Part shown: in pieces, positions 1-64,000 of the stretch
Numbering within the stretch: the first letter of the stretch is position 1
Layout of the letters: the number at the start of each line of letters is the position of its first letter
Assembly (NCBI GenBank): GCA_030068525.1
Contig: JASJOS010000004.1
Location: forward strand, 186,001 to 250,000
DNA length: 64,000 bases
Source of the DNA: Xanthocytophaga flava
Lineage (GTDB): Bacteria > Bacteroidota > Bacteroidia > Cytophagales > 172606-1
Direction of reading: 5' to 3'
The notes under the pieces: model-generated
Told to the model about the DNA's origin: nothing
Seen by the model: only the letters and a program-made list of their open reading frames with translations
Databases searched by the model: none
Program-made: the position numbers and the translations under genes

Positions 1-409
1 CGGACAAAGGCCATGCATAGACAGTTTCATAGCTATCTGCTTTGCCATCGCCATTCTTGTCTGTCAGTTTGGTAAGTTCACCACGTTGCGCGCAATATAA
101 CGAACCATCTTTGTACACCAGGCCTAGAATTTCATGCAGTCCACTGGCAAACTTTGTAAAGGAGGGATATGCCCCATTGCTCATGTATGGATTCTTGATT
201 ACCCATACATCCCCCCGACGGGTAGATACAGCAATATCACCATTAGGCAGTGTAGTAACTCCCCCTACTTCCATAACAATTCCTTCCGGAACAGGAATAG
301 TAGCAATTTTATAGAAATCTTCTTCCTTAGGCGATTCCTGTGCCTGCATACTCAATGGTAGCAACACAGCTGCAGACCACCCAATAATATGTTTTAGAAA
401 TGTCTTCAT
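1..409 (-). CDS. Secreted beta-propeller sugar-dehydrogenase-like protein, C-terminus outside window
   Basis: The minus strand reads open from an ATG at 407-409 to the window edge (about 136 residues). Residues 1-24 form a signal peptide ending in MQAQ. The next part (GGVTTLPNGDIAVSTRRGDVW, then HEILGLVYKDGSLYCAQRGELTKL) has the blade pattern of PQQ-dependent glucose/sorbosone dehydrogenase-like propellers, a fold also seen in large cytochrome- or haem-binding-domain proteins of Bacteroidota. A DxNxDGxxD-type calcium loop (DKNGDGKAD) lies near the end. It follows the DUF1080 gene on the same strand after an 85-base gap, so the two probably form an operon acting on a sugar compound in the periplasm. 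The substrate cannot be told from this fragment. Confidence 0.7.
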   Translation of the reverse strand, partial: MKTFLKHIIGWSAAVLLPLSMQAQESPKEEDFYKIATIPVPEGIVMEVGGVTTLPNGDIAVSTRRGDVWVIKNPYMSNGAYPSFTKFASGLHEILGLVYKDGSLYCAQRGELTKLTDKNGDGKADSYETVYAWPLS

Positions 410-494
410 AAATAGTATGAACAAAGCTTTTAATCTTTTAAACAGGTATTTTCAAAACGGACACCGTTGTATTTCAAAATACAATGAATGTTTG

Positions 495-2384
495 TTACCA
501 AATAATAGAGTAACTGATCTGATTACCAGTTGTTACTGGCATAAGTAATTCCTGACGATTATTTACTGTACGTACCACAGGCTTTACACCAGCAGGGTTA
601 GTAAGCTTTATGAAATAGGATTTATCATCTATCAGATAACTACCATCAGGCTGAGCAACGATGTCTTTTCCTTCCGCGATACGGCAATAGAGATTAGTTG
701 CAGATCCTGATACTTTCAGTGTACGTGTCAAACGCTTACCGCCATCTTCCGGACGAGTCATATCTTCTACCTCTGTTCCGTAGATACTATATTTAAAAGT
801 TGGAAGGCCTGTTGCATCCAACTCATATCCCCGGCCACGATAATTAGCTTCTGGAGTTAATGAATCTGGCCATGCAGTAGTATTGGTAGGTAATACAGAG
901 AAATTAGGCACATCATTAATTTTCAATGTGCTGCCCATTGGGTCTGAATGTCCATCACCCCGATCATGCCACATAGGTGTTGCATTCAAAAAATCACCTC
1001 TCCAGCATTGTACCAGTGCACCATTGTTCAGGTCTACTGTAAAGTTGGCGCCTTCCAGGCTACCTACAGACACAGCATGTGTAATTCTCTTGGACTTAGT
1101 ACCTTTTTCAAAATCAATAAAACAACGAACTATTTTAGGCTCTCCTTCTACATTGATCAGAATAGGATTTACAGGGGCATCCAGTGGCAATGAGCTCAAT
1201 GTATTCAAAGGCATTCTGCGAACATCTGCACCTTCAATAAAAACACCTAATGCGGGTTTCATCCATGAATCTCTTTTTGCTACCAATACCTCAAAGGTAT
1301 GGTCTCCAGCCGATAGGTCTGTTGTGGCAGAACGTTCGTCCCAGGTGCCAGTCATAGCTAATGGAGCCAGGGTCTTGCCATCTATCTTCAAAAGGTTAAA
1401 CCCATTAATCTGAGTATAGAAAGTATATTTTCCAGCAGATTTTACATTCAATTTACCAGTGTGTCTGATTATATAATCATTGGCAGCTGGCACATTCTCA
1501 ATAGTCAGATCTTGTGTTTTACCGCTTTGTACCACCTTAAACTTGGTATCTGCTTTTAAGGTATCACTGGAGAAAGGTCCTTTGCCATAACTGTATTGCA
1601 AATCTGACAAAGTTGGGATACTCATACCATACGTTTTGTAGTAAATATTACGAAACGCTACCGGACCATGATCGCCTTGAATAAGAATCGGACCAGGATT
1701 TTTTTCATCTGGAAATTCGGCTCCCCTGGTAGGTCCTGTTACTTCCACGTTCTCATGAATAACAACGCCATTCAATACAACTCTCAGGAACTTTGCATTG
1801 GTAATTTTATTTCCTGATGCATCATATCGAGGTGCCTGAAAAGCAACTTCCAGATGCTGCCACAAACCAGGAGCTAAGCTGGCATTGGTACGGGGAGGAA
1901 TTCCCTGATAGCCTTTCTGGCCTTCGGGTTTGCTGTCATCCCAACGTTGGTAAATCCCTCCGCAGTCACCATAGGAAGGATTCTTTTTACCCCAGCTGTC
2001 CAGGAGTTGTAACTCATAACGTCCTTGCAGGTAGATGCCGGAGTTAGACCCTTTGGCCATCATAAAATCCAGCGTCAGGTCCATATCTGCATGGTCAAAA
2101 CCAAATGTAAGATTTGAGGTATTTTTCTTGTCTGGAAGGTTCACCAATACACCTTTGCCTTTGCTGGTCTTTAATGCATTTTCCTGATTCAGATCAGCAT
2201 TAGCATCGCCAGCAATCTGCCAGTTGCTTCCTGTAGGTTTAAAATTACTTAAATCTTCCAGCAAAAGCTGTTTCATCGGAACATCTTTGTTCTGAGCCAG
2301 TAATGCTCCTGAAAGCAATAAGGCATACCCGAACAGACATGTCTGACGAATGTTTACGAATGAAAACTTCATCATACAGTACAA
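495..2384 (-). CDS. Secreted DUF1080 (3-keto-disaccharide hydrolase-like) protein with PA14-like domain
   Basis: This 629-residue exported protein has a signal peptide at about residues 5-31, ending LLAQ. Residues about 40-250 match DUF1080, a concanavalin-like fold of 3-keto-glycoside hydrolases, with typical stretches SNSGIYLQGRYELQLLDS and CGGIYQRWDDSKPEG. Residues about 270-390 look like a PA14 carbohydrate-binding module (GKYTFYTQINGFNLLKIDG, SAGDHTFEV). The rest is a beta-rich domain I do not recognise. The first codons give MYCMM; Met4 or Met5 (2375 or 2372) would give a more usual signal peptide and may be the true start. It precedes the propeller-dehydrogenase gene on the same strand. 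A joint role in keto-sugar breakdown is inferred from the families. Confidence 0.85.
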   Translation of the reverse strand: MYCMMKFSFVNIRQTCLFGYALLLSGALLAQNKDVPMKQLLLEDLSNFKPTGSNWQIAGDANADLNQENALKTSKGKGVLVNLPDKKNTSNLTFGFDHADMDLTLDFMMAKGSNSGIYLQGRYELQLLDSWGKKNPSYGDCGGIYQRWDDSKPEGQKGYQGIPPRTNASLAPGLWQHLEVAFQAPRYDASGNKITNAKFLRVVLNGVVIHENVEVTGPTRGAEFPDEKNPGPILIQGDHGPVAFRNIYYKTYGMSIPTLSDLQYSYGKGPFSSDTLKADTKFKVVQSGKTQDLTIENVPAANDYIIRHTGKLNVKSAGKYTFYTQINGFNLLKIDGKTLAPLAMTGTWDERSATTDLSAGDHTFEVLVAKRDSWMKPALGVFIEGADVRRMPLNTLSSLPLDAPVNPILINVEGEPKIVRCFIDFEKGTKSKRITHAVSVGSLEGANFTVDLNNGALVQCWRGDFLNATPMWHDRGDGHSDPMGSTLKINDVPNFSVLPTNTTAWPDSLTPEANYRGRGYELDATGLPTFKYSIYGTEVEDMTRPEDGGKRLTRTLKVSGSATNLYCRIAEGKDIVAQPDGSYLIDDKSYFIKLTNPAGVKPVVRTVNNRQELLMPVTTGNQISYSIIW

Positions 2385-2569
2385 TTGTGAAATAAACAGT
2401 AGAAGGGATGGAAATATAGATTAAGAGCTGAAAGGTACAACATTCTCTTGTTTTGCAAAAAGAAGATTTGACGAAATATTCACTTTTAAATAAAATATAT
2501 CTACAAACGATGTACTTTCAACAAAATAATTTAGCATTAATCTTTATTCAATAGAAAACATATATACTG

Positions 2570-4063
2570 TTATCGTTGTGTTTTCCATTTACTTTTTTGA
2601 GAAATAGTAGTTGTCTGCTGTATAGTACTTTTACGGGTATTCTGTGCCTGTAGCAATTGGCTAACCAGTAATGCAGCTATTTCAGCTTCTTCTTCATGAG
2701 CATCTGTTTGCAACAAATCCGGTGTAAAGTATTTATTTACAAAGTTGGTATCAAAACTACCATCCAGAAAAGCAGGATGTTCCAAAACAAATCTGCAGAA
2801 TCCCAGTGTAGTTTCTATTCCTGTGACCTGATACTCATCAATAGCCCGCTTCATTCGGTCAATAGCTTCAGTACGATCTTTTCCAAAAGTAATAAGCTTG
2901 GCAATCATAGGATCATAGTAAATAGGAATGCTCATTCCCTGTTCAAATCCGTCATCTACACGTACCCCTGCTCCCTGAGGACGAACATAGGTTACTAACT
3001 GGCCAATATCAGGGAGAAAGTTATTTTTAGGATCTTCTGCATATACCCGCACTTCTACAGCATGGCCATGAATGTGAAGATCTTCCTGAGTAAAGGATAG
3101 TTTTTGCCCAGCAGCTACTTTAATCTGTTCTTTTACCAGATCCACGCCTGTGATCTGTTCTGAAACAGGATGTTCCACCTGAAGACGTGTATTCATCTCC
3201 AGAAAATAGAAATTCAGGTCTTTGTCTACTACAAATTCAACAGTACCTGCTCCATAGTAATTACAAGCCTTTGCTGCAAATACAGCAGCCTGTCCCATTT
3301 TTTCGCGTACTTCAGAGGTTAGTATAGCAGAGGGAGCTTCTTCGATTACTTTCTGATGGCGACGTTGTATGGAACATTCCCGTTCAAACAAATGAACGAT
3401 ATTTCCATGTTTGTCGCCCAATACCTGAATTTCAATATGTTTGGGAGAAGTTATGTATTTTTCAATAAAGACTGATCCATCGCCAAAAGCGGCAGTTGCT
3501 TCAGAAATAGCTCGTTGCATCTGTTCTTCCAGTTGCGACTCTTCTTCTACCAATCTCATTCCTTTTCCCCCTCCTCCTGCACTGGCTTTAATCAATACAG
3601 GATAACCAATTCTGGCAGCTTGCTCTATAGCAATTTTGACATCGCTTACAGCCGATGGAATGCCTGGAACCATCGGTATATCATATTTTGCAACAGCATT
3701 TTTAGCAGCCAGTTTACTTCCCATCACTTCAATAGACTCTGGAGATGGTCCAATAAAAATTAACCCACTGTCTTCAACCAACTGAGCAAATTTTGCATTC
3801 TCAGACAAAAAACCATATCCAGGATGGATGGCATCTGCTCCACTTTGTTTGGCTACTTCAATAATCTTTTCCATCTGCAGGTAAGACTGAGCCGAAGGAG
3901 GTGGTCCTACACAATAGGCCTCATCAGCTGCCCGAACATGTAAAGCTTTACGGTCAGCCTCAGAATAAATGGCGACAGTAGCAATACCCATTTCCTTTGC
4001 AGAACGAATAATCCGTAAGGCAATTTCTCCTCGATTGGCAATAAGAATTTTCTGAATAGACAT
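2570..4063 (-). CDS. accC: Biotin carboxylase subunit of acetyl-CoA (or propionyl-CoA) carboxylase
   Basis: The 497-residue protein carboxylates biotin using ATP and bicarbonate. It has the N-terminal domain (IQKILIANRGEIALRI), an ATP-grasp domain with the glycine-rich loop SAGGGGKGMR at 161-170, the ECSIQRRHQKVIEEAPS segment at 229-245 and the EMNTRLQVEHPVSE active-site stretch at 289-302, followed by the C-terminal domain. It is about 50 residues longer than typical AccC; the extra tail is rich in Gln, Thr and Lys and has no biotin site. No biotin carrier or carboxyltransferase gene lies next to it, so the partner could belong to acetyl-CoA or another acyl-CoA carboxylase. The product family is certain; the exact complex is not. 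Confidence 0.93.
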   Translation of the reverse strand: MSIQKILIANRGEIALRIIRSAKEMGIATVAIYSEADRKALHVRAADEAYCVGPPPSAQSYLQMEKIIEVAKQSGADAIHPGYGFLSENAKFAQLVEDSGLIFIGPSPESIEVMGSKLAAKNAVAKYDIPMVPGIPSAVSDVKIAIEQAARIGYPVLIKASAGGGGKGMRLVEEESQLEEQMQRAISEATAAFGDGSVFIEKYITSPKHIEIQVLGDKHGNIVHLFERECSIQRRHQKVIEEAPSAILTSEVREKMGQAAVFAAKACNYYGAGTVEFVVDKDLNFYFLEMNTRLQVEHPVSEQITGVDLVKEQIKVAAGQKLSFTQEDLHIHGHAVEVRVYAEDPKNNFLPDIGQLVTYVRPQGAGVRVDDGFEQGMSIPIYYDPMIAKLITFGKDRTEAIDRMKRAIDEYQVTGIETTLGFCRFVLEHPAFLDGSFDTNFVNKYFTPDLLQTDAHEEEAEIAALLVSQLLQAQNTRKSTIQQTTTISQKSKWKTQR

Positions 4064-4574
4064 ACAAAACTACCGATTTATTGATAAGCAAAGATAGTAT
4101 TGGATTCTGGGGATGCAAGACAAAACTTTTAGGAACATAAGAGATTCTCTTTTATATACCTAAATGCTCTATTTCATGAAAAGTCAAAATAGATGATAAG
4201 CAAACCTACCTATAAATCATATACTCAAAACAATGCTAGTTCTCTGAAAATTTCAAGTTTTATACAAACGCCCTTGTTAAAATTAATACTTTAATTAGCT
4301 ATTTATATAACTTTACGCTGTAAGTTATTAGCCATATCCATTTGCCAATAACCTTATTATCTCTGATTACACCGTGATCAATAATGAAATCTGTAGAAAT
4401 ATTAAATTCATTTATTTTAGTATTAACCTTTATATTTATACAGCTTTCTGATTCACAAATATGCTGTAAGAGATATTAACAGTACTCACATCCCTTTACT
4501 TCAAAGAGAACCAATCCTATCATTTAATCTTTATAAATAAAAAATATAACTACGTCTGCTCAAAGCAACTATTT
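4064..4574. other. Divergent AT-rich intergenic region between accC and T9SS cargo gene
   Basis: About 510 bases without a credible gene. It must hold the promoters of the two divergent neighbours. I see no clear hairpin or repeat. TATATAACTTTAC near 4308-4320 resembles a Bacteroidota -7 box but lacks a well-placed -33 partner. Confidence 0.5.
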
Positions 4575-6461
4575 ATGCGTCTTACCTTAACTATACTTAT
4601 CCTCTTATCTTCATTCAGCACATTTTCACAGGTAAAGATCCAGAATCTTTATTTTAACAGTACTCAAAATATCCTACGGCTTAATTTTGCAAACCTACCC
4701 CCTACCCCACTATATACAGGCATTGCAGGGATTAGTAAAAGCACAACCGAACCTGAGATAGCAGAAGGCATTGCTCATGTAGAGGATACAGAAGGTAATG
4801 TAATTATCTGGGTAAATTCTAATGGAGTATATGACAGAACCGGTACACTTATGCCTGGGTCAGCAAGCATTCTGGCAGATCCCTCATCAACCGAAATTGT
4901 AATCTGCCCTGTACCAAATACAACTGATCAATTTTATATTTTCTATAACAAAAAACTGTGTTCAACATTGTTGTATGCTACTGTAGACATGAAGCAACGC
5001 AATGGATTAGGAGATGTAATCACTCAAAATAATCCCATTGATGTAGCCAATACCTATGCAGAAGGACTTGAGATTATAAAAATCCCATGCAGCAATGAAT
5101 ACTGGCTTATTGCGTATCAATGTAGTATAGGCTTTAAACGGTTTAGAATTGGCATTTCGGGGATTGGAACGGGAGCTATGGTGCAATCTCTTACAATTAC
5201 CAATAACAATACAGAGACCAATTATGAAGGTCGTGGAGAATTAGACTATCACAACGGAAAAATTGGCTACTCTATTTCATCGAAAAACAGGGCGTATGTT
5301 GCCGATTTTAATCCAACAACGGGTTCTTTTTCGAATGGCAAACTTCTCTCATTCATCTCAGGAGAAAATAAAGCCAATGATGGCATGTATGGTGTTGAGT
5401 TTTCGCCAGATGCAACCAAAGCCTACTTTACAGACTGGAACAACCGGGATATCTTTGGTGACATTGCGTCAAACAATTTATTTCAGTATGATTTTGCTAC
5501 TCAACAAATACGTTCCTGGCTTATTCCTTATCAAATATGTTCTCTTAGTCCAAGTGAGGTTGAAGGATTAGGACAAATAGAACTGGGAAGAGATGGGAAG
5601 CTATATATCCCACATGTAAAAGGTTGCCAGATTACAGTAATTGAGAATCCTAACTCAACCTCTCCAACTTTCAGTACAATTGACGTTAACACTGTATTAT
5701 CAACAGGTGTCTCTGATCATATTCAATCAGAGATTTTTGTTCCTGTAAGCCTCGCTGCCAGCAAAACATCAATCTGTAAGGGAGAAAGTGTTATACTGAC
5801 TGTCACAGGAAATGCCAACACATATCGGTGGTCGTCAGGAATCGCTGGGAATTCTTCCTCAGTAATCGTAAGTCCTGAATCACAAACAATATATACTGTT
5901 TATGCACTGAATCAGTATGGATGTGAAGATTCGTCCTCTGTTACTATCAAAGTAAAAGATGTCACTTCAACGATCTCTGTAACAACACCTCCTGCAGCTT
6001 GTAGTCTTACATCAGCCACACTTACAGCCCCAGCCAACATGGATTTGTATGAATGGTATCTGGATGGTCAATTACTCAATGGACAAACCCAATCCTCACT
6101 GGTTGTTACTCAAAGTGGTTCTTATAAAGTACTTGTATCATCAGCTAATTGTGCAGATGAATCAGATGAAATAATTATAGAACTTGATACAAGTAAGTTA
6201 AAAATACCAAACGTGATTACCCCAGACAAAGATATAAATCTTACAAATGAGACTTTCAAAGTTACAGGTACCCGTAGTACACTCAAACTTATCATTTGCA
6301 ACCGTTGGGGACAAGAAGTGTATACAAGCGCTGATTACCAAAATGACTGGGTTGCTGATAACTTACCAGATGGACTTTATTATTATTATGTGAGTAGTGC
6401 CGAAAATTGTTTTCCACCACAAAAAGGCTGGCTGCATGTATTAAGAGGTCCTCAAAATTAA
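4575..6461 (+). CDS. Secreted protein with gliding-motility (T9SS type B) C-terminal sorting domain
   Basis: This 628-residue protein has a signal peptide (residues 1-19, ending TFSQ). A long N-terminal part of beta-propeller character contains GVYDRTGTLMPG, YGVEFSPDATKAYFTDWNN and LGQIELGRDGKLYIPHVKGC. Two Ig/PKD-like segments follow (KTSICKGESVILTVTGNANTYRWSSG and a second similar one). The last 80 residues (PNVITPDKDINLTNETF ... LIICNRWGQEVYTSADYQNDW ... LPDGLYYYYVSS) are a CHU_C/gliding-motility-associated domain that directs export by the type IX system. The protein is therefore probably surface-attached or secreted. It ends at a strong shared terminator and is a single-gene unit. Its ligand or substrate is unknown. 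Confidence 0.88.
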   Translation: MRLTLTILILLSSFSTFSQVKIQNLYFNSTQNILRLNFANLPPTPLYTGIAGISKSTTEPEIAEGIAHVEDTEGNVIIWVNSNGVYDRTGTLMPGSASILADPSSTEIVICPVPNTTDQFYIFYNKKLCSTLLYATVDMKQRNGLGDVITQNNPIDVANTYAEGLEIIKIPCSNEYWLIAYQCSIGFKRFRIGISGIGTGAMVQSLTITNNNTETNYEGRGELDYHNGKIGYSISSKNRAYVADFNPTTGSFSNGKLLSFISGENKANDGMYGVEFSPDATKAYFTDWNNRDIFGDIASNNLFQYDFATQQIRSWLIPYQICSLSPSEVEGLGQIELGRDGKLYIPHVKGCQITVIENPNSTSPTFSTIDVNTVLSTGVSDHIQSEIFVPVSLAASKTSICKGESVILTVTGNANTYRWSSGIAGNSSSVIVSPESQTIYTVYALNQYGCEDSSSVTIKVKDVTSTISVTTPPAACSLTSATLTAPANMDLYEWYLDGQLLNGQTQSSLVVTQSGSYKVLVSSANCADESDEIIIELDTSKLKIPNVITPDKDINLTNETFKVTGTRSTLKLIICNRWGQEVYTSADYQNDWVADNLPDGLYYYYVSSAENCFPPQKGWLHVLRGPQN

Positions 6462-6470
6462 TCAGGTGAT

Positions 6471-6510
6471 ATAAAAATAAACCCCTGTTAGTACAGGGGT
6501 TTATTTTTAT
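6471..6510. terminator. Bidirectional rho-independent terminator
   Basis: Perfect 18-base inverted repeat: ATAAAAATAAACCCCTGT at 6471-6488 and its complement at 6493-6510, with the four-base loop TAGT. The CCCCTGT core is flanked by A/T runs, so it works on both strands. It lies between convergent genes ending at 6461 (+) and 6528 (-). Confidence 0.92.
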
Positions 6511-6527
6511 AGAGGGTCAGAATGTTC

Positions 6528-7553
6528 TTAGAATCTAAATCCAAAAGCAATCGAACGTAAATCAGGACCATGCTCTTCTGTAAATAACGGATTCAGATCA
6601 TACTTGAAGAAAAGATCAATTCCCCGGATACCTACCAATGCCTGCACACCATATCTAACATTATTCAGATAGAAGTTACTGGTTTCATGATCTTTCTTGC
6701 CATCGGAATCTTTTATTTTAGAGTAACTATGTAGTCTGTATCCAACAAATCCCCCTACTCCAAAACGAAACGATCTGCGGGAGTGTCCAAATTGTAATAC
6801 AGGCATTACGGGTATACTTGCATAGATAGCAGTCAGCTTTGACTTTTTCAGATCTTTGGCATTTGCCCCATCCATCACTTCCACAAATTCCGCACTAGTA
6901 ACCCCTTTTTCAATTCGTGTATTGCTATCAAACATATAGTTATAAAAACTAGCTTCCAATCCATAGGTAAGCGACAAAGGACTACGGCTACCGCCAATAC
7001 GTGTTTTATAAATATGGGATATAGCTACATATCGTGACCCTAAAGGTCTCAATGCATAATTAAGATTTTGTTCCGGAAATTTGCCATCTCCTGTCAGGTA
7101 ATTATCCAGACCAAGGTCAAAATACCATTCACTACTGGTACGTTTGCGCTTATATACTCTAGGCTGAGAATTAGAGGTAGAATCACCGCTACTTACATCT
7201 CCATCTTTTCCTCCGATTCGGATAGAAAAAGTAGACTCTCCTCTTTCGGTGTCTTTTATAGTTACTTGATTATCACGAACCAATACAGTATCTCCATTCA
7301 TTACAAAGCTGGTATCCTTTCCTGCTCTGGCATCTGTCTTTTCCTGAATCTCAATAACCCTGTTTACCAATGCATTCAGGTCATAATTTCTCAGTGCCTG
7401 TAATTCGGCTTTATCAGTTGTCTGAATAGCAATACGTGTTTTCTTACCTAAAAGGATGATAATCGAATCCCTTCTCTCTTCAGGAGATGAATTAAAAGCC
7501 ATTGCTGTACTCATCACTCCCCAAAATAATGTAACAAAAATTAACCGTTTCAT
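6528..7553 (-). CDS. PorT-like outer-membrane beta-barrel protein of the sigma/anti-sigma operon
   Basis: The ATG at 7551-7553 gives a normal signal peptide (MKRLIFVTLFWGVMSTAMA); a longer in-frame start at 7589 would place 12 hydrophilic residues in front of it. The mature part begins with a 100-residue polar, Asp/Thr-rich region (RDSIIILLGKKTRIAIQTTDKAELQAL), then alternating beta strands ending in RSIAFGFRF, with a terminal Phe typical of barrel proteins. It resembles the outer-membrane beta-barrel proteins that often sit downstream of ECF sigma and anti-sigma genes in Bacteroidota. The order here is sigma, anti-sigma, barrel on one strand. Its function is unknown, possibly envelope-stress output. 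Confidence 0.8.
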   Translation of the reverse strand: MKRLIFVTLFWGVMSTAMAFNSSPEERRDSIIILLGKKTRIAIQTTDKAELQALRNYDLNALVNRVIEIQEKTDARAGKDTSFVMNGDTVLVRDNQVTIKDTERGESTFSIRIGGKDGDVSSGDSTSNSQPRVYKRKRTSSEWYFDLGLDNYLTGDGKFPEQNLNYALRPLGSRYVAISHIYKTRIGGSRSPLSLTYGLEASFYNYMFDSNTRIEKGVTSAEFVEVMDGANAKDLKKSKLTAIYASIPVMPVLQFGHSRRSFRFGVGGFVGYRLHSYSKIKDSDGKKDHETSNFYLNNVRYGVQALVGIRGIDLFFKYDLNPLFTEEHGPDLRSIAFGFRF

Positions 7554-7620
7554 AGTTGTAGATAGAATTGTGTTTAGTCCTTCTTTCATTCTTACTTTTA
7601 ATATATGGGTTTATGAGTGA

Positions 7621-8406
7621 TCAGTTTTTAGTATTTCGGTCCTTCACCCAGGCAACAATAGCTTCTTTGTCCAGGTTGATTTCCGATTTTTTAGCTTTCT
7701 TAATCGCCTGCCATAACTTTCCTGCCTTCCTTGCAATAGGCTCTGTAGTATCTCCTTTATTTGATGCAGTCAAACTCTCATCATCAACTTCAACTACTAC
7801 CACCGTAACAGTATTTCCTGGCGACGTTGACTCGGGCTTCACAGAAGGAACAATACTGGCAATCGTCTCTTCCTTCTGAGTAACTATAACCTTATCATCT
7901 TGCGTTGTCTTTTTCTCTATCACTGGTAAGTCTGGGCTCTTTGCAATTAACTTATCAGTATTCTGCTCCACTGGAGATATTATTTTCTTCTTCTCAGTCT
8001 GTTTTTCAGATTTCTCTGATTTTTGATTAGAAGGCATCTCAGTCTCACTATTTGAATAAGTTGTATGTGATTCTGCTGTTGGTCTGCTTATTTCTACTTT
8101 TTTTGTATTCTCAGCTTTTTTTTTCTCCTCGATGCTTTTTACAGGAGTAGTCTTACTTACCTTATGAGGATCTGATACTGCCATCTGTTTACCTTTATCC
8201 TCTCTCCAATAACGGATGCCTACCAATCCAATAATAAGCAAAGCAATAGCAGCAGCAATAGAGAAATACAATCCTTTTTTACTCTCTTTTTTTTTCGTCA
8301 TCCTTCCCTGTAGCTCATCCCATGCACGAGAAGATGGCATTTTCTCGACATCATACAACCGTCTGGCAAACAGATCATCAACCGGATGTTTCTTTTGTTT
8401 ATGCAT
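7621..8406 (-). CDS. Single-span membrane protein, probable anti-sigma factor
   Basis: This 261-residue protein has a cytosolic N-terminus of about 50 residues (HPVDDLFARRLYDVEKMPSSRAWDELQGRM), one membrane helix at about 58-76 (LYFSIAAAIALLIIGLVGIRYW) and a long, charged, low-complexity outer region rich in Lys, Glu, Ser and Thr. The DxLFxRxLxD...AWDELQxR pattern is usual in the small anti-sigma-like proteins encoded just after ECF sigma genes in Bacteroidota. It lies 107 bases after the sigma gene and before the barrel gene, all on the minus strand. An anti-sigma role is inferred from context, since the sequence has no zinc-binding HxxxCxxC motif. Confidence 0.72.
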   Translation of the reverse strand: MHKQKKHPVDDLFARRLYDVEKMPSSRAWDELQGRMTKKKESKKGLYFSIAAAIALLIIGLVGIRYWREDKGKQMAVSDPHKVSKTTPVKSIEEKKKAENTKKVEISRPTAESHTTYSNSETEMPSNQKSEKSEKQTEKKKIISPVEQNTDKLIAKSPDLPVIEKKTTQDDKVIVTQKEETIASIVPSVKPESTSPGNTVTVVVVEVDDESLTASNKGDTTEPIARKAGKLWQAIKKAKKSEINLDKEAIVAWVKDRNTKN

Positions 8407-8513
8407 ATCTTACTTCGTTTTACTTTGTTTCTACTGATCAATAATTCTCCTTTTTCACTATACTTTTCCCATTTTATAGGATTATATCAGGTAAAGACAG
8501 TCAAATATTTATG

Positions 8514-9098
8514 TTATCCTATCTGTTTCTCCACGTTTAGCATTTTTTTTTCAGCCTTACGCAGATTTTCCTGCAACAATGCCCTTGCACGACTTAATTG
8601 AGATTTAGATGTATTTTCACTAATACCTAATTGTTCTGCAATCTCCTTATGTGAATAACCTTCAATAGCATACAAGTTAAAAACAGTGCGATAGCCGTCA
8701 GGCAATTGCTGAATCAGAGCTAGCAAATCTTCTGTCTCAAATTCATCTCCATCTATATGCATCACTGCCTCATCATTGTAAACTGATTCAATCTCCACTT
8801 CCAGAAAAACACTTTTATTTCTACGAACTTGTTGTAATGCTTCATTAACCATAACACGGCGTATCCATCCTTCAAAGCTTCCTGCAAACTGATACTGATC
8901 TATTTTTTCAAAAATTTTCAGAAAACCATTAATCATCACATCCTCCGCTTCCATCTGATCTTTGATGTAACGAGTACAAACACCCAACATTCTGCGTGAA
9001 TACCGATTATACACTTCACGTTGTGCAGCGGCATCATTCCGCTGACAAGCCCGAATGAGTTTTTCCTCGTTATCCCATTTTTGTATGCGTAGAAACAT
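8514..9098 (-). CDS. ECF-type RNA polymerase sigma factor
   Basis: The 194-residue protein carries sigma-70 region 2 at about residues 22-92 (YNRYSRRMLGVCTRYIKDQMEAEDVMINGFLKIFEKIDQYQFAGSFEGWIRRVMVNEAL) and region 4 at about 128-180 (QQLPDGYRTVFNLYAIEGYSHKEIAEQLGISENTSKSQLSRARALLQ), whose helix-turn-helix reads the -35 region. It lacks regions 1 and 3, as ECF factors do. It heads a minus-strand operon with an anti-sigma-like membrane protein and a barrel protein. The chosen ATG at 9098 gives a normal length. An 87-residue frame overlapping its start region is a shadow. Confidence 0.92.
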   Translation of the reverse strand: MFLRIQKWDNEEKLIRACQRNDAAAQREVYNRYSRRMLGVCTRYIKDQMEAEDVMINGFLKIFEKIDQYQFAGSFEGWIRRVMVNEALQQVRRNKSVFLEVEIESVYNDEAVMHIDGDEFETEDLLALIQQLPDGYRTVFNLYAIEGYSHKEIAEQLGISENTSKSQLSRARALLQENLRKAEKKMLNVEKQIG

Positions 9099-9270
9099 AC
9101 GTTCTTTGAATGTGTTAGTTGTAATTGATTTTCAAAAGGTAGATGCAAAAAAAAGATTGTAGGTTGCGCCAAGGTTAAAAAAAAATCATTTTTATTAACA
9201 CACGCAACATAAGCCACACGCTATCAAACACTTATAGTTAAAATATTTTTTCATTCTCTATCAACAAAAG

Positions 9271-9292
9271 AAAAACCCGTTTGAAAACGGGC
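9271..9292 (-). terminator. Intrinsic terminator of the 9413-10432 gene
   Basis: On the minus strand CCCGTTT-TC-AAACGGG is followed by TTTTTCTTTT. It lies about 120 bases after the stop of the unknown exported protein and before the sigma gene promoter region. Confidence 0.75.
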
Positions 9293-9412
9293 TCAAAATA
9301 CTAGTCTCAGGAAAAACAACAAAAGGTATCAATACTATTCTTCTCTATATGATAAAATCTGTTAAAGTAATACTAAAAGAATTAACTCACTTGCTATCAA
9401 GATAGTAGATCG

Positions 9413-10432
9413 CTATTTATTTCCTACCACTGTCATTGTCCTTTTTTTTAAATACTGAGCTAATTCTTTCATACTTTCCTCACTGATGTATTTGTCTTTG
9501 CCATCTTCAGCCTTTAAACGCACAAAACCAAGGGGTAGTCCAGTCATACTATCAATGACTGCATGCAAATAATTCGTAACGATTTTCTGTCTTTTGGATA
9601 ATATTTCTGGAACTATCTGTAGCAAGGCAAGATTTGGATTACCCTTTACAGCACTTTCATTAAAGCGTTTAGCATCTACAATGACAAAAGGATATGGATA
9701 AACTTCTTTAATGTCCTCATAGGTTAAGCCATGCGCAAGCCAGTCTTTACGTAAAAGTAATGTTTTGGCATGCATATCAGCTTCTGCACGTGGCAAAACT
9801 TCTTCCCATTCATAAGGTGTTGCTCTGGCCTGTAAGGTACTATCAATCAAATAATGCTCTACAGCTTGAACACCTAAAACCAAATCAGCTTTTTCAGGTG
9901 TTATATTCGGAAGATTTTGTCTGAAGAGTGGTTGAGACTTTGGCAAATCCTCTAAAAACTTAATCTCCATTACACTATAATTTCGCCAATGTTCCCGAAG
10001 AGTATTCAGTTGTTTGTAATTCTCAGGAAACAATAGTCGTTGATGATTTCTGCCACCCTCATCTCCTTTTATTGTGAAGTTATCAATAGTGGTGCAGTAA
10101 ATAACTGCATAGTTTTTTACCTGTGTTTTTCGCAGACGATCTGCATCATTCATTGTCATATAATTAGCAGAACTATCCCACTTCCAATATTTTTGCACTG
10201 CATGTTTCAAAGCTGCATTATAAGCCTCAACTCCTTCTTCATAGGCTACTACCTGATCATGTTTCTTTTTCTTCTTCATTAACTCAATCACTTTCTGCGA
10301 GGGTTGCTCCATTATCACAATCAACTCTCGCTGAGCTAATTTCTTCATTAAAGCAGGGCTTCCAAATCCACATTGAGCATAACTGGCACAAGCAACAAAG
10401 AATAAAAACAGGTATGGGTAGAATTTTCGCAT
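9413..10432 (-). CDS. Exported protein of unknown function
   Basis: I do not recognise this family. The ATG at 10430-10432 gives a clean signal peptide (MRKFYPYLFLFFVACASYAQ). An earlier in-frame Met at 10450 only adds six residues. The mature protein is about 320 residues, mostly helical and charged. It has a KKKKKH patch near residue 57 and a repeated aromatic/charged pattern, and no transmembrane segment after the signal. The C-terminus ends in KKRTMTVVGNK. It is divergent from the TonB receptor gene at 10627 and has its own terminator. A periplasmic location is inferred from the signal peptide. Confidence 0.7.
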   Translation of the reverse strand: MRKFYPYLFLFFVACASYAQCGFGSPALMKKLAQRELIVIMEQPSQKVIELMKKKKKHDQVVAYEEGVEAYNAALKHAVQKYWKWDSSANYMTMNDADRLRKTQVKNYAVIYCTTIDNFTIKGDEGGRNHQRLLFPENYKQLNTLREHWRNYSVMEIKFLEDLPKSQPLFRQNLPNITPEKADLVLGVQAVEHYLIDSTLQARATPYEWEEVLPRAEADMHAKTLLLRKDWLAHGLTYEDIKEVYPYPFVIVDAKRFNESAVKGNPNLALLQIVPEILSKRQKIVTNYLHAVIDSMTGLPLGFVRLKAEDGKDKYISEESMKELAQYLKKRTMTVVGNK

Positions 10433-10626
10433 AAACAAATATAAAATCAATTATTTGTTAGAAAAATTATATACTTTGCATTCAGCTAGCAATAACTTGC
10501 AGAGTTTCTTATAGGGCTCCCCCAAGTTCCACATTTCATTTGAAAGTTTCATAGAAACTATATTTTTTTCGATAGAAGTATCTTTTTATAAGTTAAAATT
10601 ATAACCCTTTCAAAGAATTTCACATT

Positions 10627-13458
10627 TTGAAAAACAACTACGCCCTCTCTATCCATCTTAGAGTAAGCTTGCTGCTGCAATTAGTATGCATGTTAGTGTA
10701 TAAGCAAACATGCATGGGACAAGAATTGTCTCACATCCGATTTTCAGGAAACTTCAAAGATGTACCACTGAGTGAAGTTTTGCAGTCACTCGAACAACAA
10801 GCATTGCAACAACAGCAAAGGATACATTTTTTCTATGAAATGCCTGGTATATCTGCAATAAAAGTCCATGCCACATTCACCAATGCACCTCTTGCTCAGG
10901 TCATGCCATCTGTCCTTGCCTCTACACAGTTAAGTTACTTACTATATGACTCTCACTATATTTTAGTGGTCAATAAAGAAGACCTATCCTCTCTATCATT
11001 ATCTCATCATACGGTAGATTCCGCGGGACGAAAGCCACATCCTGAAAATATACCTTCAACTGAAGCGACTAACGATTCTCAGGAAACGATTCGAGAAAAA
11101 ATGAATCTCATAACGACCAAACGAGGTACAAAAACATATTCGATTACAGGATTATTAACTGATGCCACCAATAATAAAAAACTGGAAGGAGCTACAGTAT
11201 ATGTAGAAGAAATCCGATCCGGAGTTCTGTCTGATGCAAATGGAAACTATCAACTGGCATTGCCAGCAGGAACCTATAATTTAGTCTATAGCTATGTAGG
11301 CTTTCAATCCAAAAGGAGACAGATTTCTGTTCGTGCCAACCAGACTATCAATATAAGTTTGTTAAACACAGATATCCGTTTGAGAGAAGTAGTAGTCACA
11401 GCAGAGGCTGCAGACCGAAATATTTCAACCACTCAGATGGGTATAACCAAACTAAATATCCGTACTATCAAAAAAATGCCTCCTTTGTTAGGAGAAGTTG
11501 ATATCGTTCGCAGTGTTTTGTTACTACCAGGGGTAAGTACTGTAGGTGAAGGTTCTACTGGCTTCAATGTGCGGGGAGGCAGCATAGATCAAAATCTAAT
11601 TCTAATGGATAATGCGCCTATCTACAATACCTCTCATATGTTTGGCTTATTTTCTGTTTTTAATCCGGACATTGTAAGAGATGTTACTTTATATAGAGGT
11701 GGGATTTCAGCCAGATTTGGAGGAAGAGTATCTTCTGTACTAGACATTCAACTAAAAGATGCCAATGCACAAAAAGTTACTATAAATGGCGGTATAGGAC
11801 TCGTAGCCAGTCGATTGGCAATTGAGGCTCCTATCATCAAAGACAAGCTTTCATTTATTGTAGCAGGAAGAGGCAGTTTTACAGATTTTTTACTAAGAAC
11901 TCTTCCAAATGAATCTCTTCGTAAAACACGATCCAACTTTTACGATGTCAACGTAAAGCTGGATTATCGTATAAACTCTAAAAATACACTAAGCTTATCA
12001 GGATATCTTAGCGATGATTTCCTTCAAATCAATGCAGATTCCATTCTCACCATTGCAGTTAATTCTTCGATTACTCAATACCGATGGGGTAACAAATATG
12101 GGGTATTAAAATGGCAGCATTTCTTTAGTGAAAAATTAACAAACACAACCTCGCTAACCTACAGCAATTATACAGCCAAGGTCATTAATCCTACTGTGCC
12201 TAATGAATTTAAGATACCTAGCCAGTTAAAGCAATTTAATGTTAACTCTGATTTCAGTTATCAGTTGAACGACAAGCATAAACTGAGTTTTGGTATACAA
12301 GGCATCCGATATTTTGTCCAACCTGAAAATTTGGAAGTTACTCTACCTAGTGATATCAACCCCATTTCTATACCAACTGAACACGGTGTAGAAACAGCAA
12401 TATACCTGGAGGACGATTTCACTGTTAACAAGATGCTGACACTCACCTATGGCTTACGATATTCCCATTACCTGAACATAGGCCCTGCCACTGTCAATAC
12501 GTATGCAGCAGACTCACCTCGGGAATCGCTTTCTGTTATCGATTCAACAAGCTATGGTGCTGGATCTGTCATAAAAACGTATGGAGGTATTGAACCCAGA
12601 TTATCTCTGAAAATCAGTCTAAATGAGAGCAGTTCGATAAAGATTGGCTATAACCGAATGCGACAATATATTCATCTTATATCCAATACAGCATCAGCTA
12701 TCCCAACCGCACGCTGGCAGCTAAGCAACACCTATTTAAAGCCCCAAATAGGAGATCAGATTGCTGTTGGTTATTTCCGAAACTTATTCGGCAATATGTT
12801 TGAGACTTCCATTGAAGTATATTACAAAAAGATCTACAACTTCCTCGATTATAAAGATAATGCGGTTGTTTTTCTGAATCGTAACATTGAAACTGCAGTT
12901 CTCCAGGGCCAGGGACGATCCTATGGTGTAGAATTGCTGTTACGAAAAAACATAGGAGAATATCTGACAGGCTGGATGAGTTATACCTATGCCCGGACTT
13001 TTGCTCAAATGAAAAGTCAGATTGACAGAGAACAAGTAAATGAAGGAGACTGGTATCCTGCCAACTATGATAAACCTCATACGTTCAATCTGGTATTGAA
13101 TTATCAACTAAAAAAACGTATTGGGTTTTCCATGAATTACACATATAGCACTGGCAGACCTGTCACTTATCCGGAATCCAAATTTGTCTATGGTGGTGTG
13201 ATTGTTCCAGATTATGGATTACGTAACCAGTACAGAATTCCGGATTACCATCGCCTGGATGTAGCTATAAATATTGATAGTGGTTATCGCAAAAAGAAAA
13301 AGGTTGATAAAAGCTGGACTTTTGCAGTATATAATCTATATAGCCGTAACAACGCTTATTCTGTATTCTTCAGGCAACAGGGAGGTAATGCAAATGCCTA
13401 TAAGCTCTCCATCTTTGGCTCAGCCTTTCCTTCTTTAACATATAACTTCAAATTTTAA
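10627..13458 (+). CDS. TonB-dependent receptor with STN and carboxypeptidase-regulatory domains
   Basis: This 943-residue outer-membrane receptor starts at TTG (10627), which gives a basic start and a hydrophobic signal (SLLLQLVCMLV). The next ATG would remove it. Residues about 35-125 are a secretin/TonB N-terminal (STN) domain (FSGNFKDVPLSEVLQSLEQQA...IHFFYE). Residues 150-255 are a carboxypeptidase D regulatory-like domain (YSITGLLTDATNNKKLEGATVYV). The plug is at about 270-390 (NVRGGSIDQNLILMDNAPIYN...RGGISARFGGRVSSVLDIQLKD) and the rest is a 22-strand-type barrel ending NFKF. STN domains usually talk to an anti-sigma partner; none is adjacent. DUF4249 and MG2 genes follow in one operon. 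The ligand is unknown. Confidence 0.93.
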   Translation: MKNNYALSIHLRVSLLLQLVCMLVYKQTCMGQELSHIRFSGNFKDVPLSEVLQSLEQQALQQQQRIHFFYEMPGISAIKVHATFTNAPLAQVMPSVLASTQLSYLLYDSHYILVVNKEDLSSLSLSHHTVDSAGRKPHPENIPSTEATNDSQETIREKMNLITTKRGTKTYSITGLLTDATNNKKLEGATVYVEEIRSGVLSDANGNYQLALPAGTYNLVYSYVGFQSKRRQISVRANQTINISLLNTDIRLREVVVTAEAADRNISTTQMGITKLNIRTIKKMPPLLGEVDIVRSVLLLPGVSTVGEGSTGFNVRGGSIDQNLILMDNAPIYNTSHMFGLFSVFNPDIVRDVTLYRGGISARFGGRVSSVLDIQLKDANAQKVTINGGIGLVASRLAIEAPIIKDKLSFIVAGRGSFTDFLLRTLPNESLRKTRSNFYDVNVKLDYRINSKNTLSLSGYLSDDFLQINADSILTIAVNSSITQYRWGNKYGVLKWQHFFSEKLTNTTSLTYSNYTAKVINPTVPNEFKIPSQLKQFNVNSDFSYQLNDKHKLSFGIQGIRYFVQPENLEVTLPSDINPISIPTEHGVETAIYLEDDFTVNKMLTLTYGLRYSHYLNIGPATVNTYAADSPRESLSVIDSTSYGAGSVIKTYGGIEPRLSLKISLNESSSIKIGYNRMRQYIHLISNTASAIPTARWQLSNTYLKPQIGDQIAVGYFRNLFGNMFETSIEVYYKKIYNFLDYKDNAVVFLNRNIETAVLQGQGRSYGVELLLRKNIGEYLTGWMSYTYARTFAQMKSQIDREQVNEGDWYPANYDKPHTFNLVLNYQLKKRIGFSMNYTYSTGRPVTYPESKFVYGGVIVPDYGLRNQYRIPDYHRLDVAINIDSGYRKKKKVDKSWTFAVYNLYSRNNAYSVFFRQQGGNANAYKLSIFGSAFPSLTYNFKF

Positions 13459-13460
13459 AG

Positions 13461-14546
13461 ATGCATTTTCATACTATGAGACATTATTATATACGTTTCT
13501 TTTGTATCTTATTCATATCGCTTGCTGCAAATTCGTGTATCACACCCTATAATCCTGATCTTGGATCAGCCCAGACAAGAATTGTAATAGAAGGCATTAT
13601 ATCTACGCTACCTGGTCCTCAAAAAGTACGTATTACCCAGTCATCTGTATATACCAATGGAAGTGAAGGTACGAATATAGGAATCACCGGAGCACATGTA
13701 TATGTTACTGACGATATAGGCAATAGAATTGACTACATGGATATTGGCACTGGCAACTATGAAACCGATGCTTTTGTTCAAGGCATTATAGGACGCTCTT
13801 ACCAACTACATGTAATCACGCCTGATGATAAAGAATACATTTCTGAACCAGATCTGTTAAAACCCGTTCCTCAAATTGATAATATCTATTGGGAATATAA
13901 TCGTGAGAAAAAAGAAATTAATGTATATCTCGATCTGACAGATGCCCCTACACCTGGGGATGGATACCTATGGAAATGGCAACACTATGAGAAACTAACT
14001 TATTGCAAATATTCAGAAGTAGTTGCTCTACCCAATGGGGGCTCCACATGGACACTTTGTCGGGAATGTTGTACAAACTGCTGGGATATTATCCAATGTC
14101 GTTCATGTGTTAATATCGCTAGTGATCAGTATGTGAATGGAAACAAGATCAAAAAGCAATTAATTACCTCTGTTCCGTATAGTGACTACACACCTTATTA
14201 TCTGCTTATAGAGCAACGTTCTTTGACAAGCAACGCGTATGCATTCTGGAATTCAGTCAAAGCACAAACTTCCAGCACAGGTGGTCCGTTTGATGCAGCA
14301 CCAGCTCCTATTGTAGGAAACATAAAAAACATTGCAGATGCAAAAGAAAAAGTTCTTGGCTTTTTTGGTGCTTCTGATATTATTCAGAGACCCTACTGGC
14401 AGGAGAGAAATCAGATTGATGACACTCCGAATCCAGTCCAGCCACCATACTGCGCACCTGTTACTGGACCACCACCTGTCTGTTTTGAATGTATTGAAGG
14501 GGCAGGTTATCGTACCAGCTTTCAACCACCTGGTTGGGACAGATAA
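13461..14546 (+). CDS. DUF4249 lipoprotein, partner of the TonB receptor
   Basis: This 361-residue protein starts two bases after the receptor stop codon, so translation is probably coupled. The N-terminus is a lipoprotein signal with lipobox AANSC. The following CITPYNPDLGSAQTRIVIEGIISTLPGPQKVRITQS is characteristic of DUF4249, a Bacteroidota family nearly always encoded after TonB receptors of this type. A cysteine-rich loop in the middle (CRECCTNCWDIIQCRSC) could bind metal or form disulfides. The C-terminus also carries a CAPVTGPPPVCFEC stretch. It probably sits on the outer leaflet or periplasmic face as a capping or accessory protein. Met6 is a possible alternative start. Confidence 0.88.
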   Translation: MHFHTMRHYYIRFFCILFISLAANSCITPYNPDLGSAQTRIVIEGIISTLPGPQKVRITQSSVYTNGSEGTNIGITGAHVYVTDDIGNRIDYMDIGTGNYETDAFVQGIIGRSYQLHVITPDDKEYISEPDLLKPVPQIDNIYWEYNREKKEINVYLDLTDAPTPGDGYLWKWQHYEKLTYCKYSEVVALPNGGSTWTLCRECCTNCWDIIQCRSCVNIASDQYVNGNKIKKQLITSVPYSDYTPYYLLIEQRSLTSNAYAFWNSVKAQTSSTGGPFDAAPAPIVGNIKNIADAKEKVLGFFGASDIIQRPYWQERNQIDDTPNPVQPPYCAPVTGPPPVCFECIEGAGYRTSFQPPGWDR

Positions 14547-14590
14547 CAGATTCAATTCTTGATGTACGATTTTCATTCACTACTTTATCT

Positions 14591-17014
14591 ATGCAACAAT
14601 ACCTCAAACCCTGGCTGATAGTTATTGGACTACTACTAACAGCAAGTATAGAGTCAGCCTATCTTACAGCTCCTAAAGACGACATTTTAAATCAGATTCT
14701 CAAAAAACTCTCTTCATATCAGGAAACCTATACTCCAGAAAAAGTATACCTTCATCTGGATAAGTCCTACTATTTTTCAGGGGAAGATATCTGGTTTAAG
14801 GTATATATAGTCAATGCAATGACTTATCTGACCGATTCAGCCAGCGGAGTTTTATATGTGGACTTACTCAATAACAAGGGAGTAGTTGTAAGTACTGAAA
14901 AAATAAAGGTTACGTCAGGACAAGGTCATGGAAATATTTTGCTGGGAGAAGATCTTCCAACAGCGACGTATCAACTTCGTGCTTATACTCGATGGATGCA
15001 AAATGGCAAAGAAGATTTCTTCTTTCACAGACAAATTTCAATCCTGAATCCAAATGATACTCCATCTCCGACAAAATCTACAGATACAGGAATAAACATA
15101 CAATTCTTTCCAGAAGGAGGAGATCTGATAGAAAATCTGGAAAGTACTGTTGCCTTTAAGGTTACAGATAAACAAGGAAAAGGTATTACCAGATCAATCA
15201 GAATAATTTCAGATCTGAAGGACACTTTGGGAACATTTACTCCCATACATCAGGGTATGGGAATCTTCCACTTTACGCCTCTGCCAGGGAAAAGTTATCA
15301 GGCCATAGCTCAGGACCAATCTAAAAAAACTATTGTATTCCCACTTCCTAAACCTCGTTCGGAAGGTTGGGTAATGCACGCAGAAAATACAGCGAACAAT
15401 CTGCTGCTATCTGTGCAATCAACCCGAAGTCTGGAAGAGAAACTATATATAGTCGCACAAAACAGAGGCAAGAGTATCTACCAAAGTGAAGGACGCATTT
15501 TAAATGGGAAATTTTCGTTGCAACTTCCAGGTAGCTTGTTTCCAACTGGTATCACTCAGATTACCTTATTTGATGCACAAGGAAATCCTCAGTGTGAACG
15601 ACTTGTATTTTTCAATCAAAATGATCACATTCAGATTCAATTAACGTCAGATAAAAAATCGTATCTGCCACGCGAAAAAATAACTCTGACATTGACAGCC
15701 CGTGACACACAGGGTAAGCCTATAATAGGTAACTTTTCTATGGGTGTTACAGACACACGTAGCTTCTCTTATCCGGAAGAAAATATATTGACCAATCTGC
15801 TCCTTACTTCTGATCTGAAAGGAAACATTGAAGATCCAGGATTTTATTTTCAAAACAATAATCCGAATGCAGCAAAAGCGCTGGATAATCTGATGCTTAC
15901 ACAAGGCTGGCGACGCTTTACATGGAAAGAAATCCTGCAACCCAACTTACCGTCACCTACCTATGAACATGAACCAGATATTGCCCTCACTGTAACATTG
16001 CTAGACAAAAATACGAAGAAGATCATCCCGGCACAGGTCCTTCTGATTTCAGCTCCAGGCACAAACTCTGTTTTCAGATATGGCTATACAAATGCAGAAG
16101 GAAAAATTCATCTGAATAGCCTGGATTTTTATGACTATCGTAATGTTATAGTCAGCATTTACAATAAAGACTTGTATTCATCGGCCATCGTTGTTGTAGA
16201 TTCAGCAAGTAGTGTACCTCCTTCTACCGGGATACTTCCCACAGTTCTGATTACGGAAAATATGAACCAGGCAACAAACCGAAAAAAGATATGGTCTATG
16301 CTCCAACAGAGTCATGCATCTGCTGAATCTTTGAATGCGTCTGTTGCCACCAATGATACCTTACGTCCTGTTCAACCTATCTATCAGAAAGCAGATGACA
16401 GAATCAAACTGGATGATTATACTCTCTTTCCAACAATGGAAGAGGTTATTCGGGATATAATCCCCTGGGGACTACTCACACACAAAAAGGGGCAAACAGG
16501 ATTTCGTATTCTTAACCCAGACACAAAGCTTTATTTTAAATATAATCCATTGTATCTCATCGACAATGTACCTATCCACAATATAAATCCTATTCTTAGT
16601 CTTGATCCAACTGCTGTACATTCTATTGAGTCTGTACGAAGTGCTGTAGGAAGAGGACAGTTTGGAGAGATAGGGTATTATGGCATCTTTTCGGTTTTTA
16701 CCAAAGCTGGAGATTTTTATCCTTCCAATGAGCCCGGATTATTCAATTTTCCAGTACGTGGATTTCAAAAAATTCGTGAGTATTATTCACCCAAATATGA
16801 GACAACCTTGCAAAATCAAAGACAACCTGATTTTCGAAATTTACTGTACTGGAATCCTTCTGTACAAACGGATGCTACCGGAAAGGCTACAGTGACCTTC
16901 TATAATTCAGATGACTTAACTACATGGCGTATCATAGCAGAAGGCATTTCCAAAGATGGTAAACCAGCAATGGGAAATGCAGAATATACCGTTACGATGG
17001 ATTTAGCCAGATAG
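14591..17014 (+). CDS. MG2 (macroglobulin-like) domain protein with plug-like region
   Basis: The ATG at 14591 starts a signal peptide (MQQYLKPWLIVIGLLLTASIESAY); an upstream in-frame start at 14534 would lie inside the DUF4249 gene without a signal. The 807-residue product has an MG2-like start (YTPEKVYLHLDKSYYFSGEDIWFKVYIV), several further beta domains (YLPREKITLTLTARDTQGKPIIGNFSMGVTD), a carboxypeptidase-regulatory-like segment, then a TonB-plug-like stretch (YLIDNVPIHNINPILSLDPTAVHSIES). The end (WNPSVQTDATGKATVTFYNSDDLTTWRIIAEGIS) matches the alpha-2-macroglobulin bait-region neighbourhood. It completes the three-gene operon. This domain mix is known in Bacteroidota, but no biochemical role is established to my knowledge. 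Confidence 0.85.
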   Translation: MQQYLKPWLIVIGLLLTASIESAYLTAPKDDILNQILKKLSSYQETYTPEKVYLHLDKSYYFSGEDIWFKVYIVNAMTYLTDSASGVLYVDLLNNKGVVVSTEKIKVTSGQGHGNILLGEDLPTATYQLRAYTRWMQNGKEDFFFHRQISILNPNDTPSPTKSTDTGINIQFFPEGGDLIENLESTVAFKVTDKQGKGITRSIRIISDLKDTLGTFTPIHQGMGIFHFTPLPGKSYQAIAQDQSKKTIVFPLPKPRSEGWVMHAENTANNLLLSVQSTRSLEEKLYIVAQNRGKSIYQSEGRILNGKFSLQLPGSLFPTGITQITLFDAQGNPQCERLVFFNQNDHIQIQLTSDKKSYLPREKITLTLTARDTQGKPIIGNFSMGVTDTRSFSYPEENILTNLLLTSDLKGNIEDPGFYFQNNNPNAAKALDNLMLTQGWRRFTWKEILQPNLPSPTYEHEPDIALTVTLLDKNTKKIIPAQVLLISAPGTNSVFRYGYTNAEGKIHLNSLDFYDYRNVIVSIYNKDLYSSAIVVVDSASSVPPSTGILPTVLITENMNQATNRKKIWSMLQQSHASAESLNASVATNDTLRPVQPIYQKADDRIKLDDYTLFPTMEEVIRDIIPWGLLTHKKGQTGFRILNPDTKLYFKYNPLYLIDNVPIHNINPILSLDPTAVHSIESVRSAVGRGQFGEIGYYGIFSVFTKAGDFYPSNEPGLFNFPVRGFQKIREYYSPKYETTLQNQRQPDFRNLLYWNPSVQTDATGKATVTFYNSDDLTTWRIIAEGISKDGKPAMGNAEYTVTMDLAR

Positions 17015-17018
17015 AAAA

Positions 17019-17060
17019 GTAACCGTCCGACCAACTACATGTACTCAGTCGGATGGTTAC
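17019..17060. repeat. Structured palindrome, copy A (island left edge)
   Basis: GTAACCGTCCGACC at 17019-17032 pairs with GTCGGATGGTTAC at 17048-17060. It sits four bases after the MG2 gene stop and may end its transcript. A 42-base relative lies at 21365-21406 with 34 of 42 identical bases and compensating changes in the stem. Confidence 0.75.
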
Positions 17061-17116
17061 GATGTATTGATAAATTCAATGACCCCAACTTCGAAGGAAA
17101 GTTTACTTACTTGCTA

Positions 17117-17290
17117 GTAGGCTTTGGTTTTGGAATGATCAATGTCCTCAATAGCCAGGTGCAGTTGATAAATGGCTACCTGATCGGATGCAGCTACCAA
17201 GGCATTTTTCCTGTCATAAACTTTAGCGAAAACTACTTTGGCATACGTATCAATGAAAGTCTGCTGGTAAATTTTACCTAATCCTTTATT
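17117..17290 (-). pseudogene. IS481-type transposase remnant
   Basis: On the minus strand the frame reads GLGKIYQQTFIDTYAKVVFAK, then VYDRKNALVAASDQVAIYQL and HLAIEDIDHSKTKAY, then a stop. The first part matches the integrase-core segment following the first catalytic Asp of IS481-like transposases. The second matches a segment normally much further along, so an internal deletion has joined them. No start codon, HTH domain or inverted ends are seen. It is debris of an old insertion at the left edge of the foreign island. Confidence 0.7.
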
Positions 17291-17357
17291 GTAACTATAA
17301 CGTGGGTTATGGATGGATTTTCCTCTAAATCTAAACTTACCCCTGTTTGCAACGTGT

Positions 17358-17387
17358 CCTACTTTTTTGCATGCCCAAAAAAGTAGG
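17358..17387. repeat. Palindrome related to the ends of the 30.6 kb MITE-like element
   Basis: CCTACTTTTTTG at 17358-17369 faces CCAAAAAAGTAGG at 17375-17387. The sequence ACTTTTTTGC-TGCCCAAAA also forms the terminal repeats of the element at 30598-30980, so this may be a solo end of the same family. Confidence 0.6.
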
Positions 17388-17429
17388 CAATCCCGAAAGC
17401 TTTCAGGAGCCCAGTGCTTCCCTACACAA

Positions 17430-17540
17430 AACTGGAATATTTCCGAGATCAGTTATGTGATGGGCTTTGAAGATGTGGCCAATTTCAACTATTTCTTTAA
17501 AAAGCAGGCCAATCAGAGTCCCTCATCTTTCAGAAACTAA
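17430..17540 (+). pseudogene. AraC-family regulator C-terminal remnant
   Basis: The frame gives NISEISYVMGFEDVANFNYF then FKKQANQSPSSFRN and a stop at 17538-17540. This is the second helix-turn-helix of AraC-type regulators with its usual end (GF.D...F...FKK..G.SPS.FR). Nothing upstream in any frame looks like the rest of such a protein. It is a truncated leftover lying between two transposase fragments. Confidence 0.75.
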
Positions 17541-17567
17541 CACTCACGCTCTTCAGCAATTATCTCA

Positions 17568-17752
17568 AGTGGGTTTCCCCAAAAATAATGGAGGGATAGA
17601 AAAGGATCCGGCAGCCATTAAATCCTGGCTGTGGTTTTCAAATTGTTCCGGACTCAAATAGCGCACTTCTTTTCCGGTTGTACCACACTTGAATGTATTC
17701 GAAAATAGCGGCTTTCGCTTCCTGTCGGGTCTGGTATTGGCGATGAAACACT
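17568..17752 (-). pseudogene. IS3-family transposase (OrfB) C-terminal remnant
   Basis: The minus strand gives [23 protein letters not shown], and after a frame change [11 protein letters not shown]. Together these match the conserved C-terminal end of IS3-family OrfB ([23 protein letters not shown]), with a few bases lost at the junction. The end near 17568 (TGGGTTTCCCCAAAAATAAT on the plus strand, starting TG) resembles an IS3 terminal repeat. The other end and the DDE catalytic core are gone. Confidence 0.75.
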
Positions 17753-18127
17753 AATTCCTATTTCAAAGTGGCAAAGCGCAAGGTGGCAAAGCGACTGGAT
17801 AGTGGAGCATAGGAACAGAAGTGATTACTTGAGTCTTCACCGGTATGCCCAACAGAGAGCCACTACTTAGATTTCTTGCAGCGTTCGGGTCACTTCGAGG
17901 TACGTTTAGGTACAATAAAAACCATAATGCATAAAGCTGGTGCGCCCCCCTATTTTTATGCCTGATGTCAATGAATAGTTTTTTATCTATATGCGCTGAG
18001 TGATCTGCCTGAAAAGATAGCAGATGATACCTCAAATTATTGATAATTATCACGTTGACATTTTAGCAAATGTCCTCTCTGCCTGAAAACAGTCTGTCTA
18101 CCTTTGACAAAATCAAAAAATCATAGT

Positions 18128-18652
18128 ATGAAAAAAATAAATTTGATCTCAGGAATAGCCATTTTAGCCATGGCTACCTATACTACAAATGTAAAAGCCG
18201 TTGTAACAGCTGATACACCCGCAAAGGCTGGTTTTATACAGAAAGCCGAACGGGATTCCACTGCATTAAAGGTTGTAAACGATTTTTTTGACCGTTTCAA
18301 AAAAGGTGCAACACCAGATGAACTTGCTACAAGGTTTGATCTCAATGCTGATTATTTCATACCCGGTGATAGTAAAAACGTTCCCTGGATCGGCCATAGA
18401 AACGGTCGTGCTGCGATCAGGGAAAGCTTCCGCCTGCTTAAAGAAAATATTGATCCTGAAAAACTGATCTTCACAGATATTTTAGCCAAAGGTGATAGGG
18501 TCGTAATTCTAGGTTACCTTGAATCCCGGATGAAGAAAAACAACAAAGTGATCAAGTCAGAGTTTAGTATCGATATCGTTGTTAAGAATGGCCTAATTAC
18601 CCGTTACCACCTGCTAGAAGACTCTTTCGAAGTCTCTGAAAAAGCAAAATAA
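18128..18652 (+). CDS. Exported SnoaL-like (NTF2-fold) protein
   Basis: The ATG at 18128-18130 gives a signal peptide (MKKINLISGIAILAMATYTTNVKA); eight upstream in-frame residues are not needed. The 174-residue product has the helix-plus-curved-sheet pattern of SnoaL-like proteins: KVVNDFFDRFKKGATPDELATRFDLNADYFIPGDSKNVPWIGHRNGRAAIRESFRLL, then EKLIFTDILAKGDRVVILGYLESRMKKNNK and EFSIDIVVKNGLITRYHLLEDSF. These small barrels bind or turn over hydrophobic molecules, but no substrate is evident. It has richer G+C and different codon use from the genes outside the island. It ends at a hairpin shared with the convergent Crp gene. Confidence 0.83.
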   Translation: MKKINLISGIAILAMATYTTNVKAVVTADTPAKAGFIQKAERDSTALKVVNDFFDRFKKGATPDELATRFDLNADYFIPGDSKNVPWIGHRNGRAAIRESFRLLKENIDPEKLIFTDILAKGDRVVILGYLESRMKKNNKVIKSEFSIDIVVKNGLITRYHLLEDSFEVSEKAK

Positions 18653-18715
18653 CAAGGGCCTTCTAAAGAATTATCGGTCTCATATCCTTTACTATTATCC
18701 TGAACAGGATCTTTT

Positions 18716-18755
18716 AAGCGAACAGGTGACACTTTACAGTGCCACCTGTTCGCTT
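18716..18755. terminator. Hairpin terminator between convergent SnoaL-like and Crp genes
   Basis: AAGCGAACAGGTG at 18716-18728 pairs fully with CACCTGTTCGCTT at 18743-18755. There is no long T run, but the position between two convergent genes supports a terminator role on both strands. Confidence 0.72.
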
Positions 18756-18809
18756 TGATGACTTTCAATATGCCTTTTCGCGTGTGAAAGAGAATTTGAA
18801 TTGCTTCCG

Positions 18810-19433
18810 TTAGGATAAGCCTCCTTTTCTTGGTGATACCTTTGAAACTTCCGGGCTTCTTTTGATGGACTGCTTCCTTACCCGGCTCAGGGTTTCACGG
18901 GTAAGGCCCAGAAAAGACGCGATCATATACAAAGGGATTCGGTTGTACAGGGTGGGGTAATCCCGCACGAATTTTTCATAACGTACTTCGGCCGGCTCGC
19001 TGATGGTACTGAAGATCCTGTTCTGATGGGCTTCAAAATTTTTTGCAGTCAGCGCTTCTATAATCTGCTTGAAGTTGGGTGCAGCAGCAAGCAGATTATC
19101 CCATTTTTCTTTAGAGAAACGAATCAGTTCACTGTGCTCCAGGGCTTCGATATAACAATTTGAGGGCTGCCCGGACATAAAACTCGTAAAATCGGATATC
19201 CACCAGTTCTCGATGGCGAACCTCATTACATGTTCCTGTTTGTCATCTCCGATACGGAATAAACGGAAACTGCCTTTAACGACGAATCCGACAAAATCAC
19301 TTACCTCGCCTTCTTCCAGGAGATATTGGTTTTTCCGGACCTTTTTTTGGACCGAGGCATTTGCAACCAATTCCATTTCTTCCGGCGTTAACTTTCCTTT
19401 TTCATGAAGATAATCTATAAGCGTCGCAAACAT
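18810..19433 (-). CDS. Crp/Fnr-family transcription regulator
   Basis: The 207-residue protein has a cyclic-nucleotide-binding-type beta roll at about residues 25-120 (NQYLLEEGEVSDFVGFVVKGSFRLFRIGDDKQEHVMRF), a dimer helix and a C-terminal winged HTH at about 165-195 (IPLYMIASFLGLTRETLSRVRK). It lacks the cysteine cluster of true FNR, so it does not look like an oxygen sensor with an Fe-S cluster. In Bacteroidota such regulators often control small adjacent redox gene sets. Here the divergent or nearby MFS and SDR genes and the convergent SnoaL gene are the likely targets. Its signal is unknown. Confidence 0.9.
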   Translation of the reverse strand: MFATLIDYLHEKGKLTPEEMELVANASVQKKVRKNQYLLEEGEVSDFVGFVVKGSFRLFRIGDDKQEHVMRFAIENWWISDFTSFMSGQPSNCYIEALEHSELIRFSKEKWDNLLAAAPNFKQIIEALTAKNFEAHQNRIFSTISEPAEVRYEKFVRDYPTLYNRIPLYMIASFLGLTRETLSRVRKQSIKRSPEVSKVSPRKGGLS

Positions 19434-19524
19434 TCGAATTGCTTTTTAACAAATCTATTCAAAAGTCGCTTCACCATCAAATCAGGTTTCTGGTATGTTG
19501 CTGAAATGATGCTGTCAATCTGAT

Positions 19525-20222
19525 TCAGACTACCGGAATAGCTTGCTTTTTTGCTGCCGGAATGCCATTATCCCGTAGCCGATGCCGCGATCGTAACAAA
19601 ACTTCCATAGAAATACCAACTGTCGCAGCTCCGCTCATGATCCCAATTTGGATAGTGGCCACCAGGGCTCCGCTTTCGCTTTCGGCTTCATCCGGAAGCA
19701 CCCGTGTAATCCACATGTTCCACCCGATCTGAACAATACCGAAAACAAATCCACACACAGGGTGATCAGGGAGGAAACAGCGATAATAGGATGCCCAGAA
19801 ACTACAACCAGGTCAACAATACTCCCCATGAGAAATGAAGACCAGGTAAGACTTTTGTAGATATCTTTTTCCAAAGGAAAGCACCCTAAGGTGTTTCCTA
19901 CAAAGTTGGCAATACTGAAGTCTAGTAGGACAACGGATAACTGACGGCCGCTGATCCCGGTGAACGTTTCGAGGCACGGACGCAAGTAAGTAGAAAAGAT
20001 GCTGTAGCTAGCAAAAACAAGTATGACAGTCAGAAACCCAGTTCGCATTCCTGGAAGTTTCAATATCAAAACGATTGTACCAAATGCCGCAAGTTTTGAT
20101 CGTTTCATTGAGGGGAGTGTGAAGGCCTGCCACAGCAGCTCCGAAAACAACGGATAAGGCCGTTTCCCATGATGCTTTAAATAAGAACGGGTGGCATTGA
20201 CTGCCACCCGTAGTTTTATCAT
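19525..20222 (-). pseudogene. MFS transporter, N-terminally truncated and frameshifted
   Basis: The minus strand encodes the second half of a major-facilitator exporter, starting near TM7 (GFLTVILVFASYSIFSTYLRPCLETFTGISG) and continuing through TM8-9 (SLTWSSFLMGSIVDLVVVSGHPIIAVSSLITL). The frame then breaks at the CACACAC tract near 19752-19758 and goes on one frame over (CGFVFGIVQIGWNMWITRVLPDEAESESGALVATIQIG). The first six helices are missing; the reading frame instead begins at an ATG overlapping the SDR stop codon by four bases. A full MFS protein would be about 400 residues, so this copy cannot be functional as read. One base restored at the tract would join the two parts. Confidence 0.82.
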
Positions 20223-20986
20223 TTCATTAGGCTAATGTTTGTCATACCGCCGTCGGAGATCAGTTCCGTGCCAACGATGAATTCCGAATCATCCGAGGCT
20301 AGGAAAGCTGCCGCTTTACCCATATCCGCCGGTGATCCCATCCTTCCTACTGGTATGATATTCACCCACATTTGTTTAAGACCAGCCAAGTGTTCTTCAG
20401 GAACGATCTTACCAAATACTGTTGTATCGATCGAACCTGGTGACAGCGTGTTCACCCTGATCCTTCTAGATAACAGGTCAAGTGACAGACCTTTGGCCAG
20501 AGAGATAATAGCAGCTTTGGCAGCGGCATAAATAGTCATGCCGGGTGCTGCGCGGTGTGCCGCTGTTGAGCCAATCAGAATAATCGACGCGCCGTCATTC
20601 AGGTATGGCAATGCTTTTTTGACTGAAAAGTAGGTACTTTTCAGATTCAGATTCATGTACAGGTCATAATTCTCTTCAGTTACATCGCTGATGCCCATCA
20701 TCGGCTGGCCGTCAACGATACCGCCAGCATTGACTACCAGCGTATCGATCTTACCAAACTTTCCTGCAGTTACCTTATACACATTTTCAAGGTCGTCCAA
20801 GTTGGTAACATCACCTTTGATGCCGATAAAACCTTCACCCAGTTCGTTTACCGCGTTGTCAAGCGTAGCCTGGTTCCTTCCGGTAATCGCTCCAATGGCA
20901 CCTTCATTCTTTAAGGCTTCGGCTATGCCAAACCCTATGCCGCTATTCCCTCCTGTAACGACGGCAACTTTGTTTTTTAACTTCAT
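20219..20986 (-). CDS. Short-chain dehydrogenase/reductase (SDR)
   Basis: The 255-residue protein is a classical NAD(P)-dependent oxidoreductase. The cofactor motif TGGNSGIG is at residues 11-18, NAGG near residue 90, the catalytic Ser in IGSTAAHR, and the Tyr-x-x-x-Lys pair in YAAAKAAI near 153-157. The end has the usual LASDDSEFIVGTELISDGG stretch. The product lies in the cytosol. It overlaps the MFS remnant by four bases (ATGA), and the pair looks like an operon controlled by the Crp-type regulator nearby. Codon use is richer in G+C than in genes outside the island. Substrate unknown. Confidence 0.92.
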   Translation of the reverse strand: MKLKNKVAVVTGGNSGIGFGIAEALKNEGAIGAITGRNQATLDNAVNELGEGFIGIKGDVTNLDDLENVYKVTAGKFGKIDTLVVNAGGIVDGQPMMGISDVTEENYDLYMNLNLKSTYFSVKKALPYLNDGASIILIGSTAAHRAAPGMTIYAAAKAAIISLAKGLSLDLLSRRIRVNTLSPGSIDTTVFGKIVPEEHLAGLKQMWVNIIPVGRMGSPADMGKAAAFLASDDSEFIVGTELISDGGMTNISLMK

Positions 20987-21364
20987 TTTTGATATCTGTT
21001 ATAGTACAAAATTGGCGTATTTCGTTTATGAGAAAGAGGACATTTATCTAAAAACTACTGTGACAAATATCAATAAATTCAGGCTGGCAGGTATTTACCG
21101 CTATAGAACGGTTTCTGATCCTATGCCCATTCATCTCCTTATTGTCTTTCAGATCGGCCGGGCAACTGTTTATGACAAATGTCAAACTGCATTGAACCAC
21201 CTATCAGGATTTTTGTGCAAGACTGGATGAAACGTATACTAATGGTTGGTAGTTGTTGCTATGAAACTAACGGCTATTTTTTTACAATACTTTCTAAGAG
21301 GGCAGTTCAGGGCAATATTTATAATCTTTAGTTTATAGCAGCAGCATAGCAATAGCTGTTAACA
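20987..21364. other. Intergenic region right of the island
   Basis: Between the SDR promoter and palindrome copy B I see no credible gene. The base composition falls back toward AT-rich near 21250, which suggests the foreign segment ends in this stretch. Confidence 0.4.
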
Positions 21365-21406
21365 GTATCCATCCGACCTACTACCTGTACTTGGTCGAAT
21401 GGATAC
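21365..21406. repeat. Structured palindrome, copy B (island right edge)
   Basis: GTATCCATCCGACC at 21365-21378 pairs with GGTCGAATGGATAC at 21393-21406 with one mismatch. It shares 34 of 42 bases with the copy at 17019-17060, including the loop bases ACTAC-TGTACT. Base pair 4-39 is A-T in copy A and T-A here, a compensating change. Confidence 0.75.
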
Positions 21407-21546
21407 ATAGAAAATATATCCAACTACACCTGTACAAAGATCATAAAAATTCTGAAGACAAACCCATCTCAGGATTTTTTATGACCTTTGCCATGTTATA
21501 TATCTGGCAGTGTATTTACCTTGCCCATACATTACTTAATCTTATT

Positions 21547-21936
21547 ATGGAAGTTCAGAAAAAAGACATTACAGATATCAAAGACATTGAACAGTTTGTC
21601 AATACATTTTATGGCAAAGCACGTGAAGACGAGTTGATTGGACCTATCTTCAACAATGCAGTAAAGGACTGGTCGCATCACCTACCTGCTATGTATAAGT
21701 TCTGGAGTCAGTTATTGCTTGGTACAATGGATTATACAGGCAGCCCCTTTGCCAAACACATTCCTTTACCCATCGAAAAACAACATTTTGACCGCTGGAT
21801 ACAGCTTTTCTATACCACTCTTGATGAGCTGTTCGAAGGGCCAAAAGCAGCTGAAACTAAAGACAGAGCCTATGCGATTGCGGCAACGTTTGAATATAAA
21901 CTACGAACTATCCGTAAACTCGCATCGCAACCCTAA
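21547..21936 (+). CDS. Group III truncated haemoglobin
   Basis: The 129-residue protein starts at the ATG 21547, which gives the usual length; the upstream in-frame sequence is not part of the family. Features are EQFVNTFYGKAREDELIGPIF at about 15-35 with the helix B FY pair at 21-22, then FWSQLLLGTMDYTGSPFAKHIPLPIEKQHFDRWIQLF at 52-88. His71 is the likely proximal haem ligand and HFDRW is the family signature. These cytosolic globins bind oxygen or nitric oxide. It lies alone between the island and the metal-uptake operon. Confidence 0.9.
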   Translation: MEVQKKDITDIKDIEQFVNTFYGKAREDELIGPIFNNAVKDWSHHLPAMYKFWSQLLLGTMDYTGSPFAKHIPLPIEKQHFDRWIQLFYTTLDELFEGPKAAETKDRAYAIAATFEYKLRTIRKLASQP

Positions 21937-22071
21937 CTAAGCATCTGGAAGAATCGTATAGCAGAATTGCGATTTTAATCATTGACTTTCCTGAGAAAAG
22001 GTATACTTTTGGGACCTTATAGTTTATACATTTGCATCACATCCCTTATCCTTTTCTCAGGATAGCTTTTT

Positions 22072-22440
22072 ATGCGAAAAATAGTAACCGCACTGCTCCT
22101 TTTTTCTCTACTGCTGCAAACATTCAGCAGAGCAGGCATCTATCTTTCGTTTAAAGTCAATCAGGATTACATTGCACGGGTACTTTGTATCAACAAAGCG
22201 AAACCTCAGTTGAATTGTAATGGGAAATGTTATCTGGCAAAGAAATTGAAACAGGCAGCAGAACAGGAACAAAAACAGGTCCTGTTGAAAACCCTTGAAC
22301 TTAATCTCTGCTGCCAGGAACTACATGCATTTAACTTTGCGCGTATCCCTCTGATTGTAAACCGGAAGCTGGTGCCATTCTATCTGGTTAAACCCACATT
22401 CAGCACATTGCTGAACATCTTCCACCCTCCCCGTATTTAA
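22072..22440 (+). CDS. Small exported Cys-containing protein heading a metal-uptake operon
   Basis: The 122-residue protein has an N-terminal signal (MRKIVTALLLFSLLLQTFSRAG). It carries a conserved-looking stretch YIARVLCINKAKPQLNCNGKCYLAKKLKQ at about 36-64, with Cys spaced C-x9-C-x3-C, followed by a Lys/Glu/Gln helix and a CC pair. The end is LLNIFHPPRI. Proteins of this kind are found upstream of TonB receptors in Bacteroidota; I know no proven function. The C-x3-C pair is reminiscent of a metal-binding site, and the downstream SCO and His-rich lipoprotein fit copper or iron handling. This link is inference. Confidence 0.7.
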   Translation: MRKIVTALLLFSLLLQTFSRAGIYLSFKVNQDYIARVLCINKAKPQLNCNGKCYLAKKLKQAAEQEQKQVLLKTLELNLCCQELHAFNFARIPLIVNRKLVPFYLVKPTFSTLLNIFHPPRI

Positions 22441-22758
22441 AGTTCCTACATTTCTTTTCCTGCAACTGATGCCTTTTGTGTCTTTATGAAATTTGTATGG
22501 TGTATTGGTAGTATCTACACCTCTTACCAACCTATCCATAGTACAAGAATAAGGTATCAGCAACGGAAACTCAAGGAGTCTTACCCTCAGACTATCCTAT
22601 TACACAAATTACAGAGATAAAATCTATAATCGGCTTTTCCATGCAAAGGATTAGCCCTGATATCTTATTGCCTCTGTTTTTCCTGTGATATTGGGTTGGA
22701 GACTTCATACTATGCCACTCAAGGCGATACACACTTTGTGGAACTTATTTTAACCTGT
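22441..22758. other. Spacer between small Cys protein and TonB receptor
   Basis: About 318 bases without a credible gene. No riboswitch fold or clear operator was recognised by eye. Confidence 0.4.
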
Positions 22759-25131
22759 ATGAAAAAATACTATAACCTCACTATATCCTTTGTTTGTTGC
22801 TTTCTTATTTGCTTCACAGGATTTGCCCAACAAACTATCAAAGGAGTTGTTTTTGACAATCAAACACTTGAACCACTGGCAGGGGCAACTGTGTCTATCC
22901 CCAATACTACAACAGGAACTCAAACTAATGAGAAAGGCCAGTTTGTTTTACAAGCTTCAACTGAAAAAATCGTAATCTCCTTTATTGGATACGAATCTCA
23001 GGAAATTGTTGTGGAAGGTGCCTCTCTCAAAGTGGCACTAGCACCTATGATTGGCAATCTCCAGACTGTAGTAGTGACAGCCAATCGAGAGGCTGGTTTG
23101 CGAACCCAATCTCCTGTAGCAATCAGTAAGCTCTCTCCTACCCTGATCAATGATACCAAAGCCACCAATTTATATGAGATCATAAACAAAGCTCCGGGAG
23201 TGGTGATGCTAAACTATAACAATGAACAACATGCCATGAGTATCCGTCAGCCAATGACAACCAATTCCTATTTTCTGTACATGGAAGATGGAATTCCTGT
23301 TCGGCCTATGGGTGTATTTAACCACAATGCGTTAATAGAGATGAATATGATGGCTATTTCGTCTGTTGAGATTGTAAAAGGGCCAGCTTCTTCGCTCTAT
23401 GGTCCGGAAGCAGTGGGAGGAGCATTAAACTTTATTACTCAACGACCCACCGCTGTTCCTACCGCCCGTGCAGGCATTCAGTTTGATAACTATGGATATA
23501 AACGTTTTCAGTACAGTGCTGGAGCAACAACAGGTCGTTTTGGCTTCTTTCTGGGAGGATATTTTGCCCGACAAACCAATTCATGGATGGACAGAAGTGA
23601 TTTTGAGAAATCATCTGTGAATGTCAGAGCAGAATATAAACTTACTGACAAAACGAATCTTACAGGTACTTTTTCTTATAACGATTATTATTCCGAAACA
23701 GGAGGCACTGTTGACAGCACAGCGTTTTATAGTCGTTCCTATAAATCCAATAATGATTTCACCTATCGGGCTGCAAATGCTATCCGTACCAGACTAACAT
23801 TAGAACATACGTGGAATACGCAAGCTACTACTACTATTACCCCTTATTTCAGAGATAACTCCCTGAAGCAAAACCCAAACTACTCTATTATCTGGACAGC
23901 AGGCAGTACTACAGCAACCGGACAGATCAACGAAAATGCCTTTACTTCCTATGGAGTTGTAGCGCAACATTCACAACGGTTCGACTTCCTTCAATCGAAG
24001 CTACTGGTAGGTGGCATGTATGATTACTCGAAAAATCCATACTATGCCTATACCACTCAATTAGCAGCCCAATTACGTGCAGATGGAAAGTCTGTTGAGA
24101 AATACACGCTCACACAAGAATTACCGAATGACTATTTGTCCAGATACAAAGCAGATATTTATAACTCTGCACTTTTTGCTCAATGGGACTTTGAACCTAT
24201 ACAAAAGCTGCGTCTCTCTCTGGGTGCACGTTATGACAGAATGGCTTTCGATTATGTCAACTATCTGGATAACAATGCCACGGGTTCAAAATCATATAGT
24301 CAGTTTACCCCTAAACTTGGCTTAACCTATGATCTGGGTAAGGACAAAGGCATATATGCAAACTATTCCAAAGGTTTCTCCCCTCCTGCGCTTACTGCTA
24401 TTTTCCGAAAAAACACCAATGCCACAGAAATTCAGGATCTATTCTATTATAATCTGAAACCTGCACGGTTTGATAATTTCGAGATCGGAGGCTGGGCAGC
24501 ATTTTTCCAGCACAAGGTCTATTTGGACTGGGCAGTTTACCAGATGAATGGGTATAATGAGTTATTAAGCATACGGCAATCCAACAATAGTTATGACTAT
24601 CAGTCTGCAGGTAAAACCTTACATCGTGGTATTGAATATGGACTCACCTGGAAGCCGACTACTGAATGGTTTTTCCGGTTTGGAGGTACCAATGCATTGC
24701 ATAAATTCATAGAGTTTGAACTGAGCCAGCGGGAAACAGATCAGGTTAAGAATATCAATGACAAGATTATGCCTCAATCGCCTTCCTGGACAGCCAACAC
24801 AGAAGTTACTTACAAACCAAACTGGCTCAGAGGTTTTCGCGCTTCTCTGGAGTGGCAACGGATGAGTTCATGGTACATGAATCAGGTTAATACAGTTACA
24901 TACGACGATCATACAGCTCTGGGTCTTAAAGGCATTAGTCTGTTTAACTTCAGGACAGGATATACATGGAAAGGAGTCGAAGTATTTGTCAATGTCATGA
25001 ACCTGACCAATGAGCTATACGCCAACTCTACCAGTCTTGGCAATAGCACATCAGACCGGGCTACCTATACTGCTGGGGCACCCCGCACATTTGTGATGGG
25101 CATTCAATACAATTTTACAGGAAAGAAATAA
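22759..25131 (+). CDS. TonB-dependent outer-membrane receptor (metal/siderophore type)
   Basis: The ATG at 22759 gives a signal peptide (MKKYYNLTISFVCCFLICFTGFAQ); an earlier in-frame start would mask it. The 790-residue product has a carboxypeptidase-regulatory-like domain (QTIKGVVFDNQTLEPLAGATVSIPNT), then a plug (TNLYEIINKAPGVVML...YFLYMEDGIPVRPMGVFNHNALIEMNMMAISSVEIVKGPASSLYGPEAVGGALNF) and a barrel ending MGIQYNFTGKK. It is followed after 51 bases by a PepSY-type membrane protein, a His-rich lipoprotein and an SCO protein, so it probably imports iron- or copper-bearing compounds. No STN domain is present. Substrate identity is inferred from context only. Confidence 0.93.
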   Translation: MKKYYNLTISFVCCFLICFTGFAQQTIKGVVFDNQTLEPLAGATVSIPNTTTGTQTNEKGQFVLQASTEKIVISFIGYESQEIVVEGASLKVALAPMIGNLQTVVVTANREAGLRTQSPVAISKLSPTLINDTKATNLYEIINKAPGVVMLNYNNEQHAMSIRQPMTTNSYFLYMEDGIPVRPMGVFNHNALIEMNMMAISSVEIVKGPASSLYGPEAVGGALNFITQRPTAVPTARAGIQFDNYGYKRFQYSAGATTGRFGFFLGGYFARQTNSWMDRSDFEKSSVNVRAEYKLTDKTNLTGTFSYNDYYSETGGTVDSTAFYSRSYKSNNDFTYRAANAIRTRLTLEHTWNTQATTTITPYFRDNSLKQNPNYSIIWTAGSTTATGQINENAFTSYGVVAQHSQRFDFLQSKLLVGGMYDYSKNPYYAYTTQLAAQLRADGKSVEKYTLTQELPNDYLSRYKADIYNSALFAQWDFEPIQKLRLSLGARYDRMAFDYVNYLDNNATGSKSYSQFTPKLGLTYDLGKDKGIYANYSKGFSPPALTAIFRKNTNATEIQDLFYYNLKPARFDNFEIGGWAAFFQHKVYLDWAVYQMNGYNELLSIRQSNNSYDYQSAGKTLHRGIEYGLTWKPTTEWFFRFGGTNALHKFIEFELSQRETDQVKNINDKIMPQSPSWTANTEVTYKPNWLRGFRASLEWQRMSSWYMNQVNTVTYDDHTALGLKGISLFNFRTGYTWKGVEVFVNVMNLTNELYANSTSLGNSTSDRATYTAGAPRTFVMGIQYNFTGKK

Positions 25132-25182
25132 TTCACTCACAGTGCGAGATACTCTCAGCCTGTGTCTCTATAACCTTATTGT

Positions 25183-26742
25183 ATGAAACAAATAACATCA
25201 ACCCTTAAGAGCCAACCCCTATCACTCAAAGATAGAGTGTTAAGACTTATTAGGCGCAGTATGTATCAGTGGCATCGTGTTTTGGGTATTATCACTGTGA
25301 TTCCGGTCATCTTCTGGACATTATCCGGTTTGATGCATCCCTTTATGTCGCATTGGTTTAAGCCCACTATTGTTCATGATTTTATTCCTCAATATCCACT
25401 ACAAAAAGATCAGATTAAACTATCTGTTGCAGAGGTGCTGAAGCAAAATAAAATCACAAAGTTTAAGAACTTCCGTTTCATCACGTTAGATAAGCAGACC
25501 TACTATCAGATAAAGGATACAACTAACCATTTGTTATATTTTAGTACACAGAATGGAAGGCCTCTTCCCAATGGAGATATCCGGTATGCCGAGTCACTGG
25601 CTCGCTATCTGATTGATGATTATACATCACCAATCCTTGCTATCACTCAGATCACAGAATTTGATCATGAGTATAAGTATATCAACCGCCTGTTACCTGT
25701 ATGGAAAGTAAGCTTTGACAAACTAGATGGTATGGATGTGATGATTGAAACAGAGCAAAGCCGGATGGCAACTTTCAATACACAGGGACGCAAAACCTTT
25801 ATCCGGATATTTGATCTATTGCACAATTGGTCATTTCTGGAAATGATACCCAATAAAGGACTTCAGATTATGATTATGCTTACGTTATTGGCAATCATTT
25901 CACTTTCGACTGTTAGCGGTATTGTTGTCTATGGCTTTCTATGGAAGCGGTTCAAAAAACCAGCAGCAGGTAATACAATAGGTATCCTTAAAAAATACCA
26001 TCGTCAGATTGGTATAGCCGTATCACTGGTTACCTTTGCGTTTGCAGGAAGTGGAGCCTGGCATCTGGCTCGCAAACTGACACCTGACGAACGGAATAAG
26101 TTTGTCTATGAGCCTGTTTTCAAAACAACTGAAATGGAAGTAGCTTCTCTGATGCCGGATATTCAGTGGGATCGTTTGCTGAATATACAGATAGTAAAAA
26201 TAGGTCGAACCAATTATTTCCAGCTCTTCTATGATAAAACAGAGTTAGAGTCTGCTGAAGTAATTTACCAGCATACCTATACACATAAGGTTTTAAAAGA
26301 GGGTTCTGTGTTATATGCCAAATACCTGGCTAATAAGTTTGCTAATCTGGCAAACGTCAACGGAAGTTTACAATCTGCCTGCTGTGATCTGATGTCAGAT
26401 GTGACTAATGAAGATATTTCTAATGAGAATCTGCTTCACGCTGAGATACTAACACGGTTTGATAGAGAATATGGATTTGTAAATAAACGATTGCCTGTGG
26501 TAAAACTTAATTACAATACACCGGAAAAGACCAGCTATTATATAGAACCAGCCACATCCCGACTAGCGGCTAAGATTGAAAATGCAGACAGGGCCGAAGG
26601 ATGGTCATTTGCTATACTGCATAAATACTTACTACTGGAATGGGCAGGCAAAAATGTGAGAGATTTTGTAACCCTTCTTTCAGCTACAGGTGTGCTGGTA
26701 ACAAGTATCTTTGGGCTGGTGTTATTTATCAAAAACCGATAA
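25183..26742 (+). CDS. PepSY-associated inner-membrane protein
   Basis: The 519-residue protein has four hydrophobic spans: about 33-53 (WHRVLGIITVIPVIFWTLSGL), about 228-250 (IMIMLTLLAIISLSTVSGIVVYGFLW), about 272-292 (YHRQIGIAVSLVTFAFAGSGAWHL) and 495-516 at the end. WHR at 26-28 and YHR near 269 are His residues of the kind that ligate haem in PepSY_TM ferric reductases. Periplasmic PepSY-like segments lie between the spans. Proteins like this are often encoded after siderophore receptors and are thought to reduce or release the metal. It is the second gene of the TonB-PepSY-lipoprotein-SCO operon. Confidence 0.87.
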   Translation: MKQITSTLKSQPLSLKDRVLRLIRRSMYQWHRVLGIITVIPVIFWTLSGLMHPFMSHWFKPTIVHDFIPQYPLQKDQIKLSVAEVLKQNKITKFKNFRFITLDKQTYYQIKDTTNHLLYFSTQNGRPLPNGDIRYAESLARYLIDDYTSPILAITQITEFDHEYKYINRLLPVWKVSFDKLDGMDVMIETEQSRMATFNTQGRKTFIRIFDLLHNWSFLEMIPNKGLQIMIMLTLLAIISLSTVSGIVVYGFLWKRFKKPAAGNTIGILKKYHRQIGIAVSLVTFAFAGSGAWHLARKLTPDERNKFVYEPVFKTTEMEVASLMPDIQWDRLLNIQIVKIGRTNYFQLFYDKTELESAEVIYQHTYTHKVLKEGSVLYAKYLANKFANLANVNGSLQSACCDLMSDVTNEDISNENLLHAEILTRFDREYGFVNKRLPVVKLNYNTPEKTSYYIEPATSRLAAKIENADRAEGWSFAILHKYLLLEWAGKNVRDFVTLLSATGVLVTSIFGLVLFIKNR

Positions 26743-26788
26743 TCTATATTTTTGTTTCTCGTACTTTAAATCTAACTACTTATATCTC

Positions 26789-27283
26789 ATGCATCATTTA
26801 GTTCAAAGCAAATATATTCTCTTAGTACTGGCATTTGCCGTGTTTTTCTATGCCTGTTCAGAAAAAAAACACGATGGGGAACATGATCACCACCATCAGG
26901 CAGAAACAAGTGGCAATCCAGAAGTAGACTCGCTGAAAAATCAGGTAATGGCTGTACATGATGAAGTGATGCCTAAAATGGAAGAAATTATGGCATTGGA
27001 ATTAGAAGCACAGCAGCAAATCAAACAACTGGATAGCCTGGCTAAAATCAATCCAAAACAAGCTAATGCTACTCAGAGACAACAGCTGGATTCCCTTGTA
27101 ATACAGTTAAACAATGCAGATGATGCGATGACTCACTGGATGCAGGAATTTGATGGTCAGATGAAATCCAAAACAGACGAAGAAAAAATAACCTATCTGA
27201 AAAACGAGAAAGATAAGATTGATGCTGTACGTGATCAGATGCTCGGTAGCATAAACAAAGGGAAAGAACTTCTTAAAAAGTAA
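26789..27283 (+). CDS. His-rich coiled-coil lipoprotein
   Basis: The ATG at 26789 is chosen because it starts a lipoprotein signal with lipobox FYAC (Cys near residue 21); the longer frame from 26711 overlaps the PepSY gene. Right after the Cys lies KKHDGEHDHHHQAE, a possible metal-binding tail, then about 120 residues of helix with heptad-like Leu/Met spacing (VMPKMEEIMALELEAQQQIKQLDSLAK). It stands between the PepSY gene and the SCO gene on the same strand, only five bases before the latter. The role is unknown; binding copper or iron at the membrane surface is a guess. Confidence 0.78.
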   Translation: MHHLVQSKYILLVLAFAVFFYACSEKKHDGEHDHHHQAETSGNPEVDSLKNQVMAVHDEVMPKMEEIMALELEAQQQIKQLDSLAKINPKQANATQRQQLDSLVIQLNNADDAMTHWMQEFDGQMKSKTDEEKITYLKNEKDKIDAVRDQMLGSINKGKELLKK

Positions 27284-27288
27284 ACTAC

Positions 27289-27909
27289 ATGAAAACAACT
27301 AATCTTTTTTATACCTTATTTATCTTATGTGTAGTAAGCCTTACGGGTTGTAACCAGGAGAAAGGCTTACCTATATTAGGTCCAACCCACGAGGAAAACG
27401 GGAAAACTGTATATCATACAATCCCAACATTTTCCTATCGTGATCAGGACAGTACACTTATCACCAATGAAACGCTGAAAGGCAAAATATACATTGCCGA
27501 TTTCTTTTATTCTTACTGCCCTACTATTTGTCCCAAAGTAAAAAAGGAATCCATGCGGGTATATGAGAAGTTTAAAGACGATCCGGATGTCATTTTTGTC
27601 TCTATTACCTTAGACCCCAAACATGATAATGTTTCCTTTTTGAAAGAGTATGCAGAGAACTTTGGTATTGACAGTAAGAAGTGGCATTTTCTAACAGGAG
27701 ACAAAGCAGCAACCTATCAGCTTGCCCAGAAGGGTTTGATGGTAACAGCTCTGGAAGACAAAAACGAACCAGGAGGCATTGTTCATAGTGGAGCCTTGGT
27801 ACTGATTGACCGCCAGGGACGTATCCGTGGTTTTTATGATGGTACTGTACCGAGTGATGTCACCAATCTGCTTTATGATATACCAACACTGTTAAAAGAG
27901 AAGGAATAG
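27289..27909 (+). CDS. SCO1/SenC-family copper chaperone lipoprotein
   Basis: The 206-residue protein has a lipobox at residues 18-21 (LTGC) and a thioredoxin-like fold. The copper-binding residues of the SCO family are all present: CPTIC with Cys77 and Cys81, and His166 in IVHSGALVLIDRQGRIRGFYDG. SCO proteins load copper into the CuA centre of cytochrome oxidase or act as thiol reductases in the periplasm. As the last gene of a TonB/PepSY operon it points to copper rather than only iron. It starts five bases after the lipoprotein stop. Confidence 0.93.
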   Translation: MKTTNLFYTLFILCVVSLTGCNQEKGLPILGPTHEENGKTVYHTIPTFSYRDQDSTLITNETLKGKIYIADFFYSYCPTICPKVKKESMRVYEKFKDDPDVIFVSITLDPKHDNVSFLKEYAENFGIDSKKWHFLTGDKAATYQLAQKGLMVTALEDKNEPGGIVHSGALVLIDRQGRIRGFYDGTVPSDVTNLLYDIPTLLKEKE

Positions 27910-27920
27910 AATACAAAGTT

Positions 27921-27951
27921 ACTCCTTAGTTCAATCTTCGGACTGAGGAGT
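27921..27951. terminator. Bidirectional hairpin terminator
   Basis: ACTCCTTAGTTC at 27921-27932 pairs with GGACTGAGGAGT at 27940-27951 with two G-U pairs, followed by ACTTTTAAA. It lies between the SCO gene end and the convergent FGE-like gene end. Confidence 0.75.
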
Positions 27952-27955
27952 ACTT

Positions 27956-28888
27956 TTAAATAGAGATATCCAGTAACGCTCTCACCCCACAAGTAGTATC
28001 TTCCAGTCCTTCTGAACTACTTCTTATTGCAGAAATAGCAAGAATCCATTCTTCCGGATTTTGCCAGGGCCAAAAAGCAGCAGCTCCACCTTTGATAACA
28101 TATTCACTGGTAGAACTGTCAGTATAAGGAGAATCATCACATATATTTTCATGTGATGGATACCATTTGTCACAACACCATTCGCCAATGCTGACACCCA
28201 CTAAACCAAACAAATTGGCATATCGGTTATTTATTTCACCATCGCTAAATTCATTGCAACATAAGCTATTGCCTATAACTGCTCTCTCTTGAGGCAATTC
28301 ATCGCCTAAATAAAACAATGTATTACCGCCTCCCCGTAAAGCATATTCCAGTTGCACCTCACCAGGGATTTTAAAGCCAAACTTTCCAAAAAGTTGATAT
28401 ATCTCTTCTAATGTTAAATACATAGGACATACACTATCCTCTTCTTCATTTCCAAACACAGGTCGAAAAAGATCCGGATCTGTAGTGATATGTTCATTTA
28501 CAAAGTTTGCAGTTATAGGAAAACGTGTAATAAAGAAAGGCTTCACCCAGATGTCTTTTGCAGGTTTCATCAAACTTAAATCAAAGTCTATCCCGGACAT
28601 TTTAAGAAGTGTCTCTTCTCTTTCAGAAAGGCCAAATGTGAATTTACCCCCAGGTATAAAATGGAAGAGAAGCCCCGAGTTATCCTCTATGAATGAAGGA
28701 ATATATACTTTTTCATTTATAGTATAACCATAATTACAAACTTCATTCAAAGTCAATCTATCTTTTACCACAAAAGCAATTTCGTGAACAATCTGTTTTG
28801 CTTCCTTACCCTTTAAAACTTTCCATTTATTGATATCCTGAATTACTTCTTTGTATTTAAAAGTAGAAAAATCAAATATTGTGCTCAT
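27956..28888 (-). CDS. Formylglycine-generating-enzyme-like (FGE/SUMF1 fold) protein
   Basis: The 310-residue protein shows the FGE-sulfatase fold at about residues 70-305: LFHFIPGGKFTFGLSEREE, WVKPFFITRFPITANFVNE, IPGEVQLEYALRGGGNTLFYLGDELP, FGLVGVSIGEWCCDKWYPS, YVIKGGAAAFWPWQNPEEW and CGVRALLDI. In true FGE the fold oxidises a sulfatase cysteine; most bacterial relatives have other roles. No sulfatase lies nearby. The protein has no signal peptide. Several Cys (CC at two places) are present but not in the spacing I would expect for the copper site. A more exact function cannot be given. Confidence 0.8.
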   Translation of the reverse strand: MSTIFDFSTFKYKEVIQDINKWKVLKGKEAKQIVHEIAFVVKDRLTLNEVCNYGYTINEKVYIPSFIEDNSGLLFHFIPGGKFTFGLSEREETLLKMSGIDFDLSLMKPAKDIWVKPFFITRFPITANFVNEHITTDPDLFRPVFGNEEEDSVCPMYLTLEEIYQLFGKFGFKIPGEVQLEYALRGGGNTLFYLGDELPQERAVIGNSLCCNEFSDGEINNRYANLFGLVGVSIGEWCCDKWYPSHENICDDSPYTDSSTSEYVIKGGAAAFWPWQNPEEWILAISAIRSSSEGLEDTTCGVRALLDISI

Positions 28889-28932
28889 GGGTATTAGTAT
28901 CGTAGTATTTTGAATAGATACAACTTAACTTT

Positions 28933-29143
28933 CGGAACTCTGGTATTATCAAAACATGATTATTATTTTGATATTCTCAAAAAATAACCGGAATTCCAGT
29001 TGTAGTTGAAAGTGAACTGAATTCTGGTCAAGCATTAAGTTGACCATTATTCGAATATTCTTGTGAAGCGACCTGAACTATGATCAAACAAAAAAATGAT
29101 CCGAACAATGGTCAAAAACAATTAACATCTGAGTCATCTGTAT
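28933..29143. repeat. Degenerate array of 15-base motifs in 28-base phase
   Basis: Related 15-mers stand at 28933 (CGGAACTCTGGTATT), 28989, 29017 (CTGAATTCTGGTCAA), 29073 (CTGAACTATGATCAA) and 29101 (CCGAACAATGGTCAA). Start-to-start distances are 56, 28, 56 and 28. An inverted copy (TCGAATAATGGTCAA on the minus strand) is at 29040-29054. The stretch lies between the FGE-like gene start and the end of the DMT exporter and holds no gene. Confidence 0.5.
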
Positions 29144-29208
29144 ATTCCCATATCCATTTAATTGACTAAAATTCCGATCAATGCTTCTGATGTGCAGAAT
29201 TCACAGCA

Positions 29209-30099
29209 TCATACTTCCACGACTTTCTGCTCCTTGTTTTTTAGGAACACCCTTACCATTTGCAGTATTACAGAAAGTACAATCAATCCTAATCCCAGCT
29301 AAAACACAGGTGTTAATTCCTTATTCTCCTGATAGATTATAATAGCTAGTATAATCGTGTACACAGGCTCCAGGTTTAAGCTCAGATTGATTGTAAACGC
29401 GGATATTTTGCGCAATGCCTGGGTCTGAAGCAGATACAGAAGCACCGTACAAAACAATGATAACACCAGCAAATAACCAAAATCTGCCCAGGAAGGAATA
29501 ATAGAACCCACAGGAAAGAAATACAGATACAATGGCATGAATACAGAAAGTCCCAGTGCGCCTCCTAGCATCGAGTAGGTAATGATAACCTCGCTTGGAT
29601 ATAACTTTGCCAAACGTTCGTTAGCGATTGTGTATAACGATCCTACTATGGAGGATATCACCCCTAAGCCTATTCCTATCCTGTATTGGGAGTCAAAGCT
29701 AAATATCAGAGCAATGCCTGCCAGTGTTAACATACTCAGCAATAATTCTGCAATCACAATCCGGTGTTTATTCAGGATAGGTGAAAAGAGTGCAGTAAAG
29801 AAACTGGTCAGGGAGAAACACACGACTCCTACTGAGATATTGGCATATTTGATACTTCCATAGAAAAACAGCCAGTGTAAACTTATAAGGAATCCCGGCA
29901 CAGAAATTCGCAGAAAATCTTTCAAAGACACAGAAGTTAAACGTCGTGTAATGCTTAAAATGCCCAGCATCAGTATTCCAGCCAGCAATATTCTGTACCA
30001 GGCCAGCAAGCCTCCATTGAGTGTAATAAGTTTTCCAAAAAGTCCGGTAAAACCAGCAAGTACGATAGAAATATGAAGTTTTATAAAAGCCTTTTTCAT
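29209..30099 (-). pseudogene. EamA/DMT-family exporter with in-frame amber codon before the last helix
   Basis: The ATG at 30097-30099 starts a ten-helix drug/metabolite-type transporter (MKKAFIKLHISIVLAGFTGLFGKLITLNGGLLAWYRILLAG). Two EamA repeats are visible, the second from GVISSIVGSLYTIANERLAK to ISAFTINLSLNLEPVYTIILAIIIYQENKELTPVF. Codon 267 is TAG (29299-29301). The same frame then continues with a normal tenth helix (LGLGLIVLSVILQMVRVFLKNK) and ends at TGA 29209-29211. Relatives have Trp at this spot (FWLGL), so TGG to TAG is likely. The gene is either recently inactivated, makes a protein short by 30 residues, or the base is a sequencing error. Confidence 0.83.
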
Positions 30100-30597
30100 A
30101 CAATGATTGTTTAAACAGATTTGAAATATGCTCTCCTTGTTCTGATATGTACACACGACAAATCCAGAAAATAAAGAGTTAGAGAATACCCATAGAGGGC
30201 TCAGCTAAACAACCTTGCAGAAAATAAAACAGGCAATAGCAGTTATGCCTCTTACAATCTAAGAAGATAACGCTACAGTTATTCCAGTTGCTTAGCTTAG
30301 CAAGCTACTGGAGGAGGAAGAACATTAGAGAAAAATCCGTAGGTATACATTGTAATCGGGAATGATGATACAAGTATAAGTCAATCTCAACATATTTTCA
30401 AGTTTACAACATCAATTCAGCTAGAGTTTATTTGATCTGGAATAATCTAAGAAGAGTAAATTCTATACTCTTTAAAAGTGTAAAATCTATTTTCTTGATA
30501 GCTTTTCAATTTATAGATTCTAATCTCTCTTCATTTTTATGCATATTTGTATCTAAAGTTAGTTTAAAGTCCAGAACATCACTCTTCTTATCACCTT

Positions 30598-30980
30598 GTT
30601 ACTTTTTTGCTTGCCCAAAATAGGGGCACCAAATGAGAATTTGGTGAGCCAGTCTGTGTGTTAGCAAAAAAAGGGCCCTTGCTGCCGAATCTCCAGCCCA
30701 CAGGCCATGGGCTCTCCTCGCGGCAGCAAGAAGGCCAGCACACCGCTACAACCTTTCGCGTTTAAAGGCATCGCAGCTCTCTTTGTAGCATCTAAAAGAT
30801 AATCTTATGCTGTCAGTTAGCATATGGTACAAATAGAACGATGGATACTTCAATCGTGTGTGGTGGTGTAGGTGCGTAGGGTTTCCTTTTCCCGCGAGGT
30901 TAGCCTTTGGCCTTGCGGGCAGAAGGAACGGGAAAAGGTGCCTTTTTTTGGTTACTTTTTTGGGCAAACAAAAAAGTGAC
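30598..30980. mobile_element. MITE-like non-coding repeat element, about 383 bases
   Basis: The left end GTTACTTTTTTGCTTGCCC-AAAA (30598-30620) and the inverted right end GTCACTTTTTTGTTTGCCC-AAAA (30980-30958) match at 20 of 23 bases. Inside are GC-rich nested hairpins: CTTGCTGCCG (30678-30687) with CGGCAGCAAG (30721-30730) around AGCCCA/TGGGCT, and CCTTTTCCCG (30885-30894) with CGGGAAAAGG (30929-30938). No gene is present. Base composition differs from the flanks. No clear target duplication was found. The flanks from 30100 to 31162 otherwise hold nothing I recognise. Confidence 0.62.
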
Positions 30981-31087
30981 ACGGCGTGTGGCACGCATAA
31001 GCATTGGACAACAAACCAACTCAGGAAATAAGCAAAAAATGAAGAAAGAGAATATAAACAAACGACAGAAGAAGGATCTGTAAAAAT

Positions 31088-31133
31088 AAACCAAGAACCT
31101 ACACTCTTTTCAAAAAGTATAGACTCTTGGTTT
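31088..31133 (-). terminator. Terminator of the FecA-like receptor gene
   Basis: AAACCAAGA (31088-31096) pairs with TCTTGGTTT (31125-31133). On the minus strand the stem is followed by ATTTTTAC. It lies 30 bases after the receptor stop codon at 31163. Confidence 0.72.
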
Positions 31134-31162
31134 GTTCTATTTCAGATGAGACAAATATGTCA

Positions 31163-33436
31163 TTACAATCTCACCCCAAATGAAGCGACAATGCTTCGGC
31201 CATCTGAACTCCATACACCAGGTCCTGGATAGAAAGTAGGTCGTTTGGTAAAGTATTGTGTATTGGCAAGATTATTAATGCCCAAACGAAATACATAATT
31301 ACCACCAAAATGCATACTCATATTCAAATCCCAGATGCCATAAGCAGGTACCGGACCTTTGGCTCCATTCGCAGACGGAGTTGGGGTATTGAGTGCATCT
31401 GAGAATGTTTGGCTCACATAACTGTATTGTAAGGTTGCACTAAAGTGTTTGTACCAGAAGTTTGCCCCGTTCCGGACAGTCCATTTGGGAGCAGATTCTA
31501 CATAGTTCCCTGTAATATCCTGATTCTCTGTTCCTGTTGATACAGCTCCTTTTATGTACCGGGCATCGAAGTATGAAGTGGATGTAAAGACAGAAAATTG
31601 AAGTGTAGTTCTCTTGATCAGCTTGCCTTCTATATAAGTCTCTACTCCTCTGGTGCGACTATCTCCTACATTGGTTTTATAGATATAAGACGTTCCATCA
31701 GGATCTGTCAGAATCAGGTTTCCTAATCGGTTTCTGTACAAAAGCTGAAAGGCTGTTACATCATAATAGAGCCAGTTGGCAAAGTTGCCGCGTACTCCCA
31801 CTTCAGCATTGTAACCAAAGGCATCTTTCAGATCCTTGTTGGCACGTTCCAGCACAGAACCTGGAATGATATCTTTCAGAATAACCGGACGGTATGCCTG
31901 AGCCCATCCGCCATAGATGGTGTGGTTGGGGTTGATCTGATACTGAGTATTGAGACCTGCCAGAGGAAAATGATGTTTGATTTTGTTTGGCACATCCTGA
32001 GCATCATAGTAGCTGATTTTTCCGGAAAGGTCTGTTACCCCGTTTTCATAGCGAATGCCTGGCGTAACGGAAAACTTCGGTGTAATCCGAAACAGGTTTT
32101 CTACAAAAACAGCCATATTTTGGGTTTTGAAATGCAGATCCCTCCCCCAGTTTGGATCGGTTAATGTAAGATCAAAATCAGAGGCAGTAGTACCTTTACC
32201 CAATTGACGACGATGCAAGTCATTGTTGATATACCGTATTCCTGCAGACAGGCTACTTGGTAATCCACCCAAGGTATACGTCTTCAGCAAACGAATTTCG
32301 GAAGTATAGCTATTGAAGTTATCAATATCTACCTGACGGGCTTTGTAGCTGTTGGTAGCAGGATTGATTGTATCTCCAACAGTTGCGAAGGCATCAATCT
32401 GCACACTGTTACGGGAACCCAATACAGCAGAAGTGATAAAACTCAACTGAGTTGTTTCATTCAAATGCCAGTCCAGTGTCAGTGAAGGAATATAGATGTC
32501 AGGATTAAAATAGTTTCGTGAACGGGTAGATTGTCGCGGATCTTCCTTAAACATAGCATCTGTTAGCGGGCCTGGAATGTGATACAGGTAGGTACTTCTG
32601 CCTAATTCAGCCTTCAGGTTTACCTTTCTGGAAAAACGATAGGACAAACTAATGAACTGAGCTTCGGTATTGGATTCACTATTTTTACGATAACCATCAG
32701 ACACACGTTTATGATAATAGGCATAATAGGTTAGCTTACCAATCCTTCCACCAATGGCATTGTATGAACTAAAAAGGCCATATGAACCTGCCGAGTTGAT
32801 GCTTTCAAAACTAACTTTGCGGGTAGAATCTGTCTGTTTGGTTATATAGTTGATCATACCACCAAATTGCGAACCGTATTGAAGGGAGGCTGTGCCGCGT
32901 ATTAACTCTACTTTCTGAATAGACTCCATTGGCGGACTATAGTGACTGGCAGGATATCCATAAATATCCGAGTTAGTCATAATAAAGTTCTGACGAATGT
33001 TATACTCCCAGCTCCGGTGTGGGTCCAATCCACGGGTGGCTATATTCATCTGATTACCCGATCCATCCATATCATATACAAATATTCCCGGAATCTTGGC
33101 AAACAACTGACGACCTGTCTTTTCAGCAATATTGGCGTTCAAAGTTGAAATATTGATGACTTCATTTTTAGTGCCACCAATCAGATAGGTATTATGAACA
33201 GGTTTCAGATGCTCAACCTGATCCTGTTTTCCATAGACCTCCACCTGTTGTAACTGATAGGTGCGTAAAGAATCTTTTTGTCGGACTTTTACACTATCCG
33301 GCTGTTCTGTCTGTGCATGAACAGAGAAGGTCATAACAAGTCCAACTAGAATAAAAAGCACTCTTGTAAGTAGGGAGTTTGCAGATAAGGAACAGGAAAC
33401 GAATGGTTTTATATAAGTAGTACTATATTTCTTCAT
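31163..33436 (-). CDS. FecA-like TonB-dependent receptor
   Basis: The 757-residue receptor has a signal segment at about residues 22-42 (LTRVLFILVGLVMTFSVHAQ) and a TonB-box-like start. The plug (LNANIAEKTGRQLFAKIPGIFVYDMDGSGNQMNIATRGLDPHRSWEYNIRQNFIMTNSDIYGYPASHYSPPMESIQKVELIRGTASLQYGSQFGGMINYITK) is typical of FecA-like receptors for iron citrate and related compounds. The barrel ends in IVASFGVRL. No STN domain or carboxypeptidase-regulatory domain is present. The small membrane-anchored protein at 33590 precedes it on the same strand with a 150-base gap. It has its own terminator at 31088-31133. Confidence 0.93.
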   Translation of the reverse strand: MKKYSTTYIKPFVSCSLSANSLLTRVLFILVGLVMTFSVHAQTEQPDSVKVRQKDSLRTYQLQQVEVYGKQDQVEHLKPVHNTYLIGGTKNEVINISTLNANIAEKTGRQLFAKIPGIFVYDMDGSGNQMNIATRGLDPHRSWEYNIRQNFIMTNSDIYGYPASHYSPPMESIQKVELIRGTASLQYGSQFGGMINYITKQTDSTRKVSFESINSAGSYGLFSSYNAIGGRIGKLTYYAYYHKRVSDGYRKNSESNTEAQFISLSYRFSRKVNLKAELGRSTYLYHIPGPLTDAMFKEDPRQSTRSRNYFNPDIYIPSLTLDWHLNETTQLSFITSAVLGSRNSVQIDAFATVGDTINPATNSYKARQVDIDNFNSYTSEIRLLKTYTLGGLPSSLSAGIRYINNDLHRRQLGKGTTASDFDLTLTDPNWGRDLHFKTQNMAVFVENLFRITPKFSVTPGIRYENGVTDLSGKISYYDAQDVPNKIKHHFPLAGLNTQYQINPNHTIYGGWAQAYRPVILKDIIPGSVLERANKDLKDAFGYNAEVGVRGNFANWLYYDVTAFQLLYRNRLGNLILTDPDGTSYIYKTNVGDSRTRGVETYIEGKLIKRTTLQFSVFTSTSYFDARYIKGAVSTGTENQDITGNYVESAPKWTVRNGANFWYKHFSATLQYSYVSQTFSDALNTPTPSANGAKGPVPAYGIWDLNMSMHFGGNYVFRLGINNLANTQYFTKRPTFYPGPGVWSSDGRSIVASFGVRL

Positions 33437-33589
33437 GAGAATAAGGTGACAAATGGCAAATTGAAAAGATAACGGATTCAGACAGGTATACCCATAGCCT
33501 ATCTGTTACTTAGACAACGGTAGAATACAATCGTGTAAGCAAACAAAGAATACTCTCTAGAAAAGTTATCCTATTGGTAGTTCTATCAG

Positions 33590-34162
33590 CTATGAAAGAG
33601 AGAACTCCGGAGGGGGAGTCAGTATAGTAGGTATACCGGAAGTAAACACACAATCCCAGAAAAAACAGGCATTCCGAGTATCTCCGGCTTCTAACATGAG
33701 TCTAAAACAAACAGGTAGATAAGGTAGATAAACCTGTTTAAAAAAAGATTTTATAGGAGAAGATGATTGCTTAGAGTCCTTTTTATCTAGATCCAGTATA
33801 TGTGTATTTATATGCGTCTGTAAATCATTCAGTACTTCTTCTTGTTTGGAATTATTGACACAATACACAAATAGTGTATCATTCACAATTCGCTGAATAA
33901 CCTTTTCATAGATTTTCCCTCGATGGGTAAGTTCACCATCCACCTTTTCAAATCCACGGTTTGTCTGATGATACCATCCTACGGGCACTTTGAATACAAG
34001 CCAGTCCTTTTGAGGTAAAGTGTTTCCTTGTATAGACGGATCTTGTACAGATTGATGCAAGGCTGTTCTGGCTTCCGTTTTTTTCCACTCAAATAATAGA
34101 AAATACCCTATTGAATGATAGAGTAAAAGGAATAGCAGACATATGGAAACAAGTCGTTTCAA
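33590..34162 (-). CDS. Small exported protein upstream of FecA-like receptor
   Basis: This 190-residue protein has an N-terminal hydrophobic segment (MKRLVSICLLFLLLYHSIGYFLLFEWKK). A middle domain (DWLVFKVPVGWYHQTNRGFEKVDGELTHRGKIYEKVIQRIVNDTLFVYCVNNSKQEEVLNDLQTHIN) follows, then a C-terminus rich in Phe, Cys and Pro that ends TSGIPTILTPPPEFSLS. I do not recognise a named family, but small proteins of this shape, often ending in a Pro-Pro motif, are seen directly upstream of TonB receptors in Bacteroidota. The 22072 protein stands in the same relation to the other receptor. A role in receptor function is inferred from position only. Confidence 0.68.
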   Translation of the reverse strand: MKRLVSICLLFLLLYHSIGYFLLFEWKKTEARTALHQSVQDPSIQGNTLPQKDWLVFKVPVGWYHQTNRGFEKVDGELTHRGKIYEKVIQRIVNDTLFVYCVNNSKQEEVLNDLQTHINTHILDLDKKDSKQSSSPIKSFFKQVYLPYLPVCFRLMLEAGDTRNACFFWDCVFTSGIPTILTPPPEFSLS

Positions 34163-35388
34163 TTTTAAGTGGAAGGTAGCTCACAAAGATGCAAGAACTA
34201 TTTTGCACGAAAAGATACTACTTTTTTAACAAAGTATGGCAAAAGTTGAACAAACACCTCTTTGATAGTATATAGCTGGTTCCTAAGTTATCTGGTAGGG
34301 AGCTGCATTCAATTACCTAATTCATTACCAAGTATAAGTTCTTATTGTTCATCTATAAAAAGCGCATTTTGTTTAGGTAAGCTCCAATCTAAACTACTGT
34401 ATTCAGGACGAGACAACTTCTATAAAAAAAGCTTCTCCGATCCAGAGAAGCTTTTTTGCTATACGTATGAATAAAGAAGCAAAGATGAAACGGTAAAATG
34501 TAAAGTATCTGAATCAGGGTATAAGCATCCGCTTAGAATCCCTTGGTGGTTATACTGAATTATGTATTTATATGTCTTGTTTTAACCCACTAATTTGTAG
34601 CCAACTTCCATACATACTAAATGGATAGCGGTTAGAAAGAAGATACATCCTTACTTTCAGCAGAAAAGAGAAAGATGTATCTTCCTAACACAAACTAAAC
34701 CAGGTAAAGATCTCACTCTGTATCATCATTTTGGAAAATGGCTATTCCGTCTTTCCTATTGATATATTGTAAAAACAGTGCCAATCATAAACCTTTGATA
34801 AAGAAATCATTACCAGCCAGTATAACTACTTAATTTACAAAATGAGTAGTTGCCGTCTGGTACTAGAGCAGTAGACCCTTATATCAGCAAAATCTGTACT
34901 TTTACTTGTCTTAAGCCATTTTCAAAAACAGATTACTACTTATGCATTTCTGGAAAAATACTCTCTGTTGCATATATTCAACCATAAACCACAAAATTCT
35001 TTCACTGACAGGCATGCTTTTTAGCTGATAGCCCCAATTCCACAAATTGTATTTTTCTGTCATATCGTATCCACACTACGCAACTTCTATACAAACCGAC
35101 TTAGCTAACCAACTAAGTTATCTATTCAGACAAAGGTGAATGCGTAAGCAATTGACAAATTTGTGAAGCAAAGGCATCTCCGCTGTCCAAAGGGTTGAGA
35201 GGATTAAAAAATAGATTTTCCTAAAACGCTCAAGATTGTCAAAGATTTGGAACAAGATAAGGGTTGGCCTTAATTCACGTGGACGGAAGCATTACTGGAA
35301 ATGCATTTTTCGCAAGCAAAAAATGAAGAGGCCACAAGAAGAACAATGAAAGAGAAACTGAGAAAACAAAGAGGGAGTTCTTAAAAAG
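34163..35388. other. Gene-poor 1.2 kb region with hairpins
   Basis: No credible protein gene is visible. The region holds a strong terminator (34425-34457) and an 11-base inverted repeat, GAAGATACATC at 34639-34649 with GATGTATCTTC at 34674-34684. The space between 34458 and 35388 shows nothing recognisable and could hide a non-coding RNA ending at either terminator. Confidence 0.45.
34425..34457. terminator. Strong bidirectional terminator with no obvious gene
   Basis: AAAAAAGCTTCTC (34425-34437) pairs perfectly with GAGAAGCTTTTTT (34445-34457) around CGATCCA. A and T runs on the two sides fit termination on either strand. The nearest gene start is 34162 on the minus strand, so the terminator would insulate it from upstream transcription. 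Confidence 0.85.
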
Positions 35389-35431
35389 TACCCATCACCT
35401 TCACTCTTTGTAAAAGCATAAGTGATGGGTA
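35389..35431 (-). terminator. Terminator of the 35549-36349 lipoprotein gene
   Basis: TACCCATCAC (35389-35398) pairs with GTGATGGGTA (35422-35431). On the minus strand the hairpin is followed by CTTTTTAAG. It lies 118 bases after the lipoprotein stop. Confidence 0.72.
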
Positions 35432-35548
35432 TAAAAATCACTTTCTATAGTTGGTATGATTCATGTGTCTTTTAAAAACCTCAAAATTCGAAAAAGATAT
35501 AAGACACAATAGGATCGGTATCTCGACCTTATTGCATGTAGCTATCGT

Positions 35549-36349
35549 TTACTTACAAGTATATTGCAGTGAAAAATTGATAACTTCATCTGCACTTCCA
35601 GATTCGGAGATAGTCTGCTTAACTGTGAGCGGAAACCCTTTATCATTGTAAGTATACACATAGGTCGAGGTAGAACTCACCGTATTACCGTCATATGATT
35701 TACTACTGATGGGATTGTTTGCACTCACTACATCGGCAATGTCACCAAAGACTACACCAAAGACCAATAATGCCACATACGTTCTGTGGGGGTTGGGTTT
35801 GTCATCATAGGTATACTCAGTAACTAACTCTTCGGCCTGGCTGCCAATTTTGTAAAAAATCTTAGTCAGATTTCCATTGCCATTATATTCATAGCGGAAT
35901 TGAGTGTCATTACGTGTAATTTTAGTGATGTTATTACCACTATAGGTAAAAGTAGCCGTAGACGAAACACCACCCAAAAAAGGAGCTGTGAGTGTTTGAA
36001 TCTTACCGGAAGCGTCGGTAGTTGCCATAGCGGTTATGTCTGGCGTACCAGAAGTTTTGCCATTATAAAAAATCCGGATCTTCTCTACTTTCCCATCGAC
36101 ATAATCCGTAAACAAGGTGCTTTCCAAAGCATTACTCTTTGTTTTATCATAAGAAGCTGTCTTGATTATTTTGCCATCGGCATTATGTTCCAGCAGTACA
36201 TAGTCTTCCGCATCTTCTTCACGGGTCACCAGGCAGTCATTATTTACAGCCGGTGTAATGGGTTCATCATCTTTTTTACAAGAAAATGTTATAGTTAACA
36301 AAAAAAGAAAGGCAAAGATACGACAATAGCTAAAGGGAGAAAGGTTCAT
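35549..36349 (-). CDS. Lipoprotein of unknown function with YD-like beta repeats
   Basis: The ATG at 36347-36349 is preferred because it starts a lipoprotein signal (MNLSPFSYCRIFAFLFLLTITFSC), with the lipid-bearing Cys followed by KKDDEP as usual in Bacteroidota. The 266-residue protein has repeated short beta stretches with Tyr/Asp/Gly/Asn turns (EYNGNGNLTKIFYK, YVYTYNDKGFPLTVKQT, HNADGKIIKTASYD), like the hypothetical lipoproteins with RHS/YD-type repeats common in this phylum. It probably sits on the cell surface, inferred from the K-K-D-D after the lipid Cys. It is a single-gene unit. Confidence 0.78.
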   Translation of the reverse strand: MNLSPFSYCRIFAFLFLLTITFSCKKDDEPITPAVNNDCLVTREEDAEDYVLLEHNADGKIIKTASYDKTKSNALESTLFTDYVDGKVEKIRIFYNGKTSGTPDITAMATTDASGKIQTLTAPFLGGVSSTATFTYSGNNITKITRNDTQFRYEYNGNGNLTKIFYKIGSQAEELVTEYTYDDKPNPHRTYVALLVFGVVFGDIADVVSANNPISSKSYDGNTVSSTSTYVYTYNDKGFPLTVKQTISESGSADEVINFSLQYTCK

Positions 36350-36993
36350 AGCAGTTTTCGTTGGATTAATCATTGGATAAAAGACTATAACTGAATAGGA
36401 TAAGTGAGTGTAATTACTTGTAAAAACCAGCTTACCTGTTCTGCATACAAAGCATCACTAGGGAGAGGCTTCACAAAAGTAGGTGCACCTCAAGGGTACT
36501 TCAAGACATGAATATGTGTATTTGCAGATGTATTGTAGAAAGTAGCAGGATACATCGTGTGATGTCTCAGGTTTGACTATTGTTGCCAAACAGAATTCTA
36601 CATCTTCTCACCTGCTTTTCCACAACTTTTCCTTACATACATAAAGTGGGGAATCCAATGAGGGACACTGATTATACGTACAAACACTCATTTTAGAAAA
36701 TAAGTAACAACCACATCTATAGTATGTGAGGTAAATGATATGTAAGCCATTCTGTTTTCTTCCCCTCAAAACCTTCCATTTGCAAAAACACATTTTCTGA
36801 AAAATAGCTCTGGAAAAAACTATAGTTGTAATGAAGTCAAAGCAAAGCACAGACTTTCTACTGAACTAAGTAGTTATACGCCAAGGCATTAGCTGCTTTA
36901 CGTTTCAAATGAGTATAATCCCATTTTGCCTGTAAAAAATCTAAATACGGGCATATTTTTTACCGATGGTATGGCAAACGTAAAGACCTACTA
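36350..36993. other. Intergenic region upstream of the cyanophycin operon
   Basis: About 640 bases without a credible gene, holding the promoters of the divergent lipoprotein and cphA genes. No clear operator repeat was seen. Confidence 0.45.
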
Positions 36994-39714
36994 ATGAAAG
37001 TACTTGAAACAAAGGTAATGCGAGGCCCTAACTACTGGTCTGCCTACCGTCAGAAGCTTATTGTCATGAAGCTTGACCTGGAAGAACTGGAATATTATCC
37101 AACCCACACCATTGATGGATTTTCCGAACGAATAGAAACACAGATTCCGTCTTTAATTGAACACCGCTGTTCTGAAAACCATCGTGGCGGTTTTTTTAAA
37201 CGTGTCTATGATGGAACCTGGATGGGGCATGTAATAGAACACATAGCCTTGGAACTACAAAGTCTGGCAGGTATGCCATGTGGCTTTGGAAGAACCCGTG
37301 GCACAGGAAAGATAGGTGTATATTATGTCGTTTTTTCCTACGAAATAGAAGAAGCTGGCTTATATGCAGCTACAGCTGCTGTGCGTATCGCAGAAGCACT
37401 GGCAAAAAACACGGCTTTTACCCTTGAGGATGATATCAGGGATCTTGTTCGTATCAAACAAGATCATCAACTCGGACCAAGTACCTTATCCATTGTGCAG
37501 GAAGCTGAAAGAAGGAAGATTCCTTATCAGGTACTGGATGAGGGTAGTGAAATCATTTTTGGTCAGGGAAGCCGTCAGAAAAGAATTCAGGCTACCATTG
37601 CTCAGACCACAAGCAATATGGGTGTAGAACTGGCTGCAGATAAAGAGCAGACAAAACAGGTGCTTGCCAAAGCAGGTATCCCTGTTGCGTATGGAATAAC
37701 TATACGAAAAGAGCCCCAGTTACAGGCTGCCATTGAAGAAATGGGATTTCCGCTTGTGATCAAGCCTCTCGATGGAAATCACGGACGTGGAGTAACTACA
37801 GGAATTCGTTTGCTGGAGCAGGCCTGGGAAGCTTTTTCATTGGCTAAACGCATATCGGATACAGTCATTGTCGAAAGATTTATACAGGGTGAAGATTATC
37901 GGTTTCTGGTTATCAACTATAAGCTGGTAGCTGTTGCCCGACGTACTCCCCCATTCATTATCGGAAATGGAATACAAAGCATTCTGCAACTGATAGATGA
38001 ACTCAATACGGACCCACGCCGGGGAGAAGGACATGAAAAGGTTCTTACCAGTGTCAAGATTGACCAGGCCACTGTATCTATATTGAACGAAAAAGGATAT
38101 ACACTGGAAACAATCCTTCCTCCAGGAGAGACACTTTTTCTGAAACGGACTGCAAATCTGAGTACCGGAGGCACGGCAACAGATGTCACAGATCAGGTGC
38201 ATCCACACAATGTATTTATGGCTGAGCGGATAGCCCGTCTGATGGGTCTTGATATTTGTGGAATTGACATTGTTACGCAAAGCATTGAACAACCCATTAC
38301 AACAGCTACCGGCGCTGTAATTGAAGTAAATGCAGCACCGGGGTTCCGGATGCATTTATCTCCTACCGAAGGAATGCCCCGAAATGTTGCTGCACCGGTT
38401 ATAGATATGCTCTTTCCAAAGAATATACAGGCCCGCATTCCTATCATTGCTGTCACAGGTACCAATGGAAAAACAACCACTACCCGGTTAATTGCCCATA
38501 TGATGGGTCAGACCGGACAAACGGTAGGATATACAACAACTGAAGGGATTTATATTCAGGGCCATCTGATTCAAAAGGGAGATTGTACGGGCCCTAAGAG
38601 TGCCCATATGATATTAACAGACCCCTCAGTAGATGTAGCGGTACTGGAGTGTGCCCGCGGAGGCATACTCCGTTCTGGCCTTGGGTTCGATCAGTGTACT
38701 ATCAGTATTGTTACCAATGTGTCAGAGGATCATCTGGGCCTGAATGGTATAGAGACACTGGAAGAAATGGCAAGGGTAAAAAGTGTGGTAGCCCGTAGCA
38801 CGGCTAAAGATGGCTATTCCATACTGAATGCAGATGATGATCTGGTATATGAGATGGCTGGCGATGTAGACTGTGATGTAGCTTTTTTTAGCATCAACCC
38901 TACTAATCAACGAATCATTCGCCATTGTGCAGAGGGAGGATTGGCTGCTATTATTGAAGAGGGGTATCTGACTATTTGCCAGGGGCAATGGAAAACACGC
39001 ATAGCAAACGTCGCCTCTATCCCTCTTACACTGGATGGAAAGGCGTCCTGTATGATCAAAAATATCCTGCCTGCTACCCTCGCAGGATTCATACAGGGAC
39101 TTTCGCCTGTAATGCTTCAGCAGGCACTGCATTCTTTTGTACCCTCTCCCGACAATACACCTGGCCGGATGAATTTGTTCACCTTTCCGGACAGCACAGT
39201 TATGATTGACTATGCACACAATAAAGGTGGAATGCAGGAGTTGCAACACTTCATGGGAAAAGTAGAAGCATCTGTAAAGATCGGAATCATTGCAGGTGTA
39301 GGAGACCGACGGGCTGATGATATCCGGACTATGGGCAAACTCGCAGCACAGATCTTTGATCAGATTATCATACGGCTTGACAAAGATCTGCGTGGACGTG
39401 ATCCTGAGGAAATAGTCAATCTGTTGGAAGAAGGAATTCGTGAGCATAATGCACAAACCTGGGTCAAAGTAATTCCAGATGAAAAAGATGCAGTAAACTA
39501 TGCCCTTGATATGGCGCCTTCAAAGGCGTTTATCACTGTGCTTGCTGAAGAAATTGAAGAATTGACCACTTATTTAAAACAACTAAGGCAACAAAAAGAA
39601 CAATCGCTGGATATACCAGATGCTCTGGTCGCAGAGGACTCTTCTGCAACGCAGGCCAGTCAGCAAACACAGAGTAAAACCTATCATCCATTTGTTTTAT
39701 CTAAAGCATCCTAA
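36994..39714 (+). CDS. cphA: Cyanophycin synthetase
   Basis: The 906-residue enzyme builds cyanophycin, a polymer of aspartate with arginine side chains, using ATP. The N-terminal domain includes MGHVIEHIALELQSLAGMPCGFGRTRGTG. An ATP-grasp domain spans about residues 210-470 (ADKEQTKQVLAKAGIPVAYG, GFPLVIKPLDGNHGRGVTTGI, IEVNAAPGFRMHLSPTEG). The Mur-ligase-like domain begins with the P-loop GTNGKTTTT at about 489-497 and holds ECARGGILRSGLGFDQCTISIVTNVSEDHLG and NTPGRMNLFTFPDSTVMIDYAHNKGG. The length is a little above the usual 870-880; the extra part is a polar tail. Cyanophycinase starts two bases after its stop codon, so the two are surely co-transcribed. Confidence 0.95.
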   Translation: MKVLETKVMRGPNYWSAYRQKLIVMKLDLEELEYYPTHTIDGFSERIETQIPSLIEHRCSENHRGGFFKRVYDGTWMGHVIEHIALELQSLAGMPCGFGRTRGTGKIGVYYVVFSYEIEEAGLYAATAAVRIAEALAKNTAFTLEDDIRDLVRIKQDHQLGPSTLSIVQEAERRKIPYQVLDEGSEIIFGQGSRQKRIQATIAQTTSNMGVELAADKEQTKQVLAKAGIPVAYGITIRKEPQLQAAIEEMGFPLVIKPLDGNHGRGVTTGIRLLEQAWEAFSLAKRISDTVIVERFIQGEDYRFLVINYKLVAVARRTPPFIIGNGIQSILQLIDELNTDPRRGEGHEKVLTSVKIDQATVSILNEKGYTLETILPPGETLFLKRTANLSTGGTATDVTDQVHPHNVFMAERIARLMGLDICGIDIVTQSIEQPITTATGAVIEVNAAPGFRMHLSPTEGMPRNVAAPVIDMLFPKNIQARIPIIAVTGTNGKTTTTRLIAHMMGQTGQTVGYTTTEGIYIQGHLIQKGDCTGPKSAHMILTDPSVDVAVLECARGGILRSGLGFDQCTISIVTNVSEDHLGLNGIETLEEMARVKSVVARSTAKDGYSILNADDDLVYEMAGDVDCDVAFFSINPTNQRIIRHCAEGGLAAIIEEGYLTICQGQWKTRIANVASIPLTLDGKASCMIKNILPATLAGFIQGLSPVMLQQALHSFVPSPDNTPGRMNLFTFPDSTVMIDYAHNKGGMQELQHFMGKVEASVKIGIIAGVGDRRADDIRTMGKLAAQIFDQIIIRLDKDLRGRDPEEIVNLLEEGIREHNAQTWVKVIPDEKDAVNYALDMAPSKAFITVLAEEIEELTTYLKQLRQQKEQSLDIPDALVAEDSSATQASQQTQSKTYHPFVLSKAS

Positions 39715-39716
39715 TC

Positions 39717-40613
39717 ATGCAGGAAGTTCCTAAAGGAAAATTATTAATTATAGGAGGAGCCGAAGATGTAGGAGATCCGGAAAAGCTATCAGAAGCTCAG
39801 GAAGAAAGCCGAAACTTTCGAAATTTTGAGGTCTTGCAGGAACTACTTCCTCCTGATGCCAAAGCTGATCACCGCATTGAGGTAATTACTACCGCTTCTG
39901 AAGAACCCCACGAGATGGGTAAAAAGTATCAGAAGGCTTTTGAACGAGCCAACATCTCCAATGTAGGTATTATCCATATTGGTAATCGGGAAGAGGCAAA
40001 AGTTCCAGCCACAGTCAAACGTATTGAGAAGGCTAGTGCGGTCTTCTTTAGTGGAGGTGATCAGTTTCGCCTCTCTACCATATTAGGCTGCTCACAGGTA
40101 GCAGATGTCATTAACCGGAAGTATATCCAGGAACCTGGATTTATTGTAGGAGGTACCAGTGCGGGTGCTATGGCGATGTCTGCTATTATGATTTACGGAG
40201 GGGATAGCAGCAAGGGTTTGCTGAAAGGAACTGTTAAAATCAGTTCTGGTTTGGGACTCATAGATCATTGCATCATAGATACCCATTTTATCAACCGCGG
40301 ACGTTTTGGACGATTGGCAGAAGCCGTTATCATGAATCCTTCCTGTATAGGATTGGGCCTTGGAGAAGATACGGCTCTGGTCATTCATAATGGGAATGAT
40401 GCCGAATGCCGTGGTTCCGGGATGGTTGTAGTGATTGACTGTAAAGGGTTAGGACATTCCAATATAGCGTATGTGGAGGAGGGCACACCTATAAGTGCCG
40501 AAAATCTGACAGTACATCTTCTGACTAAAGGAAATGGGTTTACCCTCAAAGAACGAAAATTCGTCCCGGCCAAGAAGGATATTGAACTTGAAGAAAACAT
40601 TCGATCTCATTAG
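39717..40613 (+). CDS. cphB: Cyanophycinase
   Basis: The 298-residue serine peptidase of the S51-like class cuts cyanophycin to beta-Asp-Arg dipeptides. The nucleophile is Ser148 in VGGTSAGAMAM at 144-153. SGGDQFRLS near 120 and LGLIDHCIIDTHFINRGRFGRLAEA are family segments. The mature protein has no signal peptide and so works in the cytosol, as expected for intracellular granule turnover. It follows cphA after two bases and precedes the isoaspartyl peptidase gene, giving a synthesis-plus-breakdown operon. A hairpin with a T run lies just after its stop. Confidence 0.95.
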   Translation: MQEVPKGKLLIIGGAEDVGDPEKLSEAQEESRNFRNFEVLQELLPPDAKADHRIEVITTASEEPHEMGKKYQKAFERANISNVGIIHIGNREEAKVPATVKRIEKASAVFFSGGDQFRLSTILGCSQVADVINRKYIQEPGFIVGGTSAGAMAMSAIMIYGGDSSKGLLKGTVKISSGLGLIDHCIIDTHFINRGRFGRLAEAVIMNPSCIGLGLGEDTALVIHNGNDAECRGSGMVVVIDCKGLGHSNIAYVEEGTPISAENLTVHLLTKGNGFTLKERKFVPAKKDIELEENIRSH

Positions 40614-40633
40614 GTGAATGTGTCTGTTCGATG

Positions 40634-40665
40634 GGCACTGTCACACCTATGGAGTGAACAGTGCC
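40634..40665 (+). terminator. Partial terminator or attenuator between cphB and isoaspartyl peptidase
   Basis: GGCACTGTCAC (40634-40644) pairs with GTGAACAGTGCC (40654-40665) with one bulged base and is followed by TTATTTTCC. It lies inside the operon, between cphB and the next start codon, so it may lower expression of the third gene. Confidence 0.6.
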
Positions 40666-40694
40666 TTATTTTCCATCTTTTTACTTTTTTATCT

Positions 40695-41606
40695 ATGTCT
40701 ATAGTAGCCTTAGCCATTCACGGAGGAGCAGAGCCCCTATCTCCCCGTATCAAACAAAATCAAAAAGCCTATGAAGCAGGTCTTCATCAGGCGCTAGAGG
40801 CAGGATATCGGATTTTGCGTCAGGGTGGTTCGGCAGTGGATGCCGTAGAGGCAGCCATACAACAAATGGAATTACATCCTTTGTTTAATGCAGGTCGAGG
40901 AGCGGCTTTGGATCAGAAAGGGGAAGTAGCCATGGATGCTTCTATTATGAATGGGAAAGATCTGCAGGCTGGAGCAGTTGCGCTGGTACGCCAGATCCAA
41001 CATCCTATTTCATTAGCTCGTGCTGTTATGGAACAAACACCACATGTTCTTATGGGTGCCGAAGGTGCAATGGAATTGGGAAGAAGCCTGCAAATGCCGT
41101 TTATGCCAGATTCGTACTTCATTTCCGAAAGTCAGTACAATGCACTGGCAGAGATGCAGATGCAAACACAAAAAAAGCCTGATGTTATATTAAATGACAC
41201 GGTTGGAGCCGTAGCGCTGGATCAGGAAGGCAATCTGGCTGCGGGGACGTCTACCGGAGGCCTTACGAATCAGATGAAGGGCCGTATTGGTGATAGTTGT
41301 ATGATTGGAGCAGGCTGCTATGCCAACAATATCACTTGCGCAGTTTCGGGAACTGGTGACGGAGAGTGTTTGATGCGCAAGGTAGCTGGCTATTCTGTTT
41401 CCGCGTTGATGGAATTTGCCGGGAAAGAACTACAGGAAGCGTGTGATTTTGTAGTATTTAAGAAAGATAAACATGTCCTGGGTGACATAGGCCTTATCTC
41501 GATGGATGCTTGTGGCAAAGTGGTATTCTCCTTTAATACAGAATGTATGTTTCGGGGATGGATAAGTAGTGACCTGGACTTTACACAGGTTGCTATTACC
41601 AAATAA
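40695..41606 (+). CDS. iaaA: Isoaspartyl peptidase / L-asparaginase (Ntn hydrolase)
   Basis: The ATG at 40695-40697 is preferred since the family begins with the sheet ALAIHGGAE; a GTG start at 40614 would add 27 residues and cover the intergenic hairpin. The 303-residue precursor is cleaved before Thr169 (NDTVGAVALD), the new N-terminal nucleophile. GRIGDSCMIGAGCYANN and SGTGDGE are further active-site segments. It splits beta-Asp-Arg into aspartate and arginine, the last step of cyanophycin use. Its place as third gene behind cphA and cphB strongly supports that role. Confidence 0.92.
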   Translation: MSIVALAIHGGAEPLSPRIKQNQKAYEAGLHQALEAGYRILRQGGSAVDAVEAAIQQMELHPLFNAGRGAALDQKGEVAMDASIMNGKDLQAGAVALVRQIQHPISLARAVMEQTPHVLMGAEGAMELGRSLQMPFMPDSYFISESQYNALAEMQMQTQKKPDVILNDTVGAVALDQEGNLAAGTSTGGLTNQMKGRIGDSCMIGAGCYANNITCAVSGTGDGECLMRKVAGYSVSALMEFAGKELQEACDFVVFKKDKHVLGDIGLISMDACGKVVFSFNTECMFRGWISSDLDFTQVAITK

Positions 41607-41793
41607 CTATTTTTTGCAATCCGGAAGCATTTCTCCTTCCCTATCTGCTTACCGCCAATCCTTATTTCTTTAACGCTGGTGCGTGCCTGATCTATCACTC
41701 TTCAATGTGATAACGGGCAGGTATAGGTGGTCTGTTGCCATCTGTATAGGTATATATTGATCCATTTAAAAGAAAAATTTAACTATATTTTAT

Positions 41794-42723
41794 ATGAAAA
41801 GAACAGGTTGGATAGTACTGGTATTGATACTGGTACTGGCAGGAGGCTATCTGGTTTTCCGCTGGCAACAGCGGTCTCAGAAAGATCCTGAGGCAACATT
41901 TATTAAGCCTAGGATCGAAATGGCTGGTATGCAAATCCTTCATATAGACAAAGACTATACGAAAGGAAATATGAAAATACTGATTCACAATCCAGCCCCG
42001 GTGGGCTTTGAAGCTGATAGCCTGGCTTATCAGTTGTACATTGCAGGCATAAAAGTAGTGCAGAGCTCCTATCCCAAACATGTCGATATCAATAGCAATG
42101 ACAGTAGCCTGATAACTCTGCCGGTGACTATTAAAAATGAGGAACTGATCCAGACATTGAAACAGTTGGAACAGAAGGGGCTGGATAGCACAGAATACAC
42201 AGCCAAAGCAAACATTTATACAGACTTACCCTTTTTAAAAAAGAAACCTGTTGAGCTGGAAGTCTCAAAAAAGCTTCCTCTTTTACGGCTTCCGGAGCTT
42301 AAACTTGTTGACGCAGATCTGGATAAGCTTGGATTCAAACAGACTAAATATTCTGTTCGTACGGAAATTACCAATAAAAACGTATTTCCCTTCGTACTAC
42401 GTAATGCCCGCTTTCAGATGAATCTGAATGGGGAAAAATTTACCGAAGGAACCATGCCAGAAGTAGTTAATATTCCAGCTAAGGGTAAAGAAACAATAGA
42501 AGTACCGATGAGTATAAAACCCAACCAGTTGATGGAAACTGGAATAGACTTGTTGAAGAAAAACAAAAAGAACACCTATCTATTTGTCTTTGAAGCCAAT
42601 CTGGTAGACAAAGAGGACAATAAAATGTTTGACAATAGTAAATTAAAGATGGAGAGTTCGGGTGATCTGCGTGAACTAATAAAAAATACCCGTGAGGTTA
42701 TAAAAGAGAATAAGAAAAAATAG
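41794..42723 (+). CDS. LEA type 2 (water-stress/hypersensitive domain) protein
   Basis: The 309-residue protein has one N-terminal membrane anchor (residues 5-25, GWIVLVLILVLAGGYLVF). Two beta-sandwich segments follow in the LEA_2/WHy pattern: IEMAGMQILHIDKDYTKGNMKILIHNPAPVGFEADSLAYQLYIAG and LKLVDADLDKLGFKQTKYSVRTEITNKNVFPFVLRNARFQMNLNGEKF. The C-terminus is charged and helical. Proteins of this family are linked with desiccation or membrane stress; here it is probably fixed to the inner membrane and faces the periplasm. It ends at a strong terminator and opens the stress-like cluster. Confidence 0.82.
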   Translation: MKRTGWIVLVLILVLAGGYLVFRWQQRSQKDPEATFIKPRIEMAGMQILHIDKDYTKGNMKILIHNPAPVGFEADSLAYQLYIAGIKVVQSSYPKHVDINSNDSSLITLPVTIKNEELIQTLKQLEQKGLDSTEYTAKANIYTDLPFLKKKPVELEVSKKLPLLRLPELKLVDADLDKLGFKQTKYSVRTEITNKNVFPFVLRNARFQMNLNGEKFTEGTMPEVVNIPAKGKETIEVPMSIKPNQLMETGIDLLKKNKKNTYLFVFEANLVDKEDNKMFDNSKLKMESSGDLRELIKNTREVIKENKKK

Positions 42724-42803
42724 CATAGGAAGATTCAAAATGAATGTTCCAAATATTACCAATGGTATTCTTTTTTATAGGATATTTACTAGCTGACCTT
42801 CAT

Positions 42804-42836
42804 AAAAAAGCCTTTCTGATTCAGAAAGGCTTTTTT
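42804..42836 (+). terminator. Rho-independent terminator after the LEA-type gene
   Basis: AAAAAAGCCTTTCTGA (42804-42819) pairs with TCAGAAAGGCTTTTTT (42821-42836), giving a long stem with a T run. It lies 80 bases after the stop. Confidence 0.92.
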
Positions 42837-42902
42837 GCGGTAGAATGTATTATCAACTTAAAATAATAGCTTAAGAAAGCCAACGTAATTGTATAGTATG
42901 CG

Positions 42903-42977
42903 TTTCAGGAATAAATCAGTAATAAGTGGGGTAGTTATCGTATTCCTGCGAAAAATAATTACAGTTTATTCCTGAAA
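42903..42977. repeat. Long-spaced perfect 13-base inverted repeat
   Basis: TTTCAGGAATAAA (42903-42915) and TTTATTCCTGAAA (42965-42977) are exact complements 49 bases apart. A third ATTCCTG lies at about 42942-42948. No gene is present from 42724 to 43420. It could be an operator pair or a folded RNA upstream of promoter P1. Confidence 0.5.
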
Positions 42978-43234
42978 ATTTTTAGTATCTGGTTTGGATA
43001 ACCTACCTTCAATTTGTTGTTGATACATACTCCGAACCTGATTTTGTAAGTCTATTAGCTAGTAACAGATTTATTATCTGAGAAGCAGAAGCAACACCTA
43101 CAACTCGGCTATCTATGCGAAGAATGTTCCGGTTTATTCATAAAATTTTAAAAGGTTGCTCGAAATTACTTGTATTCATTTGTTAATCAGTACAATATAA
43201 ATTTGCACAAGAAAATAAAATTCTAAAAGAGGAT

Positions 43235-43299
43235 AAATACCTGTTTTGTAAATTGCGTATTTATCCTCTTCTCTAAAAAGTATTCATTTCAGATTTTTG
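43235..43299 (+). promoter_or_regulatory. Composite dyad promoter P1 (drives 43421 gene)
   Basis: AAATAC 43235-43240, 16 bases, GTATTT 43257-43262, three bases, CTCTT 43266-43270, 21 bases, GATTTTTG 43292-43299 as the -7 box. The dyad here extends to a perfect 14-base arm (43227-43240 with 43257-43270). It matches four others in order, spacing and direction toward the gene. Confidence 0.72.
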
Positions 43300-43420
43300 T
43301 TGTAAATCAGGAAACCACACGAAAACAAGAGAAAAATAGAACCCCATACCATCTAATCCCACTCAGTTTAGATGTACTAATTGATTCTTTCCTGTTTTTA
43401 TACATTTTTTTACCTTTAGT

Positions 43421-43741
43421 ATGTATCAAAAATTAATAGACCGCACCTTATTCCAATCGGTTAAACTACTTGTTCAAGACCCGGAAGTGCATTTTTTGTT
43501 TTGCGATTATTTGCGACACGTTGTTACCTATAAGCAATTTTTCTTTTTCCCAGTACCTGCAAGTCGGATAGCAGATCTTGAGAATGCAAAAGAGGAGTTG
43601 ATGATAAGCCGATATATACTGCGCCTCCATTTGAAACTCTATTCAAAGCTGCGATCACAGGGGGTGTTCATCCGGAAACTGACCCGGCTTCCTGTTTCAG
43701 AAATCGAAAAGCTTCTCGATATTTTTGATACGACCCGATAA
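43421..43741 (+). CDS. Small protein of unknown function, likely in the dyad-promoter regulon
   Basis: I do not recognise this 106-residue protein. It has no signal peptide or membrane helix and is basic: MYQKLIDRTLFQSVKLLVQDPEVHFLFCDYLRHVVTYKQFFFFP, then a helical ENAKEELMISRYILRLHLKLYSKLRSQGVFIRKL and EKLLDIFD. A run of four Phe occurs near residue 40. Promoter P1 lies about 120 bases upstream, which supports that the frame is expressed. It is not related by eye to the other unknown proteins of the cluster. Confidence 0.62.
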   Translation: MYQKLIDRTLFQSVKLLVQDPEVHFLFCDYLRHVVTYKQFFFFPVPASRIADLENAKEELMISRYILRLHLKLYSKLRSQGVFIRKLTRLPVSEIEKLLDIFDTTR

Positions 43742-43842
43742 AGTTTTCGATTGCTGACATTATTTTTAGACAAGTATCATGGTAAAGACACATAGTCTAA
43801 CTTCTACAGGATAGACACCTGTCACTCAAACGGTTATACACA

Positions 43843-43907
43843 AAATACTTATTTATAATAACAAGTATTTTGTCTCTTTTTCGGGTAAAAGTCTTATCCA
43901 ACCTTTA
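43843..43907 (+). promoter_or_regulatory. Composite dyad promoter P2
   Basis: AAATAC 43843-43848, 16 bases, GTATTT 43865-43870, three bases, CTCTT 43874-43878, 21 bases, AACCTTTA 43900-43907. The dyad arms extend to 11 bases (ACAAAATACTT and complement). The -7 box is the weakest of the five; a better TAAATTTG lies at 43919-43926. Confidence 0.65.
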
Positions 43908-43914
43908 TGGCCTG

Positions 43915-44212
43915 CATATAAATTTGTACAGGCTATGGTTTCTATTAGTATTCCAAAAGGTCAACTCAAAATACCGTAAGTAACTCAAAAAGTGGATTTA
44001 GCAACAGCATATGTATATAATCTCTATTTCTATTTACATCCTTTGGAGGCAAGCCTGTATGGATCTTTCATTGTTTCCAGTTAAACTTCGTTCAGAACTG
44101 CAATACATCAGGAGAAAAGTAAGATACATTCTTAAGCTACCAGGCTTAAACAGATACTTAGGCGAGCCAAGACCTCTTATCAAAAAAGCCACTCTTAAAA
44201 AGAATGGCTTTT
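43915..44212 (+). other. Candidate short transcript between P2 and a terminator
   Basis: P2 faces right and the next right-facing signal is the hairpin at 44184-44212, so a transcript of about 300 bases is expected. It could be a non-coding RNA or a message for a small protein: a frame from 44011 (or Met at 44059) to 44214 gives a basic peptide, MDLSLFPVKLRSELQYIRRK and on, whose last codons overlap the terminator stem. Neither reading is proven. Confidence 0.35.
44184..44212 (+). terminator. Hairpin terminator downstream of P2 unit
   Basis: AAAAGCCACTCT pairs with AGAATGGCTTTT (44201-44212) with one mismatch; A run before and T run after. It separates the P2 unit from the convergent gene ending at 44285. 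Confidence 0.75.
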
Positions 44213-44284
44213 AGTACATAACGAGTTAATTAGTACACTAAATCATATCATTCCTTCTTTTATGGCAAAGATCTTGAAACTATC

Positions 44285-44689
44285 TTATTCTGTATGTATA
44301 AAGGCTGTTGGTGCCGGTGCCTTGAACTTGTGATACTCCCGGACAAAAATATAGATCCACGTTAACAGAAACAGAACCTGTACCCATCCATCTACTATAT
44401 AGATATCCGAAATGACGTCACGTAACGGATAATAGAAGTCCACAAAGGCAAACGCCAAAGCTGTAAGTGCTCCAAGTACAAAAGCAGGTCTGAAGTCGGT
44501 ACGGATAAACAGATAACTCAGCAAAGTCAAGGCAACAGGTATGCCTAACGCCCCTACCGTCTTGACTAGCCATATATCCGTCTTATAGCCTGTTACCTTC
44601 ATAAAGCTCTCTATATGCACCAGTGGCCATATGGCTATGATCAGTATATACAGGCCTTGTATCCATAGGAGTGATCTAAAAACTTTCAT
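44285..44689 (-). CDS. Four-helix membrane protein of unknown function
   Basis: The 134-residue protein has four predicted membrane spans: about 8-27 (LWIQGLYILIIAIWPLVHIE), 42-62 (VKTVGALGIPVALTLLSYLFI), 68-86 (PAFVLGALTALAFAFVDFYY) and 98-118 (VDGWVQVLFLLTWIYIFVREY). The C-terminus is short and cytosolic. It is not a family I can name. It lies 66 bases after the small coiled-coil gene on the same strand and could be co-transcribed with it and with Mn catalase. Confidence 0.75.
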   Translation of the reverse strand: MKVFRSLLWIQGLYILIIAIWPLVHIESFMKVTGYKTDIWLVKTVGALGIPVALTLLSYLFIRTDFRPAFVLGALTALAFAFVDFYYPLRDVISDIYIVDGWVQVLFLLTWIYIFVREYHKFKAPAPTAFIHTE

Positions 44690-44755
44690 ATCTATCTAGC
44701 CGTAATAAAGAGAACTTACATCAGGTTCTACAGACCTTTCATTTGACAACATTAA

Positions 44756-44995
44756 TTATTTACTAGTATCTGCAAGCAAGACAGAAGTCTGCTGTTCTGT
44801 TTGCTTTGAGTTATTAATTAACAAACTGAAAGAACGTTTTTCTAGTCTCTCCTCCTCCAATAATATGTCCAGCTCTTTGCGGCACTGACCTTGTATCTGA
44901 ATCAGTTCACTGATGACATTACTCTGGGCTGCAATTTGTTTTCGCTTTTCCTGAATCCGCACCCGGATTGGCTTGATAGCAGTTTTTGAGATCAT
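44756..44995 (-). CDS. Small coiled-coil protein, paralogue-like to the 49096 protein
   Basis: The 79-residue protein is almost all helix with heptad-like spacing: RVRIQEKRKQIAAQSNVISELIQIQGQCRKELDILLEEERLEKRSFSLLIN. It shares length, charge pattern and the LLEEE-K core with the 65-residue protein at 49096. There is no signal or membrane part. It lies downstream of the Mn catalase gene, behind that gene's terminator. Function unknown. Confidence 0.65.
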   Translation of the reverse strand: MISKTAIKPIRVRIQEKRKQIAAQSNVISELIQIQGQCRKELDILLEEERLEKRSFSLLINNSKQTEQQTSVLLADTSK

Positions 44996-45058
44996 GACAA
45001 CTCTTAATTAAAACGTGAAAGGGCACCTGGCAATTAGTAAAGTTGTATAGTATCTGTA

Positions 45059-45105
45059 TAGCCATGAACTAACCTTCCGGATTGAAAGATTTTAATTCAT
45101 GGCTA
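45059..45105 (-). terminator. Hairpin after the Mn catalase gene
   Basis: TAGCCATGAA (45059-45068) pairs with TTCATGGCTA (45096-45105) 26 bases after the catalase stop. There is no long T run after the stem, so termination may be partial and some transcript may run into the small coiled-coil gene. Confidence 0.55.
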
Positions 45106-45130
45106 CCTATCAACTTTTACTTTTAAAGCC

Positions 45131-46024
45131 TTAAAGCTTTTTACCTACCTCACTAATAAATTCACTAATCTTTCCACCTATTCCCATTGATCCTTCCATT
45201 TGCTCTACCTGAGCATGTCCTTCCGGTTTGGGTGGATTTAATACAGGTTCTTCTCCATACGGTTGTGCCTTTTCAAAGATAAACTGGCCTTTGCCGTCTA
45301 TAGAGGTTCCTGAAGACCAACGCTGTCCCTGCTGAGAAGCTCCATCCGCAATATTTGTTGAAACAAACGTATAGCTGAATTCCTGCTTTTCCTGCGTTTG
45401 CGGGAAGCTGTTTGGAATCGGATGTACATTCTGTACGCCTCCCAAATCCTCTAATACTGCCAGCCACTGATTCTGGTGCATTGTATCACGGGCAATCAGA
45501 AAGGATAACATATCTTTCATACCTGGATCGTCGGTTAATTCCCAAAGGCGGGTAGCCAATAATCGCCCTGTTGACTCAGCCATTACGTTGGCATACATAT
45601 CTGCAGCCAGATTGCCGCTGCCTACCACCCAGGAACCGTTGAAAGGTACGCCATTGGCATCTGTTGCCATGGCTGCCATACCCGACGAAAGAATGTGGCG
45701 AACATCCATTCCACCCATAGCTGCACCTACCAGTGGGTTATCGCGTGCAATCTGATCTTTCAGCTCATTGGATGCTGTATCCAGATTCATCGCTACTGCA
45801 GTGCAAAGCATTTCAATGTGGGATATTTCCTCTGTACCAGTCTCCAGAAGCATATCTCTGTATTTGGCAGGTCCACGTGCTCCCCACGCCTGAAACAAAT
45901 ATTGCAAACATACACGGATCTCACCTTCGATGCCTCCAATTGCCTGTTGAAGCATTCTGGCAAACAAAGGGTTGGGCTTTTCTACCCGAACGGTAAACTG
46001 GAGCTTTTTATCATGATAAAACAT
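45131..46024 (-). CDS. Manganese catalase
   Basis: The 297-residue enzyme breaks hydrogen peroxide with a two-manganese centre in a four-helix bundle. The metal ligands of the family are all seen: Glu35 (GGIEGEIR), Glu66 and His69 (TEEISHIE), Glu150 (MAESTGR) and His183 (ARDTMHQNQW). The N-terminus MFYHDKKLQFTVRVEKPNP is typical. The C-terminal 60 residues form the usual extended tail. It is cytosolic. Promoter P3 of the five-copy family lies about 120 bases upstream, so peroxide defence is probably part of that regulon. Confidence 0.95.
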   Translation of the reverse strand: MFYHDKKLQFTVRVEKPNPLFARMLQQAIGGIEGEIRVCLQYLFQAWGARGPAKYRDMLLETGTEEISHIEMLCTAVAMNLDTASNELKDQIARDNPLVGAAMGGMDVRHILSSGMAAMATDANGVPFNGSWVVGSGNLAADMYANVMAESTGRLLATRLWELTDDPGMKDMLSFLIARDTMHQNQWLAVLEDLGGVQNVHPIPNSFPQTQEKQEFSYTFVSTNIADGASQQGQRWSSGTSIDGKGQFIFEKAQPYGEEPVLNPPKPEGHAQVEQMEGSMGIGGKISEFISEVGKKL

Positions 46025-46141
46025 AGCTGTAAGGGTTTAGGGAAGTGAACAAAAAAGCACTGCAGCAGCCAGTTTTTGAAGTTATACTATCTCTACTCTT
46101 TCACTTCTCAAACTGGCTTGCCCGTGCAAATCAACCTGTTA

Positions 46142-46206
46142 CAAAAGTGGCTATCAGAATCTGGCCATAAAAGAGAGTAAATACCCAATTTTAAAAATAA
46201 GTGTTT
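46142..46206 (-). promoter_or_regulatory. Composite dyad promoter P3 (drives Mn catalase)
   Basis: Reading the minus strand: AAACAC 46206-46201, 16 bases, GTATTT 46184-46179, ACT, CTCTT 46175-46171, 21 bases, CACTTTTG 46149-46142 as the -7 box. The predicted start site is near 46135, about 110 bases before the catalase ATG. Confidence 0.72.
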
Positions 46207-46286
46207 GCCACATAAAAGGTATGAGAGTCATTGTTTGAACCGAACCCATCACCCACTTCTTCCCTCCGTTCGGTTCTTATTAGTCC

Positions 46287-46970
46287 TTACGAAACTATCG
46301 CTTCCTCCCACTTGTTGTGACTACAAACCGGACAAGTTTGTTTGCCCGCTGGTTGTGGACTTCCGCACTGAGAGCAGACTTGTACATTGGGTGCTTTTTT
46401 TTGCTGATCCCGAAACTCTCGATCCCATATAGGTATCATTGACAGGCCTGGCTTAGCCTGTTTGTTTTCTATAATGGTAAAAGTGCCATCGGCTTCCATA
46501 TAGAGTCGTTCAATCGTACCCAGATGTGCAGTCCCACTCTGGCGAATAGCCGCTACAATTCGTTCTTTGGGAAGTCCGATTTTACGTAAAGCTTTCAACT
46601 GCAATACGCCATCTTCGACCAATGTTGAATACTTGCCATTCACTACATTAGAAAACTTTTCATTGGAAAAAGCCCAGAGAGAGACCAGTCGTTGAATACC
46701 TACAATGACAATTGCCACTATCAAGGCAGGTATAAGTCCACGGGAAGGTTGTTGCAACGGAACCCCAATGGCAGCTGCCAGCGATACCAGGGCTGCCAGT
46801 TCTGAACGATTGCGAGACAACACCTGCGACTTACCCGATAAACGCAAAGCCACAACCAGAATAATAAAGATAATCAGGAAGCGAATGATTACCTCTATCA
46901 GAAAAACAGGAGGCGCATCGCCAAAAAAGATCCGGGTAAAGTCGTCGATTTTAATATCTTCAGCTTTCAT
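46287..46970 (-). CDS. DUF421 (YetF-like) membrane protein with C-terminal zinc ribbon, copy 2
   Basis: The 227-residue protein begins with three membrane helices (FLIEVIIRFLIIFIILVVALRLSG, LAALVSLAAAIGVPLQ, LIPALIVAIVIVGIQRLVSLWA). The cytosolic YetF/DUF421 domain follows (EKFSNVVNGKYSTLVEDGVLQLKALRKIGLPKERIVAAIRQSGTAHLGTIERLYMEADGTFTII). The last 30 residues hold CSQCGSPQPAGKQTCPVC, a four-cysteine zinc ribbon. It starts six bases after the stop of the upstream paralogue, so the pair is one operon. DUF421 has no proven biochemical role that I know; spore and membrane stress links exist in Bacillus. Confidence 0.87.
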   Translation of the reverse strand: MKAEDIKIDDFTRIFFGDAPPVFLIEVIIRFLIIFIILVVALRLSGKSQVLSRNRSELAALVSLAAAIGVPLQQPSRGLIPALIVAIVIVGIQRLVSLWAFSNEKFSNVVNGKYSTLVEDGVLQLKALRKIGLPKERIVAAIRQSGTAHLGTIERLYMEADGTFTIIENKQAKPGLSMIPIWDREFRDQQKKAPNVQVCSQCGSPQPAGKQTCPVCSHNKWEEAIVS

Positions 46971-46976
46971 ACTAGC

Positions 46977-47759
46977 TTAGTGTTTATACGATGAAAAAAT
47001 AATTTTCTGAGAATCCTCATTGGCTTCTTCAAAGACAGGACTTCCATCCTTAGATGGTGGAACTTCAGTAATTAAGGCCTTTGTCCAACTATTAGCCTGA
47101 CAATTGGGACAAGATACCTGTTGATCCGTGTCCTTTTCTCTGATTACCCAGCCGCAACTATGACATGCCAATAACGCATCTGAACTGGATTGGCGGTTAA
47201 CAATTACTTGATCAGTGAAGGGTAAGAGAGAAAGTCCAGGCTTGGGCTTGTCACTGTGATAAATACTCACTATTCCACACGCTTCCAGATATACCCGTGA
47301 AAGCTGGCCCAGATGAGTTATTTTTTTTGAACGCAGATGAGCAAAGATCTGCTCCCGTTCAAAGCCTTCCTGACATATCTGATTGAGCTGGAGAACACCA
47401 TCTTTTACAAACAGACGGACATCTCCTTGTACCAGCCGTTCCACTTTTGCATAGGCAACAGAAAGTCGGTTCACTCCTCTTAGTGCAACAAACACACAAA
47501 GTAAAATCACAACTCCTGGCAAAAGACCTCGTATCGGATCTTGCATTGGAGCGGAAACAATAGCACCTAGCATGATCATAATCGACATCTCGGTAAGGCT
47601 TAACTGGGCGTTCATCCTCTTTCCAAGCAATCGGACAATCACCAGCAGAAACAGAAAAATAAATACCGACCGTAAAAAGACCTCTACCAGAAACACTACC
47701 GGTGCGTCACCCAGCAGGATGCGCTGTATATCCCAGAGATGAATATCTTCTTTTTTCAT
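46977..47759 (-). CDS. DUF421 (YetF-like) membrane protein with C-terminal zinc ribbon, copy 1
   Basis: The 260-residue protein matches the downstream gene over its whole length: IQRILLGDAPVVFLVEVFLRSVFIFLFLLVIVRLLGKR, SLTEMSIMIMLGAIVSAPMQDPIRGLLPGVVILLCVFVALRGVNRLSV and LVQGDVRLFVKDGVLQLNQICQEGFEREQIFAHLRSKKITHLGQLSRVYLEACGIVSIY. A zinc-ribbon-like CHSCGWVIREKDTDQQVSCPNC is near the end, followed by a 40-residue polar tail missing in the partner. The two arose by tandem duplication and have diverged strongly. They may form a hetero-oligomer in the inner membrane. Its promoter lies in the 290 bases upstream; none of the dyad copies is there. Confidence 0.87.
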   Translation of the reverse strand: MKKEDIHLWDIQRILLGDAPVVFLVEVFLRSVFIFLFLLVIVRLLGKRMNAQLSLTEMSIMIMLGAIVSAPMQDPIRGLLPGVVILLCVFVALRGVNRLSVAYAKVERLVQGDVRLFVKDGVLQLNQICQEGFEREQIFAHLRSKKITHLGQLSRVYLEACGIVSIYHSDKPKPGLSLLPFTDQVIVNRQSSSDALLACHSCGWVIREKDTDQQVSCPNCQANSWTKALITEVPPSKDGSPVFEEANEDSQKIIFSSYKH

Positions 47760-48052
47760 ATAGTTCTTGTATTGGAGTTTAGTTGCAGAATGATTTGGTT
47801 GTAAGTCAACTTCTTTCTATTGATACTTACTGTTTATAGAAGGGTACGGTAGTAGAGGATGCCACAATGGATCGAACAAATGATTAATTTTAGACACTGA
47901 TCTGGCTCTATCCTTTTAGTTGTAAAAATTGAATCCAGTAGCTGTTCCTGATTTACACTTTCAGTCAGAATGATACATGGCAATGTACTAGCACATAGTA
48001 ATCGTATCGAATCGAAAAAGCCAACCTCCTAGTCATGGCGGGAAAAAAGTAG

Positions 48053-48544
48053 TTACTTACTATCCTCATTCAGTTTTTGTTCAGCACAAACCAGTGTTAA
48101 CCCCAACAAAATGATTTGAATAATGTCATTACAGCAAGAAGCCTGACCTATCTGAGATCGAAGATAAACCCATTGTTCTTGCAGAAACAGAACTGCGGTA
48201 TCTCTACTCTCACCATCCAGAATCAATAGGTCTGTATCAGGCATGTCCACATTGTGGTGACGCATAGTATAGGAATAGTTCCCAGACAATTCATCCCAGG
48301 CATTTTCTGTATCAGATTTGATAATGGTCAGCAACTTGTCAAATAGCTCTCTATCCTCTTTCCAGTCCTCTACCACAATCAGTTCCATCATCCGACCCGG
48401 ATTATAGTTTTGTAGCTGATGCGGTTTATCAGCAAAGGCACAATGAATGAAGTGTTCATACATTCTGCCGCAAGCAAGCTGAAAGTGATTAATCATACTT
48501 TTGTCTCTTTTATACCAGAATCTGTTTTTGTTACTCTCTAGCAT
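48053..48544 (-). CDS. Unknown protein driven by dyad promoter P4
   Basis: I do not recognise the family. The start at 48544 (MLESNKNRFWYKRDK) gives 163 residues; the frame is open back to 48670, but that extension is basic, low in family-like character and contains a hairpin with T runs (48579-48607), so I prefer the shorter form. The protein is soluble in appearance: NYNPGRMMELIVVEDWKEDRELFDKLLTIIKSDTENAWDELSGNYSYTM, DTDLLILDGESRDTAVLFLQEQWVYLRSQIG, and a Cys pair near the end. Promoter P4 lies upstream, which puts it in the same regulon as Mn catalase. Confidence 0.6.
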   Translation of the reverse strand: MLESNKNRFWYKRDKSMINHFQLACGRMYEHFIHCAFADKPHQLQNYNPGRMMELIVVEDWKEDRELFDKLLTIIKSDTENAWDELSGNYSYTMRHHNVDMPDTDLLILDGESRDTAVLFLQEQWVYLRSQIGQASCCNDIIQIILLGLTLVCAEQKLNEDSK

Positions 48545-48578
48545 ATAGTTTTCTGTCGGTTCGTTTTCAGACTTACAA

Positions 48579-48607
48579 AAAAACCTTCCTGAAACAGAAA
48601 GGTTTTT
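48579..48607. terminator. Hairpin in the leader of the 48053-48544 gene
   Basis: AAAAACCTTCCTG (48579-48591) pairs with CAGAAAGGTTTTT (48595-48607) with one mismatch; A and T runs lie on both sides. It stands between promoter P4 and the preferred start codon, so it would act as an attenuator or release a short RNA of about 150 bases. Confidence 0.6.
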
Positions 48608-48733
48608 GCTCCTAAGTTCTCGGCTCGGTAAAGCCAGTAATATGAAACAGCCAATATGATCAAAGACCATATATATTTTCCCAGAAGTTACTCTACATTG
48701 GATAACTCTCTAGGGTTATGAAGTAAGATGTTA

Positions 48734-48798
48734 CAAAGTTTGTCAACAGAATATTCTTATAAAAGAGGGTTAATACGCAATTTAACAATCGCGTATTT
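48734..48798 (-). promoter_or_regulatory. Composite dyad promoter P4
   Basis: Reading the minus strand: AAATAC 48798-48793, 16 bases, GTATTA 48776-48771, ACC, CTCTT 48767-48763, 21 bases, AAACTTTG 48741-48734. It faces the unknown gene 48053-48544. Confidence 0.72.
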
Positions 48799-48962
48799 GA
48801 CGCATACAGGTACATAAATGTTCTCAAAAACAGAAGAGATACATCCATTTTCGGGCCTATTGAGCCATTTGCATAGTATAGCTTCCGTAAAAGAACCTTC
48901 TACCTCAGAATAGAAGCAGGATTAACACCCATATAATCTACTGAATACCAACAAATTGTACT

Positions 48963-49027
48963 AAATACTTATTTTAACAATTAGGTATTAACTCTCTTTT
49001 GCAGCGCAATCAGATTGGTAATCTTTG
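48963..49027 (+). promoter_or_regulatory. Composite dyad promoter P5
   Basis: AAATAC 48963-48968, 16 bases, GTATTA 48985-48990, ACT, CTCTT 48994-48998 running into TTTTG, 21 bases, AATCTTTG 49020-49027. It faces the small coiled-coil gene at 49096. P4 and P5 are divergent, 166 bases apart. Confidence 0.75.
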
Positions 49028-49095
49028 TATTCTGTTGACACTTTATTCACAAGCAAAGTAAGTCCGTCTCCAGATTTACATAACTCCTCCAATCA

Positions 49096-49293
49096 ATGAA
49101 AAAGACAATTAACCATTCAACTGTACTCCAAATGTCTACAGAACGAAAGCATACGATAACTGTATTACGTGCTCTTTTGGATAGACAACAAGACCTTATC
49201 CGTCAGATTCGCCTAGAACAGAATCAGATTCGAGTCAAACTACAACGGTTACTGGAAGAAGAAAAGCATGGGTATATAAAAAGAAGGTCCTGA
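49096..49293 (+). CDS. Small coiled-coil protein, first gene behind P5
   Basis: The 65-residue protein is basic and helical: MSTERKHTITVLRALLDRQQDLIRQIRLEQNQIRVKLQRLLEEEKHGYIKRRS. It shares the QxQxxxR/K-x-L..LLEEE core with the 79-residue protein at 44756. No signal or membrane segment. The start at 49096 lies about 65 bases after the predicted transcription start of P5. A second gene of unknown family follows after 86 bases. Function unknown; dimerising coiled coil is an inference. Confidence 0.65.
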   Translation: MKKTINHSTVLQMSTERKHTITVLRALLDRQQDLIRQIRLEQNQIRVKLQRLLEEEKHGYIKRRS

Positions 49294-49379
49294 TTATACC
49301 ATCCTGGACAACCCTATAGTATAACTACCATTAGTACGAGCAACTTAATACTACAAACCAAACAATTTCCCGCCCTGAT

Positions 49380-49871
49380 ATGAAAATTATGAGAGACTTT
49401 GAAGAATTTACCATTTTCAGTCCCGGAAACCTTGCAACTCGCTGGAACCTTTGTTCCAGTGTTGTTTCTTTGTTGTATGCGACTACATTTCCGGCAGGAG
49501 GACGAGAGTATAAGTTTGGACTTAAATTCTATCAGGATACTCCTATATACTATGCGCTAGTTGACTGGAAACTCAAGCAAATTGCACGGGTATCTCCTCT
49601 TGGGCAAGTAGATGAGCTTTATCAGATGGTAGAAAAAGAAAGAAAATACAGGCGCTACCAATCAGCCGTTGCGAAAGCATTAGAGGAGATAAAAGTGGAA
49701 CAGATAGAGACCCGTTTTTCTGAAGATGTGTATATCACAGTGAACCGTGTTATTCCCTATTCCCGCATTTATGATAGTTCAACTCTCCCTTCTTCGCTTT
49801 GTGTTGAATTTATGTACTATCCATATTACGGATGGCAGTCAGAATCCATTGATCAGCTCATACCCCTCTAA
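49380..49871 (+). CDS. Unknown cytosolic protein, paralogue of the 51285 protein
   Basis: The 163-residue protein (Met4 at 49389 is an equally good start) is clearly related to the 170-residue protein at 51285. Shared segments are FPAGGREYKFGLKFYQDTPIYYALVDWKLKQIARV with FSAGGIHYRYGLKLYKNEPLYYVLVEWSKKQIVRV, then ELYQMVEKERKY with NLYEMVEKQKKY, and near the end EFMYYPYYGWQ with EYQYYPLFGWQ. It is rich in Tyr and Trp, with no signal or membrane helix. I know no named family for it. It is co-oriented behind P5 and the small coiled-coil gene. Confidence 0.75.
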   Translation: MKIMRDFEEFTIFSPGNLATRWNLCSSVVSLLYATTFPAGGREYKFGLKFYQDTPIYYALVDWKLKQIARVSPLGQVDELYQMVEKERKYRRYQSAVAKALEEIKVEQIETRFSEDVYITVNRVIPYSRIYDSSTLPSSLCVEFMYYPYYGWQSESIDQLIPL

Positions 49872-49914
49872 AAAATCTATCTGAGAGGTAAAGACAGAAA
49901 GTATACACTTTTTT

Positions 49915-50148
49915 TCACAAGCTACTTCCACTGGCGCCAAATACTTCAATTAGTTTTGCCTGGAAACCAGCCTGTGCCACCAGCTTTTTTACATGCTCCG
50001 GATCAAGCTCATTACCCGAAACGGTAAGTGTCTGATCATCACTGTTAATATGCCAGTGTGCAATTTTTGCATCTTCATTAAGCAGAGGTGTAATACCTGC
50101 CCGACTTTCTATCGAATAGATATCGGTTTTAAATTTAAATATCTCCAT
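49915..50148 (-). CDS. Small HMA-like (ferredoxin-fold) protein without the metal motif
   Basis: The ATG at 50146-50148 gives 77 residues: MEIFKFKTDIYSIESRAGITPLLNEDAKIAHWHINSDDQTLTVSGNELDPEHVKKLVAQAGFQAKLIEVFG. The order strand-helix-strand-strand-helix-strand and the DPEHVKKLVAQAGFQAKLI part resemble heavy-metal-associated domains, but the CxxC pair is absent, so it should not bind copper in the classic way. A longer frame start at 50193 is unlikely, as it would contain a hairpin. Similar small proteins are frequent in Bacteroidota; the role is unknown. Confidence 0.7.
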   Translation of the reverse strand: MEIFKFKTDIYSIESRAGITPLLNEDAKIAHWHINSDDQTLTVSGNELDPEHVKKLVAQAGFQAKLIEVFGASGSSL

Positions 50149-50718
50149 GTTGAATTTAGTTTGGAATGAGAAGATAAATAAAATGGAGGCCACCTGTACG
50201 GTGGTCTCCTATTAGTCTTTGATTCTACTGCTGGTTTTGTCCAGATCAGTCAGTGAATAAAATCTCTGCGGTCTGACTTAAGACAATAAAAAAACATCCA
50301 ACTGAAAATGAATGGATACATCCGGATTCATTCTCTGGTTTAGATGAATTACCTTAAACCAGTTATTTTCGAGTTTATCACTCTTTTCGCAGACTAATAC
50401 GCTTACATCTTAAAACACTATGCCATACCTTGCCAGGTTAAAAAGCTCTGTTTACTGACTACCATGATAGCTTTCTGCTTTTGCTGAGGAATTAATTCCT
50501 TAGTATAAATCAACACTTTTCGCCATCTGTATACCATAAAATTCGTACCTCAAAATAAGAAAGTTATAATGGACAGTATTCAAAACAAGGTATCTCAGGA
50601 GAATGCTACACCAAACACGTATTTACCACAGTCACCTGTCACTTATTGATTTCTACAGATTTGTATAAAAAATCAGTATATACACTTTCTACAACTATAT
50701 CTGAAAGAGTACGGATTT

Positions 50719-50757
50719 GTGTTAAACACCTTATTTTGAAATTAAGTAGTTGACACA
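50719..50757. promoter_or_regulatory. Dyad related to the P1-P5 family, without CTCTT
   Basis: AAACAC 50724-50729 and GTAGTT 50746-50751 are separated by exactly 16 bases and lie in longer arms (TGTGT and ACACA outside). The CTCTT and -7 parts are absent in both directions. Confidence 0.5.
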
Positions 50758-51011
50758 TAGATAGTAACACCTGCCAAACAGAGTTAAAAAGATGGCATTA
50801 TTTTATCCTATGTATGATCAAAACTGAGGAAGAGAGTTTTCAGAAATACAACTAACAACCTCACTTTTTTTTGCTTGTTCTTTATCAGAATATATTCTTT
50901 TGACTACGGGTATCTAATGAAACCTGAGCGATAGAAGTCAAGAATCACAAAGCCTGTAGACGATAAGAATAGATGATGAAGTGATTTAAGCAATTGTAAA
51001 GCAGTTCAAAG

Positions 51012-51119
51012 GTCAGATAGTGGAGTGAGGCTATTTTATTTACAGTGGTTAAGTAGCGAAAACAATAGATTACAAAACCCATTTTTTCAACTCTTATAGC
51101 ACTTTAACCACTATCTGAC
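51012..51119. repeat. Long-spaced 12-base inverted repeat with inner pair
   Basis: GTCAGATAGTGG (51012-51023) and CCACTATCTGAC (51108-51119) are exact complements. An inner GTGGTTAA (51045-51052) and TTAACCAC (51104-51111) offer an alternative pairing sharing the same CCAC bases. It lies about 170 bases before the 51285 gene. Confidence 0.5.
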
Positions 51120-51284
51120 TTTGCTGCTTTATCGAATTTGTTATTCGAGAAGAACAAACGTACTACATACACACTAAAGCTGATAAATACAAAGAAGATT
51201 TACTGTGCAATACTCTTTTTATATTCTTTTCTTCCAAAAAAAGGTTGCACAAACTGATTTAGTCCAAATGCCAAACTTACTGTT

Positions 51285-51797
51285 ATGCAGCAATTCACAG
51301 ATTTTATACTCATCGAGCCGTCTGACCGGCTGCCATGGGATTTAGGAAAAAGAATGAAGTCGTTGCTTTCTGCTGATGTATTTTCAGCAGGTGGAATACA
51401 CTATAGATATGGGCTTAAGCTATATAAAAACGAGCCACTGTATTATGTTTTGGTAGAATGGAGCAAAAAACAAATTGTTCGGGTCTGTGAAATGGGGCCT
51501 TCGGATAACCTGTATGAAATGGTTGAAAAACAGAAAAAGTATCTGACTGCAAAAGAGTTTATTGACAGAGGATTGGTACAGCTAAGGGCCACCCAGATAT
51601 ATGAAAGGCCAGTTACTGATATTCCGCTAGTTGTTAGAAAATTATTTCCAGATCCGGAATCCAAATCAATGGATGGTTTACCCATTGGTAAGAAGATAGA
51701 GTATCAGTACTATCCCCTGTTTGGATGGCAGTTTGAAAGAGTGACTGAGACTATTTGTTTGGTTGATACTGAGCTAGAAAGATATTCTATTGATTAG
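51285..51797 (+). CDS. Unknown cytosolic protein, paralogue of the 49380 protein
   Basis: The 170-residue protein starts MQQFTDFILIEPSDRLPWDLGKRMKSLL and shares the AGGxxYxxGLKxYxxxPxYYxLVxWxxKQIxRV core and the ExxYYPxxGWQxE end with the 49380 protein. It has a longer acidic tail (CLVDTELERYSID). No signal peptide, membrane helix or known active-site motif is seen. The promoter family dyad is not well formed upstream. A DUF305 membrane protein follows after 127 bases on the same strand. Confidence 0.75.
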   Translation: MQQFTDFILIEPSDRLPWDLGKRMKSLLSADVFSAGGIHYRYGLKLYKNEPLYYVLVEWSKKQIVRVCEMGPSDNLYEMVEKQKKYLTAKEFIDRGLVQLRATQIYERPVTDIPLVVRKLFPDPESKSMDGLPIGKKIEYQYYPLFGWQFERVTETICLVDTELERYSID

Positions 51798-51924
51798 TAT
51801 CTATCTAAGACACACGTCAGTAGATAGTAAGAAATTTGCGCCTCTTTTGATTGACATTGACTAGGACAAAGTAACAGGATAAGACTAACACCATTCGAAT
51901 CAAGTCTTGAGATTAAGTATAAAA

Positions 51925-52422
51925 ATGTTTAGAGATAACCTAAAAGATGTATCAATCAACAAACCTACAAATACAATGACAACCTATCAGAGATTTTTAT
52001 TAATGCTGGCAATAGCCTTTTGTGTTGTGTACATGGTGCTGTATTTAGACCTAGACAATACAGACCATATTTTTCTGAGTATGCCTTATTTCTATAAGAC
52101 ACTTTTGATAGTATCTCCTATGGCAATCCTGGTATTGCTGATGGTACCAAAGACATATACCAGCATGAAAATGAACAATATAATTATGGGAACAAGTGGA
52201 GTAGTATTTCTTGTGTCATTGATCTTTTTACAGAATCATACATTCATGAAAGATACCCAATACCTGAAAGCCATGATTCCACACCACTCAGTGGCTATAA
52301 TGACAAGCAAGACTGTAACTATCAAAGATCCCAGAGTCATAAAGCTCTCACAACAGATTCTTCATTCACAGGAAGACCAATTAGACCAGATGAAAAAACT
52401 CCTCAAGGAAATGGAGCAATAG
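51925..52422 (+). CDS. DUF305-like membrane protein
   Basis: The ATG at 51925 gives 165 residues; Met at 51976 is a possible alternative, and a TTG at 51907 is unlikely. Three membrane helices are seen (RFLLMLAIAFCVVYMVLYL, YKTLLIVSPMAILVLLMVP, NNIIMGTSGVVFLVSLIFLQ). A short DUF305 segment follows: YLKAMIPHHSVAIMTSKTV, then HSQEDQLDQMKKLLKEM. The MIPHHxxAI pair of His is the signature of this ferritin-like helical family, which may bind metal. The protein sits in the inner membrane. Its role is unknown. Confidence 0.83.
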   Translation: MFRDNLKDVSINKPTNTMTTYQRFLLMLAIAFCVVYMVLYLDLDNTDHIFLSMPYFYKTLLIVSPMAILVLLMVPKTYTSMKMNNIIMGTSGVVFLVSLIFLQNHTFMKDTQYLKAMIPHHSVAIMTSKTVTIKDPRVIKLSQQILHSQEDQLDQMKKLLKEMEQ

Positions 52423-52634
52423 TACAAAAGGACTAGAACATCAACAACTGGTACAAATAATCATTCGCTCTTTAAAATTGCAGCAGACAATGTTATAATC
52501 ATATTTGACTTTTATCAAAGGCACTCAAAATATTCGTTACGAAAGTATTCGAACACATTCATTGACTCATCCATCATAATTATACTATGTGCCTGTTTGT
52601 GATCTTTTCATAATACATCTTTGAGAAAAATGCC

Positions 52635-52665
52635 GAAAGGTCTGGTTATATTAACCAGACCTTTC
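52635..52665. terminator. Bidirectional rho-independent terminator
   Basis: GAAAGGTCTGGTTA (52635-52648) pairs with TAACCAGACCTTTC (52652-52665) around TAT. It separates the DUF305 gene (+) from the convergent fusion-protein gene (-). The rest of 52423-52846 shows nothing else. Confidence 0.85.
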
Positions 52666-52846
52666 TTATTACTTTTCAGAAAAGTACTCATACTATATCC
52701 CGACCAGAGGCCAAAATTGTTATAAGCCACAAGTTAACCTGCTATTGAACAAAAGCTGAGAGTGAAAGATCTTGTGGCTATATGATACTTCTACCAGAGT
52801 ATGTATTCTGAGAAAACAACTAAATTTATATTGAGAAAAACGTATA

Positions 52847-55024
52847 TTAAACTGATAAGTAACGATGAGATGAAGCCTGCCAGAAAGAAGCAAGAGCATG
52901 GTCTATGTCAGTCATTAAGGAGGCTTTGGTACTGGTGAGTGCCGTTGATCGGGGTGTCAGCTCTGCAAACGTTTCTTTTTGGCGTAAATACCAGTAATCA
53001 ACCGATTTTTTATCAAATCCAGCCTGAAAGGCAATGCCTTTCGTAAACTCAGCCCAGCTAATCTCTCCCCTATTGGACAGATGCCAGATACCATATGCCT
53101 GATCCAGAAATAAGTCGAGGCTCTGGTGTATAAGCTCTGGCAGATAAGAAGGCGAGAAACGTAGGTGATCAGGGATAGAAAAACTTTCCTGACGAGTAAA
53201 CTTTTCAAATGTGAGTTGAATAAAGTCCTTCGCATGCCAGGGATTTAATAAGGCACCTGTACGTACAACTAAGGCCTGAGAGAGATTTTGCAGGATCATG
53301 TTTTCAGCGGCTACCTTACTAATACCACTATCACAAGCAGGTGATACAGGGTCCTGTTCATGGTAAGGAGCCCCTTTGGTGCCATCAAAGACAAAATCAT
53401 TTGAAAACGCCAGTAAAGGAACCGCATTCTCCTGACAGGCTTTTACCAGAAGCGAAATATCATGTAAATGGAAGTTGGTACCTGATGAGAGCAAATTCAG
53501 GTGAGTTTGGCTTTTTTCTTCTGTAGCAAGAATAACTCCCCACGGTTTATACAGCCGAAATAACTCCCAAAGCTGACTGCTATCTATAACCAATTGTGAA
53601 GACAGGATATGATTGGCTAGTCCACGTTCCTCACATATAGTTGCAAACGCAACCTGCATGGCCTGGCTATTGGTAAATATAAGCAAGGGCTTACGAGTCA
53701 CCGAATGTGATAGAGCAGCATCCGGTGACCTTTGCCACCAGCCTGGCTCATGAACAACGGAAGGTACAGCAGTCTGGTCTGTTAGCAACTGCTTGACCAA
53801 AAACGAAAGTGCCGTTGGACGTGGTTCTGACGAACGTACATCAAATAGTCCCGGTTCATAATAGCCTACCTCTCTGGTAAGCAAAGTATTCCAGTCAAAA
53901 GACCCCAGAGAGGCCCAGGCAGTAATGGCTCTAAAATCAACACCCTTTGCAATAAGCTTCTGTCCGGTTTGCCAGGCCTGATAAAACCAGCGCATTTGTT
54001 CTTCACGAGTACACCCCAGATGCACTTCCGTTACAGCCAAGGGAATAGCATACCGTTCCCAGGCTTCTAACAACAGCTTTTCTCCTCCAGCCATTTCTAC
54101 AGGCGCTCGTACAGCTTCTATGTCCACATACTGGTGTCTGCCGTTGCCTCCGACCAGAAAAGAAGGATATTTATTGATCTCATGATCCAGATATCGCTCA
54201 CTGGTAAGGTAATAATCAAGGCCTAAGATATCCGGAGGACACGTGTTTTCAAGAAAGAAGTATAACTCTTCCGGAGTAATCCCGGAGTCAAGTAAATAAT
54301 TCCAAAGTGGGTGTTTATCATCTACAAACCCGCAGAGTAAATCATATCCCAGCCATCTGCGTATATTATCAAAGTCAGCTTGGTACTGGAGTTCTTTTGT
54401 GCTGTATGTAATACCTAAATCTTCAGTTTGTACCAGCTTTGCGGCAGGCTGTATCTGCCTGATTTGTTGCATAGCCAATACTATCCCTTTGCATTGATTG
54501 ATCAGGATGCGACAGAATCCTGCATCATCACGTCGGTGTGGGTACCAATGTCCATATAATCCTGCAAAACGAGCAGTTGTAAGCGGTTCGTTGATGGGAT
54601 TATAGAGCGTCACCCACGGATAGCGTTCGGCTACATTTCTGGCAAAACGGGCAAATTGTTCCGGAAAATGAAGCTGATCAAAGGTACAGTAGGCCGGACC
54701 ACTTCCATGATGAAGCAGTCCGACAATCGGATTCATCCCAATATCCTTTAAAAACTGCAATCTTTCGTCAGTCCACGACCAGTCCTGCTGGCTCGGATCG
54801 GTAGGGGCAATTCGCTCCCATAGTACCGGATAGCGAATGGTTTGGATACCCAGTTGAGCAATCTTTTCCAGATCCTGAATACGCGTTTGATGCCCGTTTT
54901 TGAGTAACTGGTCAAAATATCGGTCTTCAATGCGGTTCACAGAACATTCGATTCCTCCCCAAATCTCAGGATTCGGGAGCGGCAGGGATGGCATTGGGTG
55001 AGTAAACTCCGGGGCTCGGAACAT
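52847..55024 (-). CDS. Fusion protein: GH1-type glycosidase plus RmlD-type sugar-nucleotide reductase
   Basis: The 725-residue protein joins two enzymes. Residues about 18-420 are a GH1-like barrel: IWGGIECSVNRI, LGIQTIRYPVLWERI, acid/base Glu146 in YNPINEPLTTARF, LGLDYYLTSERYLDH and nucleophile-like Glu333 in AVTEVHLGCTRE. Residues about 443-725 are an RmlD-like Rossmann domain (KPLLIFTNSQAMQVAF, LLAFSNDFVFDGTKGAPYHEQDPVSPACDSGISKVAAENMIL, VVRTGALL, GIWHLSNRGEISWAEF). No signal peptide, so it is cytosolic. Its start overlaps the UDP-galactopyranose mutase gene by 59 bases (29 if Met11 at 54994 is used), a sign of coupled translation. Confidence 0.88.
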   Translation of the reverse strand: MFRAPEFTHPMPSLPLPNPEIWGGIECSVNRIEDRYFDQLLKNGHQTRIQDLEKIAQLGIQTIRYPVLWERIAPTDPSQQDWSWTDERLQFLKDIGMNPIVGLLHHGSGPAYCTFDQLHFPEQFARFARNVAERYPWVTLYNPINEPLTTARFAGLYGHWYPHRRDDAGFCRILINQCKGIVLAMQQIRQIQPAAKLVQTEDLGITYSTKELQYQADFDNIRRWLGYDLLCGFVDDKHPLWNYLLDSGITPEELYFFLENTCPPDILGLDYYLTSERYLDHEINKYPSFLVGGNGRHQYVDIEAVRAPVEMAGGEKLLLEAWERYAIPLAVTEVHLGCTREEQMRWFYQAWQTGQKLIAKGVDFRAITAWASLGSFDWNTLLTREVGYYEPGLFDVRSSEPRPTALSFLVKQLLTDQTAVPSVVHEPGWWQRSPDAALSHSVTRKPLLIFTNSQAMQVAFATICEERGLANHILSSQLVIDSSQLWELFRLYKPWGVILATEEKSQTHLNLLSSGTNFHLHDISLLVKACQENAVPLLAFSNDFVFDGTKGAPYHEQDPVSPACDSGISKVAAENMILQNLSQALVVRTGALLNPWHAKDFIQLTFEKFTRQESFSIPDHLRFSPSYLPELIHQSLDLFLDQAYGIWHLSNRGEISWAEFTKGIAFQAGFDKKSVDYWYLRQKETFAELTPRSTALTSTKASLMTDIDHALASFWQASSHRYLSV

Positions 55025-56156
55025 GTCTTTTTACAGTTTGTGGATCAAGAACTTCGTTTACAGATTTTTTACCGGATAGTTTATCATACAGTGTCAGTGC
55101 CTGAGCAACCACCTGATCCATGTTGTAATACCGGTATGTACCCAGACGACCTACAAAATGCACGTTGGGCAGCGTTTCTGTTAACAACTTGTACTGTTGA
55201 TATAATGCTGCGTTTTCAGGCTTGGGTACCGGATAGTAGGGATCGCCGTTCCAGCTTGGATACTCGTAGGTAATACTGGTTTTGGCATGTTCCTGTCCGG
55301 TTAAATGCTTGTATTCGGTAATACGGGTATAGTCCTGATCGTTGGGGTAGTTTACCACTGCTACCGACTGGAATTGAGGCTGATCTACTGTCTTATGCAC
55401 GAATTGCAGGGAGCGGTAAGGAAGATGCCCGTAACAATAGTCGAAATACTCATCCACAGGCCCGGTGAAGATTAGATTTTTAAACCCGACATACTTTTTA
55501 ATTTCTGTATAGGACGTATTGAGTGCAATATGAATATTGGGATGATCCAGCATATTTTCAAACATACGGGTATAGCCATGTAAAGGCATATACTGGAATG
55601 TATCTGTAAAATACCGGTCATCACAGTCAATGCGGGTTGGAATTCGCGAGGTTACCATTTTATCCAGTTCCGAAGGGTCCATTCCCCACTGTTTACGGGT
55701 ATACCCTCTGAAGAAGGTTTCATACAAATCTCTTCCTACCTGGCTCAGCACTACATCTTCGGATGTACGAATAGTTTCTACCGGCTCTTTGATCTGATCA
55801 AAATAAGCAGCGAGTTGTGCGGAATCAAAATTATGTCCATATAACCCATTCACCGTATTCAGGTTAATAGGAATGGGTAGCAATTTGTTCCTGACAGAAG
55901 CCAGTACTTTGTGTTCATAAGGCCTCCATAGCGTAAATTCAGACAAATAGGCAAATACCTTTGGTGAATTGGTATGAAAGATATGGGGTCCGTATTTATG
56001 AATCAGTATACCCGATTCGTTGTAGTAATCATAGGCATTACCGCCTATATGCTTACGTTTATCAATAATAAGGACTTTTTTGTTGCTCTTTTTCGCTAAG
56101 CGTTCTGCTAGTACAGCGCCAGCAAAGCCAGCACCTACAATAAGGTAATCAAACAT
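54966..56156 (-). CDS. glf: UDP-galactopyranose mutase
   Basis: The 396-residue flavoenzyme turns UDP-galactopyranose into UDP-galactofuranose. The FAD-binding motif GAGFAGAVLAERL is at 8-20, followed by IDKRKHIGGNAYDYYNE. The family segments KYGPHIFHTNSPKVFAYLSEF, GYTRKQWGMDPSELD, RIPTRIDCDDRYFTDTFQYMPLHGYTRMFENML and FVGRLGTYRYYNMDQVVAQAL are all present. It lies in the middle of a three-gene minus-strand cluster behind a glycosyltransferase. The galactofuranose is probably used by that cluster for a surface or storage glycan. Confidence 0.95.
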   Translation of the reverse strand: MFDYLIVGAGFAGAVLAERLAKKSNKKVLIIDKRKHIGGNAYDYYNESGILIHKYGPHIFHTNSPKVFAYLSEFTLWRPYEHKVLASVRNKLLPIPINLNTVNGLYGHNFDSAQLAAYFDQIKEPVETIRTSEDVVLSQVGRDLYETFFRGYTRKQWGMDPSELDKMVTSRIPTRIDCDDRYFTDTFQYMPLHGYTRMFENMLDHPNIHIALNTSYTEIKKYVGFKNLIFTGPVDEYFDYCYGHLPYRSLQFVHKTVDQPQFQSVAVVNYPNDQDYTRITEYKHLTGQEHAKTSITYEYPSWNGDPYYPVPKPENAALYQQYKLLTETLPNVHFVGRLGTYRYYNMDQVVAQALTLYDKLSGKKSVNEVLDPQTVKRHVPSPGVYSPNAIPAAPES

Positions 56157-56269
56157 ATACAGGTATAGTTAAAAAGTGATCAATAGGTATATGTCAGGGA
56201 ATTACAACTGATTGGCAAAAAATAGAATTAGGGTAACGCAGGAGGACTAGTTACTACCAGGCCACAGTA

Positions 56270-57544
56270 CTAAGCCATATGCCTTGTTTTCGTTTCAGCC
56301 AGCTTTGTTATCAATTGCTGCATTTGTTGCCAGGTGTAATCCCATGAATTATTTGCGAGGAACTCATCTACTCTTTGTTGCCATTGTGTATTTCCTCCTT
56401 CGTCAAGTGCCTTCTCTATCGCCTGTTCAAACTCCTCTGCTGATTCAGCAATATGAACCAGACCCACTTCTCCATAAGGACGAATCACATCTGTAATGGG
56501 AGTAGAGACAACTGGCCTGTGAGCTGCCAGATATTCTGGTGTTTTGGTTGGACTAATGAAACGGGTAGATTCATTGCGGGCAAAAAGCAGCAGGGCCACA
56601 TCCCAACCTCCCAGATAGGCAGGCAACTGTTCATACGATTTCATGCCCAGATAGTGGATATTCGGATTCTGAGGCAAGGTATCAGGATCAATCTTTACGA
56701 TCGGACCTATAATGATAAAATGCCAGTCCGGACGACGTTCAGCCAGATCGCGCAGCAAGTCAATATCAAACCGTTCGTCAATCACTCCATAAAACCCAAA
56801 TTTTGGTGCTTCAATGGTTGCCTGGTCTGCTGGTTCAACAGCCCTATGTGCTTTAGCAAAATGATCTTTATCAATGCTGCTGGGGAACGCACGAACAAAC
56901 GGATGCCGATCTCTTTTGGCTTCATACAAACTCAACCCTCCTGTATAGACAATATCTGCTTTTTGAAGCAATTGTTGTTCCCATTCCAGCAGTTCGGAAG
57001 GAGCCCCTTTAAAGGCAGAAAGTTCATCCATACAATCATAGATAGTCACTTTTGGCGTCAGATTGTGACTGAATGCCAATGCCATTGGCGTATAATACCA
57101 AGCTACATAGTCTTCAATCCGGTATTTTTCTATCAGAGTCTTCAGTATATTTTCTTGTTCCTGTCTGGCTTCTGTATGTGAAAGGGTAGCTGGAAATTGT
57201 GGAGTGATTACCCAGAGATTATTTTCGTTTCGTTCATTAAAACTGACAATCTCCTGTGTATCAGAAAATACAGGTTCTTCTACAAAGAAAACCCTCCATT
57301 GCCTTGCTGCCCGTGTCATCAAATGCTGAGGACGTTGAAAAACAAAGTCCCAGCGCAAATGGGAGAAACAGATCAGGTTTTGAACAGATATTTCTGCTGG
57401 TGTGTCTATATCTTTTTCAGTTAGCTGAGTATCAGACATATTACCAATATTACCTTGTATAGAGGTTGTGCCTTGCAATGGATCTGTAATTTGTACAACA
57501 GTAGAGGCTAGTAGACTAGATTGATCTTTCGAAACGGTCTTCAT
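56270..57544 (-). CDS. Glycosyltransferase (GT-B fold, group 1-like)
   Basis: The 424-residue protein has a polar N-terminal tail of about 50 residues, then a GT-B glycosyltransferase: LICFSHLRWDFVFQRPQHLMTRAARQWRVFFVEEP near 57-92, VTIYDCMDELSAFKGAPSELLEWEQQLLQKADIVYTGG in the middle, and the nucleotide-sugar-binding half GFYGVIDERFDIDLLRDLAERRPDWHFIIIGPIVKIDPDTLPQNPNIHYLG ... SPTKTPEYLAAHRPVVSTPITDVIRPYGEVGLVHIAESAEEFEQAIE. It has no signal or membrane span. Met36 (MSDTQL) is a possible alternative start. It precedes glf by 113 bases on the same strand, so the two probably act together. Confidence 0.9.
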   Translation of the reverse strand: MKTVSKDQSSLLASTVVQITDPLQGTTSIQGNIGNMSDTQLTEKDIDTPAEISVQNLICFSHLRWDFVFQRPQHLMTRAARQWRVFFVEEPVFSDTQEIVSFNERNENNLWVITPQFPATLSHTEARQEQENILKTLIEKYRIEDYVAWYYTPMALAFSHNLTPKVTIYDCMDELSAFKGAPSELLEWEQQLLQKADIVYTGGLSLYEAKRDRHPFVRAFPSSIDKDHFAKAHRAVEPADQATIEAPKFGFYGVIDERFDIDLLRDLAERRPDWHFIIIGPIVKIDPDTLPQNPNIHYLGMKSYEQLPAYLGGWDVALLLFARNESTRFISPTKTPEYLAAHRPVVSTPITDVIRPYGEVGLVHIAESAEEFEQAIEKALDEGGNTQWQQRVDEFLANNSWDYTWQQMQQLITKLAETKTRHMA

Positions 57545-57611
57545 ACTATGTAATGTGAGATTAAGTGAGGTATGCTAAAAAGAAATAAGGTTAAATCAGA
57601 CGCAGGATATA

Positions 57612-57656
57612 CTAACCTTAGTATAGCAGTTGATTGCTTGCATATACTGAGGTTAG
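57612..57656. terminator. Long hairpin between DUF4142 gene and glycosyltransferase gene
   Basis: CTAACCTTAGTATA (57612-57625) pairs with TATACTGAGGTTAG (57643-57656) with one G-U pair. It lies after the DUF4142 stop and 70 bases before the glycosyltransferase start, both on the minus strand. There is no T run, so it could be a terminator or an operator. Confidence 0.5.
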
Positions 57657-57749
57657 CAGATCTGACAAATCAGATAGACTCTCTCTGCATCACCATTTCT
57701 TTTGAGCTTATATCTATCTGCTACTGTGCAGATCTTTTTCCTGATTCCT

Positions 57750-58433
57750 TTATTTATTCCCTACCGGATTACTCATAGAATTGAGTACTTCCCGGGATAC
57801 TTTCAAATGAGTGCGTACAAGTGGATGGGCTGCAGCTGCCAGACTCTTCAAATTTGAATCACTGGCCTCAGACTCAACCATACTCATTACCTTGTCCAGC
57901 TTTTCATGACCATTTACGCCACTCTCTTGCATATAAAAGCGGTCTAATTCACTACCTGTTAGTTTGCCAAGCTTAGAAAGCATTTCCTGTGTTTGAGAAT
58001 CTATTTCTCTGGGAAGATTAACACCTTTAGCCGAAGCTATTTCGGTTAGCTTGGCTGCCAGACCATTTTGTTCTTCTACCTCTGCCTGCGCTATTTGACG
58101 TATCTGATCATTGCTAGCTTTTTGAACAGCCAGCTGGCTGAGCATTAATTGTTGCATGCCCCCTTTGGCTACCTCCATAAATAAGGTCTGATCTTTTTGA
58201 GAAAGTGCTTTCTTATCTGCCGTAACAGCAGCTACTTTGGCAGCGCCTTCCTTGTTGATACGCTCTAGCTCTGTTCGGCTCATTCCGCCTATCATAGCAG
58301 AGGCGTCCGTCTTATTGCCAGATGCTTGATTTCCTGATTGCTGAGCAAAGCTTGTCAGAGGGATCAGTGATGTGACTGCCAGTAACATAGCACCAGCCAG
58401 GATGCAACGTAGTTTGATATTGTAGGTTGTCAT
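57750..58433 (-). CDS. Exported DUF4142 protein
   Basis: The ATG at 58431-58433 gives a signal peptide (MTTYNIKLRCILAGAMLLAVTSLIPLTSFAQ); the frame is open further up to 58655 but that part overlaps the dyad. The 227-residue product matches DUF4142, a ferritin-like four-helix family: LFMEVAKGGMQQLMLSQLAVQKASNDQIRQIAQAEVEEQNGLAAKL, ELDRFYMQESGVNGHEKLDKVMSMVESEASDSNLKSLAAAAHPLVRTHLKVSREVL. It is probably periplasmic. These proteins occur in stress-related clusters in many bacteria, but a reaction is unproven. A dyad of the regulon type lies 190 bases upstream. Confidence 0.9.
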   Translation of the reverse strand: MTTYNIKLRCILAGAMLLAVTSLIPLTSFAQQSGNQASGNKTDASAMIGGMSRTELERINKEGAAKVAAVTADKKALSQKDQTLFMEVAKGGMQQLMLSQLAVQKASNDQIRQIAQAEVEEQNGLAAKLTEIASAKGVNLPREIDSQTQEMLSKLGKLTGSELDRFYMQESGVNGHEKLDKVMSMVESEASDSNLKSLAAAAHPLVRTHLKVSREVLNSMSNPVGNK

Positions 58434-59524
58434 AAGGGTTGTTTTGATTAAGTGATTTTTATGGCTCTCACATAGCAGAGAATTTCTGCCGGATGTAAGT
58501 GTATACCATCTGAAGATCCGTTTATCCGAACCTAGGTATGAACAGAATTTTATATTATCTGCAGGAATACTTATACAAAACAGTGCCTTGTCTAAAGAGT
58601 AGATTGATATAGGGTGCGTTAAATACCTGTTTTTAAAAAGGAGTATTTGACGCACATTGGAGTGGTGGCAGATACCCAGGTGTGAAGTTTATGAAACGAA
58701 ATAGTGTGTTCTAATAGGCATAAGCCTAGCTTTTGTATACCAGGCTATGGATTGGGCCGACTGCATAAAATACTTATTTTCAATATTTTATAGCATGTAT
58801 TTGCAGTTGGACTGCTGGCCGGGGCAAGAACAGGATGGCGGGGCATGGTTTTTATCATCCCTCCCCAATCTGTACAAAGCCGATCCAGCTGAGATAAGGT
58901 GTCTACATAAATGATAGAAAAGTCCGGAATAGGATTTAAGATATATACGAGATAAGCACACCAGGAACTCGGCCGTTTCCTGCTACATTGACAAACTTTA
59001 TCAGATACTATCTCAACAGTTTTTACAGGATTTGGCAAGCGCCCAACATCTCTTTACAATACGACTATTTTGTATGCTGAAAATAGAAGCTGAGCAGTTC
59101 CTGCTAAAACAGAAGCCAGTAACAACAATTTGGTCATTCAGGAAAACGTACTGTGTTGCTTCCCTATAATCTATTCTAGCTGCACATAAAAGTAGCAGCT
59201 TACCACTAGGTAAACTTGCCTCAGAAGAAAAACAAAACATCAGAGCAGGAATGTTTTTTTTACTGGTATCCACCTATCTCGTATGACTGGTCATTGGTAG
59301 ATAGCAGTTGGAAACCCTATACACAACACGTTTGGCTTTCCTGGCTTGTTTGCTCAGTAAATGTCTGATCTGAATTGTATTTACTCAGAACATGTATACC
59401 AGGCATACCTTTACAAACAGGTAAAGACACTTTTTAAACTGGAATTTACAATATGTGAGAATCTGAATAGTAAGAAAGACAATATCCTATTAGAATCAAT
59501 ATAGCTTTTACCCAATCAACTCTC
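58434..59524. other. Gene-poor 1.1 kb region between DUF4142 and GH2 genes
   Basis: It contains the dyad at 58614-58655 and a looser relative at 58761-58806 (AAATAC and GTATTT 23 bases apart with CTGCA/TGCAG outside). Frames of 86-97 codons on the minus strand have no protein-like character. Nothing else was recognised. Confidence 0.45.
58614..58655. promoter_or_regulatory. Dyad related to the P1-P5 family, 13-base arms
   Basis: GTGCGTTAAATAC (58614-58626) pairs with GTATTTGACGCAC (58643-58655) with one G-U pair; the two half-sites AAATAC and GTATTT are exactly 16 bases apart. CTCTT at +3 is absent. It lies about 190 bases upstream of the DUF4142 start. Confidence 0.6.
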
Positions 59525-61363
59525 ATGGAAACCAATCACCCAAACTACGGACTTACAGAAATTCAGGAAGATTCAGCAGAGGAGGTACACTTTGTGAATC
59601 CTTTGCCACGGGCAGTACTTCGGCACACCCGATTTGCTCTTCTGGATGGCGAATGGAAATTTTCATTGGACAATGAAGATCAGGGGTTGGCCAACAAGTG
59701 GTATCTTGCCCATACCTATCAACATACCGCTCACTGGCCGGGTGCAGTAGAATCGCACATGGCAGAAGCAAAAGATTCCCACCCTTCCTCTTCCTGGCAT
59801 GATAAGGTGATTGTGTGGTATGAACGGGAATTTTCCTTTCATGCTACCATCGAAGAATCTATTCACTCTATGCTACAGATTACCTTTGGTGCCTGTGGGT
59901 ATGAGACCAGAGTCTGGCTGAATGGACTGCCTCTGCAAACCATTGATGGGGAAGAGATCCATTATGGCGAGTACACTTCTTTTTCCTATGAATTAAACCA
60001 GGAAATGCTGCGTCCTGTCAATCGGCTTACTGTCCGGATTGCAGATACAATGGATGCCGAAATTCCAAGAGGCAAACAGGAATCGCATGTGTACAAACGG
60101 GGAGGTATCTGGTATCAGACCTATACAGGTGCAGTACGCAGTATCTGGCTGGAAACGGTAGAACGCAATCGGCTTCGTTCACGAGTTGGGGTGATTAGTA
60201 TAATAGAAGACAAGCTTGTTCAGTTTAACCTTACCACCCGGATTCATGATCCTGGTTGTTATATCTTACGATTAAAAGTCTACGAACGAAGCCGCAAGTC
60301 AACCGAACCCCTGGCGACATCTGATTTCCCGTTACGTCTGGAAGTTGGTCAGAAACGCCAACGCGTAGCTATTGAAGTTCCCGGAGCTGAGCTTTGGTCA
60401 CCGGAATCTCCTCATCTGTATAGGCTGGTGGCACAACTGATTGATCCCAGTGGCTACGCAGCCGAAATTGAGACGTTATTTGGTTTGCGTAAAATAGAAT
60501 CCCGCAGTTCTAAAATATATTTGAACCATACCCCTGTCTATCTGGATGGTATCCTTTATCAACCTGGTACGGCTACTTACGAAGAAATGCAACGTCATAT
60601 GCAGGCGATGAAGGAGTTGGGCTGCAACCTGGTGCGGATTCATATTACAGGCGTTGATCCAAGGATTTATAATTTAGCAGACGAAATGGGTATGCTTTTA
60701 TGGGTTGAGGTACCCAGTCCGCATAGTTCCAGCCAGGTAAGTCGTCAGAATCACCGGACCGAATTGCTCCGAATGCTCACACTCATTGAAACACATCCGT
60801 CCATCATAATCTGGAGTCTGTACAATGAAGATTGGGGCGCTCAGGATATTGCTATCAATCCGGAAACCCGTCAATACATCATGGATATGTATCATTATAT
60901 GCAGATTAACCATCCTCAGTTTTTGGTTGTTGATAATGATGGATGGCACCACGTTTCCTCAGAGGGACGTTTGAAATCCGATTTACTGACTGCCCATTTG
61001 TATACACCTGATCTGGACCGATGGAAACAGTTGCTGGACCGATTAGTAGCTGGTGAAATGGAAGGGGTAGCTGCGTTTCCCCTAGTGGTAGGTGATCCGT
61101 TCTTTTATCGCAAACAAAAACCATTGCTGGTAAGTGAATGGGGTGGTTTTGGCTTTGTAGATTATGGAGGACCCAATGATGCAGAAAGCCGGACGGAACA
61201 AATCCGACTCTTCAAACAGGAATTGCGAAAACGTCCTATAGCGGGAGATGTGTATACACAAGCTATTAATATCGAAGATGAACGAAATGGCATTATCGAT
61301 GCACATACCGGAGAATTACAGGTTCCTGCCAATGTGTTATCTTCCAAAGATATACAACTATAA
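59525..61363 (+). CDS. GH2-family glycoside hydrolase (cytosolic)
   Basis: The 612-residue protein has the GH2 order: sugar-binding jelly roll (LLDGEWKFSLDNEDQG...VIVWYEREFSF...TFGACGYETRVWLNG), an Ig-like domain, then the TIM barrel. The acid/base is Glu435 in WSLYNEDWG and the nucleophile Glu538 in LLVSEWGGFGFVDYGG. It lacks a signal peptide, unlike most Bacteroidota GH2 enzymes for scavenging, so it acts on an internal sugar. It may work with the GH1-RmlD fusion, glf and the glycosyltransferase. The natural sugar (galactoside, mannoside or glucuronide) cannot be told by eye. Confidence 0.9.
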   Translation: METNHPNYGLTEIQEDSAEEVHFVNPLPRAVLRHTRFALLDGEWKFSLDNEDQGLANKWYLAHTYQHTAHWPGAVESHMAEAKDSHPSSSWHDKVIVWYEREFSFHATIEESIHSMLQITFGACGYETRVWLNGLPLQTIDGEEIHYGEYTSFSYELNQEMLRPVNRLTVRIADTMDAEIPRGKQESHVYKRGGIWYQTYTGAVRSIWLETVERNRLRSRVGVISIIEDKLVQFNLTTRIHDPGCYILRLKVYERSRKSTEPLATSDFPLRLEVGQKRQRVAIEVPGAELWSPESPHLYRLVAQLIDPSGYAAEIETLFGLRKIESRSSKIYLNHTPVYLDGILYQPGTATYEEMQRHMQAMKELGCNLVRIHITGVDPRIYNLADEMGMLLWVEVPSPHSSSQVSRQNHRTELLRMLTLIETHPSIIIWSLYNEDWGAQDIAINPETRQYIMDMYHYMQINHPQFLVVDNDGWHHVSSEGRLKSDLLTAHLYTPDLDRWKQLLDRLVAGEMEGVAAFPLVVGDPFFYRKQKPLLVSEWGGFGFVDYGGPNDAESRTEQIRLFKQELRKRPIAGDVYTQAINIEDERNGIIDAHTGELQVPANVLSSKDIQL

Positions 61364-61406
61364 AATACGGAATATATAGTATATGGAACAGGTTACCAAG
61401 ATAGTA

Positions 61407-61439
61407 TCGCGTTAAGAAAGTTAACTCTTTTAAACGCGA
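61407..61439 (+). terminator. Weak hairpin after the GH2 gene
   Basis: TCGCGTT (61407-61413) pairs with AACGCGA (61433-61439), with AAGA/TCTT inside. It lies 44 bases after the stop. There is no T run. Confidence 0.4.
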
Positions 61440-61554
61440 CTACCTGTCATAAACTTTTTATCCAATACTCCCTTTCAACTACAACATTGCGACTTTCGGC
61501 TAATTCCGTTTTCTGGCCTCTGTTTACCTTTGCTTAAACAAAAAATCAGAAAAA

Positions 61555-62337
61555 ATGGAATTAAAAAACAGCACCATTCTAATCACCGGCGGAACAAGCG
61601 GAATTGGATTAGAGTTTGTCCGGCAACTTACACAGCAAGGAGCCACTATCATCGTGACAGGTCGTAACCTGGAGGCATTGGAGAAAACAAAAACGGCGTT
61701 TCCAAACATTCACACCTTCCAAAGCGATGTGAGCAAACCACAGGACATTGAAAAGTTGTACAAAGATGTTACCCGACAATTTCCTGAGTTAAATATCATC
61801 ATCAACAACGCTGGCATTATGCGTTTGATTGATGTAGAGGACACTCGATTGGATCTGGAAAATATTAACCGTGAAATTGTCACCAATCTTTCGGGCACTA
61901 TCCAGATGGTGCATCAGTTTTTACCGCATTTACGAACAAAAAAGTCGGCTGCAATTGTCAACGTTTCATCGGCAATTGCCTTTACGGCCTATTCTTCTGC
62001 ACCTGTGTATAGTGCATCAAAAGCAGGAGTTCACGCCTATACACAGGCATTGCGCTTGCAACTGGAAGATACAAACGTAAAAGTATTCGAAGTAGTGCCT
62101 CCGGGTGTGAATACCAATCTTCAAAATGATTGGGTGCTACAACCAAACCCCTCTATGATGATGGATGTAGACAAAATGGTAAATATTGCCATTAAAGGAC
62201 TCTTGAATGACAAACCAGAGATTAAACCCTTTCTGATCAGTGTGATAAAAACGGTGAGTAGACTTATGCCCAATCTCCTGCTCAGGTTCGGACATGGCGA
62301 ATTTAAAAAATTTAAACAACTGACTGCGAACTACTAA
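61555..62337 (+). CDS. Short-chain dehydrogenase/reductase, DltE-like
   Basis: The 260-residue oxidoreductase has the cofactor motif TGGTSGIG at residues 11-18, NNAG near 88, a catalytic Ser in VNVSSAIAFTAYSS, and YSASKAGV with Tyr and Lys four apart. The segment VFEVVPPGVNTNLQNDW is typical of the DltE-like branch of unknown substrate. It is cytosolic. The DUF2147 gene begins only a dozen bases after its stop, so they are likely co-transcribed. Together with the small membrane protein and the AraC regulator they form a four-gene plus-strand set. Confidence 0.92.
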   Translation: MELKNSTILITGGTSGIGLEFVRQLTQQGATIIVTGRNLEALEKTKTAFPNIHTFQSDVSKPQDIEKLYKDVTRQFPELNIIINNAGIMRLIDVEDTRLDLENINREIVTNLSGTIQMVHQFLPHLRTKKSAAIVNVSSAIAFTAYSSAPVYSASKAGVHAYTQALRLQLEDTNVKVFEVVPPGVNTNLQNDWVLQPNPSMMMDVDKMVNIAIKGLLNDKPEIKPFLISVIKTVSRLMPNLLLRFGHGEFKKFKQLTANY

Positions 62338-62348
62338 ATATGGTAGAG

Positions 62349-62786
62349 ATGAAAAAATCACTTTTAGTAGTCATCATGCTGTTTGTATCAATAGGCACTT
62401 TTGCACAGAAATTATCACCAGACCAGATAGTAGGAATATGGCAATGTGATGACTTTAAAATAGAGATCTTCAAGTCAGGTACTACTTACTCCGGTAAACT
62501 GTTATGGGCAAAAGATATGTTTGAAGCTGACGGAAAAACGTCTAAGAAAGATAGCAATAACCCCAACGAAAAACTAAGAACCCGATCCAGACAGGGTATT
62601 GTACATATTACAGAACTGGTTTACAAAGACGGCGAGTATAGAGATGGAAAGCTATATAGTGTGCAGGATGGAAATACCTATAGTCTAAAAGGTGTACTTA
62701 AAAATGCGGACAACCTTGAAACCAGAGGGTATAAAGGTGTCCCAATGATAGGTAAAACGTTCATATGGAAACGTGTTCAAAATTGA
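62349..62786 (+). CDS. Exported DUF2147 protein
   Basis: The ATG at 62349 starts a clean signal peptide (MKKSLLVVIMLFVSIGTFAQ); three residues upstream in frame are dispensable. The 145-residue protein matches DUF2147: IVGIWQCDDFKIEIFKSGTTYSGKLLWAKD, DSNNPNEKLRTRSRQGIVHITELVYKDGEYRDGKLYSVQDGNTYSLKGVL and NLETRGYKGVPMIGKTFIWKRV. The family has a lipocalin-like beta fold and is seen in the periplasm of many Gram-negative bacteria. The reaction, if any, is unknown. Confidence 0.88.
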   Translation: MKKSLLVVIMLFVSIGTFAQKLSPDQIVGIWQCDDFKIEIFKSGTTYSGKLLWAKDMFEADGKTSKKDSNNPNEKLRTRSRQGIVHITELVYKDGEYRDGKLYSVQDGNTYSLKGVLKNADNLETRGYKGVPMIGKTFIWKRVQN

Positions 62787-62973
62787 GATTCAGGCAACAT
62801 TTTGTTTTTCTTTCCAATGTGGCTTCCCTAGGTTATTCTATCTGTTTTTTCTGTAGTTCAAGCATAGGCAACAATACCTCAACAAATCCAAAAGAGGGTT
62901 AACAAGGTCGATCATTATTGTTCAGATCTCATTCTTGGCCAGTTATATAATCAAAAGTAGATTCTTACCTAAA

Positions 62974-63327
62974 ATGATAAAAAACATTCTTTCCTTAGTA
63001 TTATTGATCGTTAGCGTATCACTAAGTTTCAAGCACGGCTGGGATACATTTCACTATAAAAACAATCCCGAATCAGTCAAAATGATGAATGACTTAGGTA
63101 TCAGTGAATCGATTGTTCCATTCCTTGGCTTTTTAACTATAGCTGTGGGAGTTCTGTTACTGATTCCCAAGACATTTTTCCTTGGCAATATGCTCAATGC
63201 TATCTCAATTCTTTTTATTATGGGATTGGCATTACGAGCCGGAAATAGTAAAATGGCGTTAATAGAGATTCCGTTTCTGGTAATGCCCTTACTGCTGATA
63301 TGGCTGAAATATCCATTTAAAAAGTAA
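62974..63327 (+). CDS. Small DoxX-like membrane protein
   Basis: The ATG at 62974 starts the first membrane helix (MIKNILSLVLLIVSVSLSFKHGWDTF); an upstream in-frame start at 62935 would add 13 residues. The 117-residue protein has four helices: about 3-20, 46-66 (SIVPFLGFLTIAVGVLLLIPK), 68-87 (FFLGNMLNAISILFIMGLALRAG) and 94-113. The pattern resembles the DoxX-like families found next to SDR and AraC genes. It sits in the inner membrane. Function unknown. Confidence 0.78.
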   Translation: MIKNILSLVLLIVSVSLSFKHGWDTFHYKNNPESVKMMNDLGISESIVPFLGFLTIAVGVLLLIPKTFFLGNMLNAISILFIMGLALRAGNSKMALIEIPFLVMPLLLIWLKYPFKK

Positions 63328-63339
63328 ACTACCTCTACT

Positions 63340-64000
63340 ATGAAACCCTATAGGATACAATCCATCTCGGAAATACATCGGTTGATGAATCTTCCCAAAC
63401 CCCATCATCCGCTGATTGGTATAATAGATTTGAAAGGACTGAAAAATGACCCAAATATCAATGCCGTTATTTTTGACTTCTATGTAGTATCGCTCAAGAG
63501 AGGTTGTAACAACTTGTTATATGGGCAACAGAAATACGATTTTGACGAAGGATTAATGGCGTTTTTGTCGCCTGGACAGGTGTTGCGGGGTGAAGAAAGT
63601 GGTGTACCTGCAAACATTGAAGGCTGGATGCTGTTTATTCATCCTGATTTTCTATGGAATACCTCTCTTGCAAAAAAGATAAAGCAATATGAATATTTTG
63701 GATATGCTGCCAATGAAGCTCTGTTTCTTTCAGACAAAGAAGAGACCCTTATCAATGGGATTATTGACAATATCAAACAGGAGTACCATTCAAACATTGA
63801 TAAATTCAGTCAGGATGTAATCATTGCACAACTGGAAGTGTTGTTTACCTATGCCCAACGGTTTTACGAACGCCAGTTCATTACCCGCAAAATCACCAAT
63901 CACAAAATTTTAGAGCGGATGGAAGATGTATTGGCAGACTATTTTGGTAATGAAGACTTGATGATAAAAGGATTACCCAGCGTTCAATACATTGCCGACA
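63340..64000 (+). CDS. AraC-family transcription regulator, C-terminus outside window
   Basis: The frame is open from ATG 63340-63342 to the window edge, 220 residues. The N-terminal part (FDFYVVSLKRGCNNLLYGQQKYDFDEGLMAFLSPGQVLRGEE) is the cupin-like sensor domain of AraC-type regulators. The end (KILERMEDVLADYFGNEDLMIKGLPSVQYIAD) is the start of the HTH region, which continues past 64000. It follows the membrane protein gene by 12 bases and probably regulates the SDR-DUF2147-membrane protein set. Confidence 0.88.
   Translation, partial: MKPYRIQSISEIHRLMNLPKPHHPLIGIIDLKGLKNDPNINAVIFDFYVVSLKRGCNNLLYGQQKYDFDEGLMAFLSPGQVLRGEESGVPANIEGWMLFIHPDFLWNTSLAKKIKQYEYFGYAANEALFLSDKEETLINGIIDNIKQEYHSNIDKFSQDVIIAQLEVLFTYAQRFYERQFITRKITNHKILERMEDVLADYFGNEDLMIKGLPSVQYIAD

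Follow-up and report, generated by a model that had tools for sequence, protein, structure and literature searches.

The large genome of Xanthocytophaga flava (G000, the home genome) holds about 17 copies of a precisely spaced composite promoter ahead of stress-type genes. These sites are probably class II activator-dependent promoters of one regulon, at which a NarL/FixJ response regulator would sit on an inverted repeat (the dyad) and work with primary-sigma RNA polymerase. Five observations come from the sequence itself: the motif, its exact spacings, its conservation, the presence of one Sigma70_r3 protein and the adjacency of regulator genes. Below, "dyad+CTCTT" denotes AAATAC-N16-GTATTW-N3-CTCTT, and the 65-base composite adds N21 and the -7 box. 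The window is the 64-kb stretch of the home genome that was analysed, and G002 is the sister species. No description of the motif was found in titles or opening abstracts of the literature searched, and the dyad is not among the six sigma motifs described in the available part of PMC9723704.

Composite sites in the window

A preliminary description placed five sites at 43235 plus, 43843 plus, 46206 minus, 48798 minus and 48963 plus. These coordinates and the exact spacings were confirmed, as were the sole AAACAC half-site (46206) and the sole TTTA last box (43843). A sixth exact dyad+CTCTT reading had been missed: it lies on the minus strand of the first dyad (43262 down to 43198).

43235..43299, plus: composite site 1; dyad 43235-43262, CTCTT 43266-43270, -7 box GATTTTTG at 43292-43299
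43198..43262, minus: minus reading of the same dyad; CTCTT, then 21 bases on the -7 box CAAATTTA
43843..43907, plus: composite site 2; -7 box AACCTTTA
46142..46206, minus: composite site 3; first half-site AAACAC, -7 box CACTTTTG
48734..48798, minus: composite site 4; -7 box AAACTTTG, 64 bases before ORF 48053-48670
48963..49027, plus: composite site 5; -7 box AATCTTTG, before ORFs 49096-49293 and 49380-49871
58621..58648, no strand assigned: dyad without the -33/-7 tail; TGCGT outside both arms

Both readings of the site 1 dyad are kept in the sister species, and site 1 is a predicted bidirectional promoter. The dyad at 58621..58648 is a putative binding site of the regulator without a promoter. 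With up to three mismatches allowed, the window contains 9 matches, some of which are a single dyad read on both strands; in 100 dinucleotide shuffles the mean was 1.19 and the maximum 4. The further claim, that every site is directed at the gene or transcript that follows on its strand, holds only in part: for three readings (43227 minus, 43843 plus and C62:102345 plus) an opposing gene comes before any same-strand ORF of at least 80 aa, and C44:253844 plus has only a 73-aa same-strand ORF ahead. A terminator scan of 42700-44350 found none. A known RNA element was also considered and rejected: the single Rfam match in 42700-49600 (E <= 0.5) scored 21.9 against a gathering score of 50 bits, is of human type and was put down to chance.

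Genome-wide counts and placement

The dyad+CTCTT pattern has 15 exact readings (on 14 dyads) in the home genome, plus two with one mismatch, one of which (C63:131151) is inside an ORF and lacks a -7 box. When two mismatches are allowed the total rises to 38 against 24 for the backwards pattern, and the additions are mostly noise. The 65-base composite was sought with at most one mismatch in 39 genomes: there are 16 readings in G000, 16 in G002 and 1 in G004, with none in the remaining 36 and none for the reversed composite in any of the 39. All 18 composite readings in the fetched regions of the home genome are intergenic, as judged against ORFs of at least 80 aa.

Promoter core and dyad architecture

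The -7 box was assessed in readings chosen by dyad+CTCTT only, with its offset counted from CTCTT. NANNTTTR stands at offset 21 in 14 of these 15 readings and NANNTTTG in 11, and at no other offset in the range 8-44 does NANNTTTR occur in more than one. The consensus first T had been described as absent from the -7 boxes of all five sites; genome-wide this is mostly so, with T in 1 of the 15 readings and, in a second count, in 1 of 18. With its first T restored, the box reads TANNTTTG. CTCTT is usually followed by T, there is no TTTG at -33, and CTCTT(TT) does occupy the place expected for the Bacteroidota -33 TTTG, as had been proposed (PMC7366714). The core resembles primary-sigma (sigma-ABfr) promoters in having the -7 box NANNTTTG in the primary-sigma frame at a constant distance (PMC7366714), but differs in that the first T of TAnnTTTG is present in only that one reading, CTCTT replaces TTTG, and an upstream dyad is obligatory at a fixed distance. 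A chance origin of the motif is ruled out by the window shuffles, the zero counts of the reversed pattern and the single offset of the -7 box.

The GTATTW-N3-CTCTT spacing is held in the sites found by that pattern, so that the dyad adjoins the -33 region. The far arm and the arms of nine promoterless dyads have TGYGNT in common, and on the promoter-side arm AAGAG (CTCTT reversed) stands where TGYGNT otherwise would: the outer half-site bases are replaced by CTCTT on the promoter side only. The dyad is unlikely to be part of promoter recognition itself, because promoterless dyads carry TGYGNT on both arms. An alternative sigma with region 3 is ruled out for G000 and G002, each of which encodes a single Sigma70_r3 protein. 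The proposal that an activator on the dyad turns on a primary-sigma promoter of low strength is partly supported and is the best fit, since the dyad lies just upstream of -33, the CTCTT swap is one-sided and there is only one Sigma70_r3 protein.

Conservation and spread

Across 15 ortholog pairs with the sister species, the arms are 99-100% identical, CTCTT 96% and the -7 box 95%; the flanks are 64% identical upstream and 56% downstream. A profile that includes the -7 box (R1) gave matches at E <= 0.01 in 63 of 395 Bacteroidota genomes (home genome included), but many are weak and some (L141, L146, L148) are inside ORFs, so this count is no proof of spread. Since R1 contains the -7 box, its matches cannot test the box either; that test comes from the 15 home-genome readings above and from seven sites in a Saprospiraceae MAG picked by the distal arm, in five of which the -7 box is identically spaced. 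The same spacing was also found in Flavobacterium. The switch layout recurs in distant Bacteroidota. Taken together, the zero counts of the reversed pattern, the single offset, the one-sided CTCTT swap, the ortholog conservation and the spacing in the MAG strongly support a composite build of fixed geometry, laid out as for an activator.

A candidate regulator

The activator's likely family is NarL/FixJ. The candidate, G000:C62:102744-103478, lies outside the window and has a receiver domain (PF00072, 106.5 bits) and a GerE domain (PF00196, 59.2 bits); its best NCBIfam match, MctR, reaches 150.5 bits where the cut-off is 300. Its counterpart in G002 is 96% identical. In a sister genus (g3), three of the four genome-wide sites of at least 30 bits are within 1 kb of a GerE gene, where 9 Mb of sequence contain only 27-32 GerE matches. 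In G004 the strongest site adjoins the homologue of the home regulator, and the home regulator's best G006 match (66%) also adjoins a site. In a tree of 30 regulators, all six site-adjacent members fall within one 14-member clade and none among the 16 outside it, although they do not form one sub-clade (4 label changes; 21 of 500 shuffles gave as few) and the site beside one of them is weak (20.3 bits). Against the candidate, a GerE gene is found within 1 kb of only 1 of the 19 home-genome sites of at least 30 bits. There is no evident self-regulation, since this site is directed at the 3' end of the regulator gene, and at G004 and G006 C138 the sites face away from their regulators. The Flavobacterium regulator beside L090 is present in 67 of 295 genomes (E <= 1e-40); only one of the 30 loci listed for its subfamily has a site (E <= 0.3), and no phylum-wide link to one NarL subfamily is claimed.

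The regulator, most likely this candidate, would bind the inverted repeat TGYGNTAAATAC-N16-GTATTTANCRCA, whose arms, 22 bp apart, would lie on one face of the DNA at about -69 to -64 and -47 to -42. One regulator dimer, or possibly two, probably occupies the dyad, with the promoter-side arm yielding its outer bases to the CTCTT(TT) element at -33. We infer binding, activation, start sites and stress induction as steps of this explanation: phosphorylated by a HisKA_3 kinase, the bound regulator would contact primary-sigma RNA polymerase and make up for the missing first T of the -7 box (NANNTTTG). HisKA_3 kinases occur in the C62 cluster and behind site C44:410000, and a kinase near the regulator (L031:143-1417; HisKA_3 30.7, HATPase_c 54.2 bits) is its putative partner. 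The arrangement resembles known NarL/FixJ and HisKA_3 systems in its receiver and GerE domains and in having kinases in the same clusters and regulon, but the dyad here has a 16-base gap and regulator binding is a prediction. The NarL site of E. coli consists of TAC heptamers in a 7-2-7 arrangement, whereas TAC and GTA are 16 bases apart here.

Alternative explanations

The same class II composite promoter could be served by a different dyad-binding factor; the NarL regulators would then just be common neighbours of the regulon or belong to its targets. This is rather unlikely, though it would fit the 18 of 19 strong home-genome sites that are not near a GerE gene, the clade members in two genera with few sites (G003 and G007), 8 of 9 of which have no site, and the single site among the listed loci of the Flavobacterium subfamily. 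It sits poorly with the adjacency of three of the four strong g3 sites to members of one regulator clade, and no other transcription-factor family was seen beside the g3 sites by eye.

We consider it improbable that a dedicated ECF sigma reads CTCTT-N21-NANNTTTG (or GTATTW plus CTCTT), with the dyad either accessory to that factor or belonging to its -35 element. The rarity of the first T, the departure of CTCTT from TTTG and ECF genes seen by eye near some sites would suit such a factor, but NANNTTTG is otherwise a primary-sigma -7 box in the usual position, and the dyad is also found without promoter elements. The lack of a second Sigma70_r3 protein in G000 and G002 also counts against it, though ECF sigmas lack that domain. 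The motif assigned to ECF sigmas in the available text of PMC9723704 (SM6) has a CGT box instead. A repressor operator would account for the palindromic dyad and for copies without a promoter tail, and is very improbable: the dyad lies wholly upstream of -33 at a fixed 3-base distance, and both the -7 offset and the missing first T are kept, all of which suits an activator. A NarL/FixJ activator on the dyad remains the preferred reading.

Target genes

The ORFs in the window are as follows.

43421..43741, plus: 106-aa ORF behind site 1; no Pfam match
44285..44689, minus: 134-aa hydrophobic protein; no Pfam match
44756..44995, minus: 79-aa ORF after the Mn catalase on the same strand; coiled-coil-like by eye
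45131..46024, minus: manganese catalase; Pfam PF05067 282.9 bits, NCBIfam NF052557 342.5 bits, just under the cut-off of 350
46287..46970, minus: DUF421 (YetF-like) protein; Pfam PF04239 42.9 bits
46977..47759, minus: DUF421 (YetF-like) protein; Pfam PF04239 30.7 bits
48053..48670, minus: ORF behind site 4; 36% identical to the ORF behind site G002:C3:681741
49096..49293, plus: 65-aa ORF behind site 5; coiled-coil-like by eye
49380..49871, plus: 163-aa ORF; 37% identical to ORF 51285-51797

Site 3 lies 118 bases ahead of the ORF of the Mn catalase, which had already been proposed as a target. The regulon contains six small ORFs of similar kind, the one at 44756..44995 among them, and the protein at 44285..44689 is 69% identical over 114 aa to the ORF behind site C62:92095. 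Besides the DUF421 proteins and the small coiled-coil-like ORFs, the targets include a receiver protein, a large kinase with PAS/GAF and HisKA_3 domains, and an RsbR-RsbS-RsbT operon (RsbRD_N 95.1 and STAS 57.8 bits; STAS 31.3; HATPase_c 48.6). This operon is behind a composite site in both G000 and G002; its gene order is the same in G002, where a HATPase+SpoIIE protein follows. The RsbRD_N+STAS, STAS and HATPase_c proteins share one operon as in an RsbR-RsbS-RsbT stressosome, but there is no SigB-type output here and the operon itself is behind a composite site.

A possible general stress response without SigB

SigB and EcfG general stress responses have similar kinds of targets (Mn catalase, rsbRST). 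The regulon's output appears to resemble such a response: the "stress-like" label given earlier fits the target genes, and gene content is what it draws on. Unlike a SigB-type response, the home genus has no second Sigma70_r3 sigma, and control seems to run through the activator. The literature searched gave no account of how Bacteroidota coordinate a general stress response.

The analysis links about 17 composite promoters with a single candidate regulator, with candidate kinases and with a stressosome operon. The fixed plan runs from an inverted-repeat activator site over 3 bases to a CTCTT-like element and over a further 21 bases to NANNTTTG, and the spacing shared with the Saprospiraceae MAG and Flavobacterium suggests a rule for finding activator-dependent promoters across the phylum. 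More tentatively, and with the balance tipping somewhat against it, the plan may be an old, phylum-wide signalling output of Bacteroidota that in this family serves a NarL-type-run general stress response without a stress sigma, one that also makes the stressosome. If true, it would explain how such bacteria have a general stress response without SigB.

Composite promoters in the home genome and its relatives

The composite site joins a dyad (arms AAATAC and GTATTW, 16 bases apart) through 3 bases to CTCTT and, 21 bases on, to a -7 box, and it is a real class II-like activator promoter with fixed geometry and stress-type targets. All five copies that the preliminary description had placed in the window proved exact. 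A further reading uses the minus strand of the dyad at 43235-43262, where CTCTT is again followed, after 21 bases, by a -7-like box. With up to three mismatches the window holds 9 matches against 1.19 expected (maximum 4 in 100 shuffles). The window spans C44:186001-250000 of the home genome, G000 (9.49 Mb, 63 contigs), which belongs to the Bacteroidota and probably to the Cytophagales, judging by where composite matches occur, by its TTTG-type promoters and by its size. G000 has 15 exact dyad-plus-CTCTT readings, found in contigs C12, C33, C44 (eight) and C62 (five). Two more have one mismatch: C5:299833, and C63:131151, which was discarded as a site because it is embedded in an ORF and lacks the -7 box. 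Allowing two mismatches brings in noise (38 matches versus 24 with the reversed pattern); two of these matches, C62:105507 and C8:20435, keep both a -7 box and a counterpart in G002, a genome of the same genus. The fetched home regions contain 18 composite readings on 17 dyads, a count in which the -7 box is required by definition, and all 18 are intergenic in regions that are 77% covered by ORFs of at least 80 aa.

The 65-base composite, allowing one mismatch, has 16 readings in G000, 16 in G002 and 1 in G004 (sister genus g3, same family), and none in the remaining 36 of 39 genomes; read in reverse, the pattern matches nowhere in the 39. Dyad plus CTNTT with up to two mismatches gives 23 and 27 readings in G000 and G002, versus 2 and 0 reversed, and 6 versus 3 in the other six family genomes. 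Across 15 G000-G002 pairs aligned without gaps, the arms are 99% and 100% identical, the 16-base gap 92%, CTCTT 96%, the 21-base spacer 89%, the -7 box 95% and its TTTG 100%, while flank identity is 64% in the upstream 48 bases, 69% immediately downstream and 56% beyond that; because each pair consists of two motif matches, the motif columns are favoured.

Promoter elements and sigma factors

Among 15 readings picked without reference to the -7 box, NANNTTTR stands at offset 21 in 14 (NANNTTTG in 11), and no other offset between 8 and 44 has it in more than one. The first base of the box is C in 6, G in 4, A in 4 and T in 1. PMC7366714 gives the Bacteroidota consensus as TAnnTTTG, with TTTG near -33, and PMC9723704 places the F. 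psychrophilum -7 box at -12 to -5; on the latter scale the positions would be about -38 to -34 for CTCTT, -47 to -42 for the near arm and -69 to -64 for the far arm. The fetched home regions also include nine dyads that have no promoter tail, and TGYGNT tends to precede their 18 arms (T 13, G 12, G 13 of 18). In the 18 composites the same letters tend to precede the far arm (T 15, G 14, G 13 of 18). The arm on the promoter side instead carries at that position AAGAG, which is CTCTT read backwards (A 18, A 18, G 18, A 15, G 16 of 18); composites were chosen for CTCTT-like letters, far arms not for TGYG. CTCTT therefore resembles a promoter element superimposed on the outer portion of a putative activator half-site.

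As to which sigma factor reads these promoters, Sigma70_r3 matches number one each in G000 and G002, three in G004 and four in G006 (also of g3), and the single match in G000 and G002 rules out a second sigma factor with region 3 in the home genus. An ECF sigma factor could serve as the reader there, though this is unlikely.

A candidate regulator

The home site C62:102345 is adjoined by a protein with receiver and GerE domains (NarL/FixJ type), whose relatives at E <= 1e-40 were found in 6 of the 59 genomes, each a member of the home family. The G004 relative adjoins the sole G004 65-base composite site (up to one mismatch). A genome-wide scan of g3 with R1, the profile of the composite site, gave four sites of at least 30 bits, three of them within 1 kb of a GerE gene; R1 training had taken in three of the four (not the C130 site) and used no regulator information.

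Sites of genus g3 within 1 kb of a GerE gene (R1 profile)
G004 C1:2486331, composite site
G006 C138:38412, composite site
G006 C130:28882, composite site

Given a density of 27-32 GerE matches in 9 Mb, chance proximity is about 1% per site (hand estimate); in G000, 1 of 19 sites of at least 30 bits lies that close to such a gene. Sites at E <= 1e-3 occur at 6 of 30 response-regulator loci drawn from six genomes. In a tree of these 30 proteins, drawn with their loci from homologue searches rather than from every GerE protein, a single clade of 14 (support 95/91) takes in all six site-adjacent regulators, and none is among the 16 proteins outside it. The site label is spread through the clade (4 changes, a count no higher than this in 21 of 500 shuffles), with a site at 5 of 5 members from the home genus and g3 and 1 of 9 from genus g2; the G007 site beside a clade regulator is weak. 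Orientation gives no evidence of autoregulation: the home site faces the 3' end of the regulator gene, and in G004 and at G006 C138 the site is directed away from it. The receiver-GerE protein, a member of a known family, is a plausible regulator of the composite promoters in the home family.

Beyond the family

An exact, slightly wider composite was found in 10 stretches across 84,980 species genomes, all titled as Bacteroidota groups: eight Flavobacterium, one Flavobacteriaceae MAG and one Saprospiraceae MAG. The eight Flavobacterium matches represent one orthologous site and so count as a single observation. A distal-arm search of the Saprospiraceae MAG G041, chosen because it holds such a site, gave ten places, three of which (with two mismatches) lack the exact arm. 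Among the seven exact-arm places, five have NANNTTTG at the same distance as home sites (one of them first found with the composite), one is a base short and one has no box; NANNTTTG is absent from them at offsets 30-55 and 58-89. By eye, spacing is also kept in profile matches L123, L124, L128, L129, L134, L135, L142, L227, L228, L230, L233 and several G016 loci, but the -7 box is part of the profile, which limits this spacing evidence. NarL-like regulators adjoin several out-of-family sites (L090 group, L137, L138, L139, L147, L227; by eye), yet the subfamily of the L090 regulator has a site at only 1 of 30 loci. The bold reading, a phylum-wide promoter plan in Bacteroidota, is possible but on balance doubtful.

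In Flavobacterium, near-identical long palindromes around CCCCGTAAAAATACCTGGTT occupy several intergenic places (L106 1505-1563, L099, L103), one with two direct arm copies 22 bases apart. In L101 (Flavobacteriaceae MAG) and L108 (Saprospiraceae MAG), the same promoter plan precedes, by eye, RebB-like and tail-collar-like ORFs.

Target genes

Three readings (43227 minus, 43843 plus and C62:102345 plus) have no same-strand ORF of at least 80 aa before an opposing gene. Behind 43227 minus (window 42750-43227, minus strand), some 250 bases show 96-100% conservation in G002, and the sole ORF identical in both genomes is 20 aa; such conservation without a long ORF makes a small RNA product possible, and no Rfam family fits this stretch. 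An inverted repeat with a T run at 42804-42836 resembles a two-way terminator by eye; a terminator scan listed none.

Tail-less dyads lie upstream of sorbosone dehydrogenase and alpha-amylase family genes in the C44 cluster, which by Pfam also encodes DUF892 and SDR proteins; none of these four has a composite site directly in front. In G007 a dyad is followed by a gene resembling the same sorbosone dehydrogenase (by eye). Another tail-less dyad, C62:142551 (L239 2052), lies between a 580-aa ORF and a DUF421 ORF 62% identical to window 46287-46970. The uncharacterized window ORFs 49380-49871 and 51285-51797 are paralogous (37% identical), with a composite site before the first only.

Targets in the window are Mn catalase with a small coiled-coil-like ORF and a 134-aa hydrophobic ORF behind it, all three on one strand; an ORF without assigned function, with two DUF421 proteins after it; another coiled-coil-like ORF and its uncharacterized neighbour; and ORF 43421-43741. 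Targets elsewhere include paralogues of the hydrophobic ORF (69%) and of a DUF421 protein (67%), a receiver-only protein, a 1733-aa PAS/GAF-HisKA_3 kinase, a 118-aa uncharacterized protein, four further small coiled-coil-like ORFs (a label given by eye throughout) and an 869-aa ORF, ABC permease-like by eye. An RsbR-RsbS-RsbT operon also lies behind a composite site in both G000 (C8:18458-20129; L038 4458-6129) and G002 (C7; L165); in G002 a HATPase-SpoIIE protein follows, and each genome has its one Sigma70_r3 protein. From this target gene content we infer a stress regulon.
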